Below are positions 1-64,000 of a stretch of 64,000 bases of DNA, one piece after another (positions within the stretch are counted from its first letter, which is position 1; each line of letters opens with the position of its first letter). Origin of the DNA: Burkholderiales bacterium (lineage in GTDB: Bacteria > Pseudomonadota > Gammaproteobacteria > Burkholderiales > SG8-41). The stretch lies in NCBI GenBank assembly GCA_030684405.1, contig JAUXYA010000005.1:62001-126000 (forward strand), read 5' to 3'. The translations under genes were made by a program, and so were the position numbers. A model generated the notes under the pieces. That model had not been told where the DNA came from. It searched no databases and worked only from the letters and a program-made list of their open reading frames with translations.

Positions 1-1
1 G

Positions 2-166
2 CCCTATCCGACGCTGCACCTGCTGCGTGAGTCCAGTGTCGAACGCGCGGTGGCCGCGCATCCCGATACCGACCGCATCTACCGCGACAACATCGAGACG
101 CTGCGTCGCCTCGGGCACGAGGGCTGGGGCCGGCTCGACATCGGCCGGCCTGCTCCAAAAAAATAG
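2..166 (+). CDS. C-terminal end of an unrecognised protein (5' truncated by window)
   Basis: The window opens inside a reading frame that runs 54 codons to a TAG at 164-166. The visible tail is charged and probably helical, with segments such as VAAHPDTDRIYRDN and LRRLGHEGW. I do not recognise the family from this fragment and give no function. It points towards the thioredoxin-reductase-like gene, which is convergent and ends only 6 bp away. There is no room for a separate terminator between them. Confidence 0.5.
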   Translation, partial: PYPTLHLLRESSVERAVAAHPDTDRIYRDNIETLRRLGHEGWGRLDIGRPAPKK

Positions 167-172
167 CAGTCC

Positions 173-1078
173 TTACTTCAGGCGCGCCGCCACGGCTTCG
201 GCGGCCTGTTTCGCATCCCGCATCGCATCCTCGAGGCTGCCGCCGCAGCCGCTGCGCACGGCACCGATGGCCCAGAGTCCAGGCAGGGCGGTTTCAAGCG
301 TGACGTCGGTGAGCAGGCGGCCTGTCGCGTCGCGCTCGACGGTATCAGGTACGAAAGCGGCGTTGGGTTCGAGCCCGATGTAGGCGAAGACGCCGGCCAC
401 CGCGAGTTCCTCGCTGCCAGCGGTGCGCTTGACGAGGATCTTCTCGACCATCTGCCCGCCGAGTATTGCCTCGACGCGGCTGCCGAAGCGCAGCTCGATC
501 TTCGCATTGGCCTGCACCTGCTCGACGAAGCGCGGCTGCGCGCGAAAGGCGCTGCCACGGTGGAGCAGCAGCACCTTGGCGCAGTAGTGCGTCAGCACAT
601 TGGCTTCCTGCAGCGCCGAGTCGCCGCCGCCGACGACAGCGACCGTTTCGTTCTGGAACATCGGCCCGTCGCAGTCGGCGCATTTCGACACGCCGCGGCC
701 TTCGAACTCCGCTTCTCCGGGCACGCCCAGCATTTTCAGCTTTGCACCGCTGGCGACGATGACCTGGCGCGCGTGATAGCTGCCGGTTTCGGTTTTGACC
801 GTGAAGCCGCCTTCGGCGGCGGCCACCGCGCTGACTGGCTCCTGGATGCTGGTCACGCCGGCGTCGGCGTTCGCGCCGATCATCTCCGAGGCAAAGGCGG
901 CGCCGCCGGCTTCGCCACCGGCCGGCGCGGGATCGAGTTCATTGACGTTGAGGATCAGGCCGCCGAACAGCTGCTGCTCGAAGCTGGCGGCGCGGATGCC
1001 TTTTTTTGCGAGCAGGCCGGCGGCAGTGAGTCCGGCGATGCCTTCGCCGATGATGATGACGTCAAAGGAATTGGACAT
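173..1078 (-). CDS. Thioredoxin reductase-like FAD/NAD(P)H disulfide oxidoreductase
   Basis: A 301-residue protein of thioredoxin-reductase size that should pass electrons from NAD(P)H through FAD to a redox disulfide in the cytoplasm. An N-terminal dinucleotide fold carries GEGIAG (residues 11-16). The CxxC active site reads CADC at residues 133-136, and a second nucleotide-binding GGGDSA follows near 150. The tail (LWAIGAVRSGCGGSLEDAM) is the usual FAD-contacting region. It starts 15 bp after selB on the same strand, so it is probably co-transcribed with selA and selB. A role in reducing selenium compounds or selenoproteins is attractive but is only inferred from context. The active site is the plain Cys-Cys form. 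It could be a paralogue of the housekeeping TrxB. Confidence 0.85.
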   Translation of the reverse strand: MSNSFDVIIIGEGIAGLTAAGLLAKKGIRAASFEQQLFGGLILNVNELDPAPAGGEAGGAAFASEMIGANADAGVTSIQEPVSAVAAAEGGFTVKTETGSYHARQVIVASGAKLKMLGVPGEAEFEGRGVSKCADCDGPMFQNETVAVVGGGDSALQEANVLTHYCAKVLLLHRGSAFRAQPRFVEQVQANAKIELRFGSRVEAILGGQMVEKILVKRTAGSEELAVAGVFAYIGLEPNAAFVPDTVERDATGRLLTDVTLETALPGLWAIGAVRSGCGGSLEDAMRDAKQAAEAVAARLK

Positions 1079-1093
1079 GGTTCTCTTTCTGTT

Positions 1094-3112
1094 TCAGTAA
1101 CGTCTGTTGCGGAAAGGGGGGCGCTGCTGCGGCTTGCCGGCTTGCGGCTTCTGCGCCTGTGTTTTTGCGGCAGTGCCCGGCGGAGGTGGCGGCGCTGGAT
1201 CGGCGGGGCCGAGGATCGGTACGAAATCCTTGCGCATCTTGCGCGCGTCGCCGATGCGCTGGGTGATGGCGAGACCGTCGAGTGTTTCGAGGATTTCAAT
1301 TGCCAGCGTGCGGCCGATGCCGGTGGCGTCGCGGTACTGCGCGGCGGTGAACTGGCCGTTGGGCTGCTTCTCAGCGACCGCTTGTGCGGTGGCGGAGAGG
1401 ACGGCCATCGTTGCCTTCAGATAGAAGCGGTCGGTGCCGACGCGATGAACGTTGCCGGCCTTCATCTGGCGGTAGAGGAAATCCTTGAGGATCGCGTCCT
1501 TCAGATTCAGCTGCGGCGCGAGTTCACGCAGCGTCGGCGGATTGAAGCCGGCAGCGGCCAGCGCCGGCTGCACGGTCTCCCACAACCGCGTATCCGCGCT
1601 GTTGGCGGTGGTGTCATGGCCGGGTTTGCGCGCCAGCGCACCGTGGATTTCGAAGCGTTTGTGCTCGGTGAGCAGGCGCAGCGCGTGGCCGAAGGCATCG
1701 GCATCGAGTTCCGGTGCGAGGCTTTTGTGCAGGGTGTCGATTTCGAGGCCTGGCGCCTGCGGCTGTGCCGTGTGGAAAGCCAGGACCTGCTTCACCACTG
1801 CATTGTGCAGGGCATCGAGCCGGGCGTGGGTGATCGCGATGCGGCGTTCCTTCCCCAGAGGCAGCAGGCCCGCGTCGCTGCAGGCAATTGCCACGATTTC
1901 CGGCAGCAGGTTGAAGGCGACTTCGAAATGCGCGAGGTCGACCGGCCGCTTCGGATTTGCCGCGAGCGCGGCCAGAGCGGTGTCATGGTCCGCAGATTCA
2001 AGAGCGACGAGCGCGGCGTCCCGAGCCTTGCCGCGGCGCTCCGGCGGCAAGGGATCAATGACGGCGCCGCCGCCGATGGTGCGTGCGGCTGACTGGTCGC
2101 GCAGAATGAAGCGGTCGCCGTGCAGCGCCGACAGCGGTTCGTCGAGCACCAGCCTGGCGATGCCACTGCCGCCCGGGGGCAAGGCTTCACCGCGTCGCAG
2201 CGATACGCGCGCGGTGACGTCGGCGGTGGCTAGGTGGAGGTGCACTGGCATCCAGTGTTTCAGCGGCCGGCTTTCGCCAGGCAGTACCGACAGGCGCACG
2301 TCGAGGCGCTGCGTCGGGCGGTGGATGGCCGCGGCCATTACCCAGTCGCCGCGGCGCACCGATTCGACGTCGGCGCCGGTGAGGTTCAGCGCACAGCGCT
2401 CTCCGGCCTGCGCCTGCTCGGCGGGCTGGCCATGGATCTGGATGCTGCGTATCCGGACCTCGCGTCCTGCGGGCGAAATCACCAACCGGTCGCCGGTTTT
2501 CACACTGCCGTTGAATACCGTGCCGGTTACCACGGTGCCGCTGCCGGCAATGCTGAAGGCACGGTCGATGGCGTAGCGTAGGTGCTGGCCACTGGCGCTG
2601 CGTTGTCCGCGTTCGGCTGCTTCGCGCAGCAGCAGGTCTTTCAGTTCGGCGATGCCGGCGCCGCTGACCGCAGATACTGGCAGCAGCGGGGCAGCGGCCA
2701 GCAGCGTCGGCGCGAGCAGTGCCTGCACCTGCGCGCGCACTTCCTCGACGCGTGCGGCATCGACGCGATCGGTCTTGGTAATGGCCACGGCGCCTCGGGG
2801 GATGCGCAACAGGTCGAGGATCTGCAGGTGTTCGACGGTCTGCGGCATCACGCCGTCATCGGCAGCGACGATCAGCAGCGCGAAGTCGATGCCGGAGACG
2901 CCGGCCAGCATGTTGCGGATAAAACGTTCGTGGCCGGGTACGTCAACAAATCCGATCAGCCCGCCCTGCGGCAGCGGCAGGTAGGCGAAACCGAGGTCGA
3001 TGGAAATGCCGCGCGCCTTCTCCTCGGGCAGGCGATCAGTGTCAGTGCCGGTGAGCGTTCTCACCAGCAGCGTCTTGCCGTGGTCGATGTGGCCTGCAGT
3101 GGCGACGATCAT
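1094..3112 (-). CDS. selB: Selenocysteine-specific translation elongation factor SelB
   Basis: A 672-residue GTPase that delivers Sec-tRNA(Sec) to the ribosome at UGA codons marked by a SECIS hairpin. The N-terminus is an EF-Tu-like G domain with GHIDHGKT (residues 7-14), [13 protein letters not shown] and TKTD. Beta-barrel domains follow ([13 protein letters not shown]), then a long C-terminal winged-helix region that in this family binds the SECIS RNA. I chose the ATG at 3112 because the protein then begins [14 protein letters not shown] as usual; a longer frame upstream runs through a repeat. It lies downstream of selA, 149 bp away, with an inverted repeat between them. Its presence means UGA is read as selenocysteine here, which explains the three interrupted genes in this window. 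Confidence 0.97.
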
Positions 3113-3133
3113 TTTTTCAAAGTCAAAAGCGTT

Positions 3134-3264
3134 TAGCCACAGAGGACACAGAGGAAAACCAAAAACCGGCAACCGTCACCCTAGAAGGAGGTCCCTGGGG
3201 GGCAGGCGAACGTGTTTTTCGAATTTCTCTGTGCTCTCTGTGCTCTCTGTGTCCTCTGTGGCTA
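3134..3264. repeat. Inverted repeat between selA and selB
   Basis: A 20-base arm (TAGCCACAGAGGACACAGAG, 3134-3153) recurs exactly in reverse complement at 3245-3264. The right arm overlaps the selA stop codon. Extra CTCTGTG units precede it at 3225-3250. The pair frames about 90 bp and could fold as a long hairpin between the two genes. This CCACAGAGGACACAGAG unit looks like a dispersed intergenic repeat. Any effect on selB expression is inference. Confidence 0.7.
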
Positions 3265-4668
3265 GGTTTTAAAGGTTTTCAGTTTTTCCAGTTGCAGCAC
3301 GAACTCTTCCTCATGGTCGAGGCAGCGCAAGTCGAGTTTCAGCGCGTTGTCACGGATGTGGCCGATCACCGGCACCGGCAGCGCGCGCAGCGCCGCCGCC
3401 AGTTTGTTGAGGTTGCCTTTTTTTCCAACTGGCGTGATTGCGAGGCCGCTGCTGGGCAGTGAGTCGACGGGCAGGGCGCCGCTGCCAATCTGCGATTTGC
3501 AGTCGCAGACCTCGACGCGCCAGTTCTCGCCCAGCGTCGCGGCCAGCACAGGCTGCACGCGCGCTGCCTGCGCGGCGATGTCTTTCGGTTTGCGTGTCAG
3601 CAGGCGCAGCGCCGGCAGTTCTTCGCGCAGTTTTTCCGGATGCAGGTAGAGCCGCAGCACGGCGTCCAGTGCAGTCAGCGTCAGCTTGTCGAGGCGCAGC
3701 GCGCGTTTCATCGGATTTTTTGCAATGCGTGTCATCAGGTCCTTGCGTCCCACCAGCAGGCCGGCCTGGGGACCGCCCAGCAGCTTGTCGCCGCTGAAGG
3801 TGACGACGTCGGCGCCGTGGGCGAGCGTTTCGCGCGGTGTCGGTTCATGCGGCAAGCCGTAGTCCTCAAGGTTGACCAGGGTGCCACTGCCGAGGTCGAC
3901 GATGAAGGGCAACTGATGCTCGTGCGCGAGTTTTGCAAGTTCCGGCTCGGGCACTGCGGCGGTAAAGCCCTGCACGACATAATTGCTGGTGTGCACTTTC
4001 ATGATCGCCGCGGTTCGCGGCGTGATCGCCTCGGCGAAATCCTTCAGGTGGGTGCGGTTGGTGGTGCCGACCTCGACCAGCTTTACGCCGGCGCGCGCCA
4101 TGATGTCGGGGATGCGGAAGGCGCCGCCGATCTCGATCAGTTCGCCGCGCGAGACCAGCACTTCGCGCCTCAGCGCCAGCGTGTTCAGCGCGAGGTAGAC
4201 CGCGGCGGCATTGTTGTTGACGGCGACAGCCTTGTCGCCGCCGGTGAGTTCCTTCAGCCAGCGCTCGACATGGCTGTCGCGTTCGCCGCGGGCGCCACCG
4301 TCAAGATCGAATTCGAGGTTGACCGGGCGCGTCATCGCTGACGCGACTGCGCGCGCTGCGCTTTCTGGCATCACTGCACGGCCAAGATTGGTGTGCAGCA
4401 CGGTGCCGGTGAGGTTGAATACCGGCTTCAACGACGGTGCTGATGAACGCTCCAGCGCCGTGGCGCAAGACTGCAGGAAATGGTTTTCTTCGTAGGGAGA
4501 AGCTTCTGCGTCCGTCAGCCGTTCGCGCTCGGCATCGAGCGCCCGGCGCAGCGCTTCGGTTACGCGGCTGCGACCATACGCGGAAATGAGCTCTGCGACA
4601 GCGGGGCTGCCGAGCAGGCGATCCAGCGAGGGCAACGCGCGACGCGCGGCTGCGGCGGTATTCACCAT
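3262..4668 (-). CDS. selA: L-seryl-tRNA(Sec) selenium transferase SelA
   Basis: A 468-residue PLP enzyme that converts Ser-tRNA(Sec) to Sec-tRNA(Sec) using selenophosphate. Family landmarks are the N-terminal SLDRLLGSP segment, the [18 protein letters not shown] block, [17 protein letters not shown], and the PLP lysine region [14 protein letters not shown]. The length is normal for bacterial SelA. It is the first gene of the selA-selB-thioredoxin reductase run. selD (selenophosphate synthase) and selC (tRNA-Sec) are not next to it or elsewhere in the window. The stop codon lies inside one arm of an inverted repeat. Confidence 0.97.
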
Positions 4669-5050
4669 AGCCGGTGGGGACTGCAGCAGCCGTGGCTGGA
4701 CGTGCGGAACATGGAATCCGGAGGGATGTGCGACAGATATCGCCGGGGCGCCAGTTTAGCCCAACTCGCTGCACGGGTGCTATGCTGACCGCTGACCGCA
4801 CTGTGTTCGCATTGCGGAGGCATTGGCCGGTCACCGAGCGGACAGGAGCCGCTCCGGAATTCCGGGTGTCAGCCGCTGGTGCATGTTGCGCCATCGCGGG
4901 GCGTCCGCGAGACTCGCTGCCGGCTGCCTTGCCCGGATGCGGTGATTTATTGCAGTGGCATGTTTTTTGCGTTTTTCGGGTGCTGCCACCTGCAGTGCGC
5001 AGGATTTCCGGCTGCGACAGGACAGTCATGACCAATCGAGAGAGGATGCA
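4669..5050. other. Intergenic region between divergent selA and a Bug-family gene
   Basis: 382 bp without a supported gene. It must hold the promoters for selA (minus) and the binding-protein gene (plus). I looked for a selenocysteine tRNA (long extra arm, TCA anticodon) and saw none. Frames crossing the region have no family signal. Confidence 0.5.
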
Positions 5051-6022
5051 ATGAACAATCTGAAAATCCGCTGCGGCGCAGCCCTGGCACTGGTGTTGTT
5101 TGCGGGTGCTGCTGTCGCCCAATCCTGGCCCGCACGTCCGGTGCGGCTGATCAGCCCTTTTGCACCGGGTGGCGGTGCGGACATCACGTCGCGCGCGGTG
5201 GCGCAGAAGCTGGCAACATCGTTCGGGCAGCAGGTGATTGTCGACAACCGCGGCGGTGCCGGCGGCATGCTCGGCGTGGACCTGGCCGCGAAATCGCCGC
5301 CCGACGGCTACACGCTGGTGATGGGCACCATTGGTCCGATTGCGATCAATCCCAGCCTGCTCAGCAAGATGCCCTACGATCCGATCAGGGACCTGGCGCC
5401 GATTTCACAGGCCGCGGTGGCGGTGAACGTGCTGGTGGTGCATCCCTCGCTGCCGGTCAAATCGGTGAAGGAATTCATCGCGCTGGCGAAATCGCGTCCC
5501 AATGATCTCAACTACGGGTCGTCCGGATCGGGCGCCGCCGACCACCTTGCCGGCGAGTTGTTCAATGCGATGGTCGGGGTCAAGATGGCCCACATCGCGT
5601 ACAAGGGCGGTGCGCCGGCGATGCTGGATCTGGTTGGTGGCAACGTGCAGCTGGTGTTCTCGACCCTGTCGACCGCGACCGCGGCCATCGAGAGCAACAG
5701 GGTCAGGGCGCTGGCGGTTGCCGGCAGCCAGCGTTTCGCGGGCATGCCCGAGCTGCCGACGATGTCGGAAGCGGGCCTGAAGGGTTTCGAGGTCAACAAC
5801 TGGTATGGCCTGTTTGCGCCGGCCGGCACGTCGAAGGACATCATCGCCCGTGTCAGTGCCGATGCCGGCAAGGCGCTGGCGATGGCCGACGTGAAAAAGC
5901 GCCTGATGGACGCCGGCATCATCGCGGTGTCCAGTTCACCGGAGGCTTTTGCCGCCTATATCCGCGCCGAAACCGACAAGTGGGGCAAGGTCATCCGCAC
6001 GGCGAATATCAAGGCCGACTGA
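5051..6022 (+). CDS. Tripartite tricarboxylate transporter-type substrate-binding protein (Bug family)
   Basis: A 323-residue periplasmic binding protein of the TctC/Bug family that captures carboxylates or small amides for uptake. A signal peptide is visible (MNNLKIRC, then LALVLFAGAAVAQ), followed by the signature WPARPVRLISPFAPGGGAD and the VDNRGGAGG and NYGSSGSG ligand-loop motifs. I chose the ATG at 5051, preceded by GAGAGGA, because it begins the signal peptide; the frame opens earlier. No membrane subunits (TctA/TctB) are adjacent, as is common for the expanded Bug family of betaproteobacteria. The ligand is unknown. The convergent neighbour is an amidase, which hints at an amide substrate, but that is weak. 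Confidence 0.93.
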   Translation: MNNLKIRCGAALALVLFAGAAVAQSWPARPVRLISPFAPGGGADITSRAVAQKLATSFGQQVIVDNRGGAGGMLGVDLAAKSPPDGYTLVMGTIGPIAINPSLLSKMPYDPIRDLAPISQAAVAVNVLVVHPSLPVKSVKEFIALAKSRPNDLNYGSSGSGAADHLAGELFNAMVGVKMAHIAYKGGAPAMLDLVGGNVQLVFSTLSTATAAIESNRVRALAVAGSQRFAGMPELPTMSEAGLKGFEVNNWYGLFAPAGTSKDIIARVSADAGKALAMADVKKRLMDAGIIAVSSSPEAFAAYIRAETDKWGKVIRTANIKAD

Positions 6023-6025
6023 ATC

Positions 6026-7315
6026 TCAGGTGCAGGCGCGCTGCACCCAGCGCGCCGCCATCATCAGCCTGCGGTCGTCGTCGCGGCGGGCGATCAGCTG
6101 TGCGCCGACCGGCAGGCCGTTGGGACCGGTGAACAGCGGCAGGGTCATCGCCGGCACATGCATCGTGGTCCAGATTGCGCAGAAAGAGGCGTTGCCGGTG
6201 GCCTTCAGTCCCAGCGGCGCTTCCCCGGCGACTGCGGGGGTCAGCAGGATGTCGTAGCCGGCAAACAGGTCATCCAGTTTGAGCCGGCAGCGTTCGGCGA
6301 AGGCGCGGGCCTCGCGATAGGTTTGCTCGCTGCAGTCGAGGCCGTTGCGGATGCGGTTGTTGCGCAGCGTCTCGCTGATCATGTCCCAGTGGCGATCGAT
6401 TTCCCAGGCACGGTTGCGCGCGAACTCGAAACTCGAGATCCAGCGGTGCGCATCTTCTATGCGCGTGAATTCCGGGGGCAATTCGACGTCGCTGACCGCG
6501 GCGCCGGCCCGTGCCAGTCCTGATGCGCAGTTTTCAAGCAGGCGCTTTGTTTCGGGCTCGCACTGCTCCCACATCGGCGAGCGGCAGAACCCGATGCGCG
6601 GCGGGCTGCCGGCGTCGGCCGGCAGTGCTTCCGGGGTGATGCCCATCAGCACGTCCCGGTAGAGCGCGATGTCGTCGATGGAGCGCGCGATCAGGCCCAG
6701 GGTGTCGAGCGAGCTCGAGGCTTCCATGACGCCGGCGCAGCGCAGGTCGCCCCAGGTCGGGCGGTAGCCGACACAGCCGCAGAATGCGGCGGGGCGGATC
6801 GTCGATGCAGTGGTCTGTGTCCCGATGGCCAAGGGCACCATTTCCGCGCCGACTGCGGCGCCCGATCCGCTGGAGGAACCGCCGGGGGTGCGCCGCGGAT
6901 CGAAGGGGTTGCGTGTCTTGCCCGGGAAAAAGTTCGCGAACTCAGTGGTGACGGTTTTGCCCATGATCAGTCCGCCTGCCCGCCGGGTCAGTGCCACGCA
7001 GGCGGCATCGAGCCGCGGCTGCCGGCCCTTGTGGATCGGCGTGCCGTACTCGGTGGGCATGTCGTCGGTATCGATGATGTCCTTGATGCCGACCGGAACG
7101 CCCTGCAGTGGCCCGGTGCTGCCGCGGCGGTCGAGGGCGCGGGCCTGTTCCAGCACGCGCTGCGGATCGAGGTAATGCCAGGCTTCAACCTGCGGTTCGC
7201 GTTCGGCGATATGCGCGAGGCAGGCTTCGGCGACGGCGATGGCCGTTGTTTTTCCGGCAGCGATGGCGCGGACGATTTCGGCGGCGGTCATCTGATGCAG
7301 CTTGCGAGTGGACAT
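6026..7315 (-). CDS. Amidase-signature family enzyme
   Basis: A 429-residue amidohydrolase of the amidase-signature family, which hydrolyses C-N bonds with a Ser-cisSer-Lys triad. Visible landmarks are the lysine block GVPVGIKDIIDT, the serine-rich core GGSSSGSGAA, and the nucleophile loop TQTTASTIRPAAFCG. The usual TGGS is here TTAS, with the serine kept. The length is typical of stand-alone members rather than of GatA. Substrate unknown; annotation as an aspartyl-tRNA amidotransferase subunit would be wrong because no gatB or gatC is nearby. It converges with the Bug-family gene with 3 bp between them and begins downstream of the terminator of the Sec-glutaredoxin gene. Confidence 0.9.
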   Translation of the reverse strand: MSTRKLHQMTAAEIVRAIAAGKTTAIAVAEACLAHIAEREPQVEAWHYLDPQRVLEQARALDRRGSTGPLQGVPVGIKDIIDTDDMPTEYGTPIHKGRQPRLDAACVALTRRAGGLIMGKTVTTEFANFFPGKTRNPFDPRRTPGGSSSGSGAAVGAEMVPLAIGTQTTASTIRPAAFCGCVGYRPTWGDLRCAGVMEASSSLDTLGLIARSIDDIALYRDVLMGITPEALPADAGSPPRIGFCRSPMWEQCEPETKRLLENCASGLARAGAAVSDVELPPEFTRIEDAHRWISSFEFARNRAWEIDRHWDMISETLRNNRIRNGLDCSEQTYREARAFAERCRLKLDDLFAGYDILLTPAVAGEAPLGLKATGNASFCAIWTTMHVPAMTLPLFTGPNGLPVGAQLIARRDDDRRLMMAARWVQRACT

Positions 7316-7384
7316 GGGCTTGATCGTGTGATGAATGGAGTGAGGGTCGTTCCGCTTCGGACAATTATCGCCCGCAGGTTCAAC

Positions 7385-7410
7385 AAAAAACGGCGCCCGC
7401 AGGCGCCGTT
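7385..7410 (-). terminator. Rho-independent terminator after the Sec-glutaredoxin gene
   Basis: The minus strand reads a perfect 8-bp stem (ACGGCGCC/GGCGCCGT, 4-nt loop, 7390-7409) followed by TTTTTT. It lies 26 bp past the stop at 7436 and before the amidase start. Confidence 0.85.
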
Positions 7411-7413
7411 AAT

Positions 7414-7430
7414 ATAAGTATTTGATTTTA
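7414..7430 (+). repeat. A+T-rich 17-mer motif, copy 1
   Basis: ATAAGTATTTGATTTTA, just past the stop codon of the minus-strand Sec-glutaredoxin gene. The same 17-mer is exact at 41353-41369 and 16/17 at 26023-26039 (reverse). It stands out against the G+C-rich background. Function unknown. Confidence 0.6.
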
Positions 7431-7435
7431 AACAA

Positions 7436-8206
7436 TTATTCCCACAGCCGCTCGGGCAAAGGCAAGCCCGCCAGCTGCTCCGGCGTCAGCGGCCGGTCGG
7501 GTGTGATGCCGATCCGCTCCAGTACTGCGGCGAGTTGCCGGCCATGCTGCGCGCTGTGCCAGGTCGAACGCTCGTAAAGCATGTGCAGCGGCTGCATGCC
7601 GAAGAAGGTCTTGACCTTCTGCTGGCAGGATTTGTCCTCGAGCTTGTCCCACCAGTTTTCGAGGCGCGCGATGACGGTGTCGCCGTAACGCGCGATTTCC
7701 TCGCCGGTCATGAAGCTGCCGTCCTTGGGGGGCACGTTGGCGAGCTGCACCGAGTATTCGACGCCGTCCTCCATGGATTCAAGGAAGGCCTCGGCGATGC
7801 GGAAAATGTGGTGGCACATCAGCCGGATCGAGCGGTCGCGGTTGGGGATCACGCGCTCGAGCAACTGCGCATCGGGTATCTGGCGCATCAGCCGCTGTGC
7901 GGCCTGCAGCACCATGACCCAGCGCTTGATCAGTTCTTCCGGTGGCAGCGGCTTGTGGCCGGTGCCCTGAAGGCCGACGAATTCAGCGACGTCCTCGAGG
8001 TTCTGCCCGAACACGAACTGTTCGCCCTTGGCGACGACCGGCACGTTGCGCACACCGAACTTGAGCAGGCGTTCACGGCCTTCAGGGTCGTTCAGTACGT
8101 CGATGGCGATGAAATCGATTTTTTTCCGCGAAAGAAACTCTTTCGCCCGGAGACAACTGCTTCACCCGGGTTGGGTGAACAGGATGAACTGTTCGTTGGC
8201 GCCCAT
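7436..8206 (-). CDS. Selenoprotein: glutaredoxin domain (UxxC) fused to a DinB-like domain
   Basis: Read with UGA as selenocysteine, this is one 256-residue protein. It begins MGANEQFILFTQPG, then U15-S-S-C18, then a glutaredoxin fold (LRAKEFLSRKKIDF, and the cis-proline loop VRNVPVV that binds glutathione). The UGA at 8164-8162 sits exactly where glutaredoxins have the first active-site cysteine. Residues from about 85 on form a helical DinB-like domain with candidate metal histidines (CHHIFRIAEAF and ERSTWHSAQH). A strong SECIS-like hairpin follows the UGA. No other stop interrupts the frame, and selA and selB are 4 kb away. The frame could instead be taken as a DinB-like gene starting at 8053, but that would leave an unexplained conserved glutaredoxin half upstream. 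The divergent neighbour is a glutathione transferase. Confidence 0.9.
8128..8146 (-). promoter_or_regulatory. Bacterial SECIS-like hairpin in the glutaredoxin selenoprotein
   Basis: The mRNA reads GCGAAAG-AGUUU-CUUUCGC: a perfect 7-bp stem with a 5-nt loop whose second base is G. There are 22 nt between the UGA and the loop. This fits the bacterial SECIS rule (small loop with an early G, roughly 16-37 nt after UGA). The stem lies inside coding sequence. Confidence 0.8.
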
Positions 8207-8280
8207 GATTGATCCTTTGCCGGCGGTTGAGGTGAGCGTCGAGACTAACGTCGTGCGCCGCCGGGCGTCAAGGTTTGCGG

Positions 8281-8289
8281 TGCTATAAT
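8281..8289 (+). promoter_or_regulatory. Extended -10 promoter for the GST gene
   Basis: TGCTATAAT lies 31 bp before the GST start. It has a perfect -10 hexamer with the TGn extension and no clear -35, as extended -10 promoters allow. It sits in the gap between the GST and the divergent selenoprotein gene. Confidence 0.6.
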
Positions 8290-8320
8290 CCGCGCGCTTT
8301 TTACCCTGCAAGAAATCCAT

Positions 8321-8929
8321 ATGATGAAGCTGATCGGGACGGCTACCAGTCCCTACACCCGCAAGGTGCGCGTCGTGCTGGCCGAGAAACGCATGGAATG
8401 CGAGTTCTCCATAGACACTCCGAACACCGAAGGCAGCACGGTCGCGCAGTTCAACCCGCTGGGCAAGATACCGGTGCTGGTGCTCGATGACGAGAGCACG
8501 CTTTTCGATTCGCGCGTGATCGCCGAATACCTCGATAATGCAAGCCCGGGCAACCGGCTGATTCCGGAGGAAAAGCGGCCGCGCATCCAGATGCGGCGCT
8601 GGGAGGCGCTGGCCGATGGCTGCACCGATGCAGCGGTTGCCGTGGTTATGGAAAAACGCCGCCCCGCAGCGCATCAGTCGCCGGAATGGATTTCCCGCCA
8701 GCAGGGGAAGGTTGACCGTGCGCTGCAGACGATGGCTGACGATCTCGCGGCAAAAAACTGGTGTACCGGGGATTTCTTCTCGCTCGCCGACATCGCAGTC
8801 GGCTGCTGTCTGGGGTGGATGGAGCTGCGGCTGCCGGATCTGCCCTGGCGCCGCAACCATCCGAATCTCGCCCGGCTCGCCGACAAGCTGGCGCAGCGCC
8901 AATCATTCAAGGATACCGTGCCGGCCTGA
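8321..8929 (+). CDS. Glutathione S-transferase family protein
   Basis: A 202-residue cytosolic GST-fold protein. The N-terminal thioredoxin-like half (LIGTATSPYTRKVRVVLAEK, then the NPLGKIPVLVLDDESTLFDSRVIAEYLD glutathione-binding block) is followed by the all-helical C-terminal half with FSLADIAVGCCLGWMELR, the helix-capping region of the family. The enzymatic substrate is unknown; YibF-like GSTs are close in form. Two ATGs in tandem (8321 and 8324) could start it. It is transcribed away from the glutaredoxin selenoprotein, so the two glutathione-linked genes share a control region. Confidence 0.92.
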   Translation: MMKLIGTATSPYTRKVRVVLAEKRMECEFSIDTPNTEGSTVAQFNPLGKIPVLVLDDESTLFDSRVIAEYLDNASPGNRLIPEEKRPRIQMRRWEALADGCTDAAVAVVMEKRRPAAHQSPEWISRQQGKVDRALQTMADDLAAKNWCTGDFFSLADIAVGCCLGWMELRLPDLPWRRNHPNLARLADKLAQRQSFKDTVPA

Positions 8930-8952
8930 GCGGGGCCGGCTCACGCTGCCTA

Positions 8953-10098
8953 TCAGGCCTTGCCCACCGTACCGGGCGGGCAGGGGGCATCGCGCGGCGT
9001 GATCTGAGCCGGACGCGCCGATTCTATGATGCCGCCGCCGATGCACACCCGGCTTTCGTAAATGACGACGGATTGCCCGGGCGTCACTGCCCACTGGTTT
9101 TCAGCGAATTCAACGACGCAGTGCGTGAACGTCGACTTTGACAGCGAACAGGCCGCGTCCTTCTGTCGGTAGCGGGTTTTCGCGCCATACACCCATTGCG
9201 TGTGCGGTGGTTCGCCACTGATCCAGTTCAGGTTGACGGCAGTCAGCTCGTCGGACAGCAGCATGGAGTGTTCGTGACCCTGTACCACGACCAGACGGTT
9301 ATTTGCCATGTCCTTGCGTGCGACATACCAAGCCTCGCCATCGCCGTTGCGGGTGCCGCCGATGCCCAGGCCCTGGCGCTGACCCAGCGTGTAGAACATC
9401 AATCCCATGTGTTTGCCGACCTTGACGCCCTCCGGCGTCACGATGTCGCCAGGGTTGGCCGGCAGGTAGCGGTTGAGGAACTCGCGGAAGGGGCGTTCGC
9501 CGATGAAACAGATCCCGGTGGAGTCCTTCTTGTCGTGGTTGGCCAGTCCCTCGCGGCGGGCGATTTCACGCACGTCGCGTTTGTACAGCTTGCCCAGGGG
9601 GAACATGGTTTTGGCGAGCTGCTGCTGGTTAAGGCGGTAAAGGAAGTAGCTCTGGTCCTTGCCGCCGTCCTCGGCCTTGAGCAGCTGGTGGAGGCCGTCG
9701 ACTTCACGCACTTGCGCGTAATGCCCGGTGGCGATCCATTCGGCACCGAGGCTCATCGCGTGGTCGAGGAAACATTTGAACTTGATCTCGGCATTGCACA
9801 GGACGTCGGGATTGGGCGTGCGTCCGGCCTGGTACTCTCTGAGAAACTCGCTGAACACGCGGTCTTTGTATTCGGTGCTGAAGTTGACGGCTTCGATTTC
9901 GATGCCGATGCGGTCGGCGACAGCAACTGCATCGACCAGATCCTGGCGGGAGCTGCAGTGTTCGTCCGTGTCGTCCTCCTCCCAGTTTTTCATGAACAGG
10001 CCGGTGACCTCGTGGCCCTGCTGCTTGAGCAGCAAGGCGGCGACGGCGGAATCGACACCGCCTGACAGGCCGACGACTATTTTCTGTTTGCGTGTCAT
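8953..10098 (-). CDS. mnmA: tRNA-specific 2-thiouridylase MnmA
   Basis: A 381-residue ATP-dependent enzyme that puts sulfur on the wobble uridine-34 of Lys, Glu and Gln tRNAs. The PP-loop motif GLSGGVDS is at residues 9-16. The catalytic cysteines lie in [12 protein letters not shown] and [12 protein letters not shown], and GHYAQV and [15 protein letters not shown] are also family blocks. It follows nudJ by 4 bp, and the order rluE-nudJ-mnmA is the same as in E. coli. The thiouridine it makes is the substrate of selenouridine synthase in selenium-using bacteria, but no such gene is seen here. Confidence 0.97.
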
Positions 10099-10102
10099 GG
10101 TT

Positions 10103-10561
10103 TTACGGATGGTGATGCAGCAGTTGCAGCGGGTAGCGCCGGCCTGCGAGGTAGTCCTCGATGCACTGTATCAGCAACGGGCTGCGGTGTATCTCGCGGC
10201 AGGCGCGTATTTCCGCCGCTGGCATCCACACTGCGCGCAGGATGCCGGTATCGAGCGGGCGGTCCTGCGGTTCGGAGATTTCACCGGTGAAGGCGAAACG
10301 CAGGTAGGTCACGGGTGAACCGGGCTTGCGGTGCTGGTAGACGCCGACCAGAGCGGTTGGCCTGAAGCTGCGCGCGGATTCTTCGAGGGTTTCGCGGACC
10401 ACGGCTTCGATCAGCGATTCACCTTCCTCAAGGTGGCCGGCGGGCTGATTGTAGCGGATGCCTTCGGCGGTCTGTTCTTCGACGAGGAGGAAGGCCCCGT
10501 CATGTTCGACCACCGCGGCAACGGTCACATTGGGTTTCCACTGTGCTGGTTCCTCTGTCAT
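10103..10561 (-). CDS. nudJ: Nudix hydrolase, NudJ-like
   Basis: A 152-residue Nudix-fold pyrophosphatase. The Nudix box is visible as [20 protein letters not shown], with the RExxEE metal-binding core. Upstream is [19 protein letters not shown], and further on a YLRFAFTGE strand. E. coli NudJ, which acts on nucleoside phosphates and the thiamine precursor HMP-PP, sits in the same place beside mnmA and rluE, so the symbol rests on sequence plus gene order. It is followed 4 bp later by mnmA, implying one transcript. Confidence 0.88.
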
Positions 10562-10593
10562 CCCGGCATTTTATCGCCGCTAGCCGAAGACGT

Positions 10594-10620
10594 AAAAAAG
10601 GCAGGGCACGAGGCCCTGCC
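10594..10620 (-). terminator. Rho-independent terminator after the 47-residue gene
   Basis: On the minus strand a GGCAGGGC/GCCCTGCC 8-bp stem (10600-10620) is followed by TTTTTT (10599-10594). It lies about 30 bp past the stop of the small gene at 10651 and isolates it from nudJ. Confidence 0.85.
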
Positions 10621-10650
10621 TTCCCGCGGACACTGAATGCCCGAACGGTT

Positions 10651-10794
10651 CTACTTCTTGCAGTCTTTATGGTTCTTGTTCTTGGCATCCTTGCAGTCTA
10701 CTTTTGCAGCTTCTTTTTTCTCGGCGGCGAATACCGGAGCGGCAGAAACCGTTGCAAAGACGGCAGCACATGCGATTGCGAGAAACTTTTTCAT
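10651..10794 (-). CDS. Small exported Lys/Cys-containing protein, 47 aa
   Basis: A 47-residue frame with its own leader and terminator. It begins MKKFLAIACAAVFATVSAAPVFAA, a clean signal peptide. The mature part is about 23 residues, rich in Lys and Asp, with two cysteines in VDCKDAKNKN and HKDCKK. A purine-rich GGGAGG lies just before the ATG. It resembles the next small gene (10960-11118) in layout: MxK start, AAVFA hydrophobic core, an AxAFAAE-like cleavage region and a lysine-rich tail. I do not recognise a family. The Cys pair could form a disulfide in the periplasm. Confidence 0.7.
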   Translation of the reverse strand: MKKFLAIACAAVFATVSAAPVFAAEKKEAAKVDCKDAKNKNHKDCKK

Positions 10795-10910
10795 GTTTCC
10801 TCCCTTGGTGGACAAATCGCGCCCGATTTCGGTACGCGGCTCATTGCGAGCGCGGCTACATTAGCGCATGCCCATGTCATTTACAACGGAAATTTCCGGA
10901 GGGCGGGCAA

Positions 10911-10940
10911 TAAAAAAGGCAGGGCTTGCGCCCCGCCTTT
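10911..10940 (-). terminator. Rho-independent terminator after the 52-residue gene
   Basis: On the minus strand a GGCGGGGC/GCCCTGCC-type stem, with one G-U or mismatch, is followed by a run of T (TTTTTTA). It lies 20 bp beyond the TAA at 10960. Confidence 0.8.
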
Positions 10941-10959
10941 TACGAGCAAAAACGGACGA

Positions 10960-11118
10960 TTACTTCTTGTCAGCTTTTTTCTCGTCTTTCTTGTCAGCCT
11001 TGGCCGGGGCCTTTTTCTCTTCTTTTTTCTCTTCTTTCTTGGCTTCAGCAGCGAAGGCCGGGGCAACCGAAGCGGCGGCGAAAACGGCGGCGATGATGGC
11101 GGCAAACAGTTTGTTCAT
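10960..11118 (-). CDS. Small exported Lys/Glu-rich protein, 52 aa
   Basis: A 52-residue frame starting MNKLFAAIIAAVFAAASVAP with a signal-peptide cleavage site near AFAAEA. The mature part is almost only Lys, Glu, Ala and Asp (KKEEKKEEKKAPAKADKK). It has no cysteine, unlike its 47-residue neighbour, but the gene plan is the same and both have their own terminator. Low-complexity tails like this occur in envelope or metal-binding proteins, but no function can be assigned. Paired palindromes lie upstream. Confidence 0.7.
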   Translation of the reverse strand: MNKLFAAIIAAVFAAASVAPAFAAEAKKEEKKEEKKAPAKADKKDEKKADKK

Positions 11119-11137
11119 GATTCCCTCAATTAATTAG

Positions 11138-11185
11138 TGGTTGATCAACCAGGCCTTGCGGCCTTTGACCGAAATAGTCGGTCAA
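11138..11185 (-). promoter_or_regulatory. Two palindromes upstream of the 52-residue gene
   Basis: TGGTTGATCAACCA (11138-11151) is a perfect 14-bp palindrome 20 bp before the ATG. TTGACCGA-AATAG-TCGGTCAA (11165-11185) is a perfect 8-bp inverted repeat just beyond it. Either may be an operator or a leader hairpin. The regulator is unknown. Confidence 0.5.
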
Positions 11186-11331
11186 GCCGAAATAACGGGC
11201 GTGCTCGGCACTGGTTGACAGTTTCGCGAAAGATTTGTCGGTAGAAAATAAATATAAAAACAAGGGCATGCGACGGAACGCCGATAAATTCGATTTGCTG
11301 CGGCGCAGAGATTGACGTTGCATAAAATTGA

Positions 11332-11871
11332 CTACGACACCCTTTCCCAGGTTCCCGGCGCAATACCGGCAACCGTCCACGAACCGACACTGAACCGGAT
11401 CAGGCGCAAGGTTGGAAAACCTGCGGCGGCCGTCATCCGCCGTACCTGTCGGTTGCGGCCTTCGCGCAAGGTAAGGCGCAGCCAAGCGGTCGGGATGGTC
11501 TGGCGCGAACGGATCGGGGGCACCCGCGGCCACAGCCAATCCGGTTCGGACACCAGTTGGGCTTCCGCGGGTTGGGCACGGAAGTCGCTCAGGCGGATTC
11601 CCCTGCGCAGGAGTTCCAGCACCGCGTCATCCGGCGTTCCCTCGACCTGCGCGAAATAGGTTTTTGGCAGCTTGTGCCGCGGATCGGTAATGGCATGCTG
11701 CAGGGCGCCGTCGCCGGTCAGCACAACCAAGCCCTCGCTGTCGGTGTCCAGCCGGCCTGCCGGGTAGACGCCGGGTTCGTCGATGAAATCTTTCAGCGTG
11801 CGATGGCTGCCCGACGGGCTGAACTGGCAGATCACGCCATAAGGCTTGTTGAGCAAGATGACGTCCGGCAT
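11332..11871 (-). CDS. rluE: rRNA large-subunit pseudouridine synthase, RluE-like
   Basis: A 179-residue pseudouridine synthase of the RsuA/RluB/E/F family, expected to modify 23S rRNA (U2457 for RluE). It opens with ILLNKPYGVICQFSP. The catalytic aspartate motif is YPAGRLDTDSEGLVVLTGDG, and the C-terminal block is LREGRNRQVRRMTAAAGFPTLRLIR. There is no N-terminal S4 domain, as in E. coli RluE. The neighbourhood (nudJ and mnmA nearby on the same strand) matches E. coli, although the two small genes are inserted here. Confidence 0.92.
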   Translation of the reverse strand: MPDVILLNKPYGVICQFSPSGSHRTLKDFIDEPGVYPAGRLDTDSEGLVVLTGDGALQHAITDPRHKLPKTYFAQVEGTPDDAVLELLRRGIRLSDFRAQPAEAQLVSEPDWLWPRVPPIRSRQTIPTAWLRLTLREGRNRQVRRMTAAAGFPTLRLIRFSVGSWTVAGIAPGTWERVS

Positions 11872-11914
11872 GCCCGGATTCTACGTGACGGCCGGACGCC
11901 GTTCCTGCGGTGCT

Positions 11915-13540
11915 TCAGGCGGCGATGCCGGACTCCGCGGCCTGTTCCAGCCGGTCGTAGCCGGGCAGGGTCAGGAATTCGACATAGTCATCGCTGGCGG
12001 TGATTTCGTCGAACAGTTTAGCGGCTTCTCCATAGCGTCCGGCACTCCACGCCCCTTCGCCGAGTTCGCGGCGGACCCGGGCCAGTTCCTCCGGCAGCAT
12101 CCGGCGGAACATGTCGCGGGTGATCTTGCGGCCATCATCCAGCACGCCCTTGGGGCTGCGCATCCACTGCCAGATCTGCGAACGCGAGATTTCCGCGGTG
12201 GCGGCGTCTTCCATCAGGTTGTAAACCGGCACGCAGCCGTTACCGGCGAGCCAGGCGCCGATGTACTGAATGCCGACGCTGATGTTGTTGCGCAGTCCCG
12301 CTTCGGTGATCGGGGCTTCGGGCCTGAAATCGAGCAGGTCTCTGGCGCTGACGTTGACGTCCGGGCGCTGCCGGTTGACCTGGTTGGGGCCCGGCATATG
12401 TTGGTCGAAGATTTCCCTGGCGATGCCGACCAGCCCCGGATGCGCGACCCAAGTGCCGTCGCAGCCGTCGCTGGCTTCGCGCTCCTTGTCGGCGCGCACC
12501 TTGGCCAGCGCGGCTTCGTTGGCAGCAGGGTCGTTCTTGATCGGAATTTGCGCTGCCATGCCGCCCATCGCGAAGGCCTTGCGCTTGTGGCAGGTCTTGA
12601 CCAGCAACAGGGCATAGGCACGCATGAACGGGGCGGTCATCGTGACCTGGCTGCGGTCGGCGAGGCAGAATTCCCTGTTCGAGCGGAATTTCTTGATGCA
12701 GCTGAAAATGTAATCCCAGCGACCGATGTTGAGGCCGACGCAATGTTCGCGCAGTTCGTAGAGGATTTCGTCCATCTCGAAGGCGGCGAGCACAGTCTCG
12801 ATCAGCACGGTCGTCTTGATCGTGCCCTGCGCTACACCGAGCTGCTGTTGCGCCGTTACAAAAATGTCGTTCCACAGCCGCGCCTCAAGGTGGCTTTCCA
12901 TTTTCGGCAGGTAGAAGTAAGGGCCGCTGCCGCGCGCGAGGGCCTCCCTGGCGTTGTGGAAAAAATACAGCGCGAAATCGAAAATCGCGCCCGACACCGG
13001 CGCGCCGTCGACCTGCATGTGGTTTTCCATCAGGTGCCAGCCGCGCGGGCGCACCAGCAGCGTCGCGGGTTTTTCGGCCAGTTTGTAATGCTTGCCCTCG
13101 GGACTGCGGAAAGTAATCGTGCGGCGTATTGCATCGCGCAGGTTGATCTGGCCTTCGATCATGTTGGCCCAGGTCGGCGCATTCGAGTCCTCGAAGTCGG
13201 CCATGAACACGTTGGCACCGCAGTTCAGTGCGTTGATTACCATTTTGCGGTCGGTCGGCCCGGTGATTTCGACACGACGGTCCTGCAGGTCGGCGGGGAC
13301 AGGTCCGATGGTCCAGGCGCCGTCGCGGATGGCCTTCGTTTCAGGCAGGAAGTCGGGCAGGGATCCGGCGTCGAATGTGGCTTGGCGGCCGGCTCGCCGT
13401 TGCATGAGCTCCCTGCGCCGCATTTCGAATTTGCGCGCAAGTCCGGCGACAAAGGCCAGCGCTTCGGGTGTAAGGATGCTGTCGTAGCCGGTGCCAGTTG
13501 CGCCGTTCAGGGTGATGCCTTCGGGAAGGAGCTGGGCCAT
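11915..13540 (-). CDS. aceB: Malate synthase A
   Basis: A 541-residue malate synthase of the A (short) type that condenses glyoxylate and acetyl-CoA to malate in the glyoxylate bypass. Family blocks seen are [36 protein letters not shown], and [20 protein letters not shown] in the C-terminal half. [10 protein letters not shown] includes the histidine of the glyoxylate site. I chose the ATG at 13540 ([13 protein letters not shown]), because the upstream extension in this frame crosses an A+T-rich inverted repeat that looks like its operator. No isocitrate lyase is in the window. The upstream gene on the same strand is an unrecognised 458-residue protein. Confidence 0.95.
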
Positions 13541-13610
13541 GAGGGTTCTCCGCGGCAAGTGGTCAGGGCGGGGGAGGCGGTTGATTTCGACATCCCGCAT
13601 TGTAAAAAAT

Positions 13611-13652
13611 GATTCTATATGCAATGTTGCATTGCATTATATATATAGAATC
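13611..13652. promoter_or_regulatory. Nested inverted repeat, candidate operator of aceB
   Basis: Outer arms GATTCTATAT (13611-13620) and ATATAGAATC (13643-13652) are exact reverse complements. Inside them lies TGCAAT-GTTGC-ATTGCA, also a perfect inverted repeat. The element is 70-110 bp before the malate synthase ATG in a very A+T-rich stretch. It probably combines a promoter with binding sites for a regulator of acetate or glyoxylate metabolism. The regulator is not identified. Confidence 0.55.
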
Positions 13653-13783
13653 ACATCCTGCCCAACTTGAGTATCCCAGTGGAATTCACTCTGTGAAAAT
13701 TGCCGGTCAGTGCTGCATCAGGGTTTGTTTTGCGATGCGGTATGCGAAGACGGGGAAGCCGGCACAACGAAAGGAATATGCAA

Positions 13784-13816
13784 AAAACACCGCCCGCAAA
13801 TTGCGGGCGGTGTTTT
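13784..13816. terminator. Strong bidirectional hairpin terminator
   Basis: AAAACACCGCCCGCA and TGCGGGCGGTGTTTT are exact complements with a 3-nt loop, ending in a T run on both strands. It lies 34 bp past the stop of the 458-residue gene (minus strand). Confidence 0.9.
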
Positions 13817-13849
13817 CGGGCCGCGCGAAGTGCGCGGCAGGGGATGGCC

Positions 13850-15226
13850 TTACTGGCTGCCCCAAGGCTTGATGGCGGCCTTGAGCTGGTTGTAGCCGTC
13901 GATATAGCGCGGGCGCTTGGCGCTGTAAATCTTGTCGAAGGTGCCCAGTTGCGCGTCCAGCCAGTCGGCGAGCTGCTTGTTGCCGGGGTTGGCGGCCTTG
14001 TAGGCCTCGTTGATCAGCACGAAGTGGATGCGCGGATCGTACGGATCCTTGGTGCCGCCGACGGTTTCGTCGCCGTTGAGCAGGCGCTGCAGCATCGCAT
14101 CGGCGGAACCGAGGGTCTGTTCGTAGATCGGTGCACCTTCCATGCGGTACATGACGCTGGTCATGTCCTTGCCGTTGGTCATCGTGAAACCCATCTCTTT
14201 CCACACATCAGCCATTTTTTTGCCGGTCTTTGCGTAGTCGAGAATGATCTGGCCCCACTTGCGCAGCACGTCCGGCGCGTCCGCCATCAAGTCGGTCAGG
14301 CGGTCACCGTCGAGGTCAGTCGAATAGACGATGCACTCGCGCTGCTCGATCATGTCGTGCAGCAGCAGGCCGAAATTGGTGTCGGAGATATGTTCGTAAA
14401 TGTCGCCGCCCCAGTTTTCCATGCCGGCCTTGAAGTCCTTCGGCAGCAGCGCGACGATGGCGTGGACATTGTCCTTGTGCTCTTCGTAGGCGTCGACCGC
14501 GTACTGGCGTTTCAGTTTGAACTTGGTGCCCTGGAGCAGCCAGCGGAAAAGGCCCGCGTTCACCGCGTCTTCTTTTGCCTGGGTCGGCTTGGTGGCGACG
14601 CGGCCGATACAGCCGCGGTCATGGACCAATTTCAGGAACAGGCGCGCGGCGTAGGCCATGCGCACGCCCGGGGTATTCATTTCGGAGTGGATGTTGCCGG
14701 TGGCTTTTTCGACCACGAATTTCTTGTTGTCCTGCGAGTAAGGCAGGCCGGGCATGAAACGTACGTTGGTGATGGAGCCGTAGGGGCGGACGTTGCAATA
14801 CACGCCGGCGGCAGTGCGCAGCGGGGCATTGGCCGTCTTGCCGGCCACGACCACCTTCTTGCCTCCTTCGTTGACCATGAAGTCGCCCGCAGTGGACCAC
14901 TTCAGGCAGGTGTAATCCATCTTGCCGAACCACTCGAGCGACTTCAGCTTCGAATCGTGGCGGAACTGGGCCATCATCGGTACTCCGAGGAAGGGCAGGC
15001 CGAGCACGTCGAGCGCCATGATGGTGCCGTTGAGCGCGAAGGTGTCGGTAAGGGCGTGAGCAACCGGGTTCACGCCGCCGGTGAAGTTGCCGCCTTCCCA
15101 GATGATGGCATCGCTGACACCGCGCGGCTGGGTCTTGGAGCGCTTGAAGACGCCATCCAGGTATTTGAAGAGGTCGCCGTTTGCTTCTTCCTGCGCGATT
15201 TTCAGCAGGTCCAGTTTTCCACTCAT
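13850..15226 (-). CDS. Unrecognised 458-residue soluble protein upstream of malate synthase
   Basis: A long, clean frame with a good ribosome site (GGAGAG 8 nt before the ATG), its own terminator and normal codon use. It has no signal peptide and no obvious membrane segment. Conserved-looking blocks include GGNFTGGVNPVAHALTDTFA, NVRPYGSITNVRFMPGLPY, and WGGDIYEHISDTNFGLLLHD in the second half. The C-terminal third has acidic patches (YSTDLDGDRLTDLMADAPDV). I do not recognise the family and assign no function. It is not isocitrate lyase, the expected partner of malate synthase, because the KKCGH catalytic motif is absent. A terminator between the two genes argues against a simple operon. Confidence 0.8.
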   Translation of the reverse strand: MSGKLDLLKIAQEEANGDLFKYLDGVFKRSKTQPRGVSDAIIWEGGNFTGGVNPVAHALTDTFALNGTIMALDVLGLPFLGVPMMAQFRHDSKLKSLEWFGKMDYTCLKWSTAGDFMVNEGGKKVVVAGKTANAPLRTAAGVYCNVRPYGSITNVRFMPGLPYSQDNKKFVVEKATGNIHSEMNTPGVRMAYAARLFLKLVHDRGCIGRVATKPTQAKEDAVNAGLFRWLLQGTKFKLKRQYAVDAYEEHKDNVHAIVALLPKDFKAGMENWGGDIYEHISDTNFGLLLHDMIEQRECIVYSTDLDGDRLTDLMADAPDVLRKWGQIILDYAKTGKKMADVWKEMGFTMTNGKDMTSVMYRMEGAPIYEQTLGSADAMLQRLLNGDETVGGTKDPYDPRIHFVLINEAYKAANPGNKQLADWLDAQLGTFDKIYSAKRPRYIDGYNQLKAAIKPWGSQ

Positions 15227-15429
15227 TTCTTAACTCTCCGTTCGAATAGGGTCTTTCAAGTGATCGGCTCGTAATCGCGATCGGAAGGGGCGCTCCGGAG
15301 GCAGATCTCCGCCGGAGGCCATGACCATCTTGCCTGTGACAATCTGCATGCTGGCCAAGGTGCGGATTATCGCATTATTTGTGTGGCCCCGGCACCGGCG
15401 GCAATGGTCGGATCAGTCTGCCGCGCCAG

Positions 15430-15461
15430 AAAAAAACCCGCAGGACCGGTGGTCTGCGGGC
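15430..15461 (-). terminator. Rho-independent terminator of the cold-shock gene
   Basis: On the minus strand GCCCGCAGACC and GGTCCTGCGGG can pair around a short loop, followed by TTTTTTT (15437-15430). It lies 54 bp beyond the stop at 15515. Confidence 0.85.
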
Positions 15462-15514
15462 TTAGTCCGGCAGAGCCGCCGGCATTTCTGCCGGGCGGCG
15501 GGAATATCACAGCT

Positions 15515-15718
15515 TCAGGCTGCTTGGATGTTAGAAGCTTGTTTGCCCTTCGGGCCCTGGGTGACTTCGAAAGACACTTTTTGACCTTCTTTCAGCGTCT
15601 TGAAGCCGTTCATCTGGATTGCGGAGAAGTGAGCGAAGAGGTCTTCGCTGCCGTCATCCGGAGTGATGAAGCCATAACCCTTGGAGTCATTGAACCATTT
15701 CACAGTACCAGTTGCCAT
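15515..15718 (-). CDS. Cold-shock domain protein (CspA family)
   Basis: A 67-residue single-domain RNA/DNA-binding protein. RNP1 is KGYGFITPD and RNP2 is [10 protein letters not shown], and the protein opens [17 protein letters not shown] as CspA-type proteins do. I chose the ATG at 15718; the frame stays open upstream into the leader. The leader is long, as in cold-shock genes whose mRNA structure is temperature sensitive. Probably an RNA chaperone; which paralogue it is cannot be told from one locus. Confidence 0.96.
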
Positions 15719-16037
15719 ATGCCTGCCTTGAGAGAAAAGCGGATGGGCTCCGCGATTTGTTCGAGTTCCAAGGATCGCACCGGCCAAACATGAGGTACTG
15801 CGCTGGTCTTGCGATAAAACCTGAACCCCAACACCCGACTGCTTTCTAGGATATTTGCCGGTGAAAGTCAAGCGGAGGCAGGAAACCGGGCTTCCGGGCG
15901 GTTTTCCTCCTGTATTCCGCTACTTGAAAAATTCCCCATTCAGGAGAAAATAGGTTTGCAGCGGGCGCACTACGGCCCGCAGCGGCCCGGGGCGGATGCC
16001 CTGGCTTTTTGAAGCAGGCAAGGCTCAATGCAAGCGC
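15719..16037. other. Divergent control region between the cold-shock gene and clpS
   Basis: 319 bp without a supported gene. It should contain the cold-shock leader and promoter (minus) and the clpS-clpA promoter (plus). An imperfect inverted repeat, AGGAAACC with GGTTTTCCT, lies near 15880-15912. I see no RNA gene. Confidence 0.5.
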
Positions 16038-16346
16038 ATGGCAACCAGGCAGCGTGAAGACACCGTCCTCGAGGCGAAACGTACCAAGACCAAGCCACCA
16101 CCGATGTTCAAGGTGTTGCTGCTGAATGACGACTACACGCCCATGGATTTCGTCGTCAGCGTCCTGCAGCGGTTTTTTTCCCTGAGCCGGGAACAGGCAA
16201 CCCAGGTGATGCTCAAGGTCCACCGCGAAGGCATGGGGGTCTGCGGTATATTTCCCAGGGATGTTGCGGCAACCAAAGTCGAGCAGGTAAAGTCGTACGC
16301 CAAGCAGCACCAACATCCGTTACAGTGCGTAATGGAAGAGAACTGA
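16038..16346 (+). CDS. clpS: ATP-dependent Clp protease adaptor ClpS
   Basis: A 102-residue adaptor that binds N-degron substrates and hands them to ClpAP. The family core is seen in [20 protein letters not shown], the [16 protein letters not shown] loop and the ending [10 protein letters not shown] chose the ATG at 16038 ([12 protein letters not shown]), which matches betaproteobacterial ClpS; an in-frame ATG at 15996 would add 14 residues. clpA follows 42 bp downstream, the usual pair. Confidence 0.97.
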
Positions 16347-16388
16347 GTAACAGCGGTCTCAATCCCCAACAGCCATGATCGGACAACC

Positions 16389-18650
16389 ATGATTGCCCAG
16401 GAACTCGAAGTCAGCTTGCACATGGCGTTTATGGAGGCCCGCCAGAAACGCCATGAATTCATTACCGTCGAACACTTGCTGCTGGCGTTGCTCGACAATC
16501 CGTCTGCGTCGGAGGTGCTGCGTTCCTGTGCAGCGAATGTCGACGAACTGCGCAAGCTGGTGGCTGATTTCGTCTCCGAACACACGCCGATTCTCGCCGG
16601 TGAAGAGGTTGATACCCAGCCGACCCTCGGGTTCCAGCGCGTGATCCAGCGCGCGATCCTCCACGTCCAGTCCTCCGGCAAGAAGGAAGTGACTGGTGCC
16701 AATGTGCTGGTGGCGATTTTCGGGGAGAAGGATTCCCACGCGGTTTATTTCCTGCACCAGAAGGGTGTGACCCGGCTTGACGTGGTCAACTTCATTTCGC
16801 ATGGGATCAGCAAAGTGCCCCAGGCCCAGCAACAGCCGAAGCCGGAAGGTGATGCGGCCGAGGTCGAGCAGGAAGCCCAGCCGGGCGGTGCGCTTGAGTC
16901 GTATACACAGAATCTCAATGCGCAGGCAACTGCCGGCAAAATAGATCCGCTGATCGGCCGCGACCATGAACTGGAACGGGTGATCCAGATTCTGTGCCGC
17001 CGGCGCAAAAACAATCCGCTGCTGGTGGGGGAGGCCGGTGTCGGCAAGACTGCGATCGCCGAAGGACTCGCGCGGCGCATTGTCGAGGGCGAGGTGCCCG
17101 ATATTCTGAGAAAAGCCTGTGTGTACGCGCTGGACATGGGGGCTCTGCTGGCCGGCACCAAGTATCGGGGCGATTTCGAGCAGCGCCTGAAAGCGGTGCT
17201 GAAGCAGTTGAACGAAAACCCGCAAGCGGTACTGTTCATTGACGAGATCCACACGCTGATCGGCGCCGGCGCGGCTTCGGGCGGCACGCTTGATGCCTCC
17301 AACCTGCTGAAGCCCGCGTTGTCGAGTGGCCAGTTGAAATGCATAGGCGCGACCACCTACAACGAGTACCGCGGAGTGTTCGAGAAGGACCATGCGCTGT
17401 CGCGGCGCTTTCAGAAAGTTGACGTCAACGAGCCGACAGTGGCCGAGACAGTGGCCATCCTGAAGGGGCTCAAGTCGCGCTTCGAAGAGCATCATGGTGT
17501 CAAGTACCAGCCGGGTGCCCTGACCGCAGCTGCGGAACTGTCGGCGCGTTTCATCAATGATCGCCACCTGCCGGACAAGGCCATCGACGTCATCGATGAG
17601 GCCGGTGCGGCGCAGAAGATCCTGCCGAAATCGAAGCAGAAGCGCGTTATCGGCAAGCACGAGATCGAGGCCATCATCACCAAGATCACGCGCATCCCGG
17701 CGCAGACCGTGTCGGTGGACGACCGCAATGCGCTGAAGACGCTGGACCGCGACCTGAGGGCGGTGGTGTTTGGCCAGGACAAGGCGATCGAAGCGCTGAC
17801 TGCGGCAATTCGCATGGCGCGCAGCGGTCTCGGCAACCCGGCGAAGCCGATCGGCAGCTTTCTGTTCAGCGGCCCGACCGGCGTCGGCAAGACCGAGGTC
17901 GCGCGCCAGCTTGCCTACGTGATGGGCGTGGAGCTGTTGCGTTTTGACATGTCGGAATACATGGAGCGCCACGCCGTGTCGCGGCTGATCGGCGCACCTC
18001 CCGGCTATATCGGCTTCGATCAGGGCGGCCTGCTGACCGAGGCGGTCACCAAGAACCCGTATTCGGTGCTGCTGCTCGATGAAATCGAGAAGGCGCACCC
18101 GGACATTTTCAACATTCTGCTGCAAGTGATGGATCACGGCACGCTCACCGACAACAACGGCCGCAAGGCGGATTTCCGCAATGTGGTGATCATCATGACC
18201 ACCAATGCCGGCGCCGCGGAGCTGTCGAAGACCTCGATCGGCTTCACCACGGTCAGGCAGGCCGGCGACGAGATGGTCGAGATCAAGCGCATGTTCACAC
18301 CGGAGTTCCGCAACCGCCTTGACGGCATCATCTCTTTCAAGTCGCTTGATCGCGAAGTCATCCTGCGCGTCGTTGACAAGTTCCTGATGCAGCTTGAGGA
18401 GCAGTTGCACGAGAAGAAGGTCGACATCAGTTTCACGCCGGCGCTGCGCGAGTATCTTGCCGACAAGGGATTCGACCCGCAGATGGGCGCGCGACCGATG
18501 GCGCGGCTGATCCAGGACACCATCCGCAGTGCCTTGGCTGATGAGTTGTTGTTCGGCAGACTGGCCGGTGGCGGCAGGGTCGCGGTTGATGTCGACGACG
18601 ACGGCAAGGTAAGCCTGAAGTTTATCGAGGAAGCCGCCAGCGTCGCCTGA
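16389..18650 (+). CDS. clpA: ATP-dependent Clp protease ATPase subunit ClpA
   Basis: A 753-residue AAA+ unfoldase, the partner of ClpP and ClpS. It has a Clp-N repeat domain (MIAQELEVSLHMAFMEARQK), a first ATPase module with GEAGVGKT and FIDEIHTLIGAG, and a second with GPTGVGKTEVARQLA and LLDEIEKAHPDIFN. The C-terminal D2 small domain has FDPQMGARPMARLIQD. The length is normal and there is no ClpB-type middle domain. It is downstream of clpS and followed by a strong terminator. Confidence 0.97.
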   Translation: MIAQELEVSLHMAFMEARQKRHEFITVEHLLLALLDNPSASEVLRSCAANVDELRKLVADFVSEHTPILAGEEVDTQPTLGFQRVIQRAILHVQSSGKKEVTGANVLVAIFGEKDSHAVYFLHQKGVTRLDVVNFISHGISKVPQAQQQPKPEGDAAEVEQEAQPGGALESYTQNLNAQATAGKIDPLIGRDHELERVIQILCRRRKNNPLLVGEAGVGKTAIAEGLARRIVEGEVPDILRKACVYALDMGALLAGTKYRGDFEQRLKAVLKQLNENPQAVLFIDEIHTLIGAGAASGGTLDASNLLKPALSSGQLKCIGATTYNEYRGVFEKDHALSRRFQKVDVNEPTVAETVAILKGLKSRFEEHHGVKYQPGALTAAAELSARFINDRHLPDKAIDVIDEAGAAQKILPKSKQKRVIGKHEIEAIITKITRIPAQTVSVDDRNALKTLDRDLRAVVFGQDKAIEALTAAIRMARSGLGNPAKPIGSFLFSGPTGVGKTEVARQLAYVMGVELLRFDMSEYMERHAVSRLIGAPPGYIGFDQGGLLTEAVTKNPYSVLLLDEIEKAHPDIFNILLQVMDHGTLTDNNGRKADFRNVVIIMTTNAGAAELSKTSIGFTTVRQAGDEMVEIKRMFTPEFRNRLDGIISFKSLDREVILRVVDKFLMQLEEQLHEKKVDISFTPALREYLADKGFDPQMGARPMARLIQDTIRSALADELLFGRLAGGGRVAVDVDDDGKVSLKFIEEAASVA

Positions 18651-18676
18651 GACTGTACGGTCCTGCGGTATCCCAG

Positions 18677-18702
18677 CCGCCGGCTTTTTTGCCGGCGGTT
18701 TT
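18677..18702 (+). terminator. Rho-independent terminator of clpSA
   Basis: CCGCCGGC and GCCGGCGG (8 bp, TTTTTT loop) are followed by TTTT, 26 bp past the clpA stop. Confidence 0.9.
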
Positions 18703-18797
18703 CTTGACAGCTTCCATCTTTGCGCGGACACTGGTTTTATTAGAAAAGCCTGATGCATCAGGATTCAGCGGTACCCATTCGTTGATTGGAGGAGCAC

Positions 18798-19136
18798 ATG
18801 CGTAGAGTGATCACCTTGCTGGCCGCGCTTGCGGCTGGCGGATTGGCGCAACCCGCGGTGGCGGCCGATGCCCAATATGCCCGCAGCCTGGCGGCGACCT
18901 GCTTTGCCTGCCACGGCACCGATGGCCGCAGCGTCAACGGCGTGCCGCCCAGCCTTGCCGGACTGAATCGCGATTACCTGCTGAGGCAGATGCAGGAGTT
19001 TCGCGACGGCAAGCGTCCGGCGACGATCATGCACCATCATGCCAAGGGCTACACCAACGAACAGCTCGAGCTGATCGCGGGTTATTTCGCTGCGGTTACG
19101 CCCGGTCGCGCAGTGCCTGCGCCGGCCGTGCGTTAG
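18798..19136 (+). CDS. fccA: Cytochrome c subunit of sulfide dehydrogenase (FccA-like)
   Basis: A 112-residue exported c-type cytochrome. It has a signal peptide (MRRVITLLAALAAGG, then AVAAD), one haem site CFACH with the context TCFACHGTDGR, and a distal methionine in IMHHHAKGYTNEQLELIAGYFA. It should accept electrons from the flavoprotein encoded by the next gene, 9 bp away, in periplasmic sulfide oxidation. I chose the ATG at 18798 because GGAGGA lies 4-9 bp before it; the frame opens 4 codons earlier. Confidence 0.9.
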   Translation: MRRVITLLAALAAGGLAQPAVAADAQYARSLAATCFACHGTDGRSVNGVPPSLAGLNRDYLLRQMQEFRDGKRPATIMHHHAKGYTNEQLELIAGYFAAVTPGRAVPAPAVR

Positions 19137-19145
19137 GAGGACAAC

Positions 19146-20417
19146 ATGACTATTTCCAGACGCGAATTCATGAAATGGGCCTCTGCGGGGGCAGGTGTTG
19201 CAGCGATTTCAGGCTGTGTTACCGCCGGCAGCGGCGGTGCCGGCCGGGTGGTGGTGATCGGCGGCGGTTACGGCGGTGCGACCGCGGCGAAGTTTGTGAA
19301 AATGTGGGGGCCGGACATCGACGTCACGCTGGTTGAACCCAATCAGCACTTCATCTCTTGCCCGATCAGCAACCTGGTGCTTGGCGGTAACGCGCAGATG
19401 GCCGACATCAGCTTCAGCTACGAAGGTTTGCGTGCCCGTGGCATCCGCGTGGTTCGCGACAGCGCGGTAGCCATTGATGCCGAGAAGCGCATGGTGCGGC
19501 TTGCCGGCGGCGACAGCCTGCCCTATGACCGTGCGATCGTTTCGCCGGGCATCGAGTTCATGACCGACCAGATCCCCTCGCTTAAGAATCCCGATACGCA
19601 GAACCGCATCCTGCATGCCTGGAAGGCCGGTCCGCAGACGGTGGCGCTGCGCAAGCAATTGGAGTCGATGCGCGACGGCGGCGTTTATGTGCTGCAAATG
19701 CCGATGGCGCCGTACCGCTGCCCGCCCGGACCGTACGAACGCGTCTGCCAGGTCGCGGATTATTTCAAGAAGGCCAAGCCGAAGTCGAAAATCATCGTGC
19801 TGGACTCGAACCCGGACATCACGTCGAAGAAAGGTCTGTTCCTCGCGGCCTGGAACGGCCTCTACAAGGGCATGATCGACTACCGGCCGAACAGCGAGAT
19901 TGCCGATGTCGACGTCAAGGGTATGACCGTCAAGTTGCAGTTCGACAACGTGAAGGGTGACGTGCTCAACGTTGTCCCGGCGCAGCGTGCCGCCGACATA
20001 GCGGTGAGAAGCGGTCTGATCACGGCCAACAATCGCTGGTGTGGTGTTGACTGGACCACCTGCGAATCGACGGCTGTGAAAGGTGTGCATGTGCTGGGTG
20101 ACTCGACGCTGTCGGCGCCGGGCATGCCTAAATCGGGCAGCATGGCCAACCAGCATGCCAAGGTCTGCGCCGCCGCCGTGGTGGCGCTGATCAAGGGCCA
20201 GCCGGTCAACAGCGACACGATGATGATGAACACCTGCTACAGCTTCGTCAGCGGTGACAGCGCGATACACGTCGCGTCGGTGCACCGCTACGACCCGGCT
20301 CAGAAGACCATCACCCCGGTGAAAGGCAGTGGCGGCGTGTCGAGTGCGGCGAGCGCGGCCGAGGCGGCTTACGCCTGGGGCTGGGCACGCAACATCTGGG
20401 CCGAAGCACTGGCCTGA
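19146..20417 (+). CDS. fccB: Flavocytochrome c sulfide dehydrogenase flavoprotein subunit
   Basis: A 423-residue FAD protein that oxidises sulfide to sulfur or polysulfide in the periplasm and passes electrons to FccA. A twin-arginine signal (ISRREFMKWASAGAGV) ends near a lipobox-like SGCVTAG. The FAD-binding fold follows with VVVIGGGYGGATAAK. Cysteines that form the sulfide-active disulfide in the family are present (HFISCPISNLVLGG and GVDWTTCESTAVKG). The C-terminus has the FCSD-specific domain (MMMNTCYSFVSGDSAIHVA). With fccA it makes a two-gene operon ending at a terminator. SoxF is a close homologue and cannot be excluded by sequence. Confidence 0.93.
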   Translation: MTISRREFMKWASAGAGVAAISGCVTAGSGGAGRVVVIGGGYGGATAAKFVKMWGPDIDVTLVEPNQHFISCPISNLVLGGNAQMADISFSYEGLRARGIRVVRDSAVAIDAEKRMVRLAGGDSLPYDRAIVSPGIEFMTDQIPSLKNPDTQNRILHAWKAGPQTVALRKQLESMRDGGVYVLQMPMAPYRCPPGPYERVCQVADYFKKAKPKSKIIVLDSNPDITSKKGLFLAAWNGLYKGMIDYRPNSEIADVDVKGMTVKLQFDNVKGDVLNVVPAQRAADIAVRSGLITANNRWCGVDWTTCESTAVKGVHVLGDSTLSAPGMPKSGSMANQHAKVCAAAVVALIKGQPVNSDTMMMNTCYSFVSGDSAIHVASVHRYDPAQKTITPVKGSGGVSSAASAAEAAYAWGWARNIWAEALA

Positions 20418-20434
20418 AGTTCCGCAGATACGGG

Positions 20435-20461
20435 AAAGGGGGCGCTGCGGCGCCCCTTTTT
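20435..20461. terminator. Terminator between convergent fccB and the DUF2784 gene
   Basis: GGGGCGC-TGCG-GCGCCCC is followed by TTTTT on the plus strand and preceded by AAA for the minus strand. It can serve both converging genes. Confidence 0.85.
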
Positions 20462-20841
20462 CATGCCGGTCTGCGCGGCCGCGGCGGCACTCGCCACCAG
20501 GTGATCGCGACCAGTGTGGCGTAGAGCAGGTAGGCGACGGTAAACATCCACGGCGGCAGGTCGTAGAACAGCAACTCGTGTATCCAGCGCGCAACGAAGC
20601 TGCGTTCAGAAGTCGCGCCGCGCAGTGCGTCTTCCCACAGCGTCAGCGGGCACCAGATCCCGGCCGCAGCTTCCGCGCTGACGAACAGGATGGCAGCGAG
20701 ATGGGCGATGCGAAAGCTGCGACTGCGCACCCAGCGCCAGCCGCGCAGGGCGCCGATCCACACCAGTGGCAGGCCGGCGACGACGAATACGACGAAGGCA
20801 AAATGGGTGACGAGTATCAGGTCGGCGAGCAGCAGCCGCAT
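20461..20841 (-). CDS. DUF2784 family membrane protein
   Basis: A 126-residue protein with about four hydrophobic helices (LLLADLILVTHFAFVVFVV, then IAHLAAILFVSAEA and PWMFTVAYLLYATLVAITWW). The DUF2784 landmarks CPLTLWEDALRG and WIHELLFYDLP are present. Function unknown in the family; small inner-membrane protein. I chose the ATG at 20841 over a longer frame. It lies 11 bp after the sulfurtransferase gene on the same strand and is probably co-transcribed with it. Confidence 0.88.
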   Translation of the reverse strand: MRLLLADLILVTHFAFVVFVVAGLPLVWIGALRGWRWVRSRSFRIAHLAAILFVSAEAAAGIWCPLTLWEDALRGATSERSFVARWIHELLFYDLPPWMFTVAYLLYATLVAITWWRVPPRPRRPA

Positions 20842-20852
20842 AGTTTCCGGCG

Positions 20853-21707
20853 TCAGGGCGTTGCGCCGGTGGTGACCGGACGGCGGCGGTCGCTGACCCA
20901 TTCGCTCCAGGAACCGGGATAGAGCCGCGAGCCTGCGAGGCCGGCCACTTCCATCGCCAGCAGGTTGTGGCAGGCGGTGACGCCGGAACCGCACTGATGG
21001 ACGACGTCGGTGGGTGCATGCCCGTTCAGCAACTCGCTGAATTCGGTTTTCAAGGCAGTGGGCGTCTTGAAGCGGCCATCCTCACCGAGGTTCTGCTTGA
21101 AGAAACGATTGACCGCGCCTGGGATGTGTCCGGCGACCGGATCCAGAATTTCGTTTTCGCCGCGGTAGCGGTCGCTGCTGCGGGCATCCAGAACCAGCGC
21201 CTTGCGTGCGCCGAAATTGGCCTGCAGCAACGCGCTGTCTACTGCGAGCCGGGTCTGGGGCTTGACGCTGAAGCTCGTCGGCTCGACCGCCGGCTGTTCC
21301 ACCGTGAACGGCAGCTTCGCACGGGTCCAGGCTTGCCATCCGCCGTCGAGTACTGCGACGTTTGTGTGGCCGACCCAGCGCAGCATCCACCACAGTCGCG
21401 AGGCGTAGACGCCGCCCGACTCGTCGTAGGCAAGCACCTGGCTGTCGTTGCCGATGCCCAGCGCGCCAAGGCGCAGGCCGAAGGTCGAGGGATGGGGCAG
21501 GGGATGGCGGCCGTTGAGTCCGGTCTTGGGGCCTGAGAGATCGGAGTCCAGATGCAGGAAGCGCGCCCCCGGTATGTGCCCGGCGCGGTAGGCGCGGTAA
21601 CCGGCACTGTGGTTTGCCAGATCATGGCGGCAGTCGCAGATCACCCATCGCGGGTCGTGCAGGTGCCCTGCGGTCTCTGCGGTGCTGACTAGCGTTGTGA
21701 AGGCCAT
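20853..21707 (-). CDS. sseA: 3-mercaptopyruvate/thiosulfate sulfurtransferase (two rhodanese domains)
   Basis: A 284-residue two-domain rhodanese. The N-terminal inactive domain (VICDCRHDL, HIPGARFLHLD) is followed by the catalytic domain with the active-site loop CGSGVTAC. CGSGVTA is the mercaptopyruvate-type loop. It moves sulfane sulfur to thiol acceptors or cyanide and can also carry selenium in some systems, but nothing here shows that. I chose the ATG at 21707 (MAFTTLVS). The neighbour fccAB suggests a link to sulfur metabolism. Confidence 0.93.
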   Translation of the reverse strand: MAFTTLVSTAETAGHLHDPRWVICDCRHDLANHSAGYRAYRAGHIPGARFLHLDSDLSGPKTGLNGRHPLPHPSTFGLRLGALGIGNDSQVLAYDESGGVYASRLWWMLRWVGHTNVAVLDGGWQAWTRAKLPFTVEQPAVEPTSFSVKPQTRLAVDSALLQANFGARKALVLDARSSDRYRGENEILDPVAGHIPGAVNRFFKQNLGEDGRFKTPTALKTEFSELLNGHAPTDVVHQCGSGVTACHNLLAMEVAGLAGSRLYPGSWSEWVSDRRRPVTTGATP

Positions 21708-21838
21708 GGTTCGTCCGGTGCTGCGGTGTCGGGACCGGCAAAGGTAACAAACATCGATTGAAATGCAAGCGCCGGACTGCATGAACGGCAACACGCGACT
21801 GCCGTTCAGCGCTATAAATAATTGTTTTTTATTGAATT

Positions 21839-22942
21839 TTAAATATGGGGCGCCACTTCGCGCTGGACGAAATCGTGAAAGTGCAGCATGCCGTCTTCCA
21901 GCGGTGACTGGTAGGGGCCGCTCTCACTGCGCCCCTGCTGCCACAGTGCGCGCCGGCCTTCTGTCATGCGCGCAATGATCTCGGCATCCTCTACCGCGGT
22001 TTCGCGGTATGCCGCCTGCTCGGCTGCGACGAACTCGCGCTCGAAGAGCGCAATGTCCTCGGGGTAATAGAACTCGATGATGTTGCTGCAGGACTCAGGA
22101 CCGCGCGGAATGATCGCGCTGATTACCAGCACGTGCGGGTACCATTCGACCATGATGTTCGGGAAATAAGTCAGCCAGATCGCGCCGTGCGAGGGTGACT
22201 TGCCTGCGTCGTAGCGCAGCAACTGTTCGTGCCAGCGCCCGTAGACCGCGCTACCGGGGCGGGCAAGGCCGTTCTTGATGCCGCAGGTCTGCACACTGTA
22301 CCAGTCGCCGAATTCCCAGCGCAGGTCGGAGACGTTGACGAACTGGCCGAGCCCCGGATGAAAGGGCTCGACATGGTAGTCCTCGAGGTAAACCTCGATG
22401 AAGGTTTTCCAGTTGCAGGCGTATTCCTCGACTTCGACGCGGTCGAGCATGTAGCCGGAGAAGTCGAGGTCCTGCATTACGCCGAGGCCAGCCAGATCGC
22501 GCGCAACGTCGCGCTTGCCCGAGAACAGCAGTCCATTCCAGCGTGCCAGCGGCGAGCGCGCGAGGTCGAGGCAGGGGTTCTCGGGGAAGTGTGGCGCCCC
22601 GAGCAGTTTGCCGTCGAGGCTATAAGTCCAGCGATGCAACGGGCAGATGATGTTTTGCGCATTGCCGCGCCCCTTGAGGATCACCGCCTGGCGGTGGCGG
22701 CAGATGTTCGACAGCAGTTCGACGCTCTGTGCATTGCGCACCAGAGCCCGCGCGTTACCCTGCCAGGATAGTGCATGGTAGTCGCCGGCCTGGGGCACCA
22801 TCAGTTCGTGGCCGACGTAGCCCGGGCCGTTATCGAACAGCAGGCGCTTTTCGACTTCGTGGATATGCGGGTCGAAGTACCAGTGAACGGGGAGTTGCGT
22901 GGCGTTTTGCCGGAACGTGGTGACGCTGGAGAGATCGGACAT
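21839..22942 (-). CDS. Rieske-type ring-hydroxylating oxygenase alpha subunit
   Basis: A 367-residue iron enzyme. The Rieske [2Fe-2S] ligands are CRH in LLSNICRHRQAV and CPLH in NIICPLHRWTYS. The catalytic domain has the mononuclear-iron motif EDYHVEPFHPG. The family (PAH-dioxygenase or choline/carnitine-type oxygenases) hydroxylates aromatic or quaternary-ammonium substrates; the substrate here is unknown. No beta subunit or reductase gene is adjacent, so electrons must come from elsewhere. Confidence 0.92.
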   Translation of the reverse strand: MSDLSSVTTFRQNATQLPVHWYFDPHIHEVEKRLLFDNGPGYVGHELMVPQAGDYHALSWQGNARALVRNAQSVELLSNICRHRQAVILKGRGNAQNIICPLHRWTYSLDGKLLGAPHFPENPCLDLARSPLARWNGLLFSGKRDVARDLAGLGVMQDLDFSGYMLDRVEVEEYACNWKTFIEVYLEDYHVEPFHPGLGQFVNVSDLRWEFGDWYSVQTCGIKNGLARPGSAVYGRWHEQLLRYDAGKSPSHGAIWLTYFPNIMVEWYPHVLVISAIIPRGPESCSNIIEFYYPEDIALFEREFVAAEQAAYRETAVEDAEIIARMTEGRRALWQQGRSESGPYQSPLEDGMLHFHDFVQREVAPHI

Positions 22943-23084
22943 GCAGCGGGGAATGTTTACAGGTTGAGCAGCCGGAGAGGGCTTTACAAGGTCATGATTC
23001 TTAAGCGATTTAGGCTAATGCCGGGCCCACGAAAAAGGTCGGCTATTCTTCCCCAGCCCCCCCCAAAAGGCAACAACAATTTCC

Positions 23085-23861
23085 TCATGGCGCGGGAGAA
23101 GTGCCAGGCACTTGTTTCGTAACACTCTGTTTGTTAAACGAAATATCTCCAAAATAAGTTGTTGCAAACGCACCAGTGTTGTCGGTATCGACAGCGACCG
23201 CAATTGCCGTCACTGCCGGCGGATTTTCGCCGAAGGCCGAGCGGAAATCATCAACGATATTGCGTTCAAGATCCACCCAGCGATCAACGCGCGCGCCGCC
23301 CGACTCGACGACGATCAACCGTACCCGGTTGGTGTATGCACTGGGCGCAATGGTTCCTTTGGCGGCCTTGCCGTCCCAGACATAACAGAGAGTAGCTGCC
23401 GGCAGCTTGGGGTCGAACAGCGCCCTTGCAAGACGCAGCTTGCTGCGTTCGGCGAAAGACAGCTTTTCCAGGGGATAGTCGAACATCACGTAAAGCCGTG
23501 CCGGGAAATCGTCGCCCTCCCGGGTGCGCAGGTCGGCTTGTTCTATCAGGGTGCTGATTTTCCAGCGCCAGCGCAGCCAGGGTGTCGCCGCAGGATCCAC
23601 GTTTACCGGATGCGATAGTGCGGAGGCTGCCGCCTTGGCTTCCGCGCGCAATACCGTGGTGCCCCGGTCGTCCACCAGGGTGTAACGCGTCGGTGTGGCG
23701 GACCCCTTAGTGCTTAGTGGCAACCAGCCCACTGGCAGCGCGGCGCCGGCCTTTGCACTGGAGAAAGCGCCAGGCTCGCGGCGTTGTTCATCGGCCAGCG
23801 CAAACCCTGTTGCCGCAAGGACAAGCAGCAGCAGGATTTCAGATCGCGTCGGGCAGCGCAT
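23085..23861 (-). CDS. DUF3047 domain exported protein
   Basis: A 258-residue protein with a signal peptide (MRCPTRSEILLLLVLAATGFALA). Family blocks are YTLVDDRGTTVLRAEA, PWLRWRWKI, DDFPARLYVMFDYP and the end block AVDTDNTGAFATTYFGDI. DUF3047 proteins are periplasmic with a jelly-roll-like fold and no known function. I chose the ATG at 23861 because it begins the signal peptide; the longer frame upstream lies inside the neighbouring glycosyltransferase gene. Its start overlaps that gene's end by 23 bp, so it is the last gene of the minus-strand cluster that runs from ArsS. Confidence 0.85.
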   Translation of the reverse strand: MRCPTRSEILLLLVLAATGFALADEQRREPGAFSSAKAGAALPVGWLPLSTKGSATPTRYTLVDDRGTTVLRAEAKAAASALSHPVNVDPAATPWLRWRWKISTLIEQADLRTREGDDFPARLYVMFDYPLEKLSFAERSKLRLARALFDPKLPAATLCYVWDGKAAKGTIAPSAYTNRVRLIVVESGGARVDRWVDLERNIVDDFRSAFGENPPAVTAIAVAVDTDNTGAFATTYFGDISFNKQSVTKQVPGTSPAP

Positions 23862-24486
23862 CGAGTAGTCCCGACCGGATAAGGCGTCGATAGTCGTCGG
23901 GGCGGTCGACATCCCACAGTGTCGCAAGCTCGCGCCAGCGCAGGTTGCCTTCGCGCAGGCGCATCCGGGTGTCAGCCATGACATCGGAGCCGCCCCAGAC
24001 GATTCCCGCGAACAACTGAGGTGCCTCACGTGCAAGGCCGACCAGGGCGTAACCGCCATCCTCCGCAGGTGCGAACACTGCATCGTGTCCTTCGCGCAGG
24101 GCGTCGGCGGCCGCTTGGAGTTGTGCTGCAGTCAGTACAGGGCAGTCAGTACCGATGATGATCACGTAGCGCCACTGCCGCAGCGCCTGTGCGAAGGCAT
24201 GGGCCATGCGCTCGCCGAGGTCTGCGCCCTGCTGCACATGCAGGCTGGCAGCGTGGCGCGATGCTGCCGCCTGCAGCAAAGGGTGCTTGTCGTCGGGTGA
24301 GCACCACAAGCCCACCATACCGGGGACCGCGGTCGTGGCGACTGCGAGGGACTGCAGCAGCATGCGCTGGTGCAGCATTGCAGCCCCTTCGGCGCCGAGC
24401 AGCGGAATAAGTCGTGATTTTGTCGCGCCGGCGACCGGCGCCCTGGCGAAGACCAGGATAGCGGTGTCAGGATTGCTGTCGGACAT
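23839..24486 (-). CDS. TIGR04282-type glycosyltransferase (predicted arsenosugar cluster)
   Basis: A 215-residue protein resembling CofC-like nucleotidyl or glycosyl transferases. The family block VFARAPVAGATKSRLIPLLG near the N-terminus and IIIGTDCPVLTAAQLQ in the middle are clear, followed by FAPAEDGGYALVGLA. TIGR04282 genes occur with a TIGR04283 glycosyltransferase and the radical SAM ArsS in clusters predicted to make arsenosugars or related glycosides. All three are present here. I prefer the ATG at 24486 (MSDSNPDTAIL). It overlaps the preceding gene by about 20 bp. Confidence 0.88.
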   Translation of the reverse strand: MSDSNPDTAILVFARAPVAGATKSRLIPLLGAEGAAMLHQRMLLQSLAVATTAVPGMVGLWCSPDDKHPLLQAAASRHAASLHVQQGADLGERMAHAFAQALRQWRYVIIIGTDCPVLTAAQLQAAADALREGHDAVFAPAEDGGYALVGLAREAPQLFAGIVWGGSDVMADTRMRLREGNLRWRELATLWDVDRPDDYRRLIRSGLLDALPDAI

Positions 24487-25210
24487 AACGTGCAGCGAGT
24501 TCACGGGGATCCGCACCCAGCCAGTAGGCGAGGCGCAGCCGCCACATCAGCAGCACCGTGCGCCAGAGGCCCTGCTGTTCCCAGCGCCGGCCGGAAGTGG
24601 TCAGCCGGTGCGCGATGCACAGCGGCCGGCTGTAGACCTTCAACTGCCGCGACAGTGCAATGTCTTCCATCAGCGGGATTTCGGGGAAACGTCCCGCCGC
24701 CTCGAACAGCGAACGCGTGATGAAGATGGCCTGGTCGCCGGTGACAATGCCGGTCAGGTGCGAGCGCCAGTTCATCATGCGCGCGATGACTTTCAGCATT
24801 GGGTGGCCGCCTGCGATGTCGACGTCGAAGCGACCCCAGCTGCGGCGGGCGCGGGCAAGACCGTCAATGATCAGGCCGTCGGCGTTTTCGGGCAGTTGTG
24901 TGTCCGCGTGCAGGAAACAGAGGATTTCCCCCGTTGCGGCAGCAGCCCCTGCGTTCATCTGCCACGCGCGGCCGCGTTCCGTCGTGATCACGCGGTCCGC
25001 CGCGGGTTGCGCCAGCGTCACGGTGGCATCGGTGCTGCCACCATCGGCGACGATGACTTCGACGCCGCGCCGGCGCAGCGGCTGCAGGCCGTCGAGCGTG
25101 GTTACGATGTGTTCGGCTTCGTTCAGCGCGGGGATGATGATGGAGAGGGACACGGGAATGCGGGACGGCGTGGTTCTGGCAGCTATTTGCGGGAGTCGTT
25201 CAGCGTCCAA
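24467..25210 (-). CDS. TIGR04283-type family 2 glycosyltransferase
   Basis: A 247-residue GT-A fold enzyme. It has LSIIIPALNEAEHI, VIVADGGSTDATV, and the metal-binding CFLHADTQLP loop. RFPEIPLMEDIALSRQLK is the acceptor-site block of the TIGR04283 family. The C-terminal helices are amphipathic. The ATG at 25210 overlaps the DUF547 gene by 28 bp; a GTG at 25153 right before LSIIIPAL is an alternative start. It is paired with the TIGR04282 protein in predicted arsenosugar-type clusters; the donor and acceptor are not known from sequence. Confidence 0.9.
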   Translation of the reverse strand: MDAERLPQIAARTTPSRIPVSLSIIIPALNEAEHIVTTLDGLQPLRRRGVEVIVADGGSTDATVTLAQPAADRVITTERGRAWQMNAGAAAATGEILCFLHADTQLPENADGLIIDGLARARRSWGRFDVDIAGGHPMLKVIARMMNWRSHLTGIVTGDQAIFITRSLFEAAGRFPEIPLMEDIALSRQLKVYSRPLCIAHRLTTSGRRWEQQGLWRTVLLMWRLRLAYWLGADPRELAARYVRQQS

Positions 25211-26013
25211 TCATATTCCAGATGGCGAATCGCGGCTTTGTGCCCGGCAATCGCCTGCCGGTGGTCCGGCGCATCGGCGAGGAGGTTGGCGTACTTCGCA
25301 AAAAACTGCGCGAGCGACCGCATTGCTTCGCCCTTGCTGTCGAAACCGCGGTAGCCGCTGGTCCAGTCCTCGCCGAACCACTTGAAGATTTCCGAGACCT
25401 CCAGTGTGTTTGTCGCCGCGTTGTAGCGGTTGCGGCTGCGGTCAGCGAGGAAACGCTGGGTCTGTTCCTCAAGTTGCGTATCAAGGCGCACTGCCACATA
25501 AGGCTCCTCGCGCAGCATCGGGCAGCCCACAGAAGCGCAGTTCACCGCGAAATGCACGCGCGGCTCGTTGTAGGCGCCGGGCTTGCGCAGCGTGTCGTGT
25601 TCAATCATGTCCAGTGAAAACTCGCGGCCGAGCAGGCGGAAAAACCGGTCCTTGAAAGGGTTGCCGAACAGCTTGCCGAAATCCCAGATCGAGCGGATGT
25701 CCGGATAACGGGTGAGGATTTTCTCGATGGTGTATGCGTTGTAGGCATTGATCAGGAAGGCCATTTGCTGTGGTTTGCTCCAGCCGGCGAATTCCTGCAC
25801 GCTGACTTTGGACAAAATGCCCAGGTAGGTTTTCAGCGCCGCGCGATCCTGCGCGAAACCGGCGTAACGCGCTTGCGAGGACTTGCCGCCGTCGATCAGC
25901 ACGACGTGCTTTTCGAGCAGGACGCCCCAGGCAGCGTGGGTGTGGTCGAAGACCTGGGCCGGGGCGGTGAGGGGCAGGGCGGCCCACAGCATGAGCAAGA
26001 AGAAACGTTTCAT
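25183..26013 (-). CDS. DUF547 exported protein
   Basis: A 276-residue protein with a signal peptide (MKRFFLLMLWAALPLTAPAQV). The DUF547 core is seen in QQMAFLINAYNAYTIEKIL, DFGKLFGNPFKDRFF, and EPRVHFAVNCASVGCP. The family has a papain-like fold, and a His/Cys pair (HFAVNCAS) is conserved, but no enzyme activity is established. I chose the ATG at 26013; a few upstream codons in frame are A+T-rich leader. It lies within the ArsS-type cluster between the fusion flavoprotein and the glycosyltransferase. Confidence 0.9.
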   Translation of the reverse strand: MKRFFLLMLWAALPLTAPAQVFDHTHAAWGVLLEKHVVLIDGGKSSQARYAGFAQDRAALKTYLGILSKVSVQEFAGWSKPQQMAFLINAYNAYTIEKILTRYPDIRSIWDFGKLFGNPFKDRFFRLLGREFSLDMIEHDTLRKPGAYNEPRVHFAVNCASVGCPMLREEPYVAVRLDTQLEEQTQRFLADRSRNRYNAATNTLEVSEIFKWFGEDWTSGYRGFDSKGEAMRSLAQFFAKYANLLADAPDHRQAIAGHKAAIRHLEYDWTLNDSRK

Positions 26014-26022
26014 AAATATTAA

Positions 26023-26039
26023 TATAATCAAATACTTAT
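26023..26039 (-). repeat. A+T-rich 17-mer motif, copy 2
   Basis: On the minus strand ATAAGTATTTGATTATA, 16/17 identical to the copies at 7414 and 41353. It lies between the stop of the fusion flavoprotein and the DUF547 start. Confidence 0.55.
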
Positions 26040-26051
26040 AACATCAGTGTA

Positions 26052-28184
26052 TCAGCCACGGCGCCAGGCGTGGAATTTTTCCACCCAGGCCAGCAGCTGC
26101 TGCGGCGCATGAGCACGTTTCCAGTTGCCGGCGACGTATTTGTTGGCCTCGGCCAGCGTCGGATAAATGTGGATGGTACCGAGAATCCTGTTCAGTCCGA
26201 TTCCGTTTTTCATCGCAGTCACGAATTCGGTGATCAGGTCACCGGCATGTTCGCCGGCGATGGTGGCGCCGAGGATCCTGTCCTTGCCCGGCACGGTCAG
26301 CACCTTGACCAGGCCGTGAGCGGTGCCGTCGGCGATGGCGCGGTCGAGGTCGTCGATGCCGTAGGTGGTGACCTCGTAAGGAATGTTTTTTTCCTTCGCC
26401 TCGGTTTCATTGAGTCCGACGCGCGCGACCTCGGGGTCGGTGAAGGTGGCCCAGGGAATCACCGAATAATCGACACGGAATTTCCGGAAACCGCCGAACA
26501 GGCCGTTGACCGCCGCGTACCAGGCGGTGTGCGCCGCCGTGTGGGTGAACTGGTAGGGTCCGGCAACGTCGCCGCAGGCGAGGATGTTGGGATATTTCGT
26601 CTGCAGGAATTCGTTGACTTCGACGGTGCGCGCCTTGGTCACCGGAATGCCCAGTTCCTCGAGACCGTAACCGGCGGTGTTGGCGATGCGGCCGACGGCG
26701 CAAAGCAGTTCGTCAAACGCGATGCGCACGGTGCTGCCGCCAGTTTCGCAGTACAGCACTTTCTCGCCGTTCTCGACCGCAAAGCGCTGCGCCTTGTGTC
26801 CGAGCAGCACATTCACGCTTTCGGCGCGGAATTTCTGCAGCACCATTTCCGAGATTTCCGGGTCTTCGCGGACCATCAGCCGCGGCAGCATCTCAACCTG
26901 CGTGACCTGCGAGCCGAGCCTGGCGAAACACTGCGTCAGTTCGCAACCGATCGGCCCGCCGCCGAGCACCACCAGGCGTTTCGGCAGTGTGCGCAGTTTC
27001 CACACCGTATCGGAGGTCAGCACCCCGACGTCCTCGATGCCGGGAATCGGCGGCACGAAGGGGCGCGCGCCGGCAGCGACGATGATGCTGCGGGTGGTCA
27101 GCGTTTGTGAGCCATTTGCGGTTTTCACTTCGACTGTCCACGGCGAGGTGATTTTCGCTTCGCCGGTGATGCATTCCACCCCCAGCGCGGTGTAGCGTTC
27201 CACCGAATCGTGTGGCTCGATATCGCGGATCACGCGCTGCACGCGCTCCATGATTTCGGCAAAGTCGAAGTCGACCGCGGTATCTTTAAGTCCGTAATGA
27301 CTGGCGTTTTTCATTGCCGCCACCAGCTTCGCCGACTTGATCAGCGCCTTCGACGGCACGCAGCCGGTATTCAGGCAGTCGCCGCCCATTTTGTGTTTTT
27401 CGACCAGCGTCACTTTGGCCTTCACCGCTGCGGCGATGTAGGCCGAGACCAGTCCCGCCGAGCCGCCACCGATGACGACGAGATTGCGGTCGAAACGCGC
27501 CGGGCGCGTCCAGCCGGCATAGACCTTGCGCGCCTTCAGGGCGTCGAGCGTTTTCTTGGCGGCGAGCGGGAACAGGCCCAGCAGTGCGAAGGCGAAGACC
27601 AGTCCGGCCGACAGGCGGAACTCGCCGAGCTGCGTGCCGGCATAGACATAGACCACGGTGCCCGCGAGCATGCCGATCTGGCTGACCCAGAAATAGGTCC
27701 AGGTGCGGATCGGCGTCAGCCCCATCAGCAGGTTGACCGCGAAAAACGGAAACACCGGCACCAGGCGCAGCGCGAACAGGTAGAAGGCGCCCTCGCGCGC
27801 GACACCGTCGTTGACCGGCTTCAGCCGTTCGCTGAATTTTTGCTGCACCCAGTCGCGCAGCAGGAAACGCGAGGCGAGGAAGGCCAGCGTGGCGCCCAGG
27901 GTGGAGGCAAAGGACACAATGATCGTGCCCCACAGCAGGCCGAACACCGCGCCGGCGACCAGGGTCATGATTGCGGCGCCCGGCAGCGACAGGCCAGTGG
28001 CGGCGACATAGACGAGGAAGAAGAGCAGGGCCGAGCGCAGCGGCCGCGCCTGCACCTCGGCGTCAATGGCGGCGCGCTGGGCCTGGAAATAATCCAGCGT
28101 GAAGAACTGCTTCAGGTCGAACGCAAAAAACGCAATGATGCCCGCAGCGATAAGCACGGTGACCAGCAGTCTGCCTTTGTTCAT
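26052..28184 (-). CDS. Fusion of a TVP38/TMEM64 membrane domain and a mercuric-reductase-like flavoprotein
   Basis: A 710-residue two-part protein. The first 230 residues form a DedA/TVP38-type membrane domain with several helices and the family block FYLFALRLVPVFPFFAVNLL. From about residue 240 comes a pyridine-nucleotide disulfide oxidoreductase: VVIGGGSAGLVSA, the redox pair in GGDCLNTGCVPSKAL, and a second NAD fold LVVLGGGPIGCELTQ. HTAAHTAWYAAVNGLFG and the C-terminal dimerisation domain GATIAGEHAGDLI complete it. It resembles mercuric reductase or dihydrolipoamide dehydrogenase but has no N-terminal metal-binding domain. I chose the ATG at 28184 (MNKGRLLVTVL). Such fusions occur in ArsS-type clusters; the substrate is unknown. 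Confidence 0.9.
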   Translation of the reverse strand: MNKGRLLVTVLIAAGIIAFFAFDLKQFFTLDYFQAQRAAIDAEVQARPLRSALLFFLVYVAATGLSLPGAAIMTLVAGAVFGLLWGTIIVSFASTLGATLAFLASRFLLRDWVQQKFSERLKPVNDGVAREGAFYLFALRLVPVFPFFAVNLLMGLTPIRTWTYFWVSQIGMLAGTVVYVYAGTQLGEFRLSAGLVFAFALLGLFPLAAKKTLDALKARKVYAGWTRPARFDRNLVVIGGGSAGLVSAYIAAAVKAKVTLVEKHKMGGDCLNTGCVPSKALIKSAKLVAAMKNASHYGLKDTAVDFDFAEIMERVQRVIRDIEPHDSVERYTALGVECITGEAKITSPWTVEVKTANGSQTLTTRSIIVAAGARPFVPPIPGIEDVGVLTSDTVWKLRTLPKRLVVLGGGPIGCELTQCFARLGSQVTQVEMLPRLMVREDPEISEMVLQKFRAESVNVLLGHKAQRFAVENGEKVLYCETGGSTVRIAFDELLCAVGRIANTAGYGLEELGIPVTKARTVEVNEFLQTKYPNILACGDVAGPYQFTHTAAHTAWYAAVNGLFGGFRKFRVDYSVIPWATFTDPEVARVGLNETEAKEKNIPYEVTTYGIDDLDRAIADGTAHGLVKVLTVPGKDRILGATIAGEHAGDLITEFVTAMKNGIGLNRILGTIHIYPTLAEANKYVAGNWKRAHAPQQLLAWVEKFHAWRRG

Positions 28185-29182
28185 CTGGATCCTCCGGCTG
28201 CGTGCAGCTCCCGCAGCAGCCTGTTGTTGATATGGATGCCGGCGCGCATGGCCTTGTTGAGTCCGTAGCGTGGCCCGTTGCTGATCCGGTGGAAATACGA
28301 CTGGTATCCGGCGCTCTCCTCTGGCCAGTTGGCGAGGAAATCGGCGAGCCATCGCCGGTGGTCGTAATGTATTGCCAGGGCGTCGACATGGACACCGTCG
28401 ATTACCGTGCCGTACAACGCCGCAGCCGGCGCCGGCGTCACGGCGATGCGGGTGATCAAGCCGAATTGTGTGCCGGCGAAGTTGGGCATGCCGGCGGCGC
28501 CGTTGTTGAACAGCACGCAGCTGCCGCGCGCCGTCGAGAGTTTCAGCGCCACCGGCAGACAGGTGTGGCTGCTGGCGATGATGCGGGTTCGCGATGCGGC
28601 GAAATGGGAGGCGAGCGTGGCGAGGCCGCTTTTGTCTGCAAGCGCAGATTCGTCATAGGCCCAGCCGGCCAGCGATTCGCAGTCGCCGTGGACGATCGCC
28701 ACGCGCAGTCCGCCGACTTCCGCAACCCGGTGCATCGGCAACGCCGCCAGCCGTTCGCGCAGCCCGGGCAAACTGCGCGCAGTGTCGCGCAGCGCCTCCA
28801 GCATCGTGTTCGAGCGTTCGACGTTGGCATCATCGACGCTGTCCGGATAGGCGCAACCGCAGCCCGCGGCATCTTCATCGCCGGCGAGCTCGGTCTCGAC
28901 ATTGCCGCGAATAGCTGCGTGGTCCAGTACTGCCTCGTTGATGTGCGCGAAGCCCGCTGTATCGCGGTTGAACCAGTTGAAGTCGCCGTTGAACACCTGC
29001 GTCACCGGACCGGGTTCGGCAGCAGCCATCGCCGCGACGGCCTGTAGCGCCGGTCCGTTGCCGTAGAGGCCGCCGATCACGTAAATCGTGTCCGCGGTAA
29101 TCTCTGGCGGCCGATTCAGCGCGGCCGGCGGGTAGCGATAGTGCAGCGGGCAGCTGCGTCCGGGCTGCGCGGCGTCAGGCAT
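28181..29182 (-). CDS. Metallophosphoesterase-like protein of the ArsS-type cluster
   Basis: A 333-residue protein with the spaced metal-ligand pattern of calcineurin-like phosphoesterases: IYVIGGLYGNGPALQAV, NGDFNWFN, RGNVETEL, VHGDCESLAGW, and SSHTCLP. The first motif has GLYGN instead of DxHG, so one metal ligand may differ. The C-terminal segment FHRISNGPRYGLNKA is unlike typical members. It overlaps the flavoprotein gene by 4 bp and the symporter gene by 8 bp, so the three are translationally coupled. Probably a phosphatase acting on a product of the cluster; that is inference. Confidence 0.75.
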   Translation of the reverse strand: MPDAAQPGRSCPLHYRYPPAALNRPPEITADTIYVIGGLYGNGPALQAVAAMAAAEPGPVTQVFNGDFNWFNRDTAGFAHINEAVLDHAAIRGNVETELAGDEDAAGCGCAYPDSVDDANVERSNTMLEALRDTARSLPGLRERLAALPMHRVAEVGGLRVAIVHGDCESLAGWAYDESALADKSGLATLASHFAASRTRIIASSHTCLPVALKLSTARGSCVLFNNGAAGMPNFAGTQFGLITRIAVTPAPAAALYGTVIDGVHVDALAIHYDHRRWLADFLANWPEESAGYQSYFHRISNGPRYGLNKAMRAGIHINNRLLRELHAAGGSR

Positions 29183-30563
29183 GGTTGCCGCGGAGGCGCT
29201 GGAATATGACCGGCAGCAGGAAACCGGTGACGCAGATCAGCAGTCCGTAGAAGTTGGTGCCGAGCAGCAGCGCGTATTTACCGTCACCAATGGCCCAGGA
29301 CTGCGGGATCAGGCCGGCGGCGAGCAGCACGCCGAGGGTGATCCCCGGCCAAAAGGCGAGGTGGAAGCTCCAGGGTGAGTGCCTGACCAGCGGCGCCAGC
29401 AGAAATACTGGCGCCAGACCCATGACCATTGTGCCGCTGACAGTGGTCGCCTTCAGGATATCGGTGCCGGCGATCATCGGCAGGTTGCCGAGCAGCGCGA
29501 ACGCGACCATGGTCCACATGCCGATGACCATCGCCCGCGGCCCCGGTGTGCGGCCGGCAAGCATGGGCAGTTCGCGGCCGATCGACTTGGCGACGGAGGA
29601 AAAGGTTGAATCCAGCGTTGAGCCCGCGGCCATGATCATCACCACCGTCATCAGCAGGTAGGGCAGCGTGCCGAAGGCCAGCGCGACGGCCCCCGGCATG
29701 TTGTCGCCTGTCGGCAGGCCTTCCAGCTTCGCGTGCACGCCGACCAGACTGAAGGCAAGGATGCAGAAAAATCCGAGCACGCCGGCGACAATCATTGCGC
29801 GCAGCATCGGTTTTTCGCGGGTGATGAATCCGCGGTCGGTCAGCACCGGGTCGTGGAAGGGGTAAGAGACCACCTGCAGCAGCGCCACCAGCAGCAGGTC
29901 GACGCCGGCGTTGAGACGAAAATCACCGACAGAGAGCAGGGTGCCGACGCCGTGTTTCGGCAGTACCAGAAACAGCACCGTGCCGAGCACGAACACGAAC
30001 AGCACCGCCTGGATGACATCAGTGATGATGGAACTGCGCAGTCCGCCCTTGAGGCTGTAGGTCAGGGTTGCCGCGGTGAACAGCAGAGCCGAGGCGATGA
30101 AGGTCCACTCGCCGGCATTGCCGTAGTAGGCGCCGACCACCGCGGTGTTGCTCCAGACTTCGTTGTAGAGCCGGATCAGGATCGCCACGGTGAAGGCCAG
30201 CGCGGCAAGCCGGCCGTAGCGGCTTATCAGGAAGGGCACCAGGCCGGTTGCGCCGTGGCGCGTGCGCAGCCAGTAGATGACGATACCGGCGACCGGGATC
30301 GACAGCCAGTAGGTGGCATAGGCCAGTCCGCCGACCACGCCATGCGCGGCGCCGAGGTTGGCGGCATTGGTCACTGACTTGGCGAAAATCCAGCTGATGA
30401 AAATGCTGCACATCAGCGCCCATTCGCTGGCGGGGCGACCGGCATGATCGCTGCCGCTGAAAAAACTCGCTTCGCTGCGTGCGCTGGGCGAGATTGCATA
30501 CATCACGCCGCCGTAGAGCAGCAGGAAGGCCCAGAAATAGATTGCGAAAGCGGGTTCGATCAT
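29175..30563 (-). CDS. Sodium:solute symporter family protein
   Basis: A 462-residue inner-membrane transporter with about 13 hydrophobic segments, e.g. FAIYFWAFLLLYGGVMYAI and ILGFFCILAFSLVG-like blocks. The SSS pattern is seen in MCSIFISWIFAKSVTNAA, YSLKGGLRSSIITDVIQAV and MIMAAGSTLDSTFSSVAKS. The substrate cannot be read from sequence; relatives carry sugars, amino acids, urea or carboxylates. Its place between the phosphoesterase and ArsS suggests uptake or export of a substrate or product of that pathway. Confidence 0.9.
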   Translation of the reverse strand: MIEPAFAIYFWAFLLLYGGVMYAISPSARSEASFFSGSDHAGRPASEWALMCSIFISWIFAKSVTNAANLGAAHGVVGGLAYATYWLSIPVAGIVIYWLRTRHGATGLVPFLISRYGRLAALAFTVAILIRLYNEVWSNTAVVGAYYGNAGEWTFIASALLFTAATLTYSLKGGLRSSIITDVIQAVLFVFVLGTVLFLVLPKHGVGTLLSVGDFRLNAGVDLLLVALLQVVSYPFHDPVLTDRGFITREKPMLRAMIVAGVLGFFCILAFSLVGVHAKLEGLPTGDNMPGAVALAFGTLPYLLMTVVMIMAAGSTLDSTFSSVAKSIGRELPMLAGRTPGPRAMVIGMWTMVAFALLGNLPMIAGTDILKATTVSGTMVMGLAPVFLLAPLVRHSPWSFHLAFWPGITLGVLLAAGLIPQSWAIGDGKYALLLGTNFYGLLICVTGFLLPVIFQRLRGNHA

Positions 30564-30584
30564 AGCCCTGTCCGTTCAGGAGCT

Positions 30585-31550
30585 TCAGCCGGCGAGCGCG
30601 CCGCCGCAACTCGAACCCTGCCCGGCGGTGCAGCCGTAGCAGTGGTCCTTGACCACAATGGGATTGCCGTCGAGGTCGGCGCCGATCAGTTCGCGCAGGT
30701 GCGTGCGCGGCCGGCTTTTCCAGGCGAGCGGCAATTCGAGCATCTGGTTGAAGTCGCAGTCGTGGATATGGCCCTGCCAGTCAACCGAAATCTGCGTGCG
30801 GCACATCAGCGATTCCAGGTTGGCCGGTTTGTAGGCCTCTCGCAACAGCTGCATATACCCGGCGAACTGACCCTTCGATACCAGCGTGCTGCCGAATCGC
30901 TGAATCGGCATGTTGGTCAGCACATAGAGCGCGTTGAAGACGATGCCGTAACGGTCGGAGAGATGCGTCTTGTAATCCCGCTCCAGTTGCTGCTGTGCCG
31001 GTGGCAGCACGGGGCCCTGCGGGTTGTAGACCAGGTTCAGCGCCAGCCCCGAACCCGGACGGCCGTAACCCAGCGCATTCAGTTTCTGCAGCGCGCGGAT
31101 GCTGGTTGCAAACACGCCGTCTCCGCGCTGGCGGTCGACGTTGTCCTCGAGGTAGCAGGGCAGCGAAGCCGTGATTTCCACCTGTTGCGCGGCGAGGAAT
31201 TCCGCAAGCCCTTCCTGTCCGGGTTCGAAGAGGATGGTCAGATTGCAGCGATCGATCACGCCCACGCCGAGCGCACGTGCTGATTCAACCAGCAGGCGGA
31301 AATTCGGATTCAGTTCCGGCGCGCCGCCGGTGAGGTCCAGCGTGCGGATCGCGGCAGCCTTGAGGAAGGCCACGACTTCGAAAATGGTTTCGCGCGCCAT
31401 CTCTTCGGTGCGCGTCGGCCCGGCGTTGACATGGCAGTGCAGGCAGCTCTGGTTGCAGCGGTAACCGAGGTTGACCTGGAGCGTTTCGGTCTTCCGGCGG
31501 CGGATGGCGGGGAAGTCGGTGGTTTCGAGCAGGGGCAGCGTGGCGTGCAT
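30585..31550 (-). CDS. arsS: Radical SAM protein of the ArsS family (predicted arsenosugar biosynthesis)
   Basis: A 321-residue radical SAM enzyme. The [4Fe-4S] site is CNQSCLHC in VNLGYRCNQSCLHCHV, and DLTGGAPELNPNF is the GGE-like motif. The C-terminal Cys-rich DUF3641-type region has LMCRTQISVDWQGHIHDCDFNQ and ends in CYGCTAGQGSSCGGA. In this family a selenocysteine often replaces a cysteine of the C-terminal region; here only cysteines are seen and the stop is a terminal TGA. I chose the ATG at 31550 (MHATLPLLETTDFP). It is the first gene of the minus-strand cluster to DUF3047 and is divergent from the selenoprotein operon. Confidence 0.93.
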   Translation of the reverse strand: MHATLPLLETTDFPAIRRRKTETLQVNLGYRCNQSCLHCHVNAGPTRTEEMARETIFEVVAFLKAAAIRTLDLTGGAPELNPNFRLLVESARALGVGVIDRCNLTILFEPGQEGLAEFLAAQQVEITASLPCYLEDNVDRQRGDGVFATSIRALQKLNALGYGRPGSGLALNLVYNPQGPVLPPAQQQLERDYKTHLSDRYGIVFNALYVLTNMPIQRFGSTLVSKGQFAGYMQLLREAYKPANLESLMCRTQISVDWQGHIHDCDFNQMLELPLAWKSRPRTHLRELIGADLDGNPIVVKDHCYGCTAGQGSSCGGALAG

Positions 31551-31695
31551 CAAAAGGCTCCTGGGTGACGCGGGTTTTGTGGCCTGATCTGTCCGGTCAG
31601 TCGGTGCGGCAAGGAACTCCTTACAGCCAGTTGCTGTTATCTCATACCGCACCGAAGGATGCCGGTGCTGTTGCCGGTCCGGAATTCTTGCGGCT

Positions 31696-31723
31696 TTGTA
31701 TTACGGAACGTTCATTCTATAAT
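31696..31723 (+). promoter_or_regulatory. Promoter with palindrome upstream of the DUF302-TetR-selenoprotein operon
   Basis: TTGTAT (31696-31701) and a perfect TATAAT (31718-31723) are 16 bp apart. GAACGTTC, an 8-bp palindrome, lies between them (31706-31713), well placed as an operator for the TetR protein encoded in the operon. That assignment is inference. Confidence 0.6.
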
Positions 31724-31755
31724 TATTTTGCAAGCGGTCAAAAAAGGAGACCACC

Positions 31756-32205
31756 ATGAACTTGCTGAAAACGTTTGTCGCATTGATGCTGGTTGCTGCC
31801 GCCACCACCGGCCTGGCGGCGGATGGGTTGACCGCACTGAAGAGTCCCCACAGTGTCAAGGTCACCATCGACCGCCTGGAAGCCGCCGCGAAAGAGCGGG
31901 GACTCAACATTTTCCTGCGCGTCGATCATGCCGCCGGCGCACAAAAAATCGGCAAGCAGCTGCGGCCCACGGAATTGCTGGTGTTCGGCAATCCGCAGGG
32001 CGGCACACCACTGATGGAGTGTGCGCAGACAAGCGGCATCGACCTGCCGCTGAAGGCGCTGGCCTGGCAGGATGCCGGCGGGCAGGTCTGGCTGGGTTAC
32101 AACGATCCCGCTTTCCTGGCGAAACGCCACGCTGCCGGCGAATGCGCCGTGGTGCCTAACCTGTTGAAGGCGCTCGCGGGGCTCGCGGCAGAAGCCATCC
32201 GCTGA
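31756..32205 (+). CDS. DUF302 family exported protein
   Basis: A 149-residue protein with a signal peptide (MNLLKTFVALMLVAAATTGLAAD). The DUF302 core is seen in SVKVTIDRLEAAAKERGLNI, RPTELLVFGNPQGGTPLM, and LPLKALAWQDAGGQVWLGYN. The family is mostly of unknown function and often occurs with redox or stress genes. GGAG lies 8 bp before the ATG. Its stop overlaps the TetR start (TGATG), so the two are coupled. This is the first gene of the operon that includes both selenoproteins. Confidence 0.92.
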   Translation: MNLLKTFVALMLVAAATTGLAADGLTALKSPHSVKVTIDRLEAAAKERGLNIFLRVDHAAGAQKIGKQLRPTELLVFGNPQGGTPLMECAQTSGIDLPLKALAWQDAGGQVWLGYNDPAFLAKRHAAGECAVVPNLLKALAGLAAEAIR

Positions 32206-32786
32206 TGGCGCGACCGCGGGGGTTCGAGCCGGAGCTTGCGCTCGAACGCGCGATGCAGGCCTTCTGGGCAAAAGGTTACAAGGCAACTTCGCTGGAGGAT
32301 CTTTGCGAGGCGACGGGCCTCAGTCGATCCAGCCTCTACGCCGCGTTCGGCGGCAAACGTGCCCTGCTGCACCGTTCGCTGGCGCGTTACGAGGAGAACG
32401 CCGTCTTGAGCATCAATGCCGCGCTGGCAAAACCGCTGCCGGTGCGCGAGGCGATTGCGTCATTCATCGATGAACTGATCGATGGCATCGTTGCCGGTCC
32501 CGGCCGTGCCGGCTGTTTCATCGGCAACTGCGCGGCCGAACTGGCCGGCGACCGAGTTACGGCATCGCGTGTGCGGCAAAGCCTCGCGCGCGTCGAGGAT
32601 GCATTCCGCGACGGGCTTGCAAGAGGACAGTTGCGCGGCGAACTTGCGGCCGATGCCGACCCCGAGGCCCTGTCGCGGTTCCTGGTGTCCGGAATCCAGG
32701 GCCTGCGCCTGGTCGGCAAGACCAATCCCGACCGCGCGGCGCTGGCCGGCATTGCCGAAGTCATGCTGCGCTGTCTTGATCGCTGA
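32205..32786 (+). CDS. TetR/AcrR family transcriptional regulator
   Basis: A 193-residue repressor-type protein. The helix-turn-helix is in FWAKGYKATSLEDLCEATGLSRSSLYAAFGGK, split here as FWAKGYKATSLEDLCEATG and LSRSSLYAAFGGK. The ligand domain includes PGRAGCFIGNCAAEL, a block shared by the YxaF/LmrA-type branch; its cysteines could sense redox or electrophiles, but this is unproven. It probably controls its own operon through the palindrome in the promoter at 31706-31713. The AhpD-like selenoprotein follows 50 bp downstream. Confidence 0.92.
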   Translation: MARPRGFEPELALERAMQAFWAKGYKATSLEDLCEATGLSRSSLYAAFGGKRALLHRSLARYEENAVLSINAALAKPLPVREAIASFIDELIDGIVAGPGRAGCFIGNCAAELAGDRVTASRVRQSLARVEDAFRDGLARGQLRGELAADADPEALSRFLVSGIQGLRLVGKTNPDRAALAGIAEVMLRCLDR

Positions 32787-32836
32787 ATCTGCCGCATGAT
32801 GTCCGTCGAGGTTAAAACATCAACAGGGGAGGACAG

Positions 32837-33451
32837 ATGAACAACAAACAAAAGCCGGACCCCCGGCTGGCACCTCTGCCGCAGGACACCACGCCGGAAC
32901 TGGCGGGTGCATTCCAGACCTATGTCCGTGTGCTCGGCTTCGTGCCCAACAGCGTGCTGATCATGCAGCGCAAGCCGAAACTGGTGCAGGCGCTGTCACA
33001 ACTTGCCGCAGCCATCTGGGATCCGCAGAGCGAGGTGCCGGTCGCGTTCAAGCGCATGCTGGCCCACGTCGCCAGCCGCGCCCACGGCTGCCATTACTGA
33101 ATGGCGCACACGGCCGGGGCGGCGCTCGGGCTGGGTTACGACGACAAAAAACTGGAAACGGTGTGGGAGTTCCGCTCGAATCCGCTGTTCACGGATGCGG
33201 AGCGCGCGGCGCTGGAAGTGGCGATTGCCGCAGCAGCCCAGCCCAACGCGGTGACCGATGACATGTTCGTCGAACTGAAAAAACATTGGAACGAAGGTCA
33301 GATCGTCGAAATCGTCGGTGTGGTTTCGATGTTCGGCTTCATGAACCGCTGGAATGACACGATGGCGACGCCGCTGGAAGATGAGCCGGTTCACGTTGGC
33401 GAAAAACACCTCGCTAAAAGCGGCTGGAACGTGGGCAAACACCGGCGCTGA
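32837..33451 (+). CDS. Selenoprotein: AhpD-like (carboxymuconolactone decarboxylase family) with CxxU
   Basis: Read through the UGA at 33098-33100 as selenocysteine, this is a 204-residue AhpD-like protein. Before the UGA is FGFVPNS-type helix sequence (YVRVLGFVPNSVLIM) and LAHVASRAHGC. At the site it reads C85-H-Y-U88-M-A-H91-T, the AhpD CxxC...H active site with the second Cys replaced by Sec. The remainder (FTDAERAALEVAIAAA and EIVGVVSMFGFMNRWND) is the family's C-terminal half. A strong GGGAGGA ribosome site precedes the ATG. A SECIS-like hairpin follows the UGA. The protein is expected to reduce peroxides or act as a thiol oxidoreductase. Reading the UGA as a stop would destroy the active site. 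Confidence 0.92.
33111..33133 (+). promoter_or_regulatory. SECIS-like hairpin of the AhpD-like selenoprotein
   Basis: CGGCCGGG pairs with CUC-(G)-GGCUG: 8 base pairs (two G-U) with one bulged G and a 6-nt loop GCGGCG starting with G. There are 18 nt between the UGA and the loop. It is weaker than the other two hairpins of this window. Confidence 0.55.
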
Positions 33452-33478
33452 GACGCATTGACGGCAGGAGGGCATGGC

Positions 33479-34690
33479 ATGGCCAGGATGAGCGATTTTT
33501 CCGCAGCAGAACAGAAGCACCACCTCGACAAGATCCGCGATTTTCCGGATTTTGGTGCAACGCCGTGGATGGAGGGGCCGCCGCTGGCGCAACGCCGCGT
33601 TGCCATTGTCGCCACGGCAGGTCTGCACCTGCGCGGAGACCGACCCTTCGACAGCGGTTCCGCCGATTACCGGGTGATCCCGGGCGACGCGACTGATGCT
33701 GACCTGGTAATGAGCCATGTTTCGGTCAACTTCGATCGCAGCGGCTTCCAGGAGGACCTCAACGTGGTATTTCCCTTGCAGCGCCTGCGTGAGCTGGCTG
33801 CAGAAGGCGTTGTCGGTTCAGTGGCCGCCATTCACTATTCGTTCATGGGTGCGACGCAGATGCGCGCGCTCGAAGGCAAGGCGCGCGAACTCGCCGGCCT
33901 GCTGAAGAAGGACCGCGTCGATGCGGTGCTGCTGAGTCCGGTCTGACCGAACTGCACGTGCGCCGTGGGCGCACTCGGTCACTACCTCGAACGTGAAGGG
34001 ATCCCCACCGCGCAGATCAGCCTGATCCGCGAGCAGACCGCGGCCATCCGGCCGCCGCGCGCCTTGTGGGTGCCGTTCATGCTGGGACGTCCCTTCGGCG
34101 CGCCCGGTGATGCAGGGTTCCAGCGCCGGGTGCTGCTGGCGCTGCTGTCACTGTTCGAGCGCCCCCGGGGTCCGCTGCTCGAGGATTTTCCGGAAGATGC
34201 GCCGGCGGATCAGGCCGGGCCCGGCAGTTTTGCCTGCCCCGTGAGTTTTGCCGGCAGCGGCACGCAGGACCGGGGACTTGCTGCCGGGTTGCGGGATGAA
34301 ATCCGCCAGCTTTCCTCCTGGTACGAACTCGCGTGCCGCCGCCGTGGCCGTTCCACCGTTGGAGTGTTCGGGGATACGGTGGATGTGGCCGTGGCGTACC
34401 TGACGTCATTTCTCGACGGGCAGGCCTCGCCGCCGGCCGGTATCAGCGCCGGGACCGCGATCAAACGTGCCTGCGACGACATACGGGCTTATTACTTCGA
34501 GGCGGCTGCCGCACAGCCAGGCAATCTGTCGTCGTCGGCGATCGAGCATTGGTTCTGGCGCGATACCGCAGCAGCCCGGGCCTTGTTCGCGATCCGCTGT
34601 CTTTGTGTCGCCAGCGACGATCCCTCGCTGAAGCCACTGGGCAAGCTCGGACTGATTCCGCGGGCTGTCATGGAGCGTCTGCAACCCTGA
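33479..34690 (+). CDS. Selenoprotein B-like (GrdB/PrdB, glycine/proline reductase family)
   Basis: Read through the UGA at 33944-33946, this is a 403-residue protein. The sequence VDAVLLSPV-U156-PNC-TC is followed by AVGALGHYLEREGIPTAQISL, the pattern of the selenoprotein B family (glycine/betaine/sarcosine/D-proline reductases), which has a UxxC redox site. The N-terminal half has AIVATAGLHLRGDRPFD and HVSVNFDRSGFQEDLNVVFP. I chose the ATG at 33479 because AGGAGGG lies 6 bp before it; a TTG at 33458 is also in frame. The usual partners of a true glycine or proline reductase (GrdA, GrdE, PrdA) are absent. So a Stickland reaction is unlikely and the substrate is unknown. It lies 27 bp downstream of the AhpD-like selenoprotein. 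Confidence 0.92.
33947..33978 (+). promoter_or_regulatory. SECIS-like hairpin of the GrdB-like selenoprotein
   Basis: A perfect 7-bp stem GUGCGCC/GGCGCAC with a GUG loop (33958-33974), on top of an outer CCGA/UCGG stem with an internal loop. There are 18 nt between the UGA and the loop. It fits the bacterial SECIS rule well. Confidence 0.75.
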
Positions 34691-34790
34691 GTTTGGCTGT
34701 GCCGCGATGCGGACCTCGGCGTGTCCGACATTGACCGCAAGCCCATGATTGCGTTACATTTCCTGTCCTTTCTGCAGGGTCGCGGGCCTC

Positions 34791-35024
34791 ATGTCCAAAT
34801 CCATCAAAACACCGGCCACACCCACGTTCGAGTCTTCGCTGGTCGAGCTTGAAAAAATCGTGGAAGCCATGGAAGAGGGCCAGATGCCTCTTGAGCAGTC
34901 GCTGGCCGCCTACAAGCGCGGCGCGGAACTGCTGAAGCTCTGCCAGACGCAGTTGCAGGATGCCCAGCAGCAGGTAAAGCTGCTGGAAAACGGCGTGCTG
35001 AAGAATTTCGGCGCTGCCGAATAA
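34791..35024 (+). CDS. xseB: Exodeoxyribonuclease VII small subunit
   Basis: A 77-residue subunit. The signature is FESSLVELEKIVEAMEEGQM, PLEQSLAAYKRGAELLK and CQTQLQDAQQQV, a coiled-coil protein that binds XseA. I chose the ATG at 34791 (MSKSIKTPATP). It starts the block xseB-ispA-dxs, the standard order in proteobacteria. xseA is not in the window. Confidence 0.97.
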   Translation: MSKSIKTPATPTFESSLVELEKIVEAMEEGQMPLEQSLAAYKRGAELLKLCQTQLQDAQQQVKLLENGVLKNFGAAE

Positions 35025-35052
35025 AGCCGTTTTATCTTTTTTCCCATCCATC

Positions 35053-35949
35053 GTGAATGCTCCTGATTTCCAGGCCTGGGCTGCTGCCGGGCAAGAACGC
35101 ATAGAAGCTTTCCTGCAGCGCGTGCTGCCGCAGCCGGATATCGCGCCGCAGCGCCTGCACGTAGCGATGCGTTACGCCGCGCTCGGCGCCGGCAAGCGCG
35201 TGCGGCCCCTGCTGGCCTACGCCGCCGGCGAGCTGTCACGTGCCGATGTCGAGCGGGTCACCGTTGCCGGCGCCGCGGTCGAACTGATCCATGCCTATTC
35301 GCTGGTGCACGACGACCTGCCGTGCATGGACGACGACGTGCTGCGCAGGGGCAAGCCGACCTGCCATGTCGAATTCGACGAAGCCACTGCGCTGCTGGTC
35401 GGTGATGCACTGCAAAGCTTCGCCTTCCAGCTGCTCGGCGACTATCGCCTTGCCGACGATGCCACCGCGCAGCTTGAGATGGTCAAGCTGCTCGCTGTCG
35501 CCGCCGGTTCGCGCGGCATGGCCGGGGGCCAGGCCATTGACCTCGCCGCAGTCGGCAAGACGCTCAGCGTGCCCGAGCTTGAATTCATGCACATCCACAA
35601 GACCGGCGCGCTGATCCGTGCAGCCGCTGTGCTCGGCGCGCGCTGCGGCAGTGGCTTGAGCGAAGCCGAATTCGCGCGCGTCGACAGCTTCGCGAAATCG
35701 GTGGGCCTCGCTTTCCAGGTCGTCGACGATGTGCTCGACGCCGACGCCCCGACGGCGACGCTGGGCAAGACCGCCGGCAAGGACGCAGAGCAGGGCAAGC
35801 CGACCTATGTCAGTGCCATGGGTATTGCCCAGGCGCGGGCACTGGCCGCACAGCTGCGCGAGGAGGCCCTCGCCGCTATCGCGCCCTTTGGCGCACGCGG
35901 GGCACGACTGGCACAACTCGCCGATTTCATCGTGCTGCGCCAGTTCTGA
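35053..35949 (+). CDS. ispA: Farnesyl diphosphate synthase
   Basis: A 298-residue prenyltransferase that condenses IPP with DMAPP and GPP to make farnesyl diphosphate. The first aspartate-rich motif is VHDDLPCMDDDVLRRGKPT, the second QVVDDVLDAD. GAGKRVRPLLAY and LIHAYSLVHDD are also clear. The start is a GTG at 35053, 28 bp after the xseB stop. dxs follows 12 bp after its stop, so isoprenoid supply is encoded together. Confidence 0.96.
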   Translation: MNAPDFQAWAAAGQERIEAFLQRVLPQPDIAPQRLHVAMRYAALGAGKRVRPLLAYAAGELSRADVERVTVAGAAVELIHAYSLVHDDLPCMDDDVLRRGKPTCHVEFDEATALLVGDALQSFAFQLLGDYRLADDATAQLEMVKLLAVAAGSRGMAGGQAIDLAAVGKTLSVPELEFMHIHKTGALIRAAAVLGARCGSGLSEAEFARVDSFAKSVGLAFQVVDDVLDADAPTATLGKTAGKDAEQGKPTYVSAMGIAQARALAAQLREEALAAIAPFGARGARLAQLADFIVLRQF

Positions 35950-35961
35950 GACAATGCGGAC

Positions 35962-37872
35962 ATGAGTGGAACCATGATCCTCGAAGGTGCCGGCGGGCGC
36001 GACCAACCGAAGTACGGATTGCTGAAGTCAATTGCGTCTCCGGCTGACCTGCGCCAGCTTGAACGCAGCCAGCTGCCGCGACTTGTCGCAGAGCTGCGCG
36101 AATACCTGGTCGAGTCGGTCAGTCAGACCGGCGGCCACCTGTCGTCGAATCTTGGCACGGTGGAATTAACCATTGCGCTGCATTACGTTTTCGACACGCC
36201 GCACGACCGCCTGGTGTGGGACGTCGGCCACCAGACCTACGGCCACAAGATCCTCACCGGCCGCCGCGACGGCATGAAAAACCTGCGCATGTGGCAGGGA
36301 CTCTCCGGTTTTCCGCAGCGTACCGAATCCGAATACGACACCTTCGGCACTGCGCACTCAAGCACATCGATCAGCGCCGCGTTGGGCATGGCGGTGGCGG
36401 CAAAGCTGAAGGGCGAGCCGCGGCACGCGGTGGCGATCATCGGTGACGGTGCGATGACCGCAGGCATGGCCTTCGAGGCCATGAACAACGCCGGCGACAT
36501 GGACGTCGATCTGCTGGTGATCCTCAACGACAACGACATGTCGATCTCGCCGCCGGTGGGCGCGCTGAACAAGTACCTTGCCCGGCTGATGTCCGGCCGC
36601 TTCTACGCGAAGGCCAAGGATCTCGGTGCCAAAGTACTGGGTGATCTGGCGCGCAGGGCGGAAGAACACGTCAAGGGTATGGTCACCCCGGGCACGATGT
36701 TCGAGGAATTCGGTTTCAACTATATCGGCCCCATCGACGGCCACGACCTTGACTCGCTGCTGCCGACGCTTAACAACATCAAGCGCCTGAAGGGGCCGCA
36801 GTTCCTGCACGTGGTCACGCGCAAGGGCCAGGGCTACAAACTCGCTGAAGTCGATCCCATCCTCTATCACGGCGTGTCGAAATTCGACCACAAGGCGGGC
36901 ATTGCCGGCGGCAAGTCCGGCGGCAAGCCGACCTACACCCAGGTCTTCGGCGACTGGCTCTGCGACATGGCCGAGAAAGACCCGCGACTGGTGGCGATCA
37001 CGCCGGCGATGCGTGAAGGCTCAGGCATGGTGAAGTTCGCGCAACAGCATCCGAACCGTTATTTCGACGTCGGCATTGCCGAGCAGCATGCGGTGACCTT
37101 CGCCGCCGGCATCGCTTGCGAGGGCTACAAGCCGGTGGTCGCGATCTATTCGACCTTCCTGCAACGCGGTTACGATCAGTTGATTCACGACGTGCAGATC
37201 CAGAACCTGCCGGTGGTGTTCGCACTCGACCGCGGCGGGCTGGTCGGCGCCGACGGCGCGACCCACAACGGCAGCTTCGACCTCTCGTACCTGCGCTGCC
37301 TGCCGAACATGACGGTGATGGCGCCGGCTGACGAGAACGAATGCCGGCAGATGCTCACCACCGCCTTCCAGATGAACTCGCCCGCTGCGGTGCGCTACCC
37401 GCGCGGTACGGGCCCTGGCGTCGCCGTGCAGAAGGAAATGACTGCGCTGCCGGTGGGCAAGGGTGACGTACGCCGCCGCGGCAACGGCCTGGTGGCGATC
37501 CTGTCCTTCGGCTCGATGCTGGCGCCGGCGCTGGCGATCGCCGACGAGTTCGACGCCACGGTCGCCAACATGCGTTTCGTGAAACCCCTGGACGATGAAC
37601 TGGTGCACGACCTCGCGATCACCCATTCGCTGCTGGTCACCGTCGAGGAAAACGTGGTGATGGGCGGTGCCGGCGGTGCGGTGCTCGAATCGCTGGAGCG
37701 CCAGGGCTGCACGGTGCACGTGCTGCAGCTTGGCCTGCCCGACCGCTTCATCGACCACGGCGACCCCGCGTTGCAGCTTGCCAGCGTCGGCCTCGACGCC
37801 GAAGGCATCGCGCAGTCAATCCGCAGCCGCCTGTCGTCGATGGCCGCCGGCAAGACCCCGCAGCGGAGCTGA
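35962..37872 (+). CDS. dxs: 1-deoxy-D-xylulose-5-phosphate synthase
   Basis: A 636-residue thiamine diphosphate enzyme, the first step of the MEP isoprenoid pathway (pyruvate + glyceraldehyde-3-phosphate). Landmarks are [52 protein letters not shown] with the [10 protein letters not shown] cofactor motif, and [15 protein letters not shown]. The start at 35962 gives a protein of usual length. It is between ispA and folE. Confidence 0.97.
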
Positions 37873-37874
37873 TC

Positions 37875-38489
37875 ATGAGAAAAGAAAACGTGATGGACGG
37901 TTATTCCAAGATCGACCAGTACAACCCGGACACCATCCGCAGCATCTCCGAGAAATACACCGGCATCCTGCGCGACATCGGCGAGGACCCGACCCGCGAA
38001 GGCCTGGTCAAGACGCCGGAGCGCGTGGCCAAGGCGCTCCAGTACCTGACCCACGGTTACGACCTCGACCCCGCGCAAATCCTCAAGTCGGCGATGTTCA
38101 CCGAGGAATACCAGCAGATGGTGATCGTGCGCGACATCGAGGTCTATTCGCTGTGTGAACACCACATGCTGCCTTTTTTCGGCAAGGCCCATGTCGCCTA
38201 CATTCCGAAGGGCCGCATCGTCGGCCTGTCCAAAGTGCCGCGCGTTGTTGATGCCTACGCGCGGCGGCTGCAGGTGCAGGAGCGCCTCACCGTGCAGATC
38301 CGCGATTGCATCCAGGACACGCTGGCACCCGCGGGTGTTGCGGTGGTGATCGAGGCCCAGCATATGTGCATGATCATGCGCGGCATCCAGAAGCAGCATT
38401 CAGTGGCGACAACCTCGGCTTTCACCGGCGAGTTCAACCAGGACGTGACCCGCGCCGAGTTCCTGCGCCTGATCGCGGCAAAATCATAA
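37875..38489 (+). CDS. folE: GTP cyclohydrolase I
   Basis: A 204-residue enzyme that makes dihydroneopterin triphosphate from GTP for folate. The zinc and substrate sites are in [21 protein letters not shown], shown here as [34 protein letters not shown] and [18 protein letters not shown] carry other conserved residues. It starts 2 bp after dxs. The next gene, ribBA, also starts from GTP. Confidence 0.97.
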
Positions 38490-38492
38490 AAA

Positions 38493-38516
38493 TATCAATA
38501 AAAACAAGTGCTTACG
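38493..38516 (-). repeat. A+T-rich motif, degenerate copy 3
   Basis: The reverse complement is 20/24 identical to the copy at 41352-41375. It lies just past the folE stop, between folE and ribBA. Confidence 0.45.
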
Positions 38517-38529
38517 TAAATTCTCCGGC

Positions 38530-39789
38530 ATGAGCGCCGACACCCGCAGCAGCGAATACCTGGTCGAGCAGATCCTGCCGGCAGTGCGCCGCGGCGAGAT
38601 GGTGATCCTCGTCGACAGCGAAGACCGCGAGAATGAAGGCGACCTCTATGTCGCCGCTGAACGCGCGACGCCCGAAGCCATCAACTTCATGGCGGCCGAG
38701 GGCCGCGGCCTGGTGTCGCTGGCGCTGACCGAGGACCGTCTGCGCACGCTGGGCCTCGCGCTGATCACCGACGATTCCGGCAATCAGACCCGTTTCGGCA
38801 CCGCCTTCGCGACGCCGATCGATGCGCGAGAGGGCGTCGGCTCCGGCATGTCGGCGCAGGACCGCGCACGCACCATCGCGGTGGCGATTGCCGACAACGC
38901 CAAGGCCGCCGACCTGATCCGCCCCGGCCGCCTGCAGACCCTGCGCGCCGTCGACGGCGGCGTGCTGTCGCGGCGCGGCCATACCGAGGCTGCAGTCGAT
39001 CTTGCGCGGCTCGCCGGCCTCAAACCTGCCGGCGTGATCTGCGAAATCATGAATCCCGACGGCACGATGGCGCGTTTGCCCGAGCTCGAGGCTTTCGCGA
39101 AAAAACACGGCATCCGGATAATGAAGATCAGCGATCTCGTCGCTTTCCGCGAACGCGAGCGCGACATCCGCCGCAAGGCCGAAACCGTGCTGCCGACCAG
39201 CAAGGCCGGTGAATTCAGGATGATTGTCTACGCCGACAATCTGGAGGCGAACCTCTTTGTCGCGCTGGTGAAAGGCGATGTCGATACCGGCAAGGGTGAG
39301 CCGGTGCTGGTGCGCCTGCATTCGCAGTGCCTGACCGGCGACGTTTTCGGCTCCGAGCGCTGCGACTGCGGCGAACAGCTCGACGCCGCGCTGGCCAAGA
39401 TCGAGGATGCCGGCCGCGGCGTGCTGGTTTACATGTTCGACGAGGGGCGCGGCATCGGCCTGCTCAACAAGATCCGCGCCTACGCGCTGCAGGACCAGGG
39501 CCAGGACACCGTGGAAGCCAACCACGCGCTGGGTTTTGCCGCCGACATGCGCGACTACAGTGCCGGCGCGCACATCCTCTCCGACCTTGGCGCGCGTCGC
39601 GTGCGTCTGATGACCAACAACCCCGACAAGGTCGCGGCGCTCGCCGACTACGGCCTGGAGGTGGTCGAACGCGTCGCGGTGGAAGTGCCGCCGCGGGAAG
39701 CCAACCGGCGGTATCTCGATACCAAGCGCAGCAAGTTCGGGCATTTGCTGGCGATGGTGGGTGGGAAGTCGGAAACGCCGGGAAAATAA
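38530..39789 (+). CDS. ribBA: Bifunctional DHBP synthase / GTP cyclohydrolase II
   Basis: A 419-residue riboflavin-pathway enzyme. The N-terminal DHBP synthase domain (ribulose-5-phosphate to dihydroxybutanone phosphate) has [16 protein letters not shown] and [16 protein letters not shown]. The C-terminal GTP cyclohydrolase II domain has [18 protein letters not shown] with the zinc cysteines, [18 protein letters not shown], and the arginine/tyrosine active-site segment. The order folE-ribBA puts two GTP-ring-opening enzymes together. The riboflavin is later used by ribF (60.6 kb). No FMN riboswitch is visible in the 40-bp gap before it. Confidence 0.96.
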
Positions 39790-39826
39790 GAGCTCGTTGG
39801 CTAGAGTGCTTGGTTGGGTTGCGTCG

Positions 39827-40519
39827 TCACGATGCTTGACGCCCAATCATGCGGAAAATTTGGCTGGCCGCCCTCACACGTTCTTGCTGGACGGAAGTTG
39901 TTGCGACCTGAGCGCGATTCCAGACGATGAGATTGGGGAAGGAATTGCCACCAAAGCTAAGAATTCTTGCAGCCTTTTTGCCCATTGCAATAATGACGCG
40001 CGGCTGAAGTTCCTCAATCAGCGGGTAGGCGTATTGCGTTGCCGCTTTTTTCCCGATTGCATCATCGAAATTTGATTCACTGCCGGTGCGCCACGGGAGG
40101 GCATTTGCATACGCAATATCTTCAAGTGACAACCTGCCCGCACCAATGACCTCAGAACAATGCCGTCGCCAGACAGGCCAAGACTGGCATACCGACTTGT
40201 ATGCATTTTGTGCTTCAAGGAATGCGACTGGCGAAAGATTGTCAGCGAATTTATGCAACGCAGGCATCATGGTCTGGTCTTGTCGGCTTCTCGACGCATT
40301 GTTTCCGTTGCCAGGGTTGATTCCGAGAAGCAGAACCCTGCTTTGAAGGAATTGAGTTCCTACATAACCAAACTGAGGAATGAGATCGTCCTTTGCGATC
40401 AAAGGCGCTCTACCTTGTGGTAAATCTACATTTGCCCCTCCAAGAAAAGCTGCACGACCAAGCTTTAGAGCATGCGTTGCTGTCTTATAGCCGAGAGGCG
40501 AATCAGTTTCGAATGTCAT
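39827..40519 (-). CDS. Uracil-DNA glycosylase-superfamily-like protein
   Basis: A 230-residue protein with LLLGINPGNGNN, which resembles the GxNPG-type motif of the UDG/thymine-DNA glycosylase superfamily. PRVIIAMGKKAARILS and NLIVWNRAQVA follow near the C-terminus, where UDGs carry their second motif. The fit is partial, so the activity is uncertain. I chose the ATG at 40519. The gene is visibly richer in A+T than its neighbours and sits with a toxin-antitoxin pair, which suggests recent acquisition. A housekeeping UDG is unlikely. Confidence 0.65.
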   Translation of the reverse strand: MTFETDSPLGYKTATHALKLGRAAFLGGANVDLPQGRAPLIAKDDLIPQFGYVGTQFLQSRVLLLGINPGNGNNASRSRQDQTMMPALHKFADNLSPVAFLEAQNAYKSVCQSWPVWRRHCSEVIGAGRLSLEDIAYANALPWRTGSESNFDDAIGKKAATQYAYPLIEELQPRVIIAMGKKAARILSFGGNSFPNLIVWNRAQVATTSVQQERVRAASQIFRMIGRQAS

Positions 40520-40559
40520 TATTAAAATTACCGGAGACGATTTGAGAGCGCTTGCCCCA

Positions 40560-40964
40560 TCATTTGCCGGCCTCACGATACGCCGCCTGAACCGCCCTCA
40601 CCATGGACGGGTGTAAGGTGCCCAACAAAGGTGTCTGCCCATGCGGCGCAGCCGGCGGCACGGAAAAATGTTCCGCAGTGTAGGGCAGATCGACCAGCTG
40701 AAGCAGGTTGAACTTGGTGTCGTAACTGAGTCCCGCCGCCGCATAAGCCGCAGGGTTCCTGCTTTGCAGGATGGCGAACTCGCCGCGATACAGTTGGGTG
40801 GTTTTCTGGCTGGTACCGTAGGCGACACGCACCGTGAACAGTGGCGCGGCGTCATCAAAAACGGCGACGATCAGCGCGGGCCTTGGTTTGGGGTGCGGGT
40901 TGATGTTGTCGGGGAAGTGACACCACACGATTTCGCCGGCGGTGGGTTCTCCCCAGGGTTTCAT
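40560..40964 (-). CDS. PemK/MazF-like toxin of a type II toxin-antitoxin pair
   Basis: A 134-residue protein with an SH3-like PemK/MazF fold pattern: TAGEIVWCHFPDNINPHPKP and PRPALIVAVFDD, then TVRVAYGTSQKT. MazF toxins are mRNA endoribonucleases. The start overlaps the stop of the upstream gene by 4 bp (ATGA), as in antitoxin-toxin operons. The match to known PemK proteins is moderate, so the nuclease activity is inferred. It follows the antitoxin candidate and precedes the UDG-like gene. Confidence 0.7.
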   Translation of the reverse strand: MKPWGEPTAGEIVWCHFPDNINPHPKPRPALIVAVFDDAAPLFTVRVAYGTSQKTTQLYRGEFAILQSRNPAAYAAAGLSYDTKFNLLQLVDLPYTAEHFSVPPAAPHGQTPLLGTLHPSMVRAVQAAYREAGK

Positions 40965-41254
40965 TTTTTCGCCGGTTCACTATCGAACAGGCTTGAGCGC
41001 ACCGAACGCATCCTGCCTTGCGGTGCAAGCTTTTTGATCTGCCGCAGTTGCGCCGCGGTCAGCGGGCCATCGTCGGGTTCGTACTGCGGCAATACGCGCA
41101 CGGCCAGTTCATGCAGGGCGCGGTGGATGGCTTGGGTTTCATCGATGCCCAGGCGCTCGGCAATGCGCTTGGCGGTGTCGCGCGTGACACCATGCGCGCT
41201 GTCGGTGACCCGATAGCGGAAGGCGATTTGTTCGGCGGTGTAACGAGTGGCCAT
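40961..41254 (-). CDS. Candidate antitoxin, 97 aa
   Basis: A 97-residue protein with a helical N-terminal region (YTAEQIAFRYRVTDSAHG, then DTAKRIAERLGIDETQAIHRA) that looks like a DNA-binding or dimerising segment. The C-terminal part (LRQIKKLAPQGRMRSVRSSLF) is basic. The family is not recognised; the call rests on position, on the overlap with the PemK-like toxin and on a palindromic promoter in front. It could bind that operator to autoregulate the pair. Confidence 0.65.
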   Translation of the reverse strand: MATRYTAEQIAFRYRVTDSAHGVTRDTAKRIAERLGIDETQAIHRALHELAVRVLPQYEPDDGPLTAAQLRQIKKLAPQGRMRSVRSSLFDSEPAKK

Positions 41255-41272
41255 GGGGTATTGCTCCCTTTA

Positions 41273-41310
41273 GATATCTATAAGATATCCAGCAAGACCG
41301 CCCTCGTCAA
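41273..41310 (-). promoter_or_regulatory. Promoter and operator of the toxin-antitoxin pair
   Basis: On the minus strand TTGACG (41310-41305) and TATCTT (41287-41282) are 17 bp apart. GATATC occurs twice (41273-41278 and 41284-41289), 5 bp apart, overlapping the -10 region. It ends 18 bp before the antitoxin start at 41254. Confidence 0.7.
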
Positions 41311-41351
41311 TTGAGGATTCGGATGTTGGCGCAGTTGGAAGGGTGGTATTA

Positions 41352-41375
41352 CATAAGTATTTGATTTTATTGATA
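41352..41375 (+). repeat. A+T-rich motif, copy 4
   Basis: Contains ATAAGTATTTGATTTTA (41353-41369), exact to the copy at 7414. It lies just beyond the stop of the aspartyl protease gene. Confidence 0.6.
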
Positions 41376-41390
41376 TATTTAACAAAATCA

Positions 41391-42053
41391 TCAAAACCGC
41401 CGTATCAGCGTCAACGCCTGCCCATCCCGCTTCATCTCCGTCCGGTTCAGGAAACTCATCCCCAGCAGCGCGATCTTCAGTCCATCGCCTTCCAGCACCA
41501 CCGCTTCGACGGCATGCAGCGTAATGTCGCCGACCTTCACCGTGTCGAGGGTGATGCGGTAGGCCAGGGCCTTGCCGTTGGCGGTCTGGGTGTAACCGCG
41601 CTGGCCGTTGAGATAGTTGATGCCGAGGCGCCGGGCTTCGGCGCTGGGCAGGGCGATCGAGGTGGCGCCGGTGTCGACGAGGAATGTCACGGTGCCGCCG
41701 TTGACCTGGCCCAGGGTCTGGTAATGGCCCTGCGCGTCCGCGGTCAGCGTGACCGAGGGCGCGCTGCCGCTGGCGCCCGTGGGCAGGCTGACACCGCTGA
41801 CTTTGTAGCCCGAGCCGAGTGCCAGCGAACGGCGTTTGCCCTGGAATTCGATGACCGCGGCGCTGCTGTCGGCGCTGATCAGTTTCACGCCTTCAGGTGA
41901 AGTCTCACCGGCGGACAGCATGCGCGGCTTGCCATCGACGACGATCTGCGCCTTGCCGCCGAACAGCGCGCTGACGCTGATGTCGGCGGCCCGAGCGGGT
42001 GCGGCGGCGAACAGTAGCGCGATGCCGATTGCTATAACATCATTCCGTCGCAT
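41391..42053 (-). CDS. Retroviral-type aspartyl protease family protein
   Basis: A 220-residue exported protein with a signal peptide (MRRNDVIAIGIALLFAAAPARA). The active-site triad is in TFLVDTGATSIALPS, and the flap region may be YLNGQRGYTQTANGKAL. LLGMSFLNRTEM is the C-terminal family block. It resembles TIGR02281 proteins, monomer units that dimerise to form an active site. The N-terminal part (SALFGGKAQIVVDGKPRML) is less typical. Substrate unknown. I chose the ATG at 42053. It is divergent from the glutamine amidotransferase gene. Confidence 0.88.
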   Translation of the reverse strand: MRRNDVIAIGIALLFAAAPARAADISVSALFGGKAQIVVDGKPRMLSAGETSPEGVKLISADSSAAVIEFQGKRRSLALGSGYKVSGVSLPTGASGSAPSVTLTADAQGHYQTLGQVNGGTVTFLVDTGATSIALPSAEARRLGINYLNGQRGYTQTANGKALAYRITLDTVKVGDITLHAVEAVVLEGDGLKIALLGMSFLNRTEMKRDGQALTLIRRF

Positions 42054-42066
42054 TCCGGATCCCTCC

Positions 42067-42780
42067 ATGAAACCCGTTGCCATTTTCCGTCACTCGCCCA
42101 CTGAAGGGCCGGCCTATTTTGCCACGTACCTCGAGCGGAATAAGATCCCGTATCGCATCATCGGTATCGACGCCGGTGAGGCGGTGCCGTCCGACGCCTC
42201 GGCCTTCGCCGGACTCTGTTTCATGGGCGGGCCGATGAGCGTCAACGACGACCTGCCGTGGATTGAGCCGGTGTGCAGCCTGATCCGCGACGCCGTCGCG
42301 CGTGACGTGCCGGTGCTGGGTCATTGCCTCGGCGGCCAGTTGATGGCGAAGGCGCTGGGCGCGCCTGTGACGCGTAACCCGGTCAAGGAAATCGGCTGGG
42401 GCGAAGTCGAGGTGCTGCAGACGCCCGAGGCGCGGCAGTGGCTGGGCGAGGATCTGCCGTCTTTCCTGTCATTCCACTGGCACGGGGAAACGTTTGCAGT
42501 GCCCGAGGACGCCACCCGCATCATGGCGAGCGCGGCCTGTCCCAACCAGGCTTTCGCGATGGGCAAACATTTCGGCATGCAGTGCCATGTCGAGATGACC
42601 GTGGAGATGATCCGCGCCTGGTGCCGCGACTGGGCAAAGGAGGTCGAAGTGCTGGCCGGGCGCGTGGCTTCGGTGCAGACGCCGGCGGAGATGGAGCAGG
42701 GGATCGACGACAAGGTGCGCGCGCTGAATGCGGTGGCGGACCGGATTTATGATCGGTGGGTGGAGGGGTTGGTGAAGTAG
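42067..42780 (+). CDS. Class I glutamine amidotransferase-like protein
   Basis: A 237-residue protein. The nucleophile elbow is LGHCLGGQLMAKALG and the His-Glu pair is in GMQCHVEMT. LCFMGGPMSVNDD is the GGP-type block of GMP-synthase-like domains. A complete synthetase domain is missing, so it should be a stand-alone glutaminase or deglutamylase (PuuD- or GMP-synthase-like). The ATG at 42067 is only 13 bp from the divergent protease start. Confidence 0.9.
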   Translation: MKPVAIFRHSPTEGPAYFATYLERNKIPYRIIGIDAGEAVPSDASAFAGLCFMGGPMSVNDDLPWIEPVCSLIRDAVARDVPVLGHCLGGQLMAKALGAPVTRNPVKEIGWGEVEVLQTPEARQWLGEDLPSFLSFHWHGETFAVPEDATRIMASAACPNQAFAMGKHFGMQCHVEMTVEMIRAWCRDWAKEVEVLAGRVASVQTPAEMEQGIDDKVRALNAVADRIYDRWVEGLVK

Positions 42781-42808
42781 GTTTTTGGGTAATTCTGGCG
42801 TTTCGGTT

Positions 42809-42965
42809 GCCCCTCACCCTAACCCTCTCCCCGCAAGTGTGCGGGGAGAGGGGGTTCAATTGGACTTGATCCCTCGCCACTGATGGCTATGGAGCGGGGA
42901 AGAATCTCAAGAGGCTTTAATACCCTCTCCCCGTTTTTTACGGGGAGAGGGTTAGGGTGAGGGGC
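42809..42965. repeat. Two-hairpin palindromic repeat between convergent genes
   Basis: 25-base arms at 42809-42833 (starting GCCCCTCACCCTAACC) and 42941-42965 are exact reverse complements. Each arm also has its own hairpin: CCCTCTCCCCGC with GCGGGGAGAGGG, and CCCTCTCCCCG with CGGGGAGAGGG. The element lies between the convergent amidotransferase and chrA genes and can act as a bidirectional terminator. It looks like a dispersed REP-like family. Confidence 0.85.
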
Positions 42966-42995
42966 GCAGTAGAGCTTGTTGTTTACCCGGGGGAT

Positions 42996-44351
42996 TCAGA
43001 CCAGCAGCGTCCACGCCGCGCCGGCGGCGGCACAGGCGCCGATCACCGGCATGATGCCGGCCTTGTAACGCCATAACGCGACAAAGGCGGCGATACCGAT
43101 TACCAGTGATGGCCAGTCAAAGGGGCCCTGCAGGCCCGTCGGCCACAACACATGGTAGGCGAAGAACACGGCTAGATTGAGGATCACGCCGACCACTGCG
43201 GCGGTGATGCCGGTCAGCGGCGCAGTGAACTTGAGATCGCCATGCGTGGTTTCGACCAGCGGGCCGCCGAGCAGGATGAACATGAAGCTCGGCAGGAAAG
43301 TAAAGTAGGTCACCACCGTCGCCGCCAGTGCGCTGGCGAGAAACAAGTGGTCTGCACCGAGAAATTGCGTGGTCCAGCCACCGACAAAACCGACGAAGGC
43401 CACCACCATGATCAGCGGGCCGGGCGTGGTTTCGCCGAGCGCGAGGCCATCGATCATTTGCAGCGGTGTGACCCATTGGTACTGTTCGACGGCGGCCTGG
43501 TAGACATAGGGCAGCACGGCATAGGCACCGCCGAAGGTCAGCAGCGCAGCCTTGGTGAAGAACCAGCCCATCTGCGTCAGCGTACCCTGCCAGCCATAAA
43601 CGCTCATCAGCAGCGCCATCGCGATTATCCACAGCAGCAGGCCGGCAGAGAGCGCCACCGCGAAGCGTTTCCAGGTGAACAGCGCATGCCGAGGCGTCGG
43701 AGTTTCGTCATCGATGACTGCAGCACCGTAACTTTTGCCGTCGGCACCGTGGCCACCGCCGGTAGCGAACAGCTTCGGTGCGACCTGGCCACCGATGTAA
43801 CCAATGATACCGGCGCCGATGACGATCAGCGGGAACGGCACATTCAGCGCGAACAGTGCTATGAAGGCGGCGGCGGCAATGCTCCACAGGGCGCCGTTCT
43901 TCAGTGCGCGCATGCCGATGCGCAGTGCCGCAACGACGACGATTGCGGTGACTGCGGGCTTGATCCCGTAGAGAATGCCGGCGATTGCCGTCACGTCGCC
44001 CCAGACCATATAGATCCAGGACAGCGCGATCAGGATGAACAGCGAGGGCAGCACAAAAAGACCGCCGGCGATGATGCCGCCCCAGGTGCGGTGCATCAGC
44101 CAGCCGATGTAAGTGGCGAGCTGCTGCGCCTCGGGGCCGGGCAGCACCATGCAGTAGTTCAGCGCGTGCAGAAAGCGTCGCTCCGAAATCCAGCGCCGTT
44201 TCTCGACCAGTTCCTGGTGCATGATCGCGATCTGTCCCGCGGGGCCGCCGAAACTGATAAAGCCGAGTTTCAGCCAGAAGCGGAAGGCATCCCAAAAGGG
44301 AATTGATGCGGGCGGCGTATCTTTCGGATCAGTGGTCATGGTGTTGTTCAA
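42996..44351 (-). CDS. chrA: Chromate transporter ChrA
   Basis: A 451-residue inner-membrane protein of the CHR family with two homologous halves of about 200 residues. The first half begins FWLKLGFISFGGPAGQIAIMH, given here as FWLKLGFISFGGPAG, with the family block NYCMVLPGPEAQQLATYIGW. The second half has FFTKAALLTFGGAYAVLPY and LGETTPGPLIMVVAFVGF. It exports chromate in exchange for protons or sulfate in known members. The ATG at 44339 could also start it. A rhodanese gene lies upstream on the same strand. Confidence 0.95.
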   Translation of the reverse strand: MNNTMTTDPKDTPPASIPFWDAFRFWLKLGFISFGGPAGQIAIMHQELVEKRRWISERRFLHALNYCMVLPGPEAQQLATYIGWLMHRTWGGIIAGGLFVLPSLFILIALSWIYMVWGDVTAIAGILYGIKPAVTAIVVVAALRIGMRALKNGALWSIAAAAFIALFALNVPFPLIVIGAGIIGYIGGQVAPKLFATGGGHGADGKSYGAAVIDDETPTPRHALFTWKRFAVALSAGLLLWIIAMALLMSVYGWQGTLTQMGWFFTKAALLTFGGAYAVLPYVYQAAVEQYQWVTPLQMIDGLALGETTPGPLIMVVAFVGFVGGWTTQFLGADHLFLASALAATVVTYFTFLPSFMFILLGGPLVETTHGDLKFTAPLTGITAAVVGVILNLAVFFAYHVLWPTGLQGPFDWPSLVIGIAAFVALWRYKAGIMPVIGACAAAGAAWTLLV

Positions 44352-44484
44352 TCAGGAATTAACAGGATGTCGAAAAAGGCTGCGATGTCGATTGTCCGGC
44401 CAAGTTGTGGTTGTTTGACCCTTATGAAATCAGAGGCTTGTACGCGTGTGCGCTCGGTCGCTGTGTCCCCAACGCGCTCGCACA

Positions 44485-44835
44485 TCATTTTTTCAACGAA
44501 TTGCTAGGTGTCAGTTCACCGCCGGCCGCGCGCCAGGCTTCGATGCCGCCTTCGAGAAACTGCGCCGGAAATCCGCGTTCGCACAGTGCCCGGGCTGCGT
44601 TCTGGCTGACTTCGTGGCCATGCACGCAGTAGACGACGATGTGTTTCGCGGCCGGAAGCGCACCGGCCCAGTCGGTGACCGTGGCGGGATCGCGGCGCAG
44701 GGCGCCGGCAATCCGGTCGGCGGCGTTCTGGAATACAGCTTCGCGGCGCACGTCGATGACCAGAACTGCCGGGGACTGCGGGCGCAGCTCGATGAGTTTC
44801 TGCGGGGTGATGCGCGGTGTGTTGCCTGCGTCCAT
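44485..44835 (-). CDS. Single-domain rhodanese
   Basis: A 116-residue rhodanese. The active cysteine is in HIVVYCVHGHEVSQ, and the start SPAVLVIDVRREAVFQ is the family fold. The C-terminal FPAQFLEGGIEAWRAAGG is typical. I chose the ATG at 44835. Rhodanese domains often occur beside or fused to chromate-resistance proteins (ChrB types), so the neighbour chrA fits, though no ChrB domain is present here. The gap to chrA is 133 bp. Confidence 0.9.
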   Translation of the reverse strand: MDAGNTPRITPQKLIELRPQSPAVLVIDVRREAVFQNAADRIAGALRRDPATVTDWAGALPAAKHIVVYCVHGHEVSQNAARALCERGFPAQFLEGGIEAWRAAGGELTPSNSLKK

Positions 44836-45017
44836 GTGATCTCCTTCGCGTCGGCCGATGGAGGCCAACAGTACACGAAGGCAGCGCTTGGACGCGGGGC
44901 GTCTGGAACCGGGGAGTCTGCCAACGTCCCCGAACTGATGCGAAGGATTCTGCGCGACCGGTGTTGTGCTGTCAACGTGCCGCTGCGACCCAATGCGAGT
45001 TTTGGTAATCACTCGTC

Positions 45018-45093
45018 ACCCCGGCGGAGGCCGGGGTTCAGGAGGCGTTTGCGGGAAGGCAACCTTGCACTGGATTCCGGCTTGCGCCGGAAT
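45018..45093. repeat. Paired-hairpin intergenic repeat
   Basis: ACCCCGGC-GGAG-GCCGGGGT (45018-45037) and ATTCCGGC-TTGC-GCCGGAAT (45074-45093) are two perfect 8-bp hairpins about 36 bp apart, between the rhodanese and yajQ genes. The unit resembles a dispersed CCGG-type palindromic repeat common in proteobacteria. It may help terminate yajQ on the minus strand. Confidence 0.8.
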
Positions 45094-45105
45094 GGCGACT
45101 GGAGG

Positions 45106-45597
45106 TCAGTCGCGAAAATTCTTGAACTGCAGCGGAAACTCGGTGACCGACTTGCGGATCAGTGCGATGGCGTCCTGCAGCAGGTCCTTCTTTGCGCCGG
45201 AGACGCGCACTACGTCGCCCTGGATGCTGCCCTGCACCTTCATCTTGCTGTCCTTGAGCAGCTTGACGATTTTTTTCGCGAGGTCCTGCTCGATGCCTTC
45301 GCGCACGGTGACTGGCTGTTTCATCTTGTTGCCGCTGATCGGTTCGCCATCCTCAAGCTTGAGGCAGCGGGTGTCGACGCCGCGTTTGGCGAGTTTGGCG
45401 GTCAGCACGTCGCGGACCTGGCTCAGCTTGAAATCATCGTCGGCAAAGACGGTGAGGGTTTTCTCCTTGTCGTTGATTTCAACCCGGGCATCGGAGCCCT
45501 TGAAATCGAAGCGTGTGGAGACTTCCTTGTTGGTCTGGTCGACGGCGTTGTGCACTTCGACCTGATTGACTTCGGAGACGATGTCGAATGAGGGCAT
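45106..45597 (-). CDS. yajQ: YajQ family cyclic-di-GMP-binding protein
   Basis: A 163-residue protein. The signature is [20 protein letters not shown], with [15 protein letters not shown] and [22 protein letters not shown] at the ends. The family binds nucleotides; the Xanthomonas member binds c-di-GMP and regulates transcription with a partner. The length is usual. An AAAGGGAGC ribosome site precedes the ATG. Confidence 0.96.
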
Positions 45598-45662
45598 GGA
45601 TTGCTCCCTTTCTTGTGAGTCAGGCCCGGATTATACGCCCCGTGCCGCGCGTGGCCTGAAGC

Positions 45663-46247
45663 TCAGCGGCCGCGCCCGGCGCGCAGCCTGAGCGACCGCA
45701 CCTCGAGCGGCAGGCCGGTGGCGTCGTCGAATTCGGCGGCAGCTTCCACCGCGCGGCGCGCCAGTGTTCCGGCATCGAGGCGTCCGCCCTGCAGCGCGTG
45801 CAGTGCGCCCATCGCATAGGGGCTGCCGCTGCCAAAGGCGTAATAACGCGAGAACTCCTGCACCGTGCGATGGGCGACCACGCCGAAAATGCCGTGGCGG
45901 TTGGCGATCAGCGTGTCGAAACGCGTCGATTCCAGCGGCTCGTCGTCATGGCTGCCCGGCTGCAGCTGGTAATCGTTCTTCAGTGCGAGGTGCAGCGCCT
46001 GCCAGGTGCGGAAGATCGCCATCGGCGTGTCGAAGCGCGGTTTCACTTTCGGACGCGAAAAATAATCGGCCAGTATGGTCTTGAAGGTCGCGTTGCCGGT
46101 GAGTCCGAGCCAGTTGTCGCCGACCTGCAGCAGTTTGCCGTGGTTGGTGACGTAGCCTGCGGATTCCTTGGCCGGACCCCATTTGGTCATGGTGTCGGCG
46201 GCGATTGCGACTTCGTCGCCCTTGCGTACCACAACGATGGTGGTCAT
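45663..46247 (-). CDS. Proteasome-like Ntn hydrolase (betaproteobacterial proteasome homologue)
   Basis: A 194-residue protein that starts MTTIVVVRKGDEVAIAADT, so Met removal exposes Thr1. Asp17 of the proteasome active site is found at the right distance (AIAADTMTK), and a lysine in NHGKLLQVG fits Lys33. The rest is shared with the HslV/BPH branch (FGVVAHRTVQEFSRYYAFGSG). It is not HslV, because the sequence lacks the GDGQATLG signature and hslU is absent. It matches the small group called BPH described in betaproteobacteria. It should form a self-compartmentalised protease; its ATPase partner, if any, is not in the window. Confidence 0.8.
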   Translation of the reverse strand: MTTIVVVRKGDEVAIAADTMTKWGPAKESAGYVTNHGKLLQVGDNWLGLTGNATFKTILADYFSRPKVKPRFDTPMAIFRTWQALHLALKNDYQLQPGSHDDEPLESTRFDTLIANRHGIFGVVAHRTVQEFSRYYAFGSGSPYAMGALHALQGGRLDAGTLARRAVEAAAEFDDATGLPLEVRSLRLRAGRGR

Positions 46248-46262
46248 TGGGTCAGCCGCCCG

Positions 46263-46568
46263 TTAGCTGAAGTGGCAGACGTAGTGCAGCGGCTCGGCGG
46301 GTTCGATGTCGAAACTCGACTTGCCCGGCACGTCAAAGCTGTCGCCGGCACCGACGTTTATCCAGTCCGCCCCGGCGAGCCGGTAGCGGCCCTTGCCGGC
46401 GATGATTTCCATGCGTTCAGCCGCATCGGTGTTGAAGGTGAGTTTCGACGGCAGGATCACGCCCACTGATTTGCGGGTGCCATCCGCAAGCTGCAGCGAG
46501 TGGCTGACGCATTTGCCGTCGAAGTAGACGTTGGCTTTCTTGACGACGGAGACGTTGTCGAATTGCAT
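46263..46568 (-). CDS. ppnP: Pyrimidine/purine nucleoside phosphorylase PpnP
   Basis: A 101-residue cupin-fold enzyme that phosphorolyses nucleosides. The family is seen in [20 protein letters not shown], with [19 protein letters not shown] and [15 protein letters not shown] later. I chose the ATG at 46568 (MQFDNVSV). It lies just before the proteasome homologue on the same strand (15 bp). Confidence 0.93.
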
Positions 46569-46606
46569 GGTTTTATTCCTAATTTGTTTTCGATAACCCG
46601 GGGGCT

Positions 46607-46687
46607 GTTCAGGCTGAGCCCCATCGACATGCTCAGGACAGGCCCTGTCCAAGCCCGCTCACCCTTCGCGAGGCTCAGAGCGAACGG
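46607..46687. repeat. Dispersed GTTCAGGCTGAGC/GCTCAG-type repeat
   Basis: The segment has GTTCAGGCTGAGC at one end, GCTCAGGACAGG inside, and AGGCTCAGAGCGAACGG at the other end, as in a CTGAGC-based dispersed repeat of betaproteobacteria. It lies between ppnP and argG. Confidence 0.6.
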
Positions 46688-46706
46688 GGGACTATTGAGT
46701 TTTTCC

Positions 46707-46740
46707 AAAAACATGACAGCCTCGTCAGAGGCATGTTTTT
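46707..46740 (-). terminator. Terminator of the arg operon
   Basis: An outer stem AAAAACAT/ATGTTTTT and an inner stem GCCTC/GAGGC, separated by a small bulge, form a hairpin 40 bp past the argG stop with a T run on the minus strand. Confidence 0.75.
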
Positions 46741-46780
46741 GTCATTATTTATGCAACTCTCGATAATTCATTTGTGATTA

Positions 46781-48019
46781 TTATTTTCTCTTGCTGCGCA
46801 GTTTGGCCGCAATGCGCAGCCGCAGCGCGTTCAGCTTGATAAAACCGCCGGCATCGGCCTGGTCGTAGGCGCCCTTGTCGTCCTCGAAGGTCGAGATTGC
46901 CGGGTCGAACAGCGAATCGGTCTTCGAGGCGCGGCCGACAGTCGTGACGGTGCCCTTGTAGAGCTTGACCTTCACCGTGCCGTTGACCGGTTTCTGCGAT
47001 TCGTCAACCAATTGCTGGATCAGCAGGCGCTCAGGGCTGAACCAGTAACCGTTGTAGATCAGCCGCGCGTAACGCGGCATCAGGTCATCCTTCAGGGCCA
47101 GCACTTCGCGGTCCAGCGTGATCGATTCCATCGCGCGGTGGGCGCGCAGCATGATGGTGCCGCCGGGAGTTTCGTAGCAGCCGCGCGACTTCATGCCGAC
47201 GTAGCGGTTCTCGACCAGATCGAGCCGGCCGATGCCGTGTTTGCCGCCGAGCTGGTTGAGCTTGGCCAGCACCTGCGCCGCGGACATTTTCTTGCCGTTG
47301 ATGGCGACTATGTCGCCCTTGGCATAAGTCAGTTCCACGTATTCGGGCTTGTTCGGGGCCTTTTCCGGCGACACGGTGATGCGCCACATTGAATCTTCCG
47401 GCTCGAAGGAAGGGTCCTCGAGGATGCCGCCTTCGTACGAGATGTGCAGCAGGTTGGCGTCCATCGAATAGGGTGCGCCACCCTTGCGTTTCTTGTAGTC
47501 GACGGGGATGCCGTGTTTGTCGGCGTAGGCCAGCAGCTTCTCGCGCGACAGCAGGTCCCACTCACGCCAGGGCGCGATGATCTTGACGTTGGGCATCAGC
47601 GCGTAGGCACCGAGTTCGAAACGCACCTGGTCGTTGCCTTTGCCGGTGGCACCGTGCGATACCGCATCGGCGCCGGTCTTGCGCGCAATTTCGATCATGC
47701 GTTTGGCGATCAGCGGCCGCGCGATCGAGGTGCCGAGCAGGTATTCGCCCTCGTAGACGGCATTGGCGCGGAACATCGGGAACACGAAGTCGCGCACGAA
47801 TTCCTCGCGCAGATCCTCGATGAAGATCTGCTTCACGCCCATCAGTTTCGCCTTCTTGCGCGCCGGCGCGACTTCCTCGCCCTGGCCGATGTCGGCGGTG
47901 AAGGTGATGACCTCGCAGCCGTAGACGTCCTGCAGCCATTTGAGGATCACCGAGGTATCGAGGCCGCCCGAGTAGGCGAGCACTACCTTATTGATTTTAT
48001 TAACTTTTTTCATTTCCAT
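46781..48019 (-). CDS. argG: Argininosuccinate synthase
   Basis: A 412-residue ATP-dependent ligase that joins citrulline and aspartate. The PP-loop AYSGGLDTS is at the N-terminus, then [16 protein letters not shown], and [15 protein letters not shown] in the middle. The ending [16 protein letters not shown] is basic. I prefer the ATG at 48019; an in-frame TTG 5 codons upstream is unlikely and an ATG at 48013 is a close alternative. It is the last gene of argD-argF-argG on the minus strand. Confidence 0.96.
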
Positions 48020-48082
48020 ATCCGTGTGGTTCAAGAGGGGTGGGCGGCGCCTGGGGGCGCTGCCGGCAATCAGCTCGGCACA

Positions 48083-48153
48083 TCAGGGCTGCACATGTCC
48101 AAGCAGCAGGAACTCCATCAACGCCTTCTGCGCATTGGGGTTCTGGTGTCGGC
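48083..48153 (-). pseudogene. Remnant of a second argF 3' end
   Basis: On the minus strand the segment reads NPNAQKALMEFLLLGHVQP and stop, against HAQKALMEFLLLGKVDA at the end of argF. The DNA (AACTCCATCA..CGCCTTCTGCGC) is also alike. It sits 76 bp beyond the argF stop, so it looks like a leftover of a tandem duplication or an older 3' end. No start codon or upstream part is present. Confidence 0.7.
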
Positions 48154-48154
48154 C

Positions 48155-48197
48155 GGCATCGGGCACGCCCGATGCCTTAACTTGCCAGGGCAAGTTA
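48155..48197. repeat. Two tandem perfect hairpins between argF and its remnant
   Basis: GGCATCGGG-CACG-CCCGATGCC (9 bp) is followed at once by TAACTTGC-CAGG-GCAAGTTA (8 bp). Neither has a T run on the minus strand, so they may stabilise mRNA or mark a recombination junction rather than terminate. Confidence 0.75.
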
Positions 48198-48228
48198 GCC
48201 TCCCCCACAACCCAATGCGCGCGCGGAA

Positions 48229-49149
48229 TCAAGCGTCAACTTTTCCAAGCAATAAAAACTCCATCAGCGCCTTCTGCGCGTGCAAGCGGTTCTCCGCCTC
48301 GTCCCAGACCACGCTTTGCGCGCCGTCGATAACTTCGGCGGTGACTTCCTCGCCACGGTGCGCGGGCAGGCAGTGCATGAACAGTACGTCGTTTTTCGCG
48401 ACGCGCATCATTTCGGCGTCGACGCACCAGTCCTCGAAAGCGCGCTTACGCTGCTCGTTTTCGGCTTCGAAACCCATGCTGGTCCAGACGTCGGTGGTGA
48501 CGAGGTCGGCGTCGCGTACCGCGTCCATGGGATCCCGGAATTCCTCGTAATGGTCGGTGCCGTAGAGGCCGGCGCGCTCGGGCTCGACTTCATAACCGGG
48601 CGGGGTCGATACGTGCACATTGAAGTCGAGCACTTCCGCTGCCTGCAGCCAGGTGTTGCAGACGTTGTTGGAGTCGCCGATCCAGGCCACAGTTTTGCCG
48701 CGGATCGGACCGCGTTGCTCGATGAAGGTGAAGATATCGGCGAGGATCTGGCAGGGGTGATATTCGTTGGTCAGACCGTTGATCACCGGCACCCGCGAGT
48801 GGGAGGCGAAACGATCGATGATTTCCTGCTCGAAAGTGCGGATCATCACGATGTCGACCATGCGCGTGATTACGCGCGCCATGTCCTCGATCGGCTCGCC
48901 GCGGCTGATCTGGGAGTCGGTGGAGGTCAGGTTGATCACTGAGCCGCCCATCTGCAGCATGCCGGCCTCGAAGGAGACGCGGGTGCGGGTCGAGTTCTTC
49001 TCGAAAATCATAGCCAGCGTGCGGTCATGCAGCGGCAGGTACGGCTCGTAGCGCTTGAAGCGTTCCTTGATCCAGGTGGCGCGCGCGAATATCTGCTCGT
49101 ATTCGGCGGCGCTGAAATCCCTGAACTGGAGGTAGTGGCGGAGTTGCAT
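48229..49149 (-). CDS. argF: Ornithine carbamoyltransferase
   Basis: A 306-residue enzyme making citrulline. Carbamoyl-phosphate site FEKNSTRTRVSFE, then STDSQISRGEPIED, and ornithine site FMHCLPAHRGEEV. NGLTNEYHPCQILAD is also diagnostic. The length is normal. It follows argD by 42 bp and precedes argG. A partial copy of its 3' end lies downstream. Confidence 0.97.
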   Translation of the reverse strand: MQLRHYLQFRDFSAAEYEQIFARATWIKERFKRYEPYLPLHDRTLAMIFEKNSTRTRVSFEAGMLQMGGSVINLTSTDSQISRGEPIEDMARVITRMVDIVMIRTFEQEIIDRFASHSRVPVINGLTNEYHPCQILADIFTFIEQRGPIRGKTVAWIGDSNNVCNTWLQAAEVLDFNVHVSTPPGYEVEPERAGLYGTDHYEEFRDPMDAVRDADLVTTDVWTSMGFEAENEQRKRAFEDWCVDAEMMRVAKNDVLFMHCLPAHRGEEVTAEVIDGAQSVVWDEAENRLHAQKALMEFLLLGKVDA

Positions 49150-49191
49150 GGTGTTCCGGGAGCGCGGCTGCGGTGTTCAGCAGCCCTGCGT

Positions 49192-50391
49192 TCAGGCGGC
49201 GGCCGATTGCGGCGCAGCCTGTTTCGCGAGCTCGTCCTTGATCAGCGGGGTCAGGTGGTCGACCAGGTGCAGCGCGTCTTCGCGCGTGTAGGTCAGCGGC
49301 GGCAGCAGGCGCACCACGTTGTCGGCGGTGACGTTGATCAGCAGTCCGGCGTCAAGCGCACGCTCAACGATGTCCTTGCAGGGCTTGTCGAGCTCGATGC
49401 CGATCATCATGCCCATGCCGCGGATGTCGCGGACGCCGGTGAGGCCGGCCAGCCGCTCGCGCAGCTCGGCGCGGATGAAGTTGCCCATCGCCTCGGCGTT
49501 CTGCATCAGCTTCTCGTCCTCGATGATCGAGAGTGTGGCGAGCGCCGCAGCGCAGACCAGCGGGTTGCCGCCGAAAGTCGAGCCGTGGTTGCCGGGCTTG
49601 AACAGTTTTGCGGCGGGGCCGGCGGCGATGCAGGCGCCGATTGGTACGCCGTTGCCGAGGCCCTTGGCCAGCGACATTACATCGGGCTTCACGCCGGAAT
49701 GCTGGAAGGCGAACCACTTGCCGGTGCGGCCGATGCCGCTCTGCACTTCGTCGAGCATCAGCAGCCAGCCGTTAGCGTTGCAGATTTCGCGCAGGCCCTT
49801 GAGGTAGCCCTCTTGGCATACGTTGACGCCGCCTTCGCCCTGGATCAGCTCGACCAGCACGGCGACTACGTTGCGATTGTTCTCGGCGACCCGGCGCACC
49901 GCTTCGAGGTCGTCGAAGGGCACGCGCACGAAGCCCGCGACCAGCGGTTCAAAACCGGCCTGCACCTTGCGGCTGCCGGTGGCCGACAGCGTGGCGATGG
50001 TGCGGCCGTGGAAGGCGTGTTCGAGCACGACGATGGCGGGTGCCTCGATGCCTTTCTGGTGGCCGTAGAGCCGTGCCAGCTTGATCGCGGCCTCATTGGC
50101 TTCGCAACCCGAATTGCAGAAAAAAACATTGTCCATGCCGGAAAGCGCCGCCAACCGGTCGGCGAGCTGCTCCTGCAGGGTGATGCCGTAGATGTTGGAG
50201 GTATGCACCAGCTTGCCCGCCTGCGCCTGCAGCGCGGCGGTGTAGCGCGGATGGCAGTGGCCCAGTCCGCACACGGCAACACCGGCGAGCGCATCGAGAT
50301 AACGCTTGCCCGCGGTGTCCCAAAGCCAGACGCCCTCACCGCGTTCAAATGCGACCGGCAACCGGCCGTAGGTGTTCATCACGTGAGACAT
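49192..50391 (-). CDS. argD: Acetylornithine aminotransferase
   Basis: A 399-residue PLP enzyme, class III. GKRYLDALAGVAVCGLGHCH is near the N-terminus, then FFCNSGCEANEAAIKLAR; the PLP lysine is expected in SLAKGLGNGVPIGACIA. GNHGSTFGGNPLVCAAALAT is the C-terminal landmark. It begins the minus-strand argD-argF-argG operon. The name could also include succinyldiaminopimelate aminotransferase activity, as in E. coli. Confidence 0.95.
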   Translation of the reverse strand: MSHVMNTYGRLPVAFERGEGVWLWDTAGKRYLDALAGVAVCGLGHCHPRYTAALQAQAGKLVHTSNIYGITLQEQLADRLAALSGMDNVFFCNSGCEANEAAIKLARLYGHQKGIEAPAIVVLEHAFHGRTIATLSATGSRKVQAGFEPLVAGFVRVPFDDLEAVRRVAENNRNVVAVLVELIQGEGGVNVCQEGYLKGLREICNANGWLLMLDEVQSGIGRTGKWFAFQHSGVKPDVMSLAKGLGNGVPIGACIAAGPAAKLFKPGNHGSTFGGNPLVCAAALATLSIIEDEKLMQNAEAMGNFIRAELRERLAGLTGVRDIRGMGMMIGIELDKPCKDIVERALDAGLLINVTADNVVRLLPPLTYTREDALHLVDHLTPLIKDELAKQAAPQSAAA

Positions 50392-50417
50392 GGTGCATCG
50401 ATCTCCACAAAAACAGA

Positions 50418-50436
50418 CGGCGGCCTTACGCCGCCG
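50418..50436 (-). promoter_or_regulatory. Hairpin in the argD leader
   Basis: CGGCGGC-CTTAC-GCCGCCG can pair over 7 bp, and the minus strand continues to a TTTTT (50413-50409) within 6 nt. It lies 18 bp upstream of the argD ATG and could act as an attenuator or a simple leader structure. Confidence 0.5.
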
Positions 50437-50563
50437 GAAAGACTATTTTTAACCACCCCGTTTTGCTTGGCAAGCAAAATTTCCGCGGGTTTCAGAGCTG
50501 AACGGACGGGTGTTCTGCTAGACTTTTCCGACTTCAAAAACGGCCTGCGGGCGGTTCCAGACC

Positions 50564-50875
50564 ATGTTCGACGGCGCACCCGAAATTGTCATCCAGGGCA
50601 TCACCGAGTCCGGCGACACTTTCCGTCCCAGCGACTGGGCGGAACGCCTGAGCGGCATGTTGTCAGTGTTCGGTGATGACGGGCACCTTGCCTATTCGCC
50701 ATTCCTGAAACCGATCTTTGCCGGCGGGATTCATTGCGTTGCCGTCGACCGGGTGCTGGAAAACCACAATCCCGCGGCTTTCGAGTTCCTGCTGCAATTC
50801 GCGCGCGACAACCGGCTGACAATGCGTCCCGGCCGCAAAGCCAGGCGGCCTGAAGATGCCGCCGGCGCCGCCTGA
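50564..50875 (+). CDS. DUF3579 family protein
   Basis: A 103-residue protein. DUF3579 sequence is visible in EIVIQGITESGDTFRPSDWAE, shown as IVIQGITESGDTFRPSDWA, followed by YSPFLKPIFAGGIHCVAVDR. The family has no established function and typically lies next to arg genes in betaproteobacteria. It is divergent from argD. Confidence 0.92.
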   Translation: MFDGAPEIVIQGITESGDTFRPSDWAERLSGMLSVFGDDGHLAYSPFLKPIFAGGIHCVAVDRVLENHNPAAFEFLLQFARDNRLTMRPGRKARRPEDAAGAA

Positions 50876-50964
50876 AACTGCTTCGACCGGCGGCGCCTGA
50901 AAAACCTGAATGCTGTTTGCTGCCGTTCAGCGTGGCCGGCGCAAACCGGTCACGATTTATTTGC

Positions 50965-51228
50965 TCAGGCCATTGCCTTGACTGCGGCGGACAGGCGGCT
51001 CTTGTGACGGGCAGCCGTGTTCTTGTGCATGATGTCCTTGTCGGCGATCGAATCGATCTTGCTGATCGATTGCTGGAATGCGGCCTTGGCGGCAGCCTTA
51101 TCGCCGGCGGCGATAGCCTTGCGCACATCCTTGATTGCGGTGCGCAGCGAGGAGCGCTGTGCCACGTTGCTCGCGCGGCGTTTGACGGCCTGACGGGCGG
51201 CTTTTTTGGCTGAAGCGGTATTGGCCAT
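50965..51228 (-). CDS. rpsT: 30S ribosomal protein S20
   Basis: An 87-residue protein that binds 16S r[23 protein letters not shown] is the diagnostic start, and [18 protein letters not shown] the end. I chose the ATG at 51228 preceded by GGAG. It is divergent from murJ, a frequent arrangement. Confidence 0.98.
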
Positions 51229-51333
51229 GTAAACTCCGGATTTCGTTCGGAAAAAGGGCGTAATGATAAAGAATACCGGCCTTTTCCGCAAGGTACCCAG
51301 TGGCGCCAACTGCGGCGCCCGATTTCCGAAAAC

Positions 51334-52869
51334 ATGAATTTACTCAAGGCCTTAGCCACGGTCAGCAGTATGACCCTGCTGTCCCGCGTACTGGGTTTTG
51401 TGCGTGACGCGGTGATTGCCCGGGTATTCGGCGCCGGTCTGATGACCGACGCCTTCTTCGTCGCCTTCAAGATTCCCAATCTGTTGCGCCGATTGTTTGC
51501 CGAGGGTGCGTTCTCGCAGGCCTTCGTGCCGATCCTTGGCGAATACCGCAACCGCCGCGGTGAAACGGAGACGCGGGCACTGGTAGACCATGTTGCCGCG
51601 ATACTCGCGCTGGCGCTGGTGGTGGTGACAGTCATCGGCGTGCTGGCCGCCTCCTGGATCGTGGTCATCAGCGCGCCGGGTTTTGTTTCGACCCCGGAAA
51701 AATTCGCGCTGACCGTCGACCTGCTGCGCATTGTCTTTCCGTACATCCTGTTCATCGGGCTGACGGCGCTGGCCGGCGGCATCCTCAACACCTGGAGCCG
51801 TTTCGCGGTGCCTGCGTTCACGCCGGTGCTGCTCAACCTGTCGTTCATCGGCTTCGCCTTGTTTGCGGCGCCGTTTTTCGATCCGCCGGTGAAGGCGCTG
51901 GCGTGGGCGGTGTTCTGCGGCGGCGTGCTGCAGCTTGCCTTCCAGTTGCCCTTTCTCGCGCGCATCGGCATGCTGCCGCGTTTCCGCCTGAGTTTGCGTG
52001 ACGAGGGTGTGCGCCGGGTGCTGCGGCAGATGGCACCTGCGGTTTTCGGTGTGTCGGTCGGACAAATCAGCCTGCTGATCAACACCATCTTCGCGTCCTT
52101 CCTCATCACCGGCAGCGTGACCTGGCTTTATTTTGCCGACCGCCTGATGGAGTTTCCTGCGGGAATGCTCGGCGTGGCGCTCGGCACCATCCTGCTGCCC
52201 AGTCTGGCGAAATGCCATGCCGAGGAATCGAACGATGTCTATTCGGAATTGCTCGACTGGGGGCTGCGCCTGACGCTGTTGCTGGCGGTGCCAGCCGCGG
52301 TCGCGCTGGCGTTGCTGGCGGTGCCCCTGATCACGACGCTGTTCCATTACGGCGCATTCACTGCGACCGACGTCATCAATACACGCGATGCCGTAGTCGC
52401 CTACTCGATCGGCCTCGTCGGCCTCATCGCGGTGAAAGTGCTGGCGCCGGGTTTTTACGCCAAGCAGGACATCCGCACGCCGGTGAAATTCGCGGTGATC
52501 ACGCTCGTGGCAACGCAACTGATGAACCTGGTGTTCATCTGGGAACTGCGCCATGCCGGACTCGCGCTGGCGATCAGTCTGGGCGCCTGTCTCAATGCGG
52601 GGCTGCTTCTGCGCGGTCTTCGCCGCCGCGCGATTTACCGGCCGCGGCCGGGCTGGGGTATTTTTTCCTGCAAGCTGCTGCTGGCGGTCTACGTGATGGG
52701 CGCGCTGTTGTGGCTGCTTGCCGGCGATGCCACGTCATGGCTGGCCGCGTCTGCCGCGGAACGCGTGGGGCACCTCGCGCTGCTGGTCGTTGCCGGGGCT
52801 TCCGCCTATTTTGCCGTGTTGGGGCTGCTCGGCTTCCGCATGAAAGACTTCGCGCGCCAGACGCGCTGA
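51334..52869 (+). CDS. murJ: Lipid II flippase MurJ
   Basis: A 511-residue polytopic membrane protein (about 14 helices) that exports lipid II for peptidoglycan synthesis. [20 protein letters not shown] is the N-terminal signature, then [21 protein letters not shown], split here as [19 protein letters not shown], and [19 protein letters not shown] later. The length is normal. It begins 105 bp from the divergent rpsT. Confidence 0.96.
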
Positions 52870-52876
52870 CCGGCGG

Positions 52877-53728
52877 TCAGCGCTGCAGCAGGCGCCGCGA
52901 CAGGTAGGACGCAAAGTCCACCATCGCCACCAGCAGGATCATCGCGATAAGGATCGAACTCGTTTCGTCCATGTGGAACAGCCCCATATGGAAGGCCAGC
53001 ATCTGCCCCAGCCCGCCGCCGCCGACTACGCCGAGTACGGCCGCGGCGCGGATGTTGTTCTCCCAGCGATACAGCGTGTACGACAGCAGTTGCGGCAGGA
53101 TCTGCGGCAAGCTTGCATAGAGGAAGACGCGGCCTGCGGGTACGCCGCGCGCGCGCAGCGCGAAGGCCGGACCCGGCGGTGCGTTCTCGACCGCCTCGGC
53201 GAACAGCCTGCCGAGCACGCCGGTGGTGTGCAGCGCCAGCGCCAGCGTACCAGCAAAGGGTCCCAGCCCCGCGGAGATGATCAGCAGCGCCGCCCACACC
53301 AGTTCCGGAATCGAGCGCAGTCCGTTCAGCAACAACCGTGTCGGCGCGCGCCAGTACGCAGGATCTCCGGGATGGCTGCGGCTGGCCGGCAGCGCCAGCG
53401 CGATTCCGGCGATTGCCGCGATCAGTGTGCCCAGCGCCGACATCGCCAGCGTTTCGAGGCTGGCGATGGCGAGCCTGCCCAGAAACTCCGCGTTGGTCGC
53501 CGGGGTGAGCAACTCGCCGAGAAAACGGCCCATCCTGCGCATTGCGTCCAGTGACAGGAATTTTGCCCACTGCAGGTCGAGGGTCCAGAAACTGGCAACG
53601 GTGAGTACGGCGAGGCCGAGCACGAACCAGCATATGGCGCAGCGCGCATCGAACAACTGCGGTGGCAGCCGGTAAGTTTCGTTGGCGGCGTCGATCGCGG
53701 GTTTTGTGCCGTGTTCGCTCATGCTCAT
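52877..53728 (-). CDS. ABC transporter permease (PhnE-like, second subunit)
   Basis: A 283-residue inner-membrane permease of the phosphate/phosphonate-type family. The EAA-like loop is GLRSIPELVWAALLIISAG-type sequence, and YASLPQILPQLLSYTLYRWE and AAVLGVVGGGGLGQMLAFH follow. The start ATGAGC overlaps the stop of the preceding permease by 4 bp (ATGA). It is the last gene of the transporter operon on the minus strand. Confidence 0.93.
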   Translation of the reverse strand: MSMSEHGTKPAIDAANETYRLPPQLFDARCAICWFVLGLAVLTVASFWTLDLQWAKFLSLDAMRRMGRFLGELLTPATNAEFLGRLAIASLETLAMSALGTLIAAIAGIALALPASRSHPGDPAYWRAPTRLLLNGLRSIPELVWAALLIISAGLGPFAGTLALALHTTGVLGRLFAEAVENAPPGPAFALRARGVPAGRVFLYASLPQILPQLLSYTLYRWENNIRAAAVLGVVGGGGLGQMLAFHMGLFHMDETSSILIAMILLVAMVDFASYLSRRLLQR

Positions 53729-54561
53729 GCGATTCTTTGTCTAAGCCAGCCGCTGGCGTAGTCGGCGATCGCGACCAACAGCATGAACACGATCAACATC
53801 GTGGCGACTTCGGATCCCTGGAACAATTTCATCGAGTTGTCCATCTGCTGGCCGAGTCCGCCGGCGCCGACGAAGCCAAGCACCGCGGAGGAGCGGATCG
53901 CGCATTCCCAGCGGTAGACCGTGTAGCTGGTCAGTTCCGGCGCGCTTTGCGGCAGCAGGCCGTAGAAGAAGGCCTGCAGGCGGCCGCTGCCGTTGCGCAG
54001 CAGTGTGCGTGTCGCATGGGTCTCGTCGCTTTCGAGGATTTCGCCGTAGACCTTGCCGAGCATGCCACCGTAGGTCAGCGCAATGGCGAGCACACCCGCC
54101 GTCGGGCCGAGGCCGACCACGCGCACGAACACCAGCGCCCATACCAGCTCCGGGATGCTGCGCAGGATGATCAGCAGCCAGCGCACGGCCTGGCGCAGGA
54201 CGAAGGGCAGCGCATGCATGCGCCCCGTCAGCGCCGAGATCGAGATGGCGCTGGTCGAGAGCAGCGTCAGCGGGATCGCGACCACCAGCGCCAGCGCCAT
54301 GCCGGCGGTGGCGATGGCGACCGTGCGCCAGGCTTCACGTACCACCAGCAGCAGGAATTCGCCTTCGATTTTCGGCGGGAAAAAATCTCCGAGGAATCGT
54401 TGCGTTGACTTCAGCGTTTCCGGTTCGAACAGGGTCCAGGGCTTGAATTCGGTGACCACCAGCGCCGGTGCCAGCAGCACCAGTGCGGCACAGAACCAGA
54501 ACAGCCTTGGCAGCCAGGCAGGGTCGCGATGCTGCGGCAGGACAGAACTGGAAGTGTTCAA
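53725..54561 (-). CDS. ABC transporter permease (PhnE-like, first subunit)
   Basis: A 278-residue permease resembling its neighbour: IILRSIPELVWALVFVRVVG, AFFYGLLPQSAPELTSYTVY and AVLGFVGAGGLGQQMDNSM. The probable start is a TTG at 54561, 9 bp past the ATPase stop. No ATG lies in a suitable place, since the next one falls inside a membrane helix. Two permeases of one type argue for a heterodimer. Confidence 0.9.
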   Translation of the reverse strand: MNTSSSVLPQHRDPAWLPRLFWFCAALVLLAPALVVTEFKPWTLFEPETLKSTQRFLGDFFPPKIEGEFLLLVVREAWRTVAIATAGMALALVVAIPLTLLSTSAISISALTGRMHALPFVLRQAVRWLLIILRSIPELVWALVFVRVVGLGPTAGVLAIALTYGGMLGKVYGEILESDETHATRTLLRNGSGRLQAFFYGLLPQSAPELTSYTVYRWECAIRSSAVLGFVGAGGLGQQMDNSMKLFQGSEVATMLIVFMLLVAIADYASGWLRQRIA

Positions 54562-54569
54562 TCCGGCAC

Positions 54570-55397
54570 CTAGCGGCAGTAGAGCGGGGCCTGTGCGCCG
54601 CCCGGTATTTCTTCGGCCGCCTGCGGGGGCGCACCCAGCAGTTCGTGTTCGTGCTGCACGTAGAGTGCCGCGAGGCGCTCGCGGGTGACTTCTCCCGAGG
54701 GCAGGTCGAACTGCAATTCGCCGTCGCGCAGGCCGATCACACGCGGGAAACGCGTGGCGACGTCGACCTGATGCAGCGTGGTGACCAGCGTTGCGCCGCA
54801 TTCCTGCGCGCAGCGGGTCAGAGAATCTATCGCCTGCGCGGCCCGCGAAGGGTCCAGCGAGGACAGTGGTTCGTCGATCAGCCACAGCTTGGCCGATGAC
54901 AGCAGCGTGCGCGCCAGCCCGACGCGCTGGCGTTCGCCACCGGACAGGCGGTCGACACGGTGCCACAGTTTGCCGGCGAGGTCGAAACGCGCCAGCGCGG
55001 CTTCAGCCTCGGCGATGTGGGTGGGGTAGAACAGCGAGCGCAGGCTGGAGAGCAGCGACTGCTGCGGCAGACGCGCGGCCAGCACCGCGGTAATGACCCG
55101 TTGTCGCGGCGGCAACGGCGGGGTCTGCGGTGAAAGCAGCAAGCGGCCGCGCAGCTTCTGCAACTTTGCCACCGGCAGGGCCCAGGGATCGACGCCGTCG
55201 AGTTCGATGCGGCCAGCGGCCGGTTTCAGCGCGCAGGCCAGCGCGTGCAGCAGCGTGGTCTTGCCGGCGCCGGAAGGGCCGATCACGGCGACCTGTTCGC
55301 CGGGGGCGATGGTCAGCGTGAGCGGCTTGAGTGCCGGCGCACCTGCGCCGGCAGCCGCCGGATGGCGGGCCGCCAGCGCCGAAAGTGCGATGCGCAT
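54570..55397 (-). CDS. ABC transporter ATP-binding protein (PhnC-like)
   Basis: A 275-residue ATPase. Walker A GPSGAGKTTLL, signature LSGGERQRVGLA, Walker B KLWLIDEPLSSLD, and H-loop LVTTLHQVDVA are all visible. It is nearer to PhnC-type than to CysA-type sequences. It lies between the binding protein (10 bp) and the permeases. Confidence 0.93.
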   Translation of the reverse strand: MRIALSALAARHPAAAGAGAPALKPLTLTIAPGEQVAVIGPSGAGKTTLLHALACALKPAAGRIELDGVDPWALPVAKLQKLRGRLLLSPQTPPLPPRQRVITAVLAARLPQQSLLSSLRSLFYPTHIAEAEAALARFDLAGKLWHRVDRLSGGERQRVGLARTLLSSAKLWLIDEPLSSLDPSRAAQAIDSLTRCAQECGATLVTTLHQVDVATRFPRVIGLRDGELQFDLPSGEVTRERLAALYVQHEHELLGAPPQAAEEIPGGAQAPLYCR

Positions 55398-55407
55398 GTT
55401 GCGGCCG

Positions 55408-56298
55408 TTACTTGATCAGGCCCGCGCTGCGGCCGGCGGTCTCGAGGCTCTTGTAGTTCTCGGCGCTGGTCGCGATGTACTTGGTCGCCCGGTTCAGCGT
55501 CAGGATTTCCTTGCCTTCGGGGTTGTCCATAGACAGCGCGAGCAGCGCCTTGGTGATGCGTTCGCGCAGAGCGGCCGGCATGTCAACGTGCACCGACCAG
55601 TTGTAATTGAAGTACGGCGGTGTGGTGAAGAATACATTGACTTTCGAGGTGTCGACTTTCTTCTCATCGACAAACTTGCGCCAGACAGTGATGTCGAGTG
55701 CGGCAGCATCCACGCGGCCGCCGACCACCGAGGCGATGGTGGCGTCATGCGCGCCGGAATAGGCGACGCGTTTGAAATCCTTTTCGGGGTCGATCTTTGC
55801 CTGCAGCAGGAAGCTTCGCGGCATCAGGTGACCGGAGGTGCTCGACTGTGAGCCGAAGCTGACCTGCTTGCCCTTGAGGTCCGTCAGCGCCTTGATGCCG
55901 GAGCCGGTCTGGGTGATGAACACCGAGCGGAACTGGGTGTCTTCCTCGCGCTGCGCGATCGGCACGATCTTGCCGCCGGAGCGCAGCTGCGCCTGCACAT
56001 GCGTGAAACCGCCGAACCAGACCAGGTCCACCTGCTTGTTCACCAGCGCTTCGACCGCGGCCGGGTAGTCGTTCACCGGCGTGAACTCGACTTTCAAGCC
56101 GACCGTGCGTTCGAGATAGCGCGTCAGCGGCCCGAACTTGCGCATCTGCTCGGTGGCGGCTTCTTCGGGGATGGTGGTGACTTTGAGTACCTGCTGCTGT
56201 GCCAGTGCCGGAACTGCAAAGAGTGCGGTGAGGCCGATGGCGGCGAGGGTGTTGCGGAGCAGGGCGTAGAACGGGCGTTTCGACAGTGTGCAAAGCAT
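55408..56298 (-). CDS. Putative selenate (phosphonate-type) ABC transporter substrate-binding protein
   Basis: A 296-residue periplasmic binding protein with a signal peptide (LLRNTLAAIGLTALFAVPALAQQ). The PhnD-like fold is seen in LKVTTIPEEAATEQMRKFGP, VDLVWFGGFTHVQAQL, and QVSFGSQSSTSGHLMPRS. TPVNDYPAAVEALVNKQ and AYSGAHDATIASVVGG are also family blocks. The sequence pattern fits the clade named putative selenate ABC transporter (TIGR04553-like), which is found near selenium genes. With selA, selB and three selenoproteins in this window, selenium uptake is plausible. Phosphite, phosphonate or sulfonate uptake remain possible. The name is from memory of the family, not a search. Confidence 0.8.
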   Translation of the reverse strand: MLCTLSKRPFYALLRNTLAAIGLTALFAVPALAQQQVLKVTTIPEEAATEQMRKFGPLTRYLERTVGLKVEFTPVNDYPAAVEALVNKQVDLVWFGGFTHVQAQLRSGGKIVPIAQREEDTQFRSVFITQTGSGIKALTDLKGKQVSFGSQSSTSGHLMPRSFLLQAKIDPEKDFKRVAYSGAHDATIASVVGGRVDAAALDITVWRKFVDEKKVDTSKVNVFFTTPPYFNYNWSVHVDMPAALRERITKALLALSMDNPEGKEILTLNRATKYIATSAENYKSLETAGRSAGLIK

Positions 56299-56313
56299 GG
56301 TTATTCCTTTCGG

Positions 56314-56424
56314 TTAGCGGGCGATGCGTTTGTTGGGGCTGGACGTGATGGCCTGACTGGCGTGGAGCTGCGCCGAGTAGCCAACCACGACGCGGCGCGT
56401 GCGGGAGGGGCTCAGATCGATCAT
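56314..56424 (-). CDS. Candidate 36-residue leader peptide upstream of the ABC transporter
   Basis: A 36-codon frame, MIDLSPSRTRRVVVGYS and on to a stop at 56314, with a GGAAGG ribosome site 7 bp before its ATG. It lies 15 bp before the binding-protein gene. Its basic N-terminus has three arginines. It may be a leader peptide, a small regulatory protein or chance. No family known. Confidence 0.4.
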   Translation of the reverse strand: MIDLSPSRTRRVVVGYSAQLHASQAITSSPNKRIAR

Positions 56425-56569
56425 GGAATTACCTTCCGGGTTTGCTGAAAAGTGGGAAGTCGATATTTCAGGCGGCGCTGCAGGCGGCGGCATGGCCGTC
56501 GCCGGGCAACACGCTACCGCAGCGCTGCGGTAATTGCAAAGCCGGTTCCCGAGGCTTGTCCTGGACGTA

Positions 56570-57496
56570 TCAGGCTGCGGCCGCGAGCGCGGCGCCGACG
56601 GTCTTGCGGTCGAGGCGCGGGGAAAACAGTTCGATGAAGTCGTAGGTGTAGCCGCGCAGCCAGGCATTGCGCCGCAGGGCGATACGCGTGGTGCTTGCCT
56701 CGAACAGGTGGTCGGCATTGATCAGGCGGATGCCGATGTCGCGCGCGGGATCGAAGGCCATCTTGGCGAGGATGCCGATGCCCATGCCCTGTTCGACATA
56801 GGCTTTGATGACATCGGCAGCGACTGCCGTGAGCACGACATTGGGCTTGAGGCCGGCGCCATCGAAAGCGCGCTGTATCGGCGAATTCGGCGTGAAAGCG
56901 AAGTCGTAGGTGATCAGCGGGTACTGCGCGATTTTTTCCAGAGTCAGCGGCCCGGCGCCGAGCAGCGGATGTTTCAGCGGCGTGATCACGCTGCGCGTCC
57001 ATTGCGCGCAGGGCAGCGTCACCAGGTCGGCGAAGGCTTCCTCCGATTCGGTGGCGATGCCGATGTCGGCCCGGCCGTCGCGCAGCAGTTCCGCGATGTG
57101 CTCGGGACTGCCTTCGCGCAGCGTCAGCCGCACTTCGGGATAACGTCGGGTGAAGCGCGCGACCACCGGTGGCAGCGCGTAACGCGCCTGGGTGTGGGTG
57201 GTGGCGATTACCAAGCGGCCGCGGCCACCGGAGTTGAACTCGCGGCCGACCGCACGCAGGTTGTCGGCGTCCTGCAGCATGCGTTCGGCGATGTCGATCA
57301 CGATGCGTCCCGGCTCGGTGATGCCGGTGATGCGCTTGCCGTGGCGGACGAGGATGGTCACGCCCAGTTCTTCCTCCAGCAGGCGGATCTGCTTGCTGAT
57401 GCCGGGTTGCGAGGTGAACAGCGCTGCGGCCGCGACGGAAACATTCAGGCCGCTTCGAGCCACCTCGCGTAAATAGCGGAGTTGTTGTAAATTCAT
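56570..57496 (-). CDS. CysB-like LysR-family regulator
   Basis: A 308-residue LysR protein. The helix-turn-helix is NVSVAAAALFTSQPGISKQIR with RLLEEELGVTILVRHGKRI after it. The core begins GRLVIATTHTQARYALPPVV, as in CysB/Cbl proteins that sense sulfur status (thiosulfate, sulfate, APS). TYDFAFTPNSPIQRAFD and GMGIGILAKMAFDPARD also match CysB. It is divergent from cysI and faces the ABC transporter genes downstream on its own strand. Confidence 0.92.
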   Translation of the reverse strand: MNLQQLRYLREVARSGLNVSVAAAALFTSQPGISKQIRLLEEELGVTILVRHGKRITGITEPGRIVIDIAERMLQDADNLRAVGREFNSGGRGRLVIATTHTQARYALPPVVARFTRRYPEVRLTLREGSPEHIAELLRDGRADIGIATESEEAFADLVTLPCAQWTRSVITPLKHPLLGAGPLTLEKIAQYPLITYDFAFTPNSPIQRAFDGAGLKPNVVLTAVAADVIKAYVEQGMGIGILAKMAFDPARDIGIRLINADHLFEASTTRIALRRNAWLRGYTYDFIELFSPRLDRKTVGAALAAAA

Positions 57497-57625
57497 TTAA
57501 AATCAATTAGTTAGTTATGTTCTTGGCTTGATATAACAAATAACGCTAAATAATTAATAACATATTCTTGGACGATATATAAGGGGGTTTCTACTATCAG
57601 CGGCGTCAGATCAAAGGTGCCGCAG
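57497..57625. promoter_or_regulatory. A+T-rich divergent control region of the CysB-like gene and cysI
   Basis: 129 bp, strikingly A+T-rich (e.g. ATAACAAATAACGCTAAATA and TAATTAATAACATATTCTT). CysB-type regulators bind long A+T-rich sites, so this is the probable regulator site. No single operator can be defined from one copy. Confidence 0.6.
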
Positions 57626-59326
57626 ATGTATCAATACGACGAGATCGATCAAAAACTGGTGGACGAACGGGTGGCGCAGTTCCGCGAGCAGACGCAGCGC
57701 CATCTGTCCGGCACATTGTCGGAAGACGATTTCCGTCCGCTACGGTTACAGAATGGTCTTTATATTCAACGATTTGCGCCGATGCTTCGGGTGGCCATTC
57801 CCTACGGACTGCTGTCATCCAGGCAGTTGCGGGCACTCGCTCACATTGCGCGCAAATGGGATCACGGCTACGGCCATTTCAGCACCCGCCAGAACATCCA
57901 GTTCAACTGGCCGAAGCTGGAAGAGGTGCCGGACATCCTCGCCCATCTCGCCATGGTGCAGATGCACGCCATCCAGACCAGCGGCAACTGCATCCGCAAT
58001 ACCACCACCGACCACCTCGCGGGTGTCGCGCCGGACGAGATTGTCGATCCGCTGGTCTGGTGCGAACTGATCCGCCAGTGGTCGACTTTTCATCCGGAGT
58101 TCGCCTACCTGCCGCGCAAGTTCAAGATCGCGGTGTCCGGAGCTGAGCAGGACCGTGCGGCCATTCAGGTGCATGACATCGGCTTGCAGGCGGTTCGTGG
58201 AGACAATGGCGAGACTGGTTTTCGTGTGCTGGTCGGCGGCGGTCTCGGCCGCACGCCGATCATCGGCACGGTAATTCGCGAATTCCTGCCCTGGCCGCAT
58301 CTGCTGAGCTATCTCGACGCCATCCTGCGCGTCTACAACCGCTACGGCCGCCGCGACAACAAGTACAAGGCGCGCATCAAGATCCTGGTGAAGGAACTGA
58401 CGCCGGAGGTGTTCCGCGCGCAGGTCGATGCCGAATGGGCCCATTTGCAGGACGGTCCGGCGACATTGACCGCCGCCGAGGTGGCCCGCATCGGCAGCCG
58501 CTTCACGCGGCCACAGTACCTGAAGCTCGATGCACTTTCGCCGCAGTACACCCAGGCGCTGGCGCGCGAGCCCGGTTTCGCGCGCTGGGCGGGGCGCAAT
58601 GTGCATGAGCACCGGGTGCCGGGTTATGCCGCGGTGACGCTGTCGCTGAAAAAGACCGGTGTGCCGCCGGGGGATGCGACAACAGAGCAGATGGAAGCAG
58701 TGGCCGATCTCGCCGATCGCTACAGCTTCGGCGAACTGCGCGTGTCGCATGAACAGAACCTGATCCTGTCCGATGTGAAACAGTCCGAGCTGTTCGCAGT
58801 CTGGCAGGAGGCGAAGGCGCTGGGCCTAGCAACGCCGAACATCGGGCTGATCTCGAACATCATCGCCTGCCCCGGCGGCGATTTCTGCTCGCTGGCCAAT
58901 GCCAAGTCGATCCCGGTGGCCGCGGCGATCCAGCGCCGCTTCGACGACCTTGACTACCAGCACGACATCGGCGAACTCGACCTCAATATTTCAGGCTGCA
59001 TGAATTCCTGCGGCCACCACCACGTCGGCCACATCGGTATTCTCGGCGTCGACAAGCAGGGCGCGGAGTTCTACCAGGTCTCGATCGGCGGTGCGCAGGG
59101 CAATGCAGCGTCTCTGGGCAAGGTTATCGGCCCTTCGTTCGCGCAGGACGAGGTGGCGGAGGTGATCGCCAGGCTGATCGAAACCTATCTTGCGCGCCGC
59201 GACAGCGAGGCGGAGCGCTTCATCGATGTGGTGCGCCGCATCGGCATCGAACCGTTCAAGGAAAACGTTTATGGCAACGCTCATCAGAAACGCGAAGCTC
59301 GCGCACGACAGCTGGCAGCGGCTTGA
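57626..59326 (+). CDS. cysI: Siroheme nitrite/sulfite reductase (CysI-type)
   Basis: A 566-residue hemoprotein that reduces sulfite to sulfide with a coupled siroheme and [4Fe-4S] cluster. The cluster ligands are C-x5-C in CPGGDFC and C-x3-C in GCMNSCGHHH. NFERRS-type arginines are expected; the sequence has GYGHFSTRQNIQFNWP and RNTTTDHLAGVAPDE. I chose the ATG at 57626; a GTG three codons upstream is also in frame. DUF934 and cobA follow, so this is the assimilatory operon. Confidence 0.92.
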   Translation: MYQYDEIDQKLVDERVAQFREQTQRHLSGTLSEDDFRPLRLQNGLYIQRFAPMLRVAIPYGLLSSRQLRALAHIARKWDHGYGHFSTRQNIQFNWPKLEEVPDILAHLAMVQMHAIQTSGNCIRNTTTDHLAGVAPDEIVDPLVWCELIRQWSTFHPEFAYLPRKFKIAVSGAEQDRAAIQVHDIGLQAVRGDNGETGFRVLVGGGLGRTPIIGTVIREFLPWPHLLSYLDAILRVYNRYGRRDNKYKARIKILVKELTPEVFRAQVDAEWAHLQDGPATLTAAEVARIGSRFTRPQYLKLDALSPQYTQALAREPGFARWAGRNVHEHRVPGYAAVTLSLKKTGVPPGDATTEQMEAVADLADRYSFGELRVSHEQNLILSDVKQSELFAVWQEAKALGLATPNIGLISNIIACPGGDFCSLANAKSIPVAAAIQRRFDDLDYQHDIGELDLNISGCMNSCGHHHVGHIGILGVDKQGAEFYQVSIGGAQGNAASLGKVIGPSFAQDEVAEVIARLIETYLARRDSEAERFIDVVRRIGIEPFKENVYGNAHQKREARARQLAAA

Positions 59327-59816
59327 GGCGGCGGCCGACGGCGGCCTGCCTTCGATCCCGCCGCAGGGTGACCTGCTGGTGCCGCTGAAACTGTGGCAGT
59401 TGTCGTCCAGCGCGCTGCTCGGCCGTCCCTCGGGACGTGTCGGCGTCTGGCTGGCGCCGCAGGAGGATCCGGCGCTGATCGCCGACAGCCTCGATGCGCT
59501 GGCGCTGATCGCCGTACATTTTCCGCAATTCACTGACGGACGAGGCTATTCGACGGCGCGCCTGTTGCGCGAACGTTATGGCTGGAAGGGCGAACTGCGC
59601 GCGATCGGTGACATCCAGCGCGACCAGTTGTTCTATCTGTCGCGTGTTGGTTTTGATGCCTTCGAGCTCAACGACGGCATCGACGTCCCCCAAGAGGACT
59701 TGCTTCGCAGCGCGCAGGCGGCGTTGTCGGCTTTCGGGGATTTCAGCGAGGCCTACCAGACCTCGGTTGAACGCCCGCTGCCGTTGTTCCGCCGGCGCGG
59801 CGCAGAGGTGGCCTGA
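59271..59816 (+). CDS. DUF934 family protein
   Basis: A 181-residue protein. It has LPSIPPQGDLLVPLKLWQ, VAVHFPQFTDGRGYSTARLL (given as IAVHFPQFTDGRGYSTARL) and QRDQLFYLSRVGFDAFEL. DUF934 proteins occur right after cysI in betaproteobacteria and are thought to support sulfite reduction in place of the missing flavoprotein; the mechanism is not established. It overlaps the cysI end by 56 bp in another frame. The ATG at 59271 starts MATLIRNA. Confidence 0.9.
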   Translation: MATLIRNAKLAHDSWQRLEAAADGGLPSIPPQGDLLVPLKLWQLSSSALLGRPSGRVGVWLAPQEDPALIADSLDALALIAVHFPQFTDGRGYSTARLLRERYGWKGELRAIGDIQRDQLFYLSRVGFDAFELNDGIDVPQEDLLRSAQAALSAFGDFSEAYQTSVERPLPLFRRRGAEVA

Positions 59817-59820
59817 AACC

Positions 59821-60579
59821 ATGGCCGGCACTGTCTATCTGGTTGGCGCAGGGCCCGGCACACCGGATCTGCTGACGCTGCGCGCTGCCCGCCTGCTGAA
59901 ACGCGCCGACATCGTGTTTTACGACGCGCTGGTGCATCCGGATACGCTGGCGTTGGCCGACAAATCCGAGAAGATTGCAGTGGGCAAGCGCTGCGGCCGC
60001 CACAGCACGGCACAGCGCTTCATCAACAAGCGACTGGTAGACGCGGCGCAGAAACATGAGTTGGTCGTGCGGCTGAAAGGGGGCGACCCGCTGCTGTTCG
60101 GCCGCGCGCAGGAGGAAATCGACGAGCTGACTGCAGCCGGAATCCGTTTCGAGATCGTTCCTGGCATCACTGCAGCGCTGGCGGCGAGCGCCGCCGTCGG
60201 CACGTCAATGACAAGACGCGGCCTGTCGCGCAACGTGGCCTTCGTGACGCCGCGCACCGGCGCTGGCGAAGAAGGCCATGACTGGGCGCAGACGGTGCTG
60301 GCGGCGGACACCTGCGCGATTTACATGGGGGTTGGCGAGGCGGCGGCCATTGCGGTCATGCTGCTTGCACGCGGCGCCAGTTCCGACCTGCCGGTGGTGA
60401 TCGTCGAGAATGCCAGCCTGCCGGGCGAGCGTTGTCTGCGGATGCGACTCGCTGACCTGGGATCTGCTGCCGCTTCCGGGATTACCGGCCCCGCGATCAT
60501 CCTGATCGGCGAGGTTTATGCGCAGGCGTCGCCAGCGTCCACTGCCTGTAAATTGGCGGAACGAGCCCGCGCCGCCTAG
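59821..60579 (+). CDS. cobA: Uroporphyrinogen-III C-methyltransferase
   Basis: A 252-residue SAM methyltransferase that makes precorrin-2, the first step to siroheme. YLVGAGPGTPDLLTLRAARL, RLKGGDPLLFGRAQEE and VPGITAALAASAAVGTSMTR, each shown in part, are signature blocks. It lacks the CysG dehydrogenase/ferrochelatase domain, so those steps must be encoded elsewhere. It begins 4 bp after DUF934 and supplies siroheme to CysI. Confidence 0.95.
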   Translation: MAGTVYLVGAGPGTPDLLTLRAARLLKRADIVFYDALVHPDTLALADKSEKIAVGKRCGRHSTAQRFINKRLVDAAQKHELVVRLKGGDPLLFGRAQEEIDELTAAGIRFEIVPGITAALAASAAVGTSMTRRGLSRNVAFVTPRTGAGEEGHDWAQTVLAADTCAIYMGVGEAAAIAVMLLARGASSDLPVVIVENASLPGERCLRMRLADLGSAAASGITGPAIILIGEVYAQASPASTACKLAERARAA

Positions 60580-60646
60580 CGACCCCGTCGGGAAACACGC
60601 TAAAATTCAGCCTTTTAGCGCGCTTCTCTGGGAACAAGGCGGGTTC

Positions 60647-61582
60647 ATGCAAATCCTGCGCAGCGTTCCGGACGCTGCCTCCAGCCCCGTCGCGCTGACC
60701 ATCGGCAATTTCGACGGGGTTCATCTCGGTCATCAGGCCATGCTCGCGAAGCTGCGCGCGGCCGCGTTGGCGCACGGGCTGCCGGCCTGCGTGATGACCT
60801 TCGAGCCGCATCCGCGCGAGTTTTTTGCGCCGGACCAGGCTCCCGTGCGGTTGACGTCGATGCGCGAGAAGCTGGAGCTGCTGCGCAGCCACGGCGTGGC
60901 GCGCACCCATGTGCTGCGTTTCAATTTTGCGCTGGCGCAGGTGACGGCGGCGGACTTCATCGAGCGCATCCTCGTGCGCGGGCTCGGCGTGCGCTGGCTG
61001 CAGGTTGGCGACGATTTCCGTTTTGGCGCGCGCCGCGCCGGCGATCTTGCGATGCTGCGTGCGCAGGCCGCGCAGCACGGTTATGAGGTCGAGGGCATGG
61101 CCACTGTGGAGCTCGATGGCGCGCGGGTGTCGAGCACGGCGGTGCGCGATGCGCTGTCTGCGGGCGATGTCGGGAAGGCGGCCAGACTGCTCGGTCGCCC
61201 ATACAGCATCAGCGGCCGGGTGATTGGTGGTGACCGCCTGGGCAGAGAACTCGGATTTCCGACGGCGAATGTGCAGATGAAACACAACCGGCCGCCGCTG
61301 ACCGGAATTTTTGCGGTGGAACTGAGGCGTCGTGACGGCCGGCCCTTGCAGGGCGTAGCCAGCCTCGGTGTACGGCCGACGGTGAAGGCGAGTGGTGCTG
61401 CGCCGGTGCTGGAGGTGTTTATATTTGATTTTAAAGAGGATATTTACGGGGAGTTGGTGTGCGTTGATTTCCTGCACAAGTTCCGCGACGAGGCGAAGTA
61501 TGTCGACCTCGAAACCCTGAAGACGCAGATTGCGCGCGATGTATCCGATACCCGTGCCTATTTTGCGAAGCGTGCGGCGTGA
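60647..61582 (+). CDS. ribF: Bifunctional riboflavin kinase / FAD synthetase
   Basis: A 311-residue enzyme converting riboflavin to FMN and FAD. The N-terminal nucleotidyltransferase has LTIGNFDGVHLGHQAMLAKL, shortened to IGNFDGVHLGHQA, and VGDDFRFGARRAGD. The riboflavin kinase domain has GRVIGGDRLGRELGFPTANV, shown as GDRLGRELGFPTAN. VFIFDFKEDIYGE is the C-terminal landmark. I chose the ATG at 60647. It precedes ileS by 42 bp, a classic arrangement (ribF-ileS). Confidence 0.97.
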   Translation: MQILRSVPDAASSPVALTIGNFDGVHLGHQAMLAKLRAAALAHGLPACVMTFEPHPREFFAPDQAPVRLTSMREKLELLRSHGVARTHVLRFNFALAQVTAADFIERILVRGLGVRWLQVGDDFRFGARRAGDLAMLRAQAAQHGYEVEGMATVELDGARVSSTAVRDALSAGDVGKAARLLGRPYSISGRVIGGDRLGRELGFPTANVQMKHNRPPLTGIFAVELRRRDGRPLQGVASLGVRPTVKASGAAPVLEVFIFDFKEDIYGELVCVDFLHKFRDEAKYVDLETLKTQIARDVSDTRAYFAKRAA

Positions 61583-61624
61583 AATCGCGGCGCGTGCAAG
61601 TGATGATTATCCAAAAAAGCTGAC

Positions 61625-64000
61625 ATGGCCGATTACAAGAACACCCTGAACCTGCCGGACACGCCGTTCCCGATGCGCGGCGACCTGGCGAAACGCGAAC
61701 CGAAAATGCTTGCCGAGTGGCAGGAGCGCCGCTTTTACCAGCGCATCCGCGAAGCGGCCAAGGGGCGTCCGCGTTTTGTGCTGCACGACGGCCCGCCGTA
61801 TGCCAACGGCGATATCCATATCGGCCACGCGGTGAACAAGATCCTCAAGGACATCATCGTCAAATCGAAATCGCTGTCGGGTTTCGATGCGCCCTACGTG
61901 CCCGGCTGGGACTGCCACGGCATGCCGATCGAGGTGCAGATCGAAAAGTTGCATGGCAAGCACCTGCCTGCGGGTGAAACCCAGCGCCTGTGCCGCGCCT
62001 ATGCGGCGGAGCAGGTTGAGCGCCAGAAACAGGATTTCCAGCGTCTCGGCGTGCTCGGCGACTGGGACAACCCGTACCTGACGATGGCCTTCCGTAGCGA
62101 GGCCGATGAGATCCGCGCGCTGGGCAAGCTGCTGGAGAATGGCTATGTCTATCGCGGATTGAAACCGGTGAACTGGTGTTTCGATTGCGGTTCGGCGCTG
62201 GCTGAGGCGGAAGTTGAGTACGAAGACCGCAAGGACCCTGCAGTCGACGTCGGCTTCCCCTTCGCGGAGCCGGAGAAGGTGGCGCAAGCCTTCGGCCTTT
62301 CGTCCTTGCCGGACAAGCCGGGTTTTGCGGTGATCTGGACCACGACGCCGTGGACGTTGCCGGCGAACCAGGCGCTGAACGTGCACCCTGAAGTTGAGTA
62401 TCTGCTTCTTGATACTGACAAAGGGTTGCTGATTCTTGCTGCAGAGATTGCGCGAAAAATCAGTGCGACTTCGACATCTTTTCCGGGAACTGATGCGGAG
62501 CTGAGAGATGCTTCTATGCCCGATATTCTTCGCAAGTACGGAATTGTCAGCTATAGGGAGCTCGCATCCTGCAAGGGCGCTGCCCTCGAATTGATCAAGT
62601 TCAAGCATCCTTTCTACGATCGCTTGTCGCCGGTCTACCTGGCAGATTACGTCACGCTCGACACTGGCACAGGTATCGTGCATGCAGCGCCGGCCTATGG
62701 CGTCGAGGACTTTCACTCCTGTCGCAAGTACGGCCTTAAGGATGACGAGATCCTGACCCCGGTGCTGGGCGACGGCAAATACGCGTCGACGCTGCCGCTG
62801 TTCGGTGGCCAGATGATCTGGAAAGCCAATCCGCAGATCGTGGCGCTCATGCAGGAACTTGGAGTGCTTTTCGCGCACAAGTCGGACTTGCACAGCTATA
62901 TGCACTGCTGGCGCCACAAGACGCCGATCATCCTGCGCGCGACCACGCAGTGGTTCGCCGGCATGGAGGATGTGCCGGGTTACAACGGTGTGAAGCCGCA
63001 GGAGACGCTGCGCGCGACGGCCCTGCGCGCGGTCGACGCCACACAGTTTTTCCCGACCTGGGGCAAGGCACGGTTGCACGCGATGATCGCCAACCGGCCG
63101 GACTGGACGCTGTCGCGCCAGCGCCAGTGGGGCGTGCCGATGCCTTTCTTCGTGCACAAGGAAACAGGCGCGCTGCATCCGCGCACGCCGGAACTGCTGG
63201 AGCAGGTGGCCCAGCACGTCGAACGTGAAGGCATCGAGGCCTGGCAGACGCTGGACGCTGACGAACTGCTCGGCAAGGACGCCGGACAATACGAAAAGAT
63301 CCGCGACACGCTCGACGTCTGGTTTGATTCGGGCACCACGCACATGACAGTGCTGCGCGGTTCGCACGCGGCGGAAGGCTCGTTTCCGGCGGACCTGTAC
63401 CTGGAAGGTTCAGACCAGCACCGCGGCTGGTTTCATTCCTCGCTGCTGACCGGCTGCATGATCGACGGCCGCGCGCCCTATGAGGCGCTGCTGACCCACG
63501 GCTTTGTCGTCGACGGCGAAGGCAAGAAGATGAGCAAGTCGAAGGGCAACGTGATTGTGCCCCAGCAGGTGATGGGAGAACTTGGCGCAGACATCCTGCG
63601 CCTGTGGGTGGCGAGCACGGATTACTCCGGCGAGCTGTCGATTTCGAAGGAAATCCTCAAGCGCGTTGTCGAGTCCTACCGCCGCATCCGCAACACGCTG
63701 CGTTTTCTGCTGGCCAACATCGCCGATTTCGATCCCGCCAAACACGCGCTGCCGGTGGAGCAGTGGCTGGAGATCGACCGTTATGCGCTGGAGCTCGCGC
63801 GGGCGCGCCAGGGGAAGGTGCGTGAGGGTTATGAACGGTACCAGTTTCACACGGTGATCCAGGAACTGACGGGGTTCTGCTCCGAGGATCTCGGCGCGTT
63901 TTACCTGGATATCCTGAAGGACCGGCTGTACACGACCGGCGCGGATTCACGGCCGCGAAGGGCGGCCCAGAATGCCCTGTGGCACATCACTCACTCACTG
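61625..64000 (+). CDS. ileS: Isoleucine-tRNA ligase (5' part, truncated by window end)
   Basis: The visible part is 792 codons without a stop. The HIGH motif is in [17 protein letters not shown], and the KMSKS loop in [10 protein letters not shown], both intact. The CP1 editing region has [17 protein letters not shown] (as [17 protein letters not shown]). It starts at an ATG 42 bp past ribF. A stretch around 62395-62600 is richer in A+T than the rest and its protein is longer than usual in the editing domain. Confidence 0.97.

Follow-up and report, generated by a model that had tools for sequence, protein, structure and literature searches.

A probable selenocysteine-containing glutaredoxin-DinB fusion encoded near selA and selB in a Burkholderiales bacterium

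Introduction

Glutaredoxins with selenocysteine (Sec) at the first position of the active site (Grx, UxxC) are known from the Sargasso Sea and from later inventories, as far as the main texts of these sources describe them (PMC1088965, PMC13188914). Sec glutaredoxins appear in the main texts of the Sargasso Sea and GOS papers, and DinB does not. Enzymes of the DinB/STL superfamily such as BstA are described, in excerpts of the relevant papers, as metal-dependent thiol transferases in which the metal is held by three histidines, two of them at positions i and i+4 (PMC5815605, PMC10950700).

Here we describe a gene that joins these two kinds of domain, found in a 64,000-nucleotide stretch of DNA from a Burkholderiales bacterium (the whole stretch is referred to below as the window; Table 1). 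An earlier note on the same DNA had proposed a selenocysteine glutaredoxin fused to a DinB domain, and that proposal is supported, as far as comparison of sequences can support it, by the pairing of UGA and Cys among homologues, the selenocysteine insertion sequence (SECIS), the Sec machinery of the genome, both domains and the histidines. The stop-containing gene very probably makes a selenium-containing enzyme.

Domain Architecture and Predicted Metal Site

The fusion gene extends from an ATG at 8206-8204 to a TAA at 7438-7436 and contains a single in-frame TGA (8164-8162). When this TGA is read as U, the product is a protein of 256 aa with U15 within TQPGUSSC (longer context TQPGUSSCLRAKEFLS). 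Translation therefore bears out the earlier placement of the UGA at the first cysteine of a glutaredoxin motif (PG-U-SSC). The frame was also said to continue through the glutaredoxin into a DinB-like domain, and both Pfam models indeed score above their curated cut-offs, at 50.1 bits against 22.9 for Glutaredoxin (E 3e-13) and 28.8 bits against 24.8 for DinB_2 (E 2e-6). At E <= 0.001, Glutaredoxin was found in 30/30 aligned members of the family and DinB_2 in 24/30.

Residue conservation was read from an alignment of 105 of the 106 proteins in hand before the last additions (L115, cut by a contig end, is excluded here yet counted among the 122 Sec forms below). All of these proteins have either U or C at position 15, and C18, K22, and P56 are invariant. 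We take the C/UxxC site, K22 (four residues after the second Cys), and P56 of the cis-Pro loop to be the glutathione site of glutaredoxins. The candidate metal histidines pointed out earlier are mostly conserved as well (Table 1), and together they make up the predicted three-histidine site of the DinB/STL superfamily, with a spacing of 84 and 4 compared to 93 and 4 in the B. subtilis BstA as given in excerpts of its description (PMC5815605). The first histidine of HxxxH is absent in five distant members that keep the UGA (L148-L151 and L205), and the second is also absent in four of them; the metal site is not retained throughout the whole family.

A structure model for which 30 homologues were used is confident (mean pLDDT 94.5, pTM 0.90). 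Its helical half has the DinB fold, with the DinB/YfiT protein DR0053 (6iz2) as the best Foldseek match (E 6e-4, TM 0.84 on the target), while the first half matched the glutaredoxin 3ic4 (E 1.2e-3); both E-values are modest. A profile search of solved structures also matched the glutaredoxin half, and the few chains that it placed on the helical half, none of them a DinB enzyme, we took as chance matches.

Table 1. Positions in the window of the fusion gene, its parts and its neighbors.
Feature	Position	Strand	Details
Sec-containing glutaredoxin-DinB fusion gene (putative selenoprotein)	7436..8206	-	256 codons; TGA (Sec) is codon 15; TAA stop
In-frame UGA (predicted Sec15)	8162..8164	-	First position of the UxxC active site
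Glutaredoxin domain, PF00462	8012..8185	-	Residues 8-65; holds U15, C18, K22, P56
DinB_2 domain, PF12867	7532..7912	-	Residues 99-225
His133, predicted metal triad residue 1	7808..7810	-	105/105 aligned proteins
HxxxH (His217 and His221), predicted triad residues 2 and 3	7544..7558	-	H217 in 101/105, H221 in 102/105
Bacterial SECIS hairpin GCGAAAG-AGUUU-CUUUCGC	8128..8146	-	Conserved core 8145-8129
Intrinsic terminator-like hairpin	7389..7410	-	9 bp, T tail; directly 3' of the fusion gene
selA, selenocysteine synthase	3262..4668	-	
selB, Sec-specific elongation factor	1094..3172	-	
Divergent glutathione-transferase-like gene	8321..8929	+	39% identical to E. coli YibF
MnmA gene	8953-10098		Ends in TGA

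Sec and Cys Forms and Probable Readthrough of the UGA

Homologues fall into two forms that differ at one codon. UGA occupies this codon in 122 of 131 unique motif-bearing homologues and Cys in the other 9, where the 131 are what remains of 136 proteins after removal of L159, whose start was wrong and in which no motif was found, and of four repeat entries for the same gene. As membership was decided by the active-site motif, the set is uninformative on homologues that lost it. All but one of the 131 are at least 240 aa long, and the remaining one is truncated by a contig end. Relatives ending at the UGA codon with no DinB domain downstream were the case that the earlier note had set against its own proposal, and no intact homologue among the 131 has that form. 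Partial or broken extra copies do exist, for example G047:C215:4012-4479, which holds residues 5-111 and 210-256 only, perhaps through a deletion. On a tree of 81 representatives, two switches between Sec and Cys suffice, although its grouping of L192 (Cys) with L154 (Sec) sits on long branches and may be false.

Were the UGA a true stop, the locus would encode a 14-residue leader followed by a separate protein translated from GTG 8053, and a 205-aa open reading frame does begin at that position. However, the stretch from U+13 to U+36 precedes this first alternative start, and its pN/pS of 0.36 (from 43 non-independent comparisons against the window gene) indicates that it is translated. Moreover, the invariant C18 and K22 lie upstream of the alternative start, and the Cys homologues contain the same fusion with no stop at all. 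We rejected a separate downstream gene on the strength of the constraint before GTG 8053, and termination at this UGA is very improbable. An altered genetic code was also rejected, given that TGA ends the neighboring MnmA gene and 30/136 homologue genes; UGA is an ordinary stop elsewhere, and the code is therefore not altered.

The SECIS Hairpin

Downstream of the UGA lies a hairpin of seven perfect pairs closed by a 5-nt loop. The earlier note had described it correctly in both respects, but the 22 nt that it gave as the distance to the hairpin is the distance from the UGA to the loop, and the stem starts at 15 nt. A 17-nt core, CGAAAGAGTTTCTTTCG, is present exactly in 115/122 Sec forms, there always 16 nt after the UGA, and in 0/9 Cys forms. 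Among the 65 Sec forms that are less than 80% alike in DNA, codons are nearly fixed at K22 (62/65), E23 (65/65), L25 (64/65), and S26 (65/65), whereas other conserved residues vary in codon; in later parts of the same genes CTT accounts for only 8% of Leu codons and AAA for 40% of Lys codons. The core is also exact in the distant paralogues L148, L151, and L205 and one base off in the other two of that group (L148-L151 and L205), of which L148 is 30% and L151 26% identical to the window protein. The conservation of the hairpin across relatives is far beyond chance. A core so nearly invariant, kept at about 26-30% protein identity, offers a clean means of probing recognition by SelB in bacteria other than E. 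coli.

Covariation is almost nil, as the stem hardly varies: a G-U pair replaces A-U in four sequences, and the loop differs in two. Conservation does not extend to the seventh pair, which lies outside the core, and L154, a distant Sec form, has a different hairpin after its UGA.

The published model for bacterial SECIS elements (bSECIS) sets, in the excerpts of its description, a loop pattern of N1-G-U-N-N2, a spacing of 16-37, and an energy (MFE) limit of -7.5 (PMC13188914). The AGUUU loop fits the pattern as given there, and the window hairpin lies within the four published limits, namely those on loop, stem, spacing (22 nt), and energy (-12.0). The energy limit is non-discriminating in this family. 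On a 39-nt stretch it is reached by 67/122 Sec forms and 6/9 Cys forms, leaving 55/122 Sec forms short of it, and on 51 nt by 107/122 and 8/9, respectively. Compared to synonymous recodings, the folding energy in the window is unremarkable (p 0.17; 17% of recodings fold as well). The mean z of the 122 Sec forms is -1.2, with p <= 0.05 in 22%, and that of the 9 Cys forms is -0.36, with p <= 0.05 in 0/9. Hence, we call the hairpin a SECIS because of its nucleotide conservation, its fixed position, and the contrast between Sec and Cys forms, for which folding energy alone would be insufficient. Nothing scored above the Rfam gathering scores in positions 1-12000 of the window.

Selenocysteine Machinery and Other Candidate Selenoproteins

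The window's genome has the machinery that readthrough would need, with tRNA-Sec, SelA, SelB, and SelD all over their cut-offs; tRNA-Sec scores 75.9 bits and lies on the same contig, 12 kb beyond the left end of the window. Seventy-nine of 149 relatives searched whole have a match to the fusion, 72 of them with a TGA copy by our reading of the match table. Among these 149, a strong tRNA-Sec (one above a 66-bit line set by eye, below which matches resemble other tRNAs) is found in 66/72 genomes with the UGA form versus 23/77 others, a contrast that relatedness inflates, as it does those that follow. When the window's own family is set aside, the contrast is 5/6 with the UGA form versus 17/69 without. 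For the whole set with further genomes added, a strong tRNA-Sec is found in 76/83 Sec-form and 3/9 Cys-form genomes. Seven Sec-form genomes, six of the 149 and one of those added, have no strong tRNA-Sec; their assemblies comprise about 120 to 700 contigs, and we infer that the gene falls in missing sequence. Three of nine Cys-form genomes keep tRNA-Sec, so a missing machinery does not account for every loss of Sec.

The selD gene of the window's genome (L073:1402-2460, minus strand) contains a single TGA in frame, within GGG-U-GCKL, and is itself apparently a selenoprotein gene. The same genome (G000) has five matches to the UGSC family (L209-L213, on contigs C14, C17, C36, and C35), with one in-frame TGA each. 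Counting these matches, SelD, and the fusion, the selenoproteome would have at least 7 members. The fusion could conceivably be the glutathione-side partner of such UGSC-family selenoproteins, handing electrons to them; in favor are the five matches in this genome and the occurrence of UGSC genes within the flanks of 17/110 loci of 5 kb or more. Several of those 17 are near relatives, however, and none was found nearby in the remaining 93 (one query sequence) or among the scanned neighbors of the window copy; furthermore, 13/18 matches are in the opposite orientation. We regard a partnership of this kind as improbable. Of the 18 UGSC matches near a glutaredoxin-DinB gene (L077, L032, L033, L108, L113, L140, and others), 16 have a TGA that falls within UGAC or UGSC. 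In several of these, a near-identical GC-rich stretch that could form a hairpin comes next.

Gene Neighborhood

Linkage of the fusion to selA and selB, on which the earlier note was silent, is in our analysis the most telling feature of its context. When the count is restricted to loci whose downstream sequence spans 4.9 kb or more, selA follows the fusion gene in the same orientation in 37/42 loci of the window's kin (group A, families f1 and f3), in 3/3 loci each of f6 and f13, and in 0/37 of other groups, although many loci are near relatives and the counts are not independent. We assigned the groups manually, using motifs and the tree; adding L110 and L111, set apart by us though the tree puts them among the window's kin, changes the figure for group A to 37/44. 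The f6 and f13 copies are on tree branches separate from group A. In f13 the SelA match starts 11-13 nt past the last codon in 8/9 loci (53 nt in the ninth), a gap that suggests one transcript.

Upstream of the selA-linked groups, mnmA is found in 51/57 loci with at least 2 kb of upstream DNA and the divergent glutathione-transferase gene in 30/57, with 0/3 for both in f13. In E. coli K-12, the gene for YibF, to which the latter is related, adjoins selA. Between the fusion gene and selA, the window has an amidase gene and a TctC gene. The terminator-like hairpin stands directly 3' of the fusion gene, which in this genome is thus probably transcribed alone; the argument is one of position and not of score, as the terminator scan found 1 compared to a shuffle average of 1.6.

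The linkage makes the fusion a candidate for an accessory role in the Sec pathway. It could act in glutathione-dependent selenium reduction or handover for SelD, for instance from selenodiglutathione, or be a sensor of selenium status whose own UGA couples sel expression to Sec supply. In favor of such a role in selenium metabolism are the presence of selA downstream of copies on separate branches of the tree and of none in the other groups, the tight spacing in f13, and the frequent flanking by MnmA and the YibF-like transferase. Against it, paralogues in the same genomes lie in unrelated clusters, 6/9 Cys-form genomes lack a strong tRNA-Sec, so that a role in the Sec pathway would be senseless there, and the terminator-like hairpin parts the window gene from the genes downstream. 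On balance we hold a role in selenium metabolism to be unlikely, though the likeliest of the alternatives weighed here. The more particular proposal that the selA-linked copy is an unrecognized Sec-system accessory, made by its own UGA and SECIS into a gauge of selenium status or a reductase for selenium delivery, at the sel locus of many uncultured Burkholderiales that form a large group, is slightly more doubtful still.

Paralogues at other sites have many kinds of neighbor, which for some include tandem CoA-transferase III, cupin, and TctC genes. The neighbors of one paralogue group are mixed, with 62 Pfam families among 64 neighbors, and indicate no single substrate. At L121, L128, L131, L134, and L136, the paralogue directly adjoins a gene for a tandem CoA-transferase III of about 850-870 aa (truncated in L131), and L128 and L131 additionally have a small ChrR-type cupin gene beside it. 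TctC (tricarboxylate receptor) genes are near the family in 70/135 loci, including the window (4955-6022), and may simply be abundant in these genomes.

Distribution

With a profile at E <= 1e-15, matches were found in 36/399 genomes of an order sample, in 2/369 of a class sample (the window's genome itself and G267, a Cys form), and in 2/398 of a phylum sample (the window's genome itself and G636, a UGA form). Within the phylum as sampled, the family looks centered on this order (Burkholderiales/Betaproteobacteria), with rare outliers, and the fusion is common to many uncultured relatives. The Sec form of G636 (L154 / L184), a genome of one 5.4-Mb contig in the same phylum, lies outside the window's class, and tRNA-Sec is present there. 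That this genome is closed suggests that the family has some cultured carriers. Close homologues at L019, L022, and L027 are carried by public MAGs titled Bordetella parapertussis and resemble those of other Betaproteobacteria MAGs; the species labels look doubtful.

Proposed Function

Glutaredoxins use glutathione. We consider it probable that the gene encodes a selenoprotein by means of UGA and SECIS, and that the product is a glutathione-linked selenoenzyme in which a Sec15/Cys18 redox site works with a metal-holding DinB domain. By comparison with homologues, the UGA would be translated through with the SECIS at 8146-8128 and the genome's own SelB and tRNA-Sec. The product would be a glutaredoxin (U15-S-S-C18) joined to a helical domain resembling DinB/S-transferases, with a divalent metal predicted at His133, His217, and His221. 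The DinB domain may hold and activate glutathione or an electrophilic or oxidized substrate at the metal; the Sec15 selenolate could then attack the resulting Se/S- or disulfide-bonded species, and Cys18 or glutathione would resolve the selenenyl intermediate. An enzyme of this kind might be a glutathione-dependent reductase or thioltransferase for small molecules as opposed to a general protein-disulfide reductase. Copies beside selA and selB, as in the window, look like the core copy, and paralogues by CoA-transferase, cupin, and TctC genes probably belong to catabolic pathways. The earlier suggestion of a glutathione-linked enzyme of new type is plausible as an inference.

Comparison With Known Systems

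We regard the fusion as a new selenoprotein architecture, absent from the catalogues that we checked. No model cut-off in NCBIfam (June 2026) is passed by the window protein. The inventory of a 2026 review, covering 119 families and subfamilies, lists no such fusion in its Table 1, and the word DinB is absent from its main text. A full-text literature search for selenoprotein or selenocysteine together with DinB returned no paper that is apparently on such a protein. The earlier view that the fusion is undescribed as a selenoprotein agrees with the literature and NCBIfam checks, and as far as these searches show it would be the first selenoprotein of the DinB superfamily. The selenoproteome appears to gain a family whose members are truncated at the UGA when read with the standard code, and to extend to the DinB/S-transferase-like superfamily. 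Because Sec and Cys versions of a selenium-dependent glutathione enzyme fused to a metal site would both occur naturally in related bacteria, the question of why selenium is used here can be put to the test.

Four described groups come closest. The UXX-star and HUGP-GUXX-star families (NF041212, NF041211, NF045501) are also glutaredoxin-like (seleno)proteins, and one is a fusion; however, the partner domain differs, and the window protein (P0001) falls under every cut-off, with 41.5 bits against 66 for NF041212 and far below the others, on which grounds membership was rejected. Glutathione S-transferases share a thioredoxin-fold domain followed by an all-helical one, as well as the suggested link to glutathione, but the helical part here is a DinB domain with a predicted metal site, and superposition of the whole chain on glutathione transferases is poor (Foldseek, TM mostly about 0.3). 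With the DinB/STL enzymes (BstA-H, mycothiol transferase, YfiT) the window protein has in common the DinB fold, a predicted three-histidine site with HxxxH, and the Foldseek match to DR0053, whereas the members discussed in excerpts of PMC5815605 and PMC10950700 are without a glutaredoxin domain and without Sec. Finally, the Sec glutaredoxins share PF00462 and the UxxC site, in which Sec (here predicted) is the leading residue and the Cys is the resolving one. Those proteins are listed as glutaredoxins, with DinB unmentioned in the main texts searched, while in the family described here the fusion to DinB is regular and has a SECIS core of its own.
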